IMG/VR virus record: IMGVR_UViG_3300017743_000097
Coordinates: 1-26,873 of that record
DNA from: a virus
Direction: 5' to 3' (one strand)
DNA: 26,873 nucleotides
Positions 1-26,873 of the stretch are shown here, one piece after another; position 1 is the stretch's first letter, and each line of letters opens with the position of its first letter. The notes beneath the pieces are model-generated. The model made no database searches, was not told the origin of the DNA, and was given only the letters and a program-made list of their open reading frames with translations. A program made the position numbers and the translations under genes.

Positions 1-1214
1 GAGAAATTGAAAATATTCCAACAATAGAACTTTCTAGTCCTGAAAATGATTATGATGTTACAAAAACCCTAAGTCATAATCAAGAAAATTGGTCGAATGT
101 AACTTATGGTGATTATTATATGAATGTATATAATGAAGAAACCTATATTAATTCTCAAGTCAATACCAATAGTAGTTCTCAATTTACTATTTCATACGGA
201 AACAAACATGGATATGGTTCTGTAAATGATCAAAAGTCAACAAGTATTACCAAAGCAATTTACACGCAGTACAAAAACATATTATTAGGACCGGGAGATT
301 CATCGTGGACATTTTCTTTAGATTCTTCTACACAATCAAGTATAGATAGAGATTCAATATACGTAATTAATTTTTCTGCTTCGAATTTAAAAGAAAAATT
401 TGATGCGGGTAATTTGGAATTTAAGTTAGCTTTTCGTCAACCTGGATTAAATGGAAATAGTGATATAGTAGTATCCGAAACATTTCGTGATGATAGCAGA
501 TCAAATAATTCATACGGAACAAGTTCAGGAAAAGTATGTCAAATAATTACAGGATCAATTATTGATGAATATACTGATGCAGACAAATATGCAGTAGGAA
601 CTGGTATAGGAGCAGGAGAAGGATTTGGATTTGCTTATCCTGATCTTGGTATACTTGTTCTAAATCCATTTGCACTTGCGTGTCACTTTGGAAATAAAAT
701 TGAAGAAGAACAAATTGCACAAGGTGATACAGAATCAGCAAATTCAAAAAATAATGTAGGTAGACAACTTGCGTGGTATGGCATAGTTGATCCTGACAAA
801 GAATATACAGATTTACTAAAATATGGTACAGAACGAAATCATCAGAATTTTTTAAAACTATTTAATGGTATCAAGTTGGGTGGTAACTTTAAAGCAAGAA
901 GTACTGAGTTTGTTCCATCAAAACACTATTTTATACGAGTCAAAAATACTGATTTCAATCATAGTAATAATCCTTCATTTGTGTTCAGTGGTAAAGAAGC
1001 AACTGAAATATACGAAACAGGATCAGGTCCTAGTAGAGATTATTGGTTAGGAAGATTAAGACATGAAGATTTTGTTGATGATCCAAAGACTTATATAACA
1101 ACAATTGGTTTGTACAATGAAAATAATGAATTAGTTGCGGTTGCTAAGCTTAGTGTTCCAATTTTAAAAAGTTTTGACACAGAAACACTAATTAAAGTAA
1201 AGTTAGATTTTTAG
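1..1214 (+). CDS. Large virion structural protein, C-terminal fragment (5' end outside window)
   Basis: The reading frame is open from base 3, so the ATG at 120 is an internal methionine and the gene starts upstream of the window; about 403 residues are visible. The protein is rich in Ser, Asn, Thr and Gly, as phage tail or fibre proteins often are, with no transmembrane segment. A segment around bases 600-700 (Gly-rich, then FGFAYPDLGILVLNP) resembles segments I associate with structural proteins of marine T4-like phages. The last ~40 residues start TTIGLYNENNELVAVAKLS and match the C-terminus of the next, giant protein, suggesting a shared assembly or attachment module. It lies directly upstream of that giant gene with a 38-base gap. 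The structural role is inferred from composition, context and the shared C-terminus; the exact part of the virion is unknown. Confidence 0.7.
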   Translation, partial: EIENIPTIELSSPENDYDVTKTLSHNQENWSNVTYGDYYMNVYNEETYINSQVNTNSSSQFTISYGNKHGYGSVNDQKSTSITKAIYTQYKNILLGPGDSSWTFSLDSSTQSSIDRDSIYVINFSASNLKEKFDAGNLEFKLAFRQPGLNGNSDIVVSETFRDDSRSNNSYGTSSGKVCQIITGSIIDEYTDADKYAVGTGIGAGEGFGFAYPDLGILVLNPFALACHFGNKIEEEQIAQGDTESANSKNNVGRQLAWYGIVDPDKEYTDLLKYGTERNHQNFLKLFNGIKLGGNFKARSTEFVPSKHYFIRVKNTDFNHSNNPSFVFSGKEATEIYETGSGPSRDYWLGRLRHEDFVDDPKTYITTIGLYNENNELVAVAKLSVPILKSFDTETLIKVKLDF

Positions 1215-1238
1215 AACGTGCAAAATTTTATATACAAA

Positions 1239-1247
1239 TATATTTAT
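1239..1247 (+). promoter_or_regulatory. Candidate late promoter element TATATTTAT
   Basis: TATATTTAT lies 5 bases before the GTG start of the giant structural gene, in a 38-base gap. The same nonamer recurs at the heads of other gene groups. No -35-like element is obvious, as expected for T4-type late promoters. If it acts as a -10 element, transcription would begin at or within a few bases of the start codon. Confidence 0.5.
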
Positions 1248-1252
1248 ATTTT

Positions 1253-4200
1253 GTGATAAAAACTATAAAATTATCTGATAAATCAGTCCGTAGATTTAAA
1301 TCCCACAAAAAATGGACATACACGACACTTGATCAAGGTGACTCAATTGTACTTGAACAGGGTAACGAAATTCCTATTTTTCTAGATTCAGATGTAAAAC
1401 TTGCAACAGAGCAAAATGATTCTGACTTAAAACTAAGTGTAAAAACAGGAAAAAATATACAAGGAACATTTTTTGATAGTGAGAGTAAGTATTACAATTC
1501 AGATGCCGAACCAATAAATCACGATGGTTCATATCAACGAGTAGTATATAATTCAGTAAAGCATTTATTTTACAATACTTATGGGTTAGGTAATTTAGAA
1601 AATAATTCTTATACCTCACAATACGACAAAAATCCTATGTTTGTATTTGGTTCAGAAACAGGAATCTACAACCCAACAAATATATACTCAGATACAACAG
1701 GTCAAAGTGCGTTGAACGCAGAACGCAGAATACTCGGTGATAAAGTGTCTGTTGTAGAAATTCCATCAGAAATATTTGGTGAGAAAATAAAACCAAGTTC
1801 TTTTAAAATAAATGATTATAGTTCACCGTACGGTGTAATAGAAATGGAAGATGATGGTGCTACAAACATTATGATTGGAAGTAACTCTTTTAATAAAGTA
1901 CAAGAGTTATGGGGTGGTATATCAGAAGAAATAATTCCAGATGAAGGTGAAGTGGTGTTTGATTATTCTGATTTATCACATGGATACAAATTATCTTCCG
2001 CAGGAAATTATTTATTAGTAGGTTCACCGATTGAACCATCTTCACCAAGTGATCTTCAGTCTGGTAGAGCAACACTATACAAAAAAAATAAAGATATTGA
2101 TTCATTTCAAAAAGTCAAAGAATTTTATTCACCCTTTACACAAAATGGTTTATCAATTGAATCACAGAACGATAATACTGGATTTATTGTAACAGAATTA
2201 GGAAATATATTAACTTCAAGTGAATCTATTAACGACAACTTTGGAGTCTCAGTTGAACTTGGTTGGGGAATGTGTGCGATTGGTTCTCCTCGTTCTCATA
2301 TAACCGGTTCTGAAAACAACTCTGCAACCGGTCATGTTTTTATTTATGATAGAAACAAAGGTGGAGTTGAAAACTGGGGTTTAATAAATGTATTGGAAGG
2401 TGAACCTGATAGTGATTTCGGATATTCTGTTTCCACCTATAAAAATTATATGGTAGTTGGTTCACCTGAACTTAATAATTCAAGAGGTGGTGTGTATGTT
2501 TACAAGAAAACTAAAAGAACAAAATCGCATCCTTGGATAAGAACCTCATCGGTTTTTGAATCATACACCCAAGATACTACAGGTGCGTACATAGGAAATC
2601 CACCACAGAATACTGAATCATTCAGATCATACATAGAAAGTAGAAATTTAATTGTATCAAGGAAAATAGCAGAAACTAGATTAGTACTAAAAGAAAAATA
2701 TCAAAACGATAATATAACTGAAGAGCAGTATTATCAACTTTTACCAACGAATGATGATTATAGTTATGTTTATCCATATGATGCAATTTGGTCACCCGAA
2801 CCAACTGAGACTGATTTATTTAATGATGTCGATAAAATACTATTAAAAAAAGAAGAACAAAGGAAACTTTACCAAAAATCTGTATACAAAGATTATCTGT
2901 TTGATGAAAAAACAAATAATTACATACCAAATCCCAACCACGAAGAAAACGAATTGAATAAATGGGCATCACGGTGGAAAATAACAAGTGTTATAGGAAA
3001 TGCAACACCAATTGATACATTTGATTCAGATACAGAGTGCGATGATTTCAAGGTAACAACCTTTGACAACGAAAATCTACACGCTGTCGGTGATTCAAAA
3101 TACCCACACAATGAATACACTGAATCACCTGACTCGGCGATTGGGGATGCTACATGGGATTTAGTTGGATTCATACCACCACCCTCGGGTCGTGTGCATA
3201 GATTTGGAGAAAATGTTAAAATTCACAAAAATACAATATACATAACGAATCCATCGACACCAAATTCGGAGTGTTTTGTATACAAAAAAGAAATAAACGA
3301 ACACGATTGTGAAGTTTGGAAATTAAATTACAGAATTAACGAAACACAAATAGAAGGAGTTGAATCAAACAAAAATCTATCAGATCAGTTTAGGTCGGTT
3401 GATGTTGATGTTTCTGAAAACAAAATAAATATAAAAATTCGTCCAACCACTGATGATCATGTATCTTGGGCATATCAATTTGATAAAGATTTAATTGCGA
3501 ATGTATCACAAGATGAAAATGAGCAGAATTTAGTAAGTGGAACTTCTTTAGAAAAGTGTGATTTTTCATATACTCAGCAAAACCAATACAAATTTTATAG
3601 TCGTTTTAAAAAGATAAACGGAAAAGAAGCAGGTCAGATTTCTTTTAACAGTGGTGATGTTGTAAAAATTAAAGATTTATTGAATGATGATTACTTAAAT
3701 TCAGAAAATTCATCTTTTTACTCAAAGGGTGAGATGGAAGGTTCTCATGTAAGTGGATATTCAGCAAATTCAATCGGATTATCATGGAAAAACTTTAGAG
3801 AAAATGTATCATTTGTTTATCCAGATGTTCCTGCTGGTACTCAAGCATCGTTTATGACTATATATTCTCCTCATGCAAAGTTATCAAATGGTGCATATGA
3901 TCCAATTCATACAATAGCAGAAATAGGAGCACAAGAAACATTAAATGGTAAGATTGTTAGATTAATTTTTAATCAAGGAGATGATAATAAACAAGAACAT
4001 TTTATAGATTTTATTTTTAAAGGAACAATTGAAGGAACACATTATACTCTTAATGAACTTCAAACAAGTTTAGATTTTGCGTGTACACTTCCACCTAACT
4101 TTGGAAAGGTAATTGATATAAATGATATTGATTTTTATGATCCGTTGAAAAATAAATCTGATGCCAGGTTTTACAGTAAAGACGAAAATCAACTATCTTA

Positions 4201-7200
4201 TATAGACTCGTATTCTTCAAACAATTCAATGGCAATATCTTGGAAAAATGTTAGAGAAAATGTGTCTTTTTCATATCCACATTGTGATCCTGGTGTTAAA
4301 GCCTCTTTTATGACAATCTATGCCAACGAAGCAAAGCAGTTGGACGGAAGTTATGATCCAATATATACACTTGCTGAAATTGGAGCCCAAGATACACTAA
4401 ACGGTAAAAAGGTTCGTTTAATAATAAACACAGGATCACCAAGTGAAGCATTTCAAGAATATCACTATGATTTTATTTTTAAGGGTTCAGTCAGTGGAAC
4501 TCATTTTACTATAAGTGAATTACGAGAAAATTTTATTTATGAAAGAACTTTACCACCAAATCTGGGAACACACATAGATTTGGGAGAAGATAAACTTACA
4601 AAAGGAGACATTTTAGATAATGCACAGAATTCTAAAATGTTTAGCAAACCGGCCGATGGATTTTCTTATTTAGACGATGAATGTGATTCTGACGAACTTG
4701 CTTTATCGTGGAAAAACTTTAGAGAAAATGTATCGTTCTCATATCCAAAGTGTAAGTATGGAAACGAACCTGCTTTTATGGCAGTATATTCTAATGAAGC
4801 AAAATTAGATAATGGAATGTATGATCCTGCATATATGTTGGGTGAAATAGGAGCACAAAATACTTTAAACGGAAAAACGGTAAGATTAACACTAAACGCA
4901 GGAGACAAAACCGGAAAAGAATCGTATTATGAATTTGAGTTTCGTGGTACACCACAAGGAACACACTTCACTTTAAGTGAACTAAGAGAAAATTTTGATA
5001 ATAATTACTCGGAGTTACCTGCAAACTTTGGAAAAATTACAAATCTTCGTCATTTAAAATTTGATGATAACTATGGAACTTGTAAATCAAAGTTATTTTT
5101 TAGTAAAGAAGAAAATGGAATGTCTTATGTTGATCCGTTTGCACCGGATAATTCAATGGCACTATCGTGGAAAAACTTCAGAGAGGATATATCATTTAGT
5201 TATCCAAATTGCGTAGTTAGTGGAAATCCATGTTTTATGACAATATATGCAAACAATGCAAAAACTGAAACAGGTGAATATGATCCTGCTTATATTTTAG
5301 CAGAAATAGGTGCAGATAAAGAATTAAATGGAAAAATAGTAAAGTTAATTTTGAACTCAAGCAATTGCAGTTTATCAGATAAAACAAGATATTATGAATT
5401 TATCTTCAATGGTAGTATCACAGGAACTCACTTTACTTTGAATGAATTGTCACATTCACACGAATATGATTGTACGTTACCACCAAATTTAGGTAGTTAT
5501 ACAAAAATAAAGTCTGGTATTTCTAATGATTATTTAGATAGTAAACATGGAGCACTATTTTACTCTAAAGAATCTAATGGATTTTCATATACAAAACCAT
5601 ATGCCGAGCAAGATGATATGGCGGTGTCTTGGAAAAACTTTCGTGAGAATGTTTCGTTTTCATATCCGTCAGTTAAAAGTGGCACTCAACCATCGTTTAT
5701 GACAATTTACTCGAATGAAGCACTTAAAGAAGATGGTACATATGATCCAATTTATACTCTCGCAGAAATCGGAGCCCAAGAAACTCTCGATGGACATCCG
5801 GTAAGATTAACAATGAACACCGGTTCTGTCGGAGGTGAAGAATTTTATTTTGAGTTTGTTTATGCAGGTAGTATCGGTGGTACTCATTTTACACTTAACG
5901 AACTAATGAGTTCACCTTTATTCATACGAATGAAGGATACTATTCACATTGAACCAAAAATATTAGAAACTCCATCAAGAACTTACACAAACTCAATACA
6001 GAAAAAAATAAGAACAAATAAAATAAAAAAGATTAAATCTTTTGGAAGTATACCACATAATACAGGATCAATGGTGAGCATAGAAGATATGCCAGAGGAT
6101 GATTACTTAGAAAATAAACAAAATGCCTGTTTTTATACAAAAGAACCAAATTCAGATTCTTATCTTGAAAACACCGAATACCCAAATGAAATTGGATTGT
6201 CTTGGAAAAATCTCCGTGAGAACATATCATTTACGTATCCAATTACAAATGCAGGTACTACACCTTCATTTATGACTATATATTCAAATTCAGCAAAAAA
6301 TAATGACGGATCGTATGATCCAATACACACACTTGCTGAAATTGGAGCACAAGATACATTAAATGGAGAGTTGGTGCGTCTTACTTTTAATACAGATAAA
6401 GAAAACGAACATTATTATGAATTTATTTTCGATGGAACAATAGAAGGAACTCATTTTACTTTAGATGAAATTGAAACAACTATTTCTACAAGACTAAATT
6501 TACCTTTAATCGTTTATTCACCGTTTCCTAAAAATTGTCGTGTTACTTTGGATAAAAATATAATATCACCTGGAAAACATATGTTATATGTTGGATTGGT
6601 GAATCAAGATGGTGCTTTAATAGGAGAACAGTCTGTTGTAACGTTCTATAATAACCCCCTTGAATACAATATACCTGATAGACACACATTTGTCAAAAAA
6701 CGATATCGTTATCAATACGAAAGTAAAAAGTTTGGGCATTCATTAGATGCAAATGATAAATACCTTATTATAGGTGATCCGTTAGACAGAGAATTTAAAC
6801 CAATAGAAAACCAATACAAAAATTATACGGCGGGTGCAGTTTATGTGTATTCAGTTTCTGATTATACAATAGCATTTAATAAAAAATTATATGGTGAAGA
6901 TGATGTTGAGTTGAATTTTAATTATATGTTTGGTAATGATGTATCTTTACTTGGTAATAACTTTTTAGTTGGTGGTCATGCAGAAGAATACTCAAAAATT
7001 AGCATAAATGACACATCTACCGGTGGAGAAGTTTCTATACAAGATTTAAATAATGGAGCATTAAATTATGCAAACGATACCTACAATACAACTGAAGTTT
7101 TAATCACAAATTTTGAGTATGACTTTGACTCAGAGTATGGTGATTTAAAAATAAAAATAGATATAGGTTCACTTGATTTAGATGAAACAAAATTAAGTGA

Positions 7201-8926
7201 GATGGAGATACGTGCAGACTTTATTGATACTGGTATGAACTCAATAAGAATACACGGATACAAAGGAACTGATACACATATAGCAAATGGAGTGTATTTA
7301 AAAGCAAACAATCCAATAGATGTTTCTTTGGATTGTGATGTATCAACATTTAAGACTACACCAACCTATGTAAATGAAAACGGATACTGTATTTTTTATA
7401 ACGATCAACTTGGTAAATGGGTAATAAGTGATACACCATATATAACCGATGCAAACTTTGCGTATTCCGAGTTGTGTAATAAAAATGAAGTACCAAGTGA
7501 ATTTAATGAGGGGGTGGGTGTATTTGAAAATCAAAAAGTAAAAATAAAACCAAAAAATGATAATATAGGAGAAAACGGATTTTTGACACATGGTATTTAT
7601 CGTGGATATACACATATAGATAAAAATCAAATTTGTATGTATGTCAATAAACTAACAAACACCCCAATCTCAGATAATATTTTATTTGTATATAATGTAG
7701 TAAAGAATGCCGTACAGGGTTATGTTTCTTATTATTCAATCGCAAATGATGAAGTAACCAAAATTAAAAAAATAAAAACAAATAAAAATAAATTTTTTGC
7801 TAGAAAGCAATTTGGATATTCTGTATCATTGAGTACAGATTATATATATGCCGGAAATCCTCTGCTTGGTGATTTTGAAATTGATCAATTAATGACATTT
7901 GGTGGGGCAACTATAACAACAGTTGAAGGTTCATCTAGTTTATTTATGAAATATACAGATTTTCCATCGGGTATATTAGATGATTTAAGAAAATCGGTAA
8001 CTGGAATGGTAATTTCTTATGATCATGCGGCTATTCGTGATAATTTAAAATACTATTTAGGTAATGTATTTTACAAAAATGGAATTTTGTCTATAACCAA
8101 TACCGATGGATACTTTTCAAATATTTTAAATAACAGTGGTGATCGTGGATACGAAATTGAATTCAAAGGTACTCAAACTTTATATGAAAACGAAATCATA
8201 TGTAAAGTAGAACCCCATGAATTTAACACAAGCACAAATCCAACTTCAACCAAAAAAGGAAAAATTCTGTTTGACATAAACGAAGATGGTAAATTTGATA
8301 TTACCGATGTGATTTATATATACCGATTTTTAATGGGAACACTCGTTGTTGATGATGAGGAGGTGTCGGATGATCATGGCATTCCCATTGGAGATGCTTC
8401 TGAAAACTGGCCAACTACTGACCTCGTATTAACTGAATCTGAAGATTTATTATTATTTGATATGTTTGATAATGCTAACATTGAAGATACATTACAAAAT
8501 ACCGAATTAATCAACGAGAAAATTTTACAACTAAATGAAGCAGGTGAATTCGATTTTGATGGAGACGGGATAGCTTCAGAAACAGATGCAAAACTTTTGA
8601 TTAGATATTTTATGGGTAGAACCGGTGAATCTTTAACAAATAATTTAGTGGATAGATTTGGCAATGCAAAAAGAAAAAATGCTTCTGATATCATTGATTA
8701 TCTAAATGAAAAAACTGGTAAATTTTTAGGTGTCGAAATTTTAGACGAATTTTTAAATTATAAGGAAAATGACGCAGTAGATAAATTAGGAAGTTATCTT
8801 GCACCGTATGCCACAACAATTGGATTATATAGTGGATTAGATTTGGTTATGGTAGCAAAACTTGGCAAACCCGTGAAGATACTACCAAACTATCCAATAA
8901 ACTTTTTAGTAAAATTCGACACTTAA
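1253..8926 (+). CDS. Giant virion protein (2557 aa) with FG-GAP-like blades, six-copy domain array and dockerin-like motifs
   Basis: Probable tail or tail-fibre protein. The start is GTG at 1253 (MIKTIKLSDKSVRRFKSHKK); no in-frame ATG exists near it and no Shine-Dalgarno is visible. Order of elements: N-terminal ~240 residues without a recognised fold; FG-GAP-like (integrin-alpha type beta-propeller) units near residues 243, 330, 389 and 651, such as FGYSVSTYKNYMVVGSP; six copies of a ~150-residue domain, residues ~800-1753; three more FG-GAP-like units near 1827, 1893 and 2187; two dockerin/EF-hand-like calcium motifs, DINEDGKFDITD near 2341 and FDFDGDGIASETD near 2434; and a C-terminal TTIGLYSGLDLVMVAKLG module shared with the upstream protein. 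FG-GAP and dockerin elements usually serve extracellular adhesion and calcium binding, so host contact is a reasonable inference. No enzyme motif was recognised. Confidence 0.85.
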   Translation: MIKTIKLSDKSVRRFKSHKKWTYTTLDQGDSIVLEQGNEIPIFLDSDVKLATEQNDSDLKLSVKTGKNIQGTFFDSESKYYNSDAEPINHDGSYQRVVYNSVKHLFYNTYGLGNLENNSYTSQYDKNPMFVFGSETGIYNPTNIYSDTTGQSALNAERRILGDKVSVVEIPSEIFGEKIKPSSFKINDYSSPYGVIEMEDDGATNIMIGSNSFNKVQELWGGISEEIIPDEGEVVFDYSDLSHGYKLSSAGNYLLVGSPIEPSSPSDLQSGRATLYKKNKDIDSFQKVKEFYSPFTQNGLSIESQNDNTGFIVTELGNILTSSESINDNFGVSVELGWGMCAIGSPRSHITGSENNSATGHVFIYDRNKGGVENWGLINVLEGEPDSDFGYSVSTYKNYMVVGSPELNNSRGGVYVYKKTKRTKSHPWIRTSSVFESYTQDTTGAYIGNPPQNTESFRSYIESRNLIVSRKIAETRLVLKEKYQNDNITEEQYYQLLPTNDDYSYVYPYDAIWSPEPTETDLFNDVDKILLKKEEQRKLYQKSVYKDYLFDEKTNNYIPNPNHEENELNKWASRWKITSVIGNATPIDTFDSDTECDDFKVTTFDNENLHAVGDSKYPHNEYTESPDSAIGDATWDLVGFIPPPSGRVHRFGENVKIHKNTIYITNPSTPNSECFVYKKEINEHDCEVWKLNYRINETQIEGVESNKNLSDQFRSVDVDVSENKINIKIRPTTDDHVSWAYQFDKDLIANVSQDENEQNLVSGTSLEKCDFSYTQQNQYKFYSRFKKINGKEAGQISFNSGDVVKIKDLLNDDYLNSENSSFYSKGEMEGSHVSGYSANSIGLSWKNFRENVSFVYPDVPAGTQASFMTIYSPHAKLSNGAYDPIHTIAEIGAQETLNGKIVRLIFNQGDDNKQEHFIDFIFKGTIEGTHYTLNELQTSLDFACTLPPNFGKVIDINDIDFYDPLKNKSDARFYSKDENQLSYIDSYSSNNSMAISWKNVRENVSFSYPHCDPGVKASFMTIYANEAKQLDGSYDPIYTLAEIGAQDTLNGKKVRLIINTGSPSEAFQEYHYDFIFKGSVSGTHFTISELRENFIYERTLPPNLGTHIDLGEDKLTKGDILDNAQNSKMFSKPADGFSYLDDECDSDELALSWKNFRENVSFSYPKCKYGNEPAFMAVYSNEAKLDNGMYDPAYMLGEIGAQNTLNGKTVRLTLNAGDKTGKESYYEFEFRGTPQGTHFTLSELRENFDNNYSELPANFGKITNLRHLKFDDNYGTCKSKLFFSKEENGMSYVDPFAPDNSMALSWKNFREDISFSYPNCVVSGNPCFMTIYANNAKTETGEYDPAYILAEIGADKELNGKIVKLILNSSNCSLSDKTRYYEFIFNGSITGTHFTLNELSHSHEYDCTLPPNLGSYTKIKSGISNDYLDSKHGALFYSKESNGFSYTKPYAEQDDMAVSWKNFRENVSFSYPSVKSGTQPSFMTIYSNEALKEDGTYDPIYTLAEIGAQETLDGHPVRLTMNTGSVGGEEFYFEFVYAGSIGGTHFTLNELMSSPLFIRMKDTIHIEPKILETPSRTYTNSIQKKIRTNKIKKIKSFGSIPHNTGSMVSIEDMPEDDYLENKQNACFYTKEPNSDSYLENTEYPNEIGLSWKNLRENISFTYPITNAGTTPSFMTIYSNSAKNNDGSYDPIHTLAEIGAQDTLNGELVRLTFNTDKENEHYYEFIFDGTIEGTHFTLDEIETTISTRLNLPLIVYSPFPKNCRVTLDKNIISPGKHMLYVGLVNQDGALIGEQSVVTFYNNPLEYNIPDRHTFVKKRYRYQYESKKFGHSLDANDKYLIIGDPLDREFKPIENQYKNYTAGAVYVYSVSDYTIAFNKKLYGEDDVELNFNYMFGNDVSLLGNNFLVGGHAEEYSKISINDTSTGGEVSIQDLNNGALNYANDTYNTTEVLITNFEYDFDSEYGDLKIKIDIGSLDLDETKLSEMEIRADFIDTGMNSIRIHGYKGTDTHIANGVYLKANNPIDVSLDCDVSTFKTTPTYVNENGYCIFYNDQLGKWVISDTPYITDANFAYSELCNKNEVPSEFNEGVGVFENQKVKIKPKNDNIGENGFLTHGIYRGYTHIDKNQICMYVNKLTNTPISDNILFVYNVVKNAVQGYVSYYSIANDEVTKIKKIKTNKNKFFARKQFGYSVSLSTDYIYAGNPLLGDFEIDQLMTFGGATITTVEGSSSLFMKYTDFPSGILDDLRKSVTGMVISYDHAAIRDNLKYYLGNVFYKNGILSITNTDGYFSNILNNSGDRGYEIEFKGTQTLYENEIICKVEPHEFNTSTNPTSTKKGKILFDINEDGKFDITDVIYIYRFLMGTLVVDDEEVSDDHGIPIGDASENWPTTDLVLTESEDLLLFDMFDNANIEDTLQNTELINEKILQLNEAGEFDFDGDGIASETDAKLLIRYFMGRTGESLTNNLVDRFGNAKRKNASDIIDYLNEKTGKFLGVEILDEFLNYKENDAVDKLGSYLAPYATTIGLYSGLDLVMVAKLGKPVKILPNYPINFLVKFDT
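3650..6511 (+). repeat. Array of six diverged ~450-base coding repeats
   Basis: Six units lie within the giant gene at about 3650-4099, 4100-4561, 4562-5026, 5027-5488, 5489-5930 and 6062-6511. Each encodes, in order, a [FL]xSK segment, SWKN[FVL]RE[ND][VI]SF, a YP motif, FMTIYSN-like, YDPxYxLAEIGAQxTLNG, VRLxxN, and GTHFTLNEL. The SWKN motif recurs at residues 844, 996, 1152, 1305, 1459 and 1650, a period of 152-156 residues. The last unit is set off by an extra ~40 residues rich in Lys/Arg/Ile. Copies are clearly homologous at protein level but strongly diverged at DNA level, so the duplications are old. I do not recognise the domain family. Confidence 0.9.
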
Positions 8927-8938
8927 ACAAAATAACTT

Positions 8939-8947
8939 TATATTTAT
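8939..8947 (+). promoter_or_regulatory. Candidate late promoter element TATATTTAT
   Basis: TATATTTAT sits 28 bases before the ATG of the small Gly/Ser-rich gene. Here, unlike upstream of the giant gene or the terminase, there is room for a leader with a clear ribosome binding site. Confidence 0.5.
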
Positions 8948-8960
8948 ATGAAACAACCTA

Positions 8961-8968
8961 TAAGGAGA
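8961..8968 (+). promoter_or_regulatory. Ribosome binding site
   Basis: TAAGGAGA lies about 7 bases before the ATG at 8976. It is one of only a few strong Shine-Dalgarno sites in the window (others precede 16292 and 23342) and fits high expression of the following protein. Confidence 0.75.
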
Positions 8969-8975
8969 CAAAAAA

Positions 8976-9515
8976 ATGGCAGTATCAGCAATACCTAAAA
9001 CATCAATTTTTAATAATCCAGAAGATCGTAAATCCCTTAGTACAAGTTTACTTGATCACTACAATAATACCCAAGGTAGTATTTACACAGGAATGCCTGC
9101 ACCATCACCAGTAGGTGGTTCTGCACCAGCACTAGATGGTCAGATTGAAGACGGAGTAGACTTCTTTTCTGGATCAAGATCAATCAAAGGAAACAGAATT
9201 TCTGATGGAGTGCTTAGTGGTCGTGGAACGTCTGATGTAAACGTCGCAGGTGACGCAAAGCATAGCACAAAATCAACCGGTGGATACGCATTCAGTCGCT
9301 TTAAAACAAAATCTCAAATGGTTGACTATAACGAGGCTGCTTTACAAAACAATGCTGATGCCAGTTGGTACACAAAAGGTCTTGCGGGAACTCCACAAAG
9401 TTATGGAGTATTAGCAAAAACTTCTGATAGACGAGGAAACAGCACATCTGGTTCAGTAAGAATGGGTGGAAACAAAAATGCAGGTGGAGAAGGTTCTGGA
9501 TCAGGAACTTACTAA
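8976..9515 (+). CDS. Small Gly/Ser-rich putative structural protein
   Basis: 179 residues, beginning MAVSAIPKTSIFNNPEDRKS. No enzymatic motif, signal peptide or membrane segment. Gly, Ser and Asn dominate, with few aromatic residues; the segment near residues 40-65 contains PAPSPVGGSAPALDGQIEDG and then VDFFSG, and the tail is Gly-rich (GGEGSGSGTY). Such a low-complexity, flexible protein placed right after a giant tail protein is most simply a minor virion component. It has the best promoter-plus-ribosome-binding-site arrangement in this part of the window, which suggests abundant product late in infection. I do not recognise a named family; the structural role is inferred from context and composition. 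Confidence 0.75.
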   Translation: MAVSAIPKTSIFNNPEDRKSLSTSLLDHYNNTQGSIYTGMPAPSPVGGSAPALDGQIEDGVDFFSGSRSIKGNRISDGVLSGRGTSDVNVAGDAKHSTKSTGGYAFSRFKTKSQMVDYNEAALQNNADASWYTKGLAGTPQSYGVLAKTSDRRGNSTSGSVRMGGNKNAGGEGSGSGTY

Positions 9516-9523
9516 GTTTTCAC

Positions 9524-9552
9524 TTGCCATTTTCTAAAATACTGCATAACAT
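9524..9552 (+). promoter_or_regulatory. Possible sigma70-like promoter for the recombination operon
   Basis: TTGCCA (9524-9529), a 17-base spacer, then TAACAT (9547-9552): 5/6 and 4/6 matches to TTGACA/TATAAT. The predicted transcription start is about 9559, next to the ATG at 9560. This gap has no TATATTTAT motif, which fits an earlier expression class for the replication genes. The match could be chance in AT-rich DNA. Confidence 0.35.
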
Positions 9553-9559
9553 ATAGTTT

Positions 9560-10090
9560 ATGCAAAATGAATCCTATTGTTTAGGATTAGATATTAGTTC
9601 AACTGTTGTAGGTTATTGCGTATCTAGTTCCAAAGAAAAAATACTTGATGCTGGATATATTGATATCCAAAAAGAAAAAACCACCAAGAACAAAGCACAT
9701 AAAGTTGCAGAGTACCTTGATCCACGTTCAATTGATCCGTCTATCATAATTGTAGAAGATACATTAAGTGGTTTTGGTGGAGGACGAACAAGTCAGCAAA
9801 CTATTGTAAAACTCGCAAAGTGTAACGCAGTAATAAGTTATGTAATAGAAGCACTATATGAAGTACCTGTTAATCATGTTAATGTATCAACTTTACGTAA
9901 AGCAGTATTTGGTAAAAGTCGTGAAAAAGGAGTTGATAGTAAAACATTTGTACGTGAACAACTAGAGAAAAAGATTGATTTAACTGAATTTATTGTCTAT
10001 AATAGTAGAAAAAATTATGATAAAAGAAACTACGATATGTTGGACGCAACGGTAGCATCATTATATCACTGGCATACTATTCAAGATTAA
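9560..10090 (+). CDS. RuvC-like Holliday junction resolvase / RNase H-fold nuclease
   Basis: 176 residues. The RNase H-fold acidic residues of RuvC-type resolvases are visible: Asp11 in LGLDISSTVVGY, Glu66 in IIIVEDTLSGF, and Asp159/Asp162 in YDMLDATVASLYHW. Length matches bacterial RuvC (about 170 residues). The expected role is metal-dependent cleavage of four-way junctions or branched DNA during recombination-dependent replication and before packaging; T4 itself uses the unrelated endonuclease VII (gp49) for this. The gene heads a tight operon with primase and the gp47/gp46 nuclease, and its stop shares a base with the primase start. No Shine-Dalgarno is visible. Family assignment is good; the exact substrate is inferred. 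Confidence 0.8.
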   Translation: MQNESYCLGLDISSTVVGYCVSSSKEKILDAGYIDIQKEKTTKNKAHKVAEYLDPRSIDPSIIIVEDTLSGFGGGRTSQQTIVKLAKCNAVISYVIEALYEVPVNHVNVSTLRKAVFGKSREKGVDSKTFVREQLEKKIDLTEFIVYNSRKNYDKRNYDMLDATVASLYHWHTIQD

Positions 10091-11016
10091 TGGGGATTTC
10101 CGAGCAAAAACTATATGCTTTATTACAAAAGGTGTTAGGTGAAGGTAAAATCGTCTCTAAAGACGAAGCAATGTTTGTGTGTCCGTTTTCTCATCATCGT
10201 AAACCAAAGTTGGCAGTTAATCTTACAACACAGCGGTGGCAAAGTTGGATTGATACAAACGCAAAAGGTCGTAGCATCTTTTCGTTATTCAAACGAATGC
10301 AAGTGCCAAGCAATTATTTTGCGGAGTTGTCTAAAATTGTTAAACTACCGAAAAACACTCAACTTGCTGATACCGAAGAGCAATTTGTATCATTGCCTTA
10401 CGAATTTAAAAGATTAACTGAAACACATACTGATTTTTCTTATTCCAAAGCAATGAAGTATTTAAAAAATCGTGGAATAGAATCGTATGACATTGAAAGA
10501 TACGACATAGGATATTGTGACAAAGGAGATTATGCTGGAAGAATTATTGTTCCTTCGTTTGATGCAGACAATAAATTAAATTACTTTCTTGCAAGAGATT
10601 TCACAGGAACTGCATATTTGAAGTACAAAAATCCACCGGTAAGCAAAGATGTTGTAGTTTTTGAGAATCAAATAGACTTTTCAGAACCTCTTATTTTGTG
10701 TGAAGGTGTATTTGATGCAATGGCAATCCGCAGAAATGCCGTTGCATTGCTTGGAAAGAACATTCCTAATAAACTTAAAATGCGTTTGATAGAACATAGT
10801 GTAAAAGAAGTTAGTATTGTATTAGATAACGATGCATATAAAAATGCGTTGTGTATGTCCGAGACGTTGATGAACGACAATATCCGAGTTAGATTAATTA
10901 AAATGGGAAACGAAGATGCGGCGGACTTAGGATTTAAAAAGATTATTCATAAAATTAAAGATGCAAACCTTCTTGATTTTAGTGAATTGATGAAACAAAA
11001 ATTATGCATGAATTAA
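10090..11016 (+). CDS. DnaG-like TOPRIM primase
   Basis: 308 residues; makes RNA primers for lagging-strand synthesis. The N-terminus has a remnant of the DnaG zinc-binding (CHC2) domain: CPFSHHRKPKLAVN at 31-44. The distal Cys pair of the usual domain is absent, with WQSWID in its place. A DnaG-type core follows (YLKNRGIESYDIERYDIGYC, 124-143; GRIIVPSFDADNKLNYFLARD, from 150). The TOPRIM domain has Glu205 in ILCEGVFDA and Asp246-x-Asp248 in IVLDNDAY, the metal-binding residues. It lacks the C-terminal helicase-binding domain of bacterial DnaG, as is common in phage primases. The start codon overlaps the resolvase stop (TAATG) and its end overlaps the gp47 start by 13 bases, so translation is probably coupled. 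Confidence 0.82.
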   Translation: MGISEQKLYALLQKVLGEGKIVSKDEAMFVCPFSHHRKPKLAVNLTTQRWQSWIDTNAKGRSIFSLFKRMQVPSNYFAELSKIVKLPKNTQLADTEEQFVSLPYEFKRLTETHTDFSYSKAMKYLKNRGIESYDIERYDIGYCDKGDYAGRIIVPSFDADNKLNYFLARDFTGTAYLKYKNPPVSKDVVVFENQIDFSEPLILCEGVFDAMAIRRNAVALLGKNIPNKLKMRLIEHSVKEVSIVLDNDAYKNALCMSETLMNDNIRVRLIKMGNEDAADLGFKKIIHKIKDANLLDFSELMKQKLCMN

Positions 11017-11708
11017 AGACCAAGATTAAAAATGTTGAAAAAGTTTATCACCTTGCAGACATTCATATACGAAATGTAAAAAGACACACCGAGTATTCAT
11101 TGGTATTTGAAAACTTTTACGAACAAGTTAAAAATGATAATTACGAAAATGCGGTAATTTTTATTGGTGGTGATGTTGCTCATGCCAAAACAGAAATGAG
11201 TCCTGAACTTATCAAGCAGATTTCTTCTTTTTTTCGTGAGTGTGCCAAACTACATCCAACGGTTGTAATAGCAGGTAATCATGATTGTAATTTAAATAAT
11301 CCTGATCGTCTTGATGTATTATCTCCCATTATGGATATGATGGATGATGATAATCTTTTTTATCTTAAAAACAGTGGTTTATATAAAATAGGTGATGTTG
11401 CATTTGGTGTGTTTAGTATATTAGATGATCCAGAGAATTATATTTCAGGTTTAGATATAAATGACCCAAGCATTAAAACTAAAATTGCAGTTTATCATGG
11501 TGCAGTAAAACGTAGTATGACAGACATTGGGTATGTTGTTATGGGTGGTGACATTGAACTTCCTATGTTCAACGGATACGATATAGTGATGCTAGGTGAT
11601 ATTCACAAGTATCAAGTATTACAAGAGTATCAAACTGAGCATAGATTTGTTCCTGAAAGCAAAATAGATTCATATAAACTAGATGGATGGGATGTTTGCG
11701 ATGACTAA
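11004..11708 (+). CDS. 47: gp47-like (SbcD/Mre11) recombination nuclease, N-terminal catalytic part only
   Basis: 234 residues; T4 gp47 has about 340. All metallophosphoesterase motifs are present: DIH (Asp19, His21), GGDVAH (Asp57), GNHD (Asn92, His93), YHG (His165) and MLGDIHK (Asp199, His201). The family forms a two-metal nuclease that, with the Rad50-like gp46 ATPase, processes DNA ends for recombination. The protein stops shortly after the last metal motif (DGWDVCDD), before the conserved segment that normally follows (a YSGS/IQQNHGE type motif). That segment occurs instead at the N-terminus of the protein encoded from 12605. The gene is therefore split, with a glycosyltransferase-like gene between the halves. 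The catalytic residues are intact, so the product could still work if the two parts associate. Confidence 0.85.
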   Translation: MHELKTKIKNVEKVYHLADIHIRNVKRHTEYSLVFENFYEQVKNDNYENAVIFIGGDVAHAKTEMSPELIKQISSFFRECAKLHPTVVIAGNHDCNLNNPDRLDVLSPIMDMMDDDNLFYLKNSGLYKIGDVAFGVFSILDDPENYISGLDINDPSIKTKIAVYHGAVKRSMTDIGYVVMGGDIELPMFNGYDIVMLGDIHKYQVLQEYQTEHRFVPESKIDSYKLDGWDVCDD

Positions 11709-12615
11709 ATTTTTAGTAAAGTGCAGAAACATTGAGATTGGTGATATATTGTTTGCAAGTAGTATTGCAAAAAAACTAAAACACGAACACAAAGATTGTA
11801 CCGTAGATTTTGATTTAAATTATTTGCAACCATTGGAACTTCTGCAAAATAATCCATATATTGATAATGCATATTACAAAGAAAATACAGAAACATACGA
11901 TAAAATTATTAATGTTACAGAAACCCCTCATACATTGGACCCATATAAATCAGCAGTATCTCAGTTTCAACAAATGGCAAATATTAAAAGTTCAGACGAT
12001 ACCTTTGAAATTTTTACCAACAAAGTTTCAGACTATGCACTTGGTCGTAGTATGACTGAACTCGTTGAAATTGGTGAATGGAATTCATCTTTCATAAAAG
12101 TGTGTTATGTCATGGATTGGGAACGAAAAAGTTTTCTTTATACAGAAGACGAATATGAAAAGGCGGAAGATGAAAACTACGGAAATAATTCTCGTAATAC
12201 GCACGACATATTAAAAGCGATGTATGATCCTGAAATCATGTTGTTTGCAATTGGAATAGATTCAAAAGTTTCAAAAGCATTTCCTAGTATAAATTCTACC
12301 AGTAAGTTTTCGTTTACTGCTAGTTTGATGAAAAATTCACATTACGTCGTTGGTCCTGAAGGATGTTTGACTAATATGTCATCTGCACTTGGTGTACCAA
12401 CTATAATTACCACCGATTATATTCACAAAACATATGGACCCAAAGGAATCACCTGGCAAAACAATGGACGTGATTTAAACAACCTTGAAACAAGAACACC
12501 TTTTTTAGGACCACTTAATTATTTTCCAAATGGAAATCATATTCATTTAAGTCCTTATTTAACAGATTTTGAGGTAGGTGATAGTATTTTAAAGATTGTA
12601 AAGAATGGAAGATAA
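11701..12615 (+). CDS. GT9/heptosyltransferase-like glycosyltransferase inserted in the gp47 gene
   Basis: 304 residues from the ATG at 11701 (MTKFLVKCRNIEIGDILFAS); an in-frame ATG at 11683 would add six residues and overlap gp47 more deeply, so I prefer 11701. The N-terminal GD-I-L-F-A-S segment followed by a helix resembles the GT-B fold of heptosyltransferases. The segment GPEGCLTNMSSALGVPT (218-234) matches the nucleotide-sugar-side motif of GT9 enzymes (G-x-E-G/S-x-x-x-H/N-x-x-x-x-L-G-V-P-T). It could transfer sugars to phage DNA, virion proteins or host glycans; nothing here decides the substrate. It overlaps the 3' end of the truncated gp47 by 8 bases and the start of the next gene by 11. 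I see no homing-endonuclease or intein motif. Assignment moderate. Confidence 0.55.
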   Translation: MTKFLVKCRNIEIGDILFASSIAKKLKHEHKDCTVDFDLNYLQPLELLQNNPYIDNAYYKENTETYDKIINVTETPHTLDPYKSAVSQFQQMANIKSSDDTFEIFTNKVSDYALGRSMTELVEIGEWNSSFIKVCYVMDWERKSFLYTEDEYEKAEDENYGNNSRNTHDILKAMYDPEIMLFAIGIDSKVSKAFPSINSTSKFSFTASLMKNSHYVVGPEGCLTNMSSALGVPTIITTDYIHKTYGPKGITWQNNGRDLNNLETRTPFLGPLNYFPNGNHIHLSPYLTDFEVGDSILKIVKNGR

Positions 12616-15205
12616 AGAAAAATATGTAAAAATAAAACGACACAACTCAAATAAACCTGTGGTCGTTTATTCAGGAAGCATGATTCAACAAAATCATGGT
12701 GAAAAGCCGTTTGGTCATGGATATGTGCTATGGGACTTGAAAAACAATGATCATGTACATCATCAAGTTCATAATGATTATGGCTATTATACGATAGAAG
12801 TTCGTGACGGAAAATGCGTAAGTGATCTCAGCAAGTTACCAAACAAAGCACGACTTCGTGTTAAAGTGTACAATACAACTGCAACTGAAACAAAAGAAAT
12901 AATTGCGGACATCCGAAAACGAACAAGTATAAGTGATTTAAATGTAACTAGGTGCGACGCGATATCAGAAGCAAAAAAGTTTGATAGAGATAATAAATTT
13001 GATTTTGGTGACATATCATTGGTTCAAGTTCAAAATGATTTGATTGAAGATTACCTGCGTAGAAACTTTGTGGTGGACGATGATCAAATACAAACTGCAC
13101 TTGATATCAACAAAGAAACAAATGAAAAGTTAGTAGTAAAAGAAGTTCTTAAAAATTGCATATGGAAACCGAAAAAATTTGAATTCGGAAATATGTTTAG
13201 TTACGGAGACGGAAATGTAGTAAATTTTTCTAACATGAAAAGTGTTATGGGATTGTTTGCTTCCAATGCAAGTGGTAAAAGTAGTGTCATGAGTGCATTA
13301 AGTTTTTGTTTGTTTGACAAATGTGATCGTGCATTTAAAGCAGCTCATGTACTAAACACACAAACAGAATCATTTTATTGTAAATTAAATTTTGAAATTT
13401 CCGGAATAAATTATCACATTGATAGAACCGCAACAACAAAAAAGAATGGAGATGTTACTGTCGTTGTAGACTTTTGGAAAACAAACGAAAACGGAGAAAC
13501 AGTATCACTAAACGGAGAACAACGAGCAGGTACAAATGCCATCATAAGAGACCACGTTGGATCATATGAAGATTTTGTTCTTACTACATTAAGTTTACAA
13601 AACAACAATGCTATCTTTATAGATAAAAGTCAAAGTGAACGAAAAGACTTACTTGCTCAGTTTATGGGAATTGATACATTTGACCAACTTCATACGACTG
13701 CATCAGAAGACATTAAAGAAATCAATGCTTTACTTAAAAGATTTAATCGTGAAGATTTTGACGAAACTCTTGCTGAAGTAAACGAAAAGTTAAATAAAGT
13801 TAATGAGCAATATGAAATTCAAGATAGCAAAACAAATGTTGCATTACTTGAGCAGAAAAAATTAAATAAAAAGCTTGCGGATAAAAATGCAAAGTTTAAA
13901 AATTGCTCATTTGATGAAGACTCCGTTGATATTGATAAATTGGAATTTGAAAAAAAGAATTTAAATGAAAGACTAGAAGTTGCTAATGACAACAGAGAAA
14001 GTGAATCTCTCAGAAAAAAAGAACTTGTCAATAAGAAATCACAACAAGCAACTGAACTCTTAAAATTAAGTGACGTTGAAGAAAACTACATCGATGCTTT
14101 AAAAATAAAAGAAAATATTACTTCAGTTGAAAAAGATTTAGCAGTATTAAGAACTTCTGTAAACGCAAAGTTAGATAAACTAAAACACTACGATAGTCAC
14201 GAATATGATCCTAAATGTAAATTTTGTGTTACTAATTCTAAAAACTTAATTGAAAGTGCTGAACAAACAAAAGACGAGTTAGATAAAGATAAAGCAGCGG
14301 CAGATCAACTAGTCACGCAAAAAAATAAGTTATCTGAAAAACTTAATGAATACAAAGACATTGAACTGCAATATCAAAGACTAGGTGAGTTGAAAAATGA
14401 AAATACTCAAATTAATTACGAAATCAGTGAAGCAGATTCTAGAGTCCTTGCACTTGGTAGTATGATAGAGTCTCTTGAAAAAGATATTGTTATCAACGGA
14501 AACAACATAAAAGCATATTATGAGTGTAAAGATATTATAGAATTCAATAAAAAACTTCAATTAGAAGTTGATGAAATTAAAACTAAATTGATTAAGGTAA
14601 ATGAAGTTGCAAATTTAGAAAACGAAAACCTGCAAACATTATTTGGAGAAGTAAAAATTGCTGAAAAGGAACACGAAGATGTAGTTGCATCAATCGAAGA
14701 AGCAAAAGGATATGAACGAAAAAAACGAGGATACGAGTTGTATCTTGATGCAGTCAAACGTGATGGTATTTCATATGAACTCATTTCTAAAACAATTCCA
14801 AGCATTGAAAGTGAAGTCAATAATATTCTTTCTCAGATTGTTGATTTTGGTATGCAACTTGAAATGGACGGAAAACACATCTATTCAAAGATTACATATG
14901 AAGACCGTCATTGGCCACTTGAAATGTGTAGTGGAATGGAACGTTTCATTAGCAGTATCGCAATGCGAGTAGCACTTATCAACGTAAGTAGTCTACCACG
15001 TTCTAATTTCCTCGTTATTGACGAAGGGTGGGGTTCGTTAGACGGAGACAACATAAGTAGTGTATTTAATCTGTTTACCTATCTAAAGGGGCAGTTTGAG
15101 TTCATAATGGTTATAAGTCATTTGGACGTAATGAGAGATATGGTAGATGAGATTATTGAAATTCAAAAAGAAGGTTCTTTTAGTAAGATAAAATACGAAG
15201 CATAA
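12605..15205 (+). CDS. 46: gp47 C-terminal segment fused to gp46 (SbcC/Rad50-like ATPase)
   Basis: 866 residues. Residues ~1-180 carry the segment that normally ends gp47/SbcD: VVYSGSMIQQNHGEKPFGHG (20-38), a capping-type domain, and an acidic stretch near QNDLIEDYLRRNF. From ~186 the Rad50/gp46 fold begins (WKPKKFEFGNMFSYG), with Walker A FASNASGKSS (218-227), Q-loop LQNN (331-334), long coiled coils, a zinc-hook CKFC (Cys538, Cys541), signature MCSGMER (774-780), Walker B FLVIDEGWGSLD (802-813) and H-loop His839. The role is ATP-driven control of end-processing nuclease activity in recombination-dependent replication. T4 gp46 is about 560 residues, so this is longer both by the fused region and by longer coils. 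A stop codon lies two codons upstream in frame, so ATG 12605 is fixed. The gp46 part is certain; the fusion call rests on motifs. Confidence 0.88.
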   Translation: MEDKEKYVKIKRHNSNKPVVVYSGSMIQQNHGEKPFGHGYVLWDLKNNDHVHHQVHNDYGYYTIEVRDGKCVSDLSKLPNKARLRVKVYNTTATETKEIIADIRKRTSISDLNVTRCDAISEAKKFDRDNKFDFGDISLVQVQNDLIEDYLRRNFVVDDDQIQTALDINKETNEKLVVKEVLKNCIWKPKKFEFGNMFSYGDGNVVNFSNMKSVMGLFASNASGKSSVMSALSFCLFDKCDRAFKAAHVLNTQTESFYCKLNFEISGINYHIDRTATTKKNGDVTVVVDFWKTNENGETVSLNGEQRAGTNAIIRDHVGSYEDFVLTTLSLQNNNAIFIDKSQSERKDLLAQFMGIDTFDQLHTTASEDIKEINALLKRFNREDFDETLAEVNEKLNKVNEQYEIQDSKTNVALLEQKKLNKKLADKNAKFKNCSFDEDSVDIDKLEFEKKNLNERLEVANDNRESESLRKKELVNKKSQQATELLKLSDVEENYIDALKIKENITSVEKDLAVLRTSVNAKLDKLKHYDSHEYDPKCKFCVTNSKNLIESAEQTKDELDKDKAAADQLVTQKNKLSEKLNEYKDIELQYQRLGELKNENTQINYEISEADSRVLALGSMIESLEKDIVINGNNIKAYYECKDIIEFNKKLQLEVDEIKTKLIKVNEVANLENENLQTLFGEVKIAEKEHEDVVASIEEAKGYERKKRGYELYLDAVKRDGISYELISKTIPSIESEVNNILSQIVDFGMQLEMDGKHIYSKITYEDRHWPLEMCSGMERFISSIAMRVALINVSSLPRSNFLVIDEGWGSLDGDNISSVFNLFTYLKGQFEFIMVISHLDVMRDMVDEIIEIQKEGSFSKIKYEA

Positions 15206-15219
15206 AACATATTTAGATA

Positions 15220-15228
15220 TATATTTAT
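15220..15228 (+). promoter_or_regulatory. Candidate late promoter element TATATTTAT
   Basis: TATATTTAT lies 20 bases before the ATG at 15249, in the 43-base gap that separates the recombination operon from the kinase-led group. No clear Shine-Dalgarno lies between the element and the start codon. Confidence 0.5.
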
Positions 15229-15248
15229 TATGTACCTGAAGTGTATTT

Positions 15249-16292
15249 ATGGAAAATTCCGAAGAAAATCAAGAAGTTCAAGAAACCCTTATAAAAGCAG
15301 GATTGCGTAAAGGATACTTTACACTTGTAGAAGGTGTATATGATCCTGGTATTTTGAAAGCAGTATTTCTTGCAGGAGGTCCTGGTGCAGGTAAATCAGC
15401 AGTTGTAGATACGGTTTTTAATACGACACCTGAAGTAAAGTCATTGACATCAACTGGATTAAAAATTGTAAATAGTGATAGTTCATTTGAATACCTTCTA
15501 AAAAAAGCAGGACATAGTTTAGATTTAGGTTCTTTAGAAGATGAAGTTTTTAAGAAAATAACAAGTGATGATCCGAATTCAATTCGGTCACGTGCCAAAA
15601 ACATTATGCTTAAACAATACGAGAATTACAAGCATGGTAGATTGGGTGTAATTATTGATGGAACGGGTGATGATTATTCTAAAATATCAAAACAAAAAAA
15701 AGAGTTGGAAAAACTAGGTTATGATTGTTATATGGTATTCGTTAATACAACACTTGAAGTTGCACAACAAAGAAATGCGTTTCGTGCAAGAAAACTTCCA
15801 CGTAAAATTGTAGATACAATATGGAAAGATGTTCAAAAGAATATGGGAAAATTTCAAAGTTCATTCAAGCAGAATTTCACGATCATTGATAACTCAGAAG
15901 ATTTAAGAAGCAAAACAAAACCAGGTAAACTTAATCTTGCTCCTTTTATATTAAAAGCAACTGCACGGTTTGTCGGAAAACCAATTAAAAATCCTATTGG
16001 TAAACAATGGATTACATTAATGATGAAGCATGATAAAATGAGTAAGAGTGGTGATAAACGAAATCGTATGAACGAAGAACTTGATATGGTATCTATGGAG
16101 AATGTAGTTTTACCGATGGATTTAGAAAGACACTTAAGTCGTAGTATTCATGTAATAACAAAATTTAAACTAAATGAAAAAAGAAATCTTGCAGTTTTAT
16201 CAAGATTGGTTGAAAGTCTTAATCTAAACAGAAACCAGTTAATAAAATATTTTCATCATATAAAAACTTTGAAATTTAAAGGAGAAAAGTAA
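15249..16292 (+). CDS. Zeta-toxin-like P-loop kinase with C-terminal extension
   Basis: 347 residues. The N-terminal half is a P-loop kinase: Walker A GGPGAGKS (43-50), a catalytic-type Asp77 in VNSDSSFEYLLKKAG, VIIDGTGDD (134-142) for the second strand, and an Arg-rich lid (RNAFRARKLPRK, 175-186). This order matches the zeta-toxin/UDP-N-acetylglucosamine kinase and polynucleotide-kinase group. Residues ~215-347 are a basic extension that I do not recognise (NPIGKQWITLMMKHDKMSKS). It could phosphorylate a sugar nucleotide, a small molecule or a nucleic-acid 5' end; a ligase-like enzyme encoded two genes on makes end repair possible, but this is inference. The stop overlaps the next start by one base (TAATG), so the genes are coupled. 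No antitoxin-like partner is evident. Confidence 0.7.
   Translation: MENSEENQEVQETLIKAGLRKGYFTLVEGVYDPGILKAVFLAGGPGAGKSAVVDTVFNTTPEVKSLTSTGLKIVNSDSSFEYLLKKAGHSLDLGSLEDEVFKKITSDDPNSIRSRAKNIMLKQYENYKHGRLGVIIDGTGDDYSKISKQKKELEKLGYDCYMVFVNTTLEVAQQRNAFRARKLPRKIVDTIWKDVQKNMGKFQSSFKQNFTIIDNSEDLRSKTKPGKLNLAPFILKATARFVGKPIKNPIGKQWITLMMKHDKMSKSGDKRNRMNEELDMVSMENVVLPMDLERHLSRSIHVITKFKLNEKRNLAVLSRLVESLNLNRNQLIKYFHHIKTLKFKGEK
16278..16284 (+). promoter_or_regulatory. Ribosome binding site
   Basis: AAAGGAG lies 7 bases before the ATG at 16292, inside the end of the kinase gene. It supports this start. Confidence 0.7.
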
Positions 16293-16642
16293 TGTTTGAT
16301 GAAATCATAGATCAATTAATTGCAGAAGATAAACTAGGTGAAGCATGGCATCTTGAAATGGCTCCCAATCATGCTCGTTATAGTTATTCATCTTCTAAAT
16401 TTGGAAATGAGACTTGGGCTAAAAATATGGCAAACAAACTTGTGCAAAAGGAAAAAGACGATTTTAAGTTTATAGGAATATTCAGTGAAGGTGAAACAAG
16501 TGAAGGTCCTGTTGTTGATGGATACGTATTTCATTGCACTCAAGAGTATTTAAATAAAGCACCACATATGCATCGTGATAAAAGAAAGGCCTGCAAACGA
16601 CATCTTAAAACAGGCAAAGCAGAAGAATATCTTGAGGATTAA
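16292..16642 (+). CDS. Small protein of unknown function (116 aa)
   Basis: I do not recognise it. 116 residues, slightly basic, no signal peptide or membrane segment. N-terminal helix (FDEIIDQLIAEDKLGEAWHL) followed by Asn/His/Tyr-rich sequence and a Lys/Arg/His-rich C-terminus (HMHRDKRKACKRHLKTGKAE). The segment GPVVDGYVFHCTQEYLNKAP suggests a compact mixed alpha/beta domain. Three His and a Cys near the C-terminus could bind a metal, but no standard motif is formed. A good ribosome binding site and coupling to the kinase gene support that it is real. Confidence 0.7.
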   Translation: MFDEIIDQLIAEDKLGEAWHLEMAPNHARYSYSSSKFGNETWAKNMANKLVQKEKDDFKFIGIFSEGETSEGPVVDGYVFHCTQEYLNKAPHMHRDKRKACKRHLKTGKAEEYLED

Positions 16643-16645
16643 ATT

Positions 16646-17170
16646 ATGAGCATCAAAGAATATAAACGATACAAAGATGATCCATTTTGGATGAAGTCAA
16701 AATACGATGGAGTGTCGGGTGAACAAAGATTACCTGTTCAACGTAGATTGCGTAAAGGTGAAGTAAAATTTAAGAAGGGTGATGAAATACTTTATTATCC
16801 AAAAGGAAAAGTAATACTAGTAGGAAAAAAGGCAGAGCAAGCATATCGTGACTTTCAAGCAGCTGCATCTGATGAAGATTTTTATATGTCTCAATATGAG
16901 GAATCAAAAATGGAAAAAACAAATGAAATAAAACTAACAAGTCCTGAATACAAAAAAGCACTTGATTTTATGTCTGGATTGCATTCAAGTATTTTAAAAG
17001 CAAAAGACAAAGTAATCAAGTTTCTTGAAAGAAAAGGATTTGATGAGATGGCAGACGAACTTGCGTCTATGTCAAAGGGTCAATTCAATAGATTTGTCTC
17101 TAGCAAAGTACACGAACAAAAACTCAGAAAACACATCCGTACACTTTTGTCAGAGTTGCTTAAAAAGTAA
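16646..17170 (+). CDS. Unknown basic protein with C-terminal amphipathic helix (174 aa)
   Basis: Not recognised with confidence. The N-terminal ~75 residues are basic; the stretch from FKKGDEILYYPKGKVILVG to QAYRDFQAAASDEDFY has the rhythm of small zinc-ribbon domains seen in marine phage proteins, but here no cysteine is present in the protein, so any such fold would be metal-free. The second half is helical and ends with KLRKHIRTLLSELLKK, an amphipathic helix similar in style to segments elsewhere in the window (26788 and the middle of the 17171 product). It starts 3 bases after the previous stop and abuts the next start, so it is one member of a translationally compact operon. Function unknown. 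Confidence 0.72.
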   Translation: MSIKEYKRYKDDPFWMKSKYDGVSGEQRLPVQRRLRKGEVKFKKGDEILYYPKGKVILVGKKAEQAYRDFQAAASDEDFYMSQYEESKMEKTNEIKLTSPEYKKALDFMSGLHSSILKAKDKVIKFLERKGFDEMADELASMSKGQFNRFVSSKVHEQKLRKHIRTLLSELLKK

Positions 17171-19702
17171 ATGAATACAAAAATGTCAGAATTGATGTCC
17201 GAAGATTTGACAACTTTTATGGTTGGTGATATCTTACAAGAGGCAAAAATTAAAAAGGTAATTGGAATCTATCCCGGTAGATTTCAACCTGCTGGCATTC
17301 ACCACTATAAGACATATAAGTGGTTAGATGGAAAGTTTGACGAAGCATGGGTTGCTACAAGTGATAAAACAGATTCAACAAAAAGTCCATTGAATTTTAA
17401 AGAAAAGAAAATGATATGGACAAAACATGGTGTAAAAAAAGTTGTAAAGGTAAAAAACCCATATGTGTGTGAAGAGTTGTTAAAAAAATACGATCCAAAT
17501 ACAACTGCTGTTATTTATATATTTGGAGAAAAAGATGCAGGAAGACTTAAAACTACAAAAGCAGATGGATCACCTGCATATTATCAGTCGTATGATAAAA
17601 ATAAAAATAACTTAAAACCATTTGGTGAACATGGATATTTCATAGTTGCTCCTCATGTCAGTATAAAGGTTCTTGGTAAAGAAGTAAGTGGAACAAGGAT
17701 TCGTGATTTGCTTGGTTCACCAAAACATGACAATATGACTAAAACCCAAGCATTTGAAGAATTATTTGGGTGGTACGATGAAAAAATATTTAATTATCTT
17801 ACTAAAAAGTTTGGAACACTTTTTGAAAACGAAGAGTTATTTGAAAGTTTCTTGTATGAATATCCTAAGTTTGAAAATCTTGTTAACGAAATAAGTACAA
17901 TATCTGCACTTAGTGCTTCACTTGTAGATGATGGTCCTGCGGGTTATTTTCCAAAACAATCATATGAAACTCACACAAAAAATCGTGCTGAACAACTTGG
18001 ATATGAGTTGCTTGATTATGTTGTTGATAAAAACGGTAAAGGAAGAAATTCAGATTATAGAGAATGGGGTGATTATGCAGGACCTGTACCGGCAGTTTCA
18101 TTTTATCCTGCCGGAGATATTGATGTGGGAACTCCCACCAACCAAATTGATACTGACAAATCATTGTCAGCACATGACCAATATAAAAACTTTATTTCAA
18201 AGGTTGCTGAAACTGCTGGATACAAGTTAGTAGATTTTGTAGGTTCTGAAAAGTCAATTAGAAAAAGAGATGAAAAGGGTAACGAGAATTTAAAATCTGG
18301 AAACACAATTGATGCATCAAAAGAAGATAAATCAGGAGATGAAGAAATAGAAAAAGGTGTAGATGGTCATTCTATAAAAGAATCGATAGAATCAATAGTA
18401 AACGATTATGTAGAATTAATTACGGAAGGAGGTGCAGCTGGTCACATGAGTCATCCGTTTGATGATAAAGATTTAACTTTTGCTGATTTAAAAGAAATGA
18501 TTCGTAGGTCGTTGGCAGGAGAACTTAATGTTGAAAAAGAAGTTACCGAAAAATTAGATGGTCAAAATTTGATGTTTTCTTGGAAAGATGGAAAGTTGGT
18601 CTCGGCGAGAAATCAAGGTCATTTAAAAAACGCAGGTGCAAATGCTCCCGATGTAACTGCATTTGAAAGTATTTTTTCGGATCGTCCTGAAAACATTCGT
18701 GACGCATTTGTAAGTGCAGTAAAAGATTTAGAGTCGGCAATTTCAAAGTTATCCGATGCACAAAAACATAAAGTATTTAAAGAAGGTGAACGATTTATGA
18801 ATATAGAGGTGATGACACCTGCAACACAGAATGTTATTCCTCAAAATGTAGATATGTTGGTTTTCCACGGAACACAAGCATACGATTCTGCCGGAAAACC
18901 AGTTTCAGAAGATTCGGATGGAAACGATATAACAGGTGAATTAAAAGATTCTGCTCGTATGTTAAGTGGAATGCTCAAACAAATCAATGCAGATGTTCAA
19001 AGTCGGTATTCGTTGAACGCACCTATTGTCGTGGAACTTCCTAAAAGTAAAACATTCGGTGATTCTTTTAAAAAATACTCTGCGATGCTTGATAAACTTA
19101 AAAAAGAATTTAAATTAAAAGACAATGATAAAGTAATGAAGTATCACGATGCATGGTGGAGAAATCTTTTGAATAAGCAACAAAGCAAATTAAAAGAAAT
19201 ATTTCCTGCAAAGGTATATGAAGCACTTATAGGTCGTTGGGCATATAACGATAAATCAAACAAAATTACAACGATACGAATGGACTTATCTGAACAACCC
19301 AAGTTAAAAGATTGGGTTAATAAATTTGAAAAGGAAGATATCGTAAAACAATTTGAAACAAATATGTGGCCGTTTCAATTCATATTTTTGAAACTTGGAG
19401 CAGAAGTTCTGCAAAATGTTAAAGGATTTGTGGCTGCTGGAGGTAGTGATGATATAGCAAAAGCACTCGACGCACACACCAAAACTTTAAAAGCAAAAAA
19501 GATTAGTTCGGTGGAATCTCCTGAAAAGTTTAAAAAGGATATTGCAAAACTCTTCAAAAACCTTGATAGATTAACTGCAATTGGTGGAACAAAAGCAATC
19601 GCACCAAGTGAAGGTGTGGTATTTCAATACAAAGGTGGGACATATAAACTAACAGGAACATTTGCTCCTATAAATCAAATTATGGGAATAATGAGGTTTT
19701 AA
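17171..19702 (+). CDS. Fusion of NMNAT-like nucleotidyltransferase and ligase-like covalent nucleotidyltransferase
   Basis: 843 residues. Residues ~28-215 are a cytidylyltransferase/NMNAT-like domain: IGIYPGRFQPAGIHHYKTYK (31-50; the usual second His-Gly-His is altered to a GIHHY form) and the family's SGTRIR motif (173-178). Residues ~235-400 are a charged linker. From ~400 to the end is a ligase-type domain that begins GGAAGHMSHPFDD and carries motif I EKLDGQN with candidate nucleophile Lys461, a motif III-like FMNIEVMTP (542-550), motif IV SEGVVF (813-818) and motif V TYKLTG with Lys826. Covalent nucleotidyltransferases with these motifs (DNA/RNA ligases, capping enzymes) form a lysyl-NMP intermediate. 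Plausible roles are NAD synthesis or recycling coupled to nucleic-acid sealing. The fold assignments are reasonable; substrate and coupling are inferred. Confidence 0.72.
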   Translation: MNTKMSELMSEDLTTFMVGDILQEAKIKKVIGIYPGRFQPAGIHHYKTYKWLDGKFDEAWVATSDKTDSTKSPLNFKEKKMIWTKHGVKKVVKVKNPYVCEELLKKYDPNTTAVIYIFGEKDAGRLKTTKADGSPAYYQSYDKNKNNLKPFGEHGYFIVAPHVSIKVLGKEVSGTRIRDLLGSPKHDNMTKTQAFEELFGWYDEKIFNYLTKKFGTLFENEELFESFLYEYPKFENLVNEISTISALSASLVDDGPAGYFPKQSYETHTKNRAEQLGYELLDYVVDKNGKGRNSDYREWGDYAGPVPAVSFYPAGDIDVGTPTNQIDTDKSLSAHDQYKNFISKVAETAGYKLVDFVGSEKSIRKRDEKGNENLKSGNTIDASKEDKSGDEEIEKGVDGHSIKESIESIVNDYVELITEGGAAGHMSHPFDDKDLTFADLKEMIRRSLAGELNVEKEVTEKLDGQNLMFSWKDGKLVSARNQGHLKNAGANAPDVTAFESIFSDRPENIRDAFVSAVKDLESAISKLSDAQKHKVFKEGERFMNIEVMTPATQNVIPQNVDMLVFHGTQAYDSAGKPVSEDSDGNDITGELKDSARMLSGMLKQINADVQSRYSLNAPIVVELPKSKTFGDSFKKYSAMLDKLKKEFKLKDNDKVMKYHDAWWRNLLNKQQSKLKEIFPAKVYEALIGRWAYNDKSNKITTIRMDLSEQPKLKDWVNKFEKEDIVKQFETNMWPFQFIFLKLGAEVLQNVKGFVAAGGSDDIAKALDAHTKTLKAKKISSVESPEKFKKDIAKLFKNLDRLTAIGGTKAIAPSEGVVFQYKGGTYKLTGTFAPINQIMGIMRF

Positions 19703-19703
19703 A

Positions 19704-20552
19704 ATGGAACTTGGCGAAAAAAAATTATCACGGGCTGCACGAAGAAAATTATCAATAGCAGCTAAAAGAACTGCGAAGAAAAAAGCAAAAAAACGTGCGT
19801 TAATGAAAAAACGACCAAAATCTCCAAAGAAAATAAAAGCAGCTGCCGAGAAGGCTGCAAAAAACTTGTTGGTCAAGAAAATTACAGGTGGCCAATCTTA
19901 CGCAAATTTATCTTTAAGTCAAAAACAACAAGTTGATAAAAAAATTGACGCAAAAAAAGGTTTAATTTCAAGAGTTGCAAGAAAAATGATGCCTATAATA
20001 AAAAAGAAAGACCGAGAAAGACTTAAAAAAGTAAGAAGTCAAAAAGAAAATTTAATGATTGAAAACCATAAGGTTTTGACACTTAGTGTAAATGGATCAC
20101 AACCTGAAGTTTCTGCTTTTGAAAAAGATGGTAGAATATTACCTTATGTTTTTAAAACAAGAGATGACGCAAAAAAGCACTGTAAAAAAGTCGGTGGAAA
20201 ACCTTTTGAGTCAATGGATACTGGAAAGTTTTATGTAGAATTTACAAAAATAGATGGACCTAATGATATGAATGAAAACGAAGAAGATGTAAAAGAATTA
20301 AAAGCAATGCTAGATATTGCAAAAATGCTTAGTGATAAAAGTCCATACTTCAAAGGTCGTGGTAGCAAAAAAGAATATATCAAAATGCTTGTTCACAAAA
20401 TACGGAAGTTATCAGAAGCAAAAAAGCAAAAGTTAATGACAAAAATGGACGCATATAAAAAAGTTCGCAAAGAAACATTACCTAAAAGCAGACCAATGAA
20501 AAGTAAAAAAACATACGACAGAAAAGATTTTAAAAAGGGTAAATACGACTAG
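19704..20552 (+). CDS. Very basic Lys-rich protein, function unknown
   Basis: 282 residues. The first ~60 residues are an almost continuous Lys/Arg/Ala helix (SRAARRKLSIAAKRTAKKKA and on), reminiscent of histone-like or DNA-condensing tails, followed by a helical segment ending LISRVARKMMPIIKKKDRER. Residues ~115-180 form a more ordinary domain (VLTLSVNGSQPEVSAFEKDG; a DAKKHCKKVGG helix). The C-terminus is again basic. Similar basic proteins occur in marine T4-like phages near terminase genes, but I know of no proven function. Non-specific DNA binding, for example inside the head, is a reasonable inference. It follows the ligase fusion by one base. Confidence 0.72.
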   Translation: MELGEKKLSRAARRKLSIAAKRTAKKKAKKRALMKKRPKSPKKIKAAAEKAAKNLLVKKITGGQSYANLSLSQKQQVDKKIDAKKGLISRVARKMMPIIKKKDRERLKKVRSQKENLMIENHKVLTLSVNGSQPEVSAFEKDGRILPYVFKTRDDAKKHCKKVGGKPFESMDTGKFYVEFTKIDGPNDMNENEEDVKELKAMLDIAKMLSDKSPYFKGRGSKKEYIKMLVHKIRKLSEAKKQKLMTKMDAYKKVRKETLPKSRPMKSKKTYDRKDFKKGKYD

Positions 20553-20563
20553 ATCAATTTTAT

Positions 20564-20995
20564 ATGCAGATCACAATCAACCTTTGGCTAAATATGAAAA
20601 AGTTAAACGGAAATTTTTATTTAAAGATAGAAGAAGCGGAAAAGGAAATTGATTCGGTTAAAAAACTTTTTCATTCTTCTTATCACAAAACAATTCCAAA
20701 AAGAATTAAATATATAGATTTAGATTTTGCAGAAAAGGTTCAAGACGAATCAAAAAATTTGATATTATCATTGAATTACTTGTACGGTTATGGTGAACTT
20801 TATACAAGTGTAAAGGCAATTATACAAAAAATAATGGAAAGATTTCGTGACCATTCTATGTGTGATAATAATTTGTTTTTTATGCAATATGATTTAACAG
20901 ATACGGAAAGAAAGAAAAAAAGGTTGATGTACGAGAATTTCTTAATAAATGTTTTTTATGAAGAGTGTATTGATAAACTTAAAAAATTAACATAG
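20564..20995 (+). CDS. Unknown small helical protein (143 aa)
   Basis: Not recognised. The frame gives 143 residues from ATG 20564; an in-frame ATG at 20594 (MKKLNGNFYLK) would give 133 and may be the true start, since the first ten residues look unrelated to the rest. Neither has a Shine-Dalgarno. The protein is predicted helical and charged, with pairs of Lys-rich turns (TERKKKRLMYENF) and no membrane segment or catalytic motif. Located two genes before the large terminase, where T4 has small head-completion and terminase genes; this position alone does not justify a name. Confidence 0.65.
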   Translation: MQITINLWLNMKKLNGNFYLKIEEAEKEIDSVKKLFHSSYHKTIPKRIKYIDLDFAEKVQDESKNLILSLNYLYGYGELYTSVKAIIQKIMERFRDHSMCDNNLFFMQYDLTDTERKKKRLMYENFLINVFYEECIDKLKKLT

Positions 20996-21006
20996 TATTT
21001 GACAAA

Positions 21007-21648
21007 ATGTCAAAAAAATGGAATAATAAGGTTATGGCTAAAATGGATAAAGACGATTTAAAATACGTAATCGGTAGATCACGTAAGTTGTTCAAAGGAG
21101 AAGAACTCCCCAAAGTACATGGTTATGAAGGAGAGGTTGAAGAACTTGTTATTCGTCAACCGGGTGAAATATGGACAGACAAAGACGGAAAAGAGTGGAA
21201 GCAGGTTGGTTCTAATTCAAAAGTAAGAACCGAAACACTCATGGATAAGGTTAGAAAATCACTTCGTCAGTGTCCTTCTTGTAATACTGACATGGACCCG
21301 TCTTATTTGAATAAAAGAATGATGGCAATGCGTGGAATGTGTTTTGATTGCGTACATGAGTACGAACAGAAACTAAAAGATGAAGGTAAATATGAAGCAT
21401 ACGAAAAAAAGACCATGCTTGAAAATGAACTTAGTTTTTTGAACGACACTAAATCAAAATTAGTTGAATCAAAAGAGCATATTATAAATGATCCTAAATT
21501 TTTAAACGAAGATGGTTCTTTGGAGCAATGGAATATTCCAAATAAAGAAGAACTTATGAAAGATTTAGAATCAGATTTAAAAGAACTCGAAACAAGACTT
21601 TCTGAAGTCGAGGAAAATCTGACTGAGTATGCAGACATGAAATTTTAA
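21007..21648 (+). CDS. Zinc-finger and coiled-coil protein upstream of the terminase
   Basis: 213 residues. Central C-x2-C ... C-x2-C zinc-ribbon-like motif: Cys89/Cys92 in CPSC and Cys112/Cys115 in CFDC, 19 residues apart. N-terminal part includes GEIWTDKDGKEWKQVG (53-68). The C-terminal ~85 residues are an acidic coiled coil (ELMKDLESDLKELETRLSEV, 172-191). It occupies the position of the small terminase (gp16) relative to gp17 in T4, and a coiled coil fits an oligomeric DNA-recognition subunit, but gp16 has no zinc ribbon and no sequence match is visible, so this is only a suggestion. A terminator overlaps its stop codon, separating it from the terminase. Confidence 0.72.
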   Translation: MSKKWNNKVMAKMDKDDLKYVIGRSRKLFKGEELPKVHGYEGEVEELVIRQPGEIWTDKDGKEWKQVGSNSKVRTETLMDKVRKSLRQCPSCNTDMDPSYLNKRMMAMRGMCFDCVHEYEQKLKDEGKYEAYEKKTMLENELSFLNDTKSKLVESKEHIINDPKFLNEDGSLEQWNIPNKEELMKDLESDLKELETRLSEVEENLTEYADMKF

Positions 21649-21676
21649 AAGTTTCAACGATACCTTGAAACTTTTT
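21647..21676 (+). terminator. Intrinsic (rho-independent) terminator
   Basis: A perfect 11-base-pair inverted repeat (AAAAGTTTCAA at 21647-21657 and TTGAAACTTTT at 21665-21675) with a 7-base loop is followed by T and an AT-rich tract. The stem overlaps the stop codon of the upstream gene. It is the only strong terminator hairpin I found and marks the boundary between the kinase/ligase group and the packaging genes. Confidence 0.8.
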
Positions 21677-21700
21677 ATATTATAGAAAATTAAATACATA

Positions 21701-21709
21701 TATATTTAT
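21701..21709 (+). promoter_or_regulatory. Candidate late promoter element TATATTTAT before the terminase
   Basis: TATATTTAT ends 5 bases before the ATG at 21715 and follows the terminator above. The 5-base spacing is the same as at the giant structural gene, and again no Shine-Dalgarno is present. Confidence 0.55.
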
Positions 21710-21714
21710 CCTTA

Positions 21715-23316
21715 ATGGCAGATGGACAGAAAATGCCCTTAAGGGAAATAATAAAACAAGAGTATACAGAGTGTTTAAAATCACCTGTGTACTTTATGAA
21801 AAAATATTGTAAAATTCAACATCCCACTCTTGGTACAATACCGTTTCACTTGTATGAATTTCAAGAACGAACATTAGAGAGTTTTAAAGAAGAACAATTT
21901 AATGTTGTTCTTAAGGCAAGGCAGATGGGAATATCTACATTGGTATCTGGATATGCTTTGTGGTTAATGACTTTTTTCACAGATAAATCTATTTTGTGTA
22001 TTGCTATCAACCAAGAAACTGCTAAAAATATTGTTACCAAAGTAACTCATATGTCAGAACATTTACCAAGTTGGTTACGCAGTGAATGTACTGAAAAAAA
22101 TAAATTAAGTATGCGTTTTAAAAACGGAAGTAGTATTCGTGCAGCTTCAAGTAGTGTAGATGCTTCTCGTTCGACTTCGTTGAGTTTACTCATTGTGGAT
22201 GAGTGTGCGTTTATTTCAAATATGGAAGATATATGGACTGCATCTCAATCAACGATCACCACCGGTGGTCGTTCTATATTATTATCTACTCCAAATGGAA
22301 TTGGTAACTTCTTTCATAAAACGTGGGTCGGATCGATGGACGGATCGAATGATTTTAATCCAATCAAATTACATTGGGATTTACATCCAGATCGAGATCA
22401 AGAATGGAGAGACTTACAAACCAAACTGTTAGGAGATAAAGATGCAGCCCAAGAATGTGACTGCGACTTTATCAGCAGTGGTCGTTCAGTTATCGATGCG
22501 GACTTGATAGATTGGTATAAACAAAATATGATGAAAGAACCAGTTGAAAAACGAGGAGCAAATAAAGAATATTGGTTATGGGAGTATCCAAATCACAGTA
22601 AAGACTATGTAGTCGCTGCTGACGTTGCTAGGGGTGACGGTCGTGATAAAAGTGCGTTTCATGTTTTTGATGTAGAAGGTGTAAGACAAGTAGCAGAATT
22701 TAAAGGTGATGTAGAGACGAAAGACTTTGGTAATTTATTGGTAGCAGTTGCAAGTGAATTCAATGGTGCTTTATTGGTTGTAGAAAATGCAAATATTGGA
22801 TGGGCAGTTCTTCAGCAAATTATAGATAAAGGGTATCCAAATTTATATTATACTCAACGTGACTTTCAATACATAGACGAATTCTCACAACACACTAATA
22901 AATTAAATCGTCTCGATAAAAAGCAAGTACCTGGATTTACTACATCAATTAAATCAAGACCTCTTATTATCAGTAAAATGGAAACATACATACGAGAAAA
23001 AGAAGTTGAGATTTTTTCGGAAAGAACACTTGACGAAATGTTTACATTTATTTGGAACGGTCAAAAGGCAGAAGCAATGCAAGGATATAATGATGATTTG
23101 GTAATGAGTTTATGTATATCATTATGGGTAAGAGATACTGCATTGCGGTTTAGTTCCGAAAATATTGAAACACAGAAATCATTATTTGATTATATGGGAT
23201 CAACCACAAATATGAATGCTGGATCGAATTATCGTCATACCGGATTAAATTCTAATCCTTATGAAATGAAGAATCCACATGGAGGTACAGAAAACTTGGA
23301 ATGGTTACTTAAATAA
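21715..23316 (+). CDS. 17: Terminase large subunit (gp17-like)
   Basis: 533 residues; the ATP-driven motor and nuclease that packages DNA into the prohead through the portal. Visible motifs: variant Walker A KARQMGIST (67-75), Walker B LLIVDE (158-163, with catalytic Glu163), coupling motif LLSTPNG (189-195), and the RNase H-like nuclease with Asp303 (AADVARGDG), Glu357 (LVVENAN) and Asp460/Asp461 (YNDDLVMS). Order and length are close to the T4 gp17 family (T4 gp17 is 610). The N-terminal PFHLYEFQERTLESF adenine-side segment is also present. It is followed after a short gap by a lipoprotein gene and then the portal. The start directly after a terminator and promoter motif suggests an independent late transcript. 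Confidence 0.95.
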   Translation: MADGQKMPLREIIKQEYTECLKSPVYFMKKYCKIQHPTLGTIPFHLYEFQERTLESFKEEQFNVVLKARQMGISTLVSGYALWLMTFFTDKSILCIAINQETAKNIVTKVTHMSEHLPSWLRSECTEKNKLSMRFKNGSSIRAASSSVDASRSTSLSLLIVDECAFISNMEDIWTASQSTITTGGRSILLSTPNGIGNFFHKTWVGSMDGSNDFNPIKLHWDLHPDRDQEWRDLQTKLLGDKDAAQECDCDFISSGRSVIDADLIDWYKQNMMKEPVEKRGANKEYWLWEYPNHSKDYVVAADVARGDGRDKSAFHVFDVEGVRQVAEFKGDVETKDFGNLLVAVASEFNGALLVVENANIGWAVLQQIIDKGYPNLYYTQRDFQYIDEFSQHTNKLNRLDKKQVPGFTTSIKSRPLIISKMETYIREKEVEIFSERTLDEMFTFIWNGQKAEAMQGYNDDLVMSLCISLWVRDTALRFSSENIETQKSLFDYMGSTTNMNAGSNYRHTGLNSNPYEMKNPHGGTENLEWLLK

Positions 23317-23325
23317 TAAAAAACA

Positions 23326-23334
23326 ATCAGGAGA
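23326..23334 (+). promoter_or_regulatory. Ribosome binding site
   Basis: The sequence TCAGGAGAT, about 8 bases before the ATG at 23342, is a good Shine-Dalgarno. It fixes the lipoprotein start at 23342 rather than at the upstream in-frame ATG at 23279, which lies inside the terminase gene. Confidence 0.7.
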
Positions 23335-23341
23335 TAACAAC

Positions 23342-23950
23342 ATGAAGAAAACGCAGAATATACTCATAGCAATAGTATTACTATTTTTTACAGGAGGATG
23401 TGCAACACAATCCTTACTACCGACTCAAGGAGTATATACTGAGTCTTCTTTTGAAACTTATACACAAGTTGAAAATGTTGTTAACGAAATTGTAATCGGT
23501 AAAACAAAATACTCTGATTTAATTGAAATGGGTCTTGATTTGGAAAATATGCCGAATGTGAAACGACTTACTTATCTTGATGTAATGAGTAGATTTAAGT
23601 TGGATAGTCCATCACGTTTTACTTTATTCAATAAAATTGAATTACCGAATGGAGTACTCAAAACTCTGGCTGCAAGAGAAGGTGGTCTTGCATACGAAAT
23701 AAATTTGGAAAGATTAAAGAATCAAAGAGAAGGAAGTGTGTTTTTAGATATGCTTAATTTTAGAAAAACCATTCATACCACCGGCTGGCAAATAAGCATA
23801 TTGATTCTTATTGTAGATGATACAGTTGAATACGTATTGTATTCAGGTGAAAAAAATATAGATAAAATGGAAAAGGAAAAAAATCCACTAGGTCCATTTC
23901 AAGGATTTGATGGAGGTGATATAATTGGAGCAGCCAGTGAACTCAATTAA
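23342..23950 (+). CDS. Putative lipoprotein between terminase and portal
   Basis: 202 residues from ATG 23342. A typical type II signal peptide: MKKTQ, hydrophobic NILIAIVLLFF, then lipobox TGGC with lipidated Cys20 (numbering from this start). The mature part is soluble and mixed alpha/beta, with NEIVIGKTKYSDLIEMGLD and later ISILILIVDDTVEYVLYSGE and an NPLGPFQG segment. The first of these resembles the SmpA/BamE lipoprotein rhythm (V..I..GKT...DL...G), but I would not assign the family. It would be exported and anchored to the host membrane. Known phage lipoproteins include superinfection-exclusion and lysis (Rz1-type) proteins; it is too long for Rz1. It is placed in a head-packaging operon with no obvious functional link, so it may be a host-derived accessory gene. 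Confidence 0.75.
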   Translation: MKKTQNILIAIVLLFFTGGCATQSLLPTQGVYTESSFETYTQVENVVNEIVIGKTKYSDLIEMGLDLENMPNVKRLTYLDVMSRFKLDSPSRFTLFNKIELPNGVLKTLAAREGGLAYEINLERLKNQREGSVFLDMLNFRKTIHTTGWQISILILIVDDTVEYVLYSGEKNIDKMEKEKNPLGPFQGFDGGDIIGAASELN

Positions 23951-23959
23951 TATATTAGT

Positions 23960-23988
23960 TTGACAAATACATATATATTTAATAAGAT
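23960..23988 (+). promoter_or_regulatory. Possible promoter region of the portal gene
   Basis: TTGACA (23960-23965) is a perfect -35 hexamer, with TAAGAT (23983-23988) 17 bases on as a weak -10. A TATATTTAA variant of the recurring motif overlaps at 23974-23982, and a TATTTATA follows at 23993-24000, ten bases before the portal ATG. More than one promoter class may act here. All signals are short and the region is AT-rich. Confidence 0.4.
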
Positions 23989-24010
23989 CAAGTATTTATA
24001 AAGTTATATC

Positions 24011-25870
24011 ATGGCAGAAGAACCAAAACAAAATAAACTATTCGGTGCATTAAAAAGACTATTTGCATCAGGCGTGGTTGTTCGTAATGTCGGTGGAAAG
24101 AAACTAAAAGTCGCAGATACCGATAACTTACAATACTCAAAACGTACACGCGATAAGTATCAACGAATGCACACTCTTTATTCAGACTATGCAAGTGGTT
24201 TTAATAACATTGGATTCCAAGCAGCTAGATTAGAATTGTTTAGTGATTATGAAGTAATGGATACTGATCCGATTATTTCAAGTGCATTAGACATTTATGC
24301 TGACGAATCTACTACAAAAAGTGAGTTCGGTGAAATACTCAAAATCACAAGTCAGGATTCAAACGTAAAAGGTATTCTTGAAAATTTGTTTTACGATATA
24401 CTGAATGTTGAGTTTAATTTATGGGGGTGGATTCGTAATATGTGTAAGTACGGAGATTTTTATTTGCATTTAGAAATTGAACCTGAGTATGGAGTATTAA
24501 ATGTAAAACCTGTGTCAACCTATGAAATGACTCGCATAGAAGACCTTGATCCTGATAATCCACAACTTGTTATGTTTAAACAAGAAGGTCAATATCGTGC
24601 AGATTACGAAAACTATGAAATAGCACACTTTAGATTATTGGGTGATACAAATTATTTACCTTACGGAAAGAGCATGGTAGAGGCCGGCAGAAGAACTTGG
24701 AAGCAACTTCAACTTATGGAAGATGCTATGCTTATTCACAGAATAATGAGAGCACCTGAAAAACGAATGTTTTATATTGATATTGGTAACATTCCACCAA
24801 ATGAAGTTGATAACTTTATGCAAAAAGTTATTAATAAAATGAAGAAAGTTCCGTTTGTTGATGAAAAAACAGGAGATTATAATCTTAAGTTCAATTTACA
24901 AAATATGACCGAAGATTTCTTTTTACCTGTTCGTGGTGGAGATAGTGGAACACGAATTGAAAATCTAGGTGCTATGACTTATGATGGAACAGATGATATT
25001 GAGTACGTTAAAAATAAAATGATGGCCGCACTCAAAGTTCCGAAAGCATTTCTTGGATACGATGAAACTATAACAGGTAAAGCAACACTCGCAGCTGAAG
25101 ATATTCGTTTCGCACGGACTATTGAACGAATTCAAAGAATCGCAGTCAGTGAACTTACCAAGATTGCAATAGTTCATTTATATTCACAAGGATATACAGA
25201 TGCTAAATTAGTAGATTTTAGTTTAAAGTTAACCAATCCTTCTACAATTTTTGAAGAAGAACGTGTTAGAATACTTTCCGAAAAACTAAACACCGCACGT
25301 GACATGATTGATGCAAAAATGTTTTCCAAGGATTGGGTATACGATAAAATATTCGGTCTTCCCGAAGATGAAATCAACGAAATACGTAGCAATTTTGTAG
25401 ATGATGCTAAAGAATATTTTAGATTGGAAAGTATTCAAAATGAAGGAAATGATCCAGCAGACCCTACACAAAACCAAGACTCAGAAGAAGAAAATAGTTG
25501 GGGATTTGGTGAGTTCGATAAAATGACTGACGAAGAAAAAGCACGTGCAAAGGAACGAGAAAAAGAAGAAAAAAAACGAAAAAATGCTGATAAAGAGTAT
25601 GATCATCCAGATGACAAACCAATGGGTCGCGACCCACTTGGTGCAGATGAACGTAGAGTCAATGGCAGAGATTGGGGAGATAGTCCACTAAAACTAGAAG
25701 CAGATTTGGCAAAGTTAGACAACTTTTTGAAAGAAAAAACAAAACAAAAACCAAACAAAAAAACAACTGAAATGTCTAAGTTAATATGCGAAGAAACATC
25801 TAAAAGTGAAGAAAAAAATGATGCTAAAAATATTAACTACATGGATGATAATAATTTAATTGAAAAATAA
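24011..25870 (+). CDS. 20: Portal vertex protein (gp20-like)
   Basis: 619 residues; T4 gp20 is 524. It forms the dodecameric ring at the unique capsid vertex through which DNA enters, and it nucleates prohead assembly. Family features: DTDPIISSALDIYADES (84-100), WIRNMCKYGDFYLHLEIE (about 140-157), then MRAPEKRMFYIDIGNIPPNE, a DEKTGDYNLKFNLQNMTEDF segment, LPVRGGDSGTRIENLGA, and ALKVPKAFLGYDE, all typical of T4-like portals. The C-terminal ~150 residues are highly charged and low in complexity, longer than in T4, and may extend into the head. No Shine-Dalgarno is visible at the start. It follows terminase and lipoprotein genes. Confidence 0.93.
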   Translation: MAEEPKQNKLFGALKRLFASGVVVRNVGGKKLKVADTDNLQYSKRTRDKYQRMHTLYSDYASGFNNIGFQAARLELFSDYEVMDTDPIISSALDIYADESTTKSEFGEILKITSQDSNVKGILENLFYDILNVEFNLWGWIRNMCKYGDFYLHLEIEPEYGVLNVKPVSTYEMTRIEDLDPDNPQLVMFKQEGQYRADYENYEIAHFRLLGDTNYLPYGKSMVEAGRRTWKQLQLMEDAMLIHRIMRAPEKRMFYIDIGNIPPNEVDNFMQKVINKMKKVPFVDEKTGDYNLKFNLQNMTEDFFLPVRGGDSGTRIENLGAMTYDGTDDIEYVKNKMMAALKVPKAFLGYDETITGKATLAAEDIRFARTIERIQRIAVSELTKIAIVHLYSQGYTDAKLVDFSLKLTNPSTIFEEERVRILSEKLNTARDMIDAKMFSKDWVYDKIFGLPEDEINEIRSNFVDDAKEYFRLESIQNEGNDPADPTQNQDSEEENSWGFGEFDKMTDEEKARAKEREKEEKKRKNADKEYDHPDDKPMGRDPLGADERRVNGRDWGDSPLKLEADLAKLDNFLKEKTKQKPNKKTTEMSKLICEETSKSEEKNDAKNINYMDDNNLIEK

Positions 25871-25887
25871 TTAGTTAAAATCTATTT

Positions 25888-25902
25888 TATATTTATATTT
25901 AT
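25888..25902 (+). promoter_or_regulatory. Tandem overlapping TATATTTAT elements
   Basis: Two copies of TATATTTAT overlap by three bases (25888-25896 and 25894-25902). They lie 29 bases before the GTG at 25932, in the 61-base gap after the portal gene. Confidence 0.45.
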
Positions 25903-25931
25903 AGACGTATATACACAAGACCATCACCGAT

Positions 25932-26801
25932 GTGAAAAAATTAAAACATAGTAAATTTAAGAATACTGGCATTTTATTTGAATTACTCGTAAGACAAATA
26001 ACTGCCGACATCCTCGACGGCGACAACGCTTTGTCAGCAAATAAGTTGCTTAAAAAGCATTTTGCAGAAAACACGTGTCTTGGAAAAGAACAAAGATTAT
26101 ATCAGTTGTTGATTGAAGAATCCACGTCTGATAATACAAAGGCTGAATCATTATTGCAGGTTGTTACAGAAAACCACAAGAAATTAAGTTCTAAGGAACT
26201 TGCGAACGCAAGATATGAGTTGGTAAAGGATATAAAAGAATCATATCCTATAAACGATTTGTTTAGAGCAAAAATCAAAAATTACAAAACATATGCATCA
26301 ATATTCAAATTGTTTGAAAGTCACAATCCTTTAGTTTATTGCGATTCAAAGGAAATATTTGAATCTAAAAATACAATCATTAAAAATTTGGTATCTGCTA
26401 GACCAGATAAAAACGAACTTGCGGAAGTAGATGATTATGAAAAGCAAAATGAAGATCTGAGATTAATTGCTTACAAGTTGTTGGTCGATAATTTTAACAA
26501 AAAGTATAGTAGTTTGAATGAAGATCAGCAATTATTGTTAAAAAATTACATAAACAATGTTTCTAATACAAATAGTCTTAGAGAATACATTAACAAGCAA
26601 GTTCCAAAAATTAAGAGTGAAATTAAAAAATATTCAAGTAGTGTCGTTGACAATGTAGTCACAATTAAATTGAATGAGGTTATTTCTCAACTTGACAAAA
26701 CGACTGAAGGTAAAGTCGTAAAAGATTCGCAGGTATCAACATTATTAATGAGTTATGAATTGATAAAGGAGTTGAAGAAGCACGCGAATGAAAAAAAGTG
26801 A
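25932..26801 (+). CDS. Portal-adjacent head-region protein of unknown function
   Basis: 289 residues from GTG 25932 (MKKLKHSKFKNTGILFELLV). A short stop-limited upstream region leaves GTG as the best start; no Shine-Dalgarno is seen. The protein is highly helical and charged, with no catalytic motif, no Cys cluster and no membrane segment. It sits where T4 has the prohead core and protease genes (67, 68, 21), and its length and helicity would fit a scaffold or core component, but it shows no match to those proteins that I can see. Overlaps the next gene by 14 bases. The N-terminal KFKNTGILFELLVRQITADI looks like a conserved block. Confidence 0.78.
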   Translation: MKKLKHSKFKNTGILFELLVRQITADILDGDNALSANKLLKKHFAENTCLGKEQRLYQLLIEESTSDNTKAESLLQVVTENHKKLSSKELANARYELVKDIKESYPINDLFRAKIKNYKTYASIFKLFESHNPLVYCDSKEIFESKNTIIKNLVSARPDKNELAEVDDYEKQNEDLRLIAYKLLVDNFNKKYSSLNEDQQLLLKNYINNVSNTNSLREYINKQVPKIKSEIKKYSSSVVDNVVTIKLNEVISQLDKTTEGKVVKDSQVSTLLMSYELIKELKKHANEKK

Positions 26802-26873
26802 ACTTAAGACTTTAATTAAAAGCATAGTTTCTGAAATTCTTTCTGATGAAAAGAATTTAGATGAAGTAAACAC
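26788..26873 (+). CDS. Start of a further head-region gene (3' end outside window)
   Basis: An open frame begins at ATG 26788, 14 bases inside the previous gene, and runs to the window end: MKKSELKTLIKSIVSEILSD and eight more residues. A Lys-rich, amphipathic N-terminal helix of this kind recurs on marine T4-like phage proteins. Overlapping start and coding-like sequence support it, but too little is visible to identify it; by position a prohead protease or core protein is possible. Confidence 0.6.
   Translation, partial: MKKSELKTLIKSIVSEILSDEKNLDEVN

What the first reader, a model, noticed from the sequence alone, without database searches (positions are those of the whole stretch)
11004..15205. 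Mre11-like gp47 split by a glycosyltransferase gene, with its C-terminus fused to Rad50-like gp46
Seen: the 234-residue metallophosphoesterase has every metal motif but ends at DGWDVCDD, just after GDIHK. The following conserved gp47/SbcD segment (VVYSGSMIQQNHGE...GHG) is found ~0.9 kb downstream, as residues 20-38 of a protein that continues in frame into a full gp46 (Walker A, zinc hook, signature, Walker B). A GT9-like gene fills the break, and all junctions overlap by 8-11 bases. Known: in Mre11/Rad50 complexes the C-terminal part of Mre11 contacts the Rad50 coil base. Inferred: a catalytic half in trans and a capping/Rad50-binding half in cis would give a rearranged, possibly still working, nuclease complex. 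The ancestor may have been a gp47-gp46 fusion later invaded, or a split followed by fusion.
Basis: partly seen in the sequence, partly recalled or inferred. Interest (0 to 1): 0.87.

Follow-up and report, generated by a model that had tools for sequence, protein, structure and literature searches.

The report
Phage Mre11-Rad50 fusion split by glycosyltransferase
In one group of marine viruses of bacteria, the gene for a DNA-break-repair machine that is a single protein in related viruses has been cut in two by a sugar-transferase gene, and evolution has kept all three pieces intact, so the two halves probably still work together.

Summary
The window has an Mre11-like nuclease half (11004-11708), a GT9/heptosyltransferase-fold gene (11701-12615) and a protein that starts with the rest of Mre11 and continues into Rad50 (12605-15205). 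It is not an assembly artefact. At least 31 nucleotide-distinct loci from one marine phage clade keep the same split, with an invariant 8-base and an 8-, 11- or 14-base gene overlap and strong purifying selection on all parts. More than 100 related loci carry the whole thing as one uninterrupted Mre11-Rad50 ORF of about 1,050 aa, with only an 11-18 residue loop where the marine clade is cut. So a single-chain fusion (a known type, cf. Mimivirus R555) was fissioned. Six clade contigs of 115-170 kb hold no other copy. A 484-kb phage (LR756508) is split at the same loop by a putative homing endonuclease. The tree makes this a second, independent fission, yet both N-halves carry a similar extra ~22-residue tail. 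Best explanation: a working 'gene in pieces' nuclease, as in phage Aeh1 NrdA, here with a metabolic gene as the interrupter. Reassembly of the halves is inferred, not shown. New variant of a known kind.

The parts
10090..11016 (+). upstream primase-like gene, overlaps the Mre11-N gene by 13 bases
   Evidence: phrog_47 DNA primase E=1e-42
11004..11708 (+). Mre11-N: catalytic phosphoesterase half, 234 aa, all metal motifs
11637..11705 (+). extra C-terminal tail EHRFVPESKIDSYKLDGWDVCDD, absent from intact fusions; similar in register to the tail of LR756508
   Evidence: low pLDDT with a short helix
11701..12615 (+). GT9/heptosyltransferase-fold glycosyltransferase gene inserted in the break; ATG overlaps the Mre11-N stop by 8 bases
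   Evidence: fold match WaaC E=1e-8; relatives in phage glycan clusters; invariant overlap
12605..15205 (+). Mre11-C plus Rad50 in one chain, 866 aa
12605..12649 (+). extra N-terminal head MEDKEKYVKIKRHNS, absent from intact fusions
12656..13144 (+). rest of Mre11: last strands of the phosphoesterase domain (YSGSMIQQNHGE), then the region in capping/Rad50-binding position
   Evidence: aligned with the same region of intact fusions; capping/HLH naming is from position and literature (PMC3175470)
13259..13285 (+). Rad50 Walker A (ASNASGKSS)
14216..14227 (+). zinc-hook CKFC
14927..14947 (+). ABC signature CSGMERF
15014..15043 (+). Walker B/D-loop VIDEGWGSLD

Best explanation
An ancestral single-chain Mre11-Rad50 fusion gene was interrupted, in the loop between the last metal-binding motif (GDIH) and the next strand (YSGS) of the nuclease domain, by about 1 kb that now carries a GT9-like glycosyltransferase gene. 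The result is a three-gene array with overlapping ends, probably translationally coupled: Mre11-N, GT, Mre11-C-Rad50. Shown: intact relatives, clade-wide conservation of the split, conserved motifs, purifying selection, no other copy in the contigs held. Inferred: the catalytic half binds non-covalently to the Mre11-C-Rad50 chain and rebuilds a working Mre11-Rad50 nuclease; the extra tail and head at the break help docking; the GT works separately on host or phage glycans.
For: Two halves together cover the whole 1065-position model of intact fusions with almost no gap or excess (N-half 3-215, C-half 205-212 to 1064) in six contigs of 115-170 kb, each with one copy only and one metallophosphoesterase. 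More than 100 related loci are one uninterrupted ORF with 11-18 residue loops. 31 distinct split loci, all with the GT, invariant 8-base overlap. Split clade monophyletic, 100% support, nested among intact forms. dN/dS well below 1 for core, tail, GT, head and Rad50. N-half folds with pLDDT above 90 over most of residues 1-205 and matches Mre11. No intron or RNA family in the gap. GT single copy per contig, relatives in phage glycan clusters. Precedent: Aeh1 NrdA split by mobE is fully active (PMC2988022).
Against: No complex of the halves could be predicted or tested here; the tail is low-confidence in the model of the N-half alone. The first His of motif V is Asp throughout the family, so nuclease activity of the family itself is assumed. 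Part of the constraint on the last tail codons comes from overlap with the GT start. The contigs are incomplete, so a second copy elsewhere cannot be excluded.
Confidence: 0.8

Rival explanations
1. On origin, endonuclease first: a homing endonuclease gene fractured the fusion and left the tail; in the marine clade the endonuclease was later replaced by the GT gene. The tail is a mobile-element-derived docking segment, as proposed for Aeh1 NrdA.
For: LR756508 is cut at the same loop by a Zn-finger gene with a PD-(D/E)xK end of the TnsA/gp4 type. The two tails align in register without gaps (p~1e-5; any-offset p 0-0.008). They come from separate fissions (AU p=0.0012). Aeh1 NrdA-a tail VKKSEVDKFKL resembles VPESKIDSYKL (nominal p 0.004-0.14).
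Against: No marine member with an endonuclease in the gap was found. Only one endonuclease-split case is known. Tails are short and could be similar by convergence. Heads are not significantly similar (p=0.18). A search of phage records with the tail alone was uninformative.
Confidence: 0.35
2. On origin, direct insertion: the GT gene itself came in from a phage glycan cluster, with no endonuclease involved, and tail and head arose from the junctions.
For: GT relatives (31-40% identity) sit in such clusters with head-to-tail overlaps; the GT is the only insert ever seen in this clade.
Against: Does not explain why LR756508, a separate fission, has a similar tail.
Confidence: 0.4
3. The two Mre11 halves are rejoined into one chain (intein, intron or trans-splicing).
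For: The interrupted halves would join in a way that restores the intact loop.
Against: Extra segments of 23 and about 15 residues are far too short for a Hint domain; no Rfam match in 10800-13200; GT ORF fills the gap with overlapping ends.
Confidence: 0.02
4. The split has disabled Mre11; only the Rad50 part or neither is still used.
For: The nuclease domain is cut inside its fold.
Against: N-half keeps every catalytic residue, and its core evolves under strong constraint in the pairs tested (dN about 0.004-0.1 versus dS 0.17-2.2).
Confidence: 0.07
5. Assembly or sequencing artefact.
For: None found.
Against: Same junctions in 31 nucleotide-distinct loci from many metagenomes.
Confidence: 0.01

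Closest known systems
Mre11/Rad50 (SbcD/SbcC) single-chain fusions, e.g. Mimivirus R555 (Yoshida et al. 2011, PMC3175470)
   Same: Same order Mre11 then Rad50 in one chain in the intact relatives; Asp in place of P. furiosus Mre11 His206; reported as abundant in aquatic viral metagenomes.
   Different: Here the chain is cut inside the nuclease domain by an unrelated gene.
Aeromonas phage Aeh1 nrdA-a/mobE/nrdA-b (genes-in-pieces; PMC2988022; Crona et al. 2011 cited in PMC3267527)
   Same: Enzyme gene cut by an inserted gene, no intein or intron, extra tail and head at the break; proven active there.
   Different: Interrupter there is a homing endonuclease and the enzyme is ribonucleotide reductase; here a glycosyltransferase and Mre11-Rad50.
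T4 gp47/gp46
   Same: Mre11-like and Rad50-like partners of a T4-type phage (portal and terminase of the window are T4-like).
   Different: T4 has two whole proteins divided at the Mre11/Rad50 boundary (own knowledge); here the cut is inside Mre11 and the boundary is fused.
LR756508 (484-kb uncultured phage)
   Same: Mre11-Rad50 fusion cut at the same loop with a similar tail.
   Different: Interrupter is a putative homing endonuclease; a separate fission on the tree.
GT9 heptosyltransferases (WaaC, WaaF)
   Same: GT-B fold match E=1e-8.
   Different: Sequence only about 10% identical; substrate unknown; sits inside a recombination gene.

Membership tests
Mre11-Rad50 fusion family | N-terminal metallophosphoesterase with DxH, GDxxH, GNHD, H, G(H/D)xH motifs | tested here: met
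Mre11-Rad50 fusion family | Rad50 ATPase with Walker A, zinc hook, signature, Walker B | tested here: met
Mre11-Rad50 fusion family | both parts in one chain | tested here: not met
   met in more than 100 relatives, not met in this clade: cut inside Mre11
genes-in-pieces (Aeh1 NrdA type) | one ancestral ORF cut into two by an inserted gene, no intron or intein | tested here: met
genes-in-pieces (Aeh1 NrdA type) | inserted gene is a homing endonuclease | tested here: not met
   GT9 fold; met in LR756508 only, as a putative endonuclease
genes-in-pieces (Aeh1 NrdA type) | the two halves assemble into active enzyme | not testable with these tools
   single-chain prediction only; constraint is indirect support
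split-intein fractured genes | intein halves at the break | tested here: not met
   extra segments of only 23 and about 15 aa
GT9 glycosyltransferase | GT-B fold closest to heptosyltransferases | tested here: met
   (model pLDDT 80)
GT9 glycosyltransferase | Pfam Glyco_transf_9 match | tested here: not met
   none of 23 members

The most novel reading that the evidence does not exclude
The same loop of Mre11 is a recurrent fracture site hit by mobile elements that leave a shared protein-docking tail; after the fracture the slot was taken over by a metabolic cargo gene (a glycosyltransferase) while the tail-mediated two-piece nuclease was kept as the phage's only Mre11-Rad50.
Probability: 0.35. 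Interest if true: 0.78.

Novelty: new variant of a known kind. Interest (0 to 1): 0.63.

Why it matters
It is a natural separation of the Mre11 active site from its capping and Rad50-binding parts, with intact single-chain relatives as built-in controls. That makes it directly testable how little covalent linkage the Mre11-Rad50 machine needs. It also shows a metabolic gene, not a selfish endonuclease, stably occupying the middle of a repair gene across a phage clade, and two independent fissions at one site with similar tails, which bears on how mobile elements and cargo genes remodel phage core genes.

Tried and rejected
Homing-endonuclease relatives of the LR756508 middle gene in IMG/VR gave only distant Zn-finger/HNH-type genes, not fractures. 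Bacillus phage Moonbeam, which has a related NUMOD3 endonuclease, shows no split gene or similar tail. T4 gp39, cut by mobA, has no similar tail. Searching phage records with the tail alone was uninformative. GT relatives in bacterial genomes: none confirmed. Close relatives of the LR756508 N-half: none. Single origin of both fissions: rejected by AU test, with the caveat of long branches for LR756508 and L130. Intein, intron and assembly artefact rejected as above.

Full report
Observation. The upstream product is an Mre11/SbcD-type phosphoesterase; its model is confident over most of residues 1-205 and its best structural matches are Mre11 and SbcD. The downstream 866-residue product begins with the Mre11 segment YSGSMIQQNHGE and continues into a Rad50 ATPase with every motif. 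The gene between them has no Pfam or PHROG match of note, but its predicted fold is closest to the GT9 heptosyltransferases WaaC and WaaF. The conserved GT start is 11701, so the overlaps are 8 and 11 bases.

Reality. In IMG/VR the same split occurs in 31 nucleotide-distinct loci; the Mre11-N/GT overlap is 8 bases in all, and the GT/Rad50 overlap is 11 in 25, 14 in 4 and 8 in 2. Core, tail, GT, head and Rad50 parts all have dN far below dS in the pairs tested. This rules out an assembly join.

Ancestral state. More than 100 loci, from marine and freshwater viral contigs and Microcystis phage Mel-JY01, hold one uninterrupted ORF with Mre11 followed by Rad50, and a 735-kb uncultured phage shows the same junction. 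Some contigs recur in that count. In these the loop between GDIH and the YxGS strand is 11-18 residues. A model of the intact proteins is covered by the two halves of the split clade almost exactly: positions 3-215 and about 208-1064, with no second copy in six contigs of 115-170 kb and no other metallophosphoesterase. On a tree of 59 sequences the split clade is one clade (100%) nested among intact forms. So the fusion came first and the cut later. Mre11-Rad50 fusions as such are known (Mimivirus R555; PMC3175470), including the Asp that replaces a motif-V His, which is also seen here.

A second fission. LR756508, a 484-kb phage, is cut at the same loop. Its middle gene has zinc-finger and HNH-family stretches and a TnsA/gp4-like PD-(D/E)xK end, like an annotated NUMOD3 endonuclease of phage Moonbeam, so it is a putative homing endonuclease. 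The tree places LR756508 next to an intact relative (100%), and holding it with the marine clade is rejected (p=0.0012); both rows are long branches, so some caution remains. Yet both N-halves end in an extra segment that aligns without gaps (EHRFVPESKIDSYKLDGWDV / EEMVVEEDELEKYLNSGWKL; p about 1e-5 in register; 0-0.008 at any offset). No intact relative examined has it. The tail of Aeh1 NrdA-a, next to a real homing endonuclease, has a partly similar stretch, but this was noticed after the fact and is only suggestive.

Where the GT came from. Its only other relatives found (31-40% identity) lie in phage glycan-synthesis clusters with other glycosyltransferases, epimerases and sugar-nucleotide genes, away from Mre11-Rad50 (cluster genes read by eye from their sequences). 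No bacterial relative was confirmed. The marine contigs hold one copy, the one in the split.

How it probably works. All metal ligands are on the N-half. The last strands of the nuclease domain and the region in capping and Rad50-binding position are on the Rad50 chain. The cut lies in a loop that varies in length between intact relatives, so non-covalent reassembly is plausible, as proven for Aeh1 NrdA (PMC2988022). Gene overlaps suggest translational coupling. The tail is predicted disordered with a short helix when modelled on the N-half alone, as expected if it folds on its partner, but this is inference.

Verdict. A real, conserved, functional-looking fission of a known kind of fused enzyme by an unusual interrupter. 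New variant of a known kind.

Noticed in passing
LR756508.1 122577-126748 (L002 6001-10175): Same Mre11-Rad50 loop broken independently by a putative PD-(D/E)xK homing endonuclease, with a similar tail.
   Followed up: yes
L244-L258: Distant relatives of the GT lie in large phage glycan-synthesis clusters (GT2-like enzymes, epimerases, an HldE-like kinase/nucleotidyltransferase pair in L258).
   Followed up: partly
window 15249-16292: Gene right after Rad50 is a P-loop kinase with Zeta_toxin/AAA_33 similarity and a match to phrog_12810 of unknown function.
   Followed up: no
window 1253-8926: 2557-residue protein with FG-GAP repeat and dockerin-like matches, possibly a host-contact protein.
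   Followed up: no
L109 1-1798: 4-kb contig in which the Mre11-N frame runs into a ribonucleotide-reductase-like sequence; probably a misassembly.
   Followed up: partly
PP395634.1 183173-186373: Mel-JY01 gene annotated only as 'AAA domain containing protein' is an intact Mre11-Rad50 fusion.
   Followed up: yes
window 17171-19702: 843-residue protein with only weak cytidylyltransferase-like similarity.
   Followed up: no
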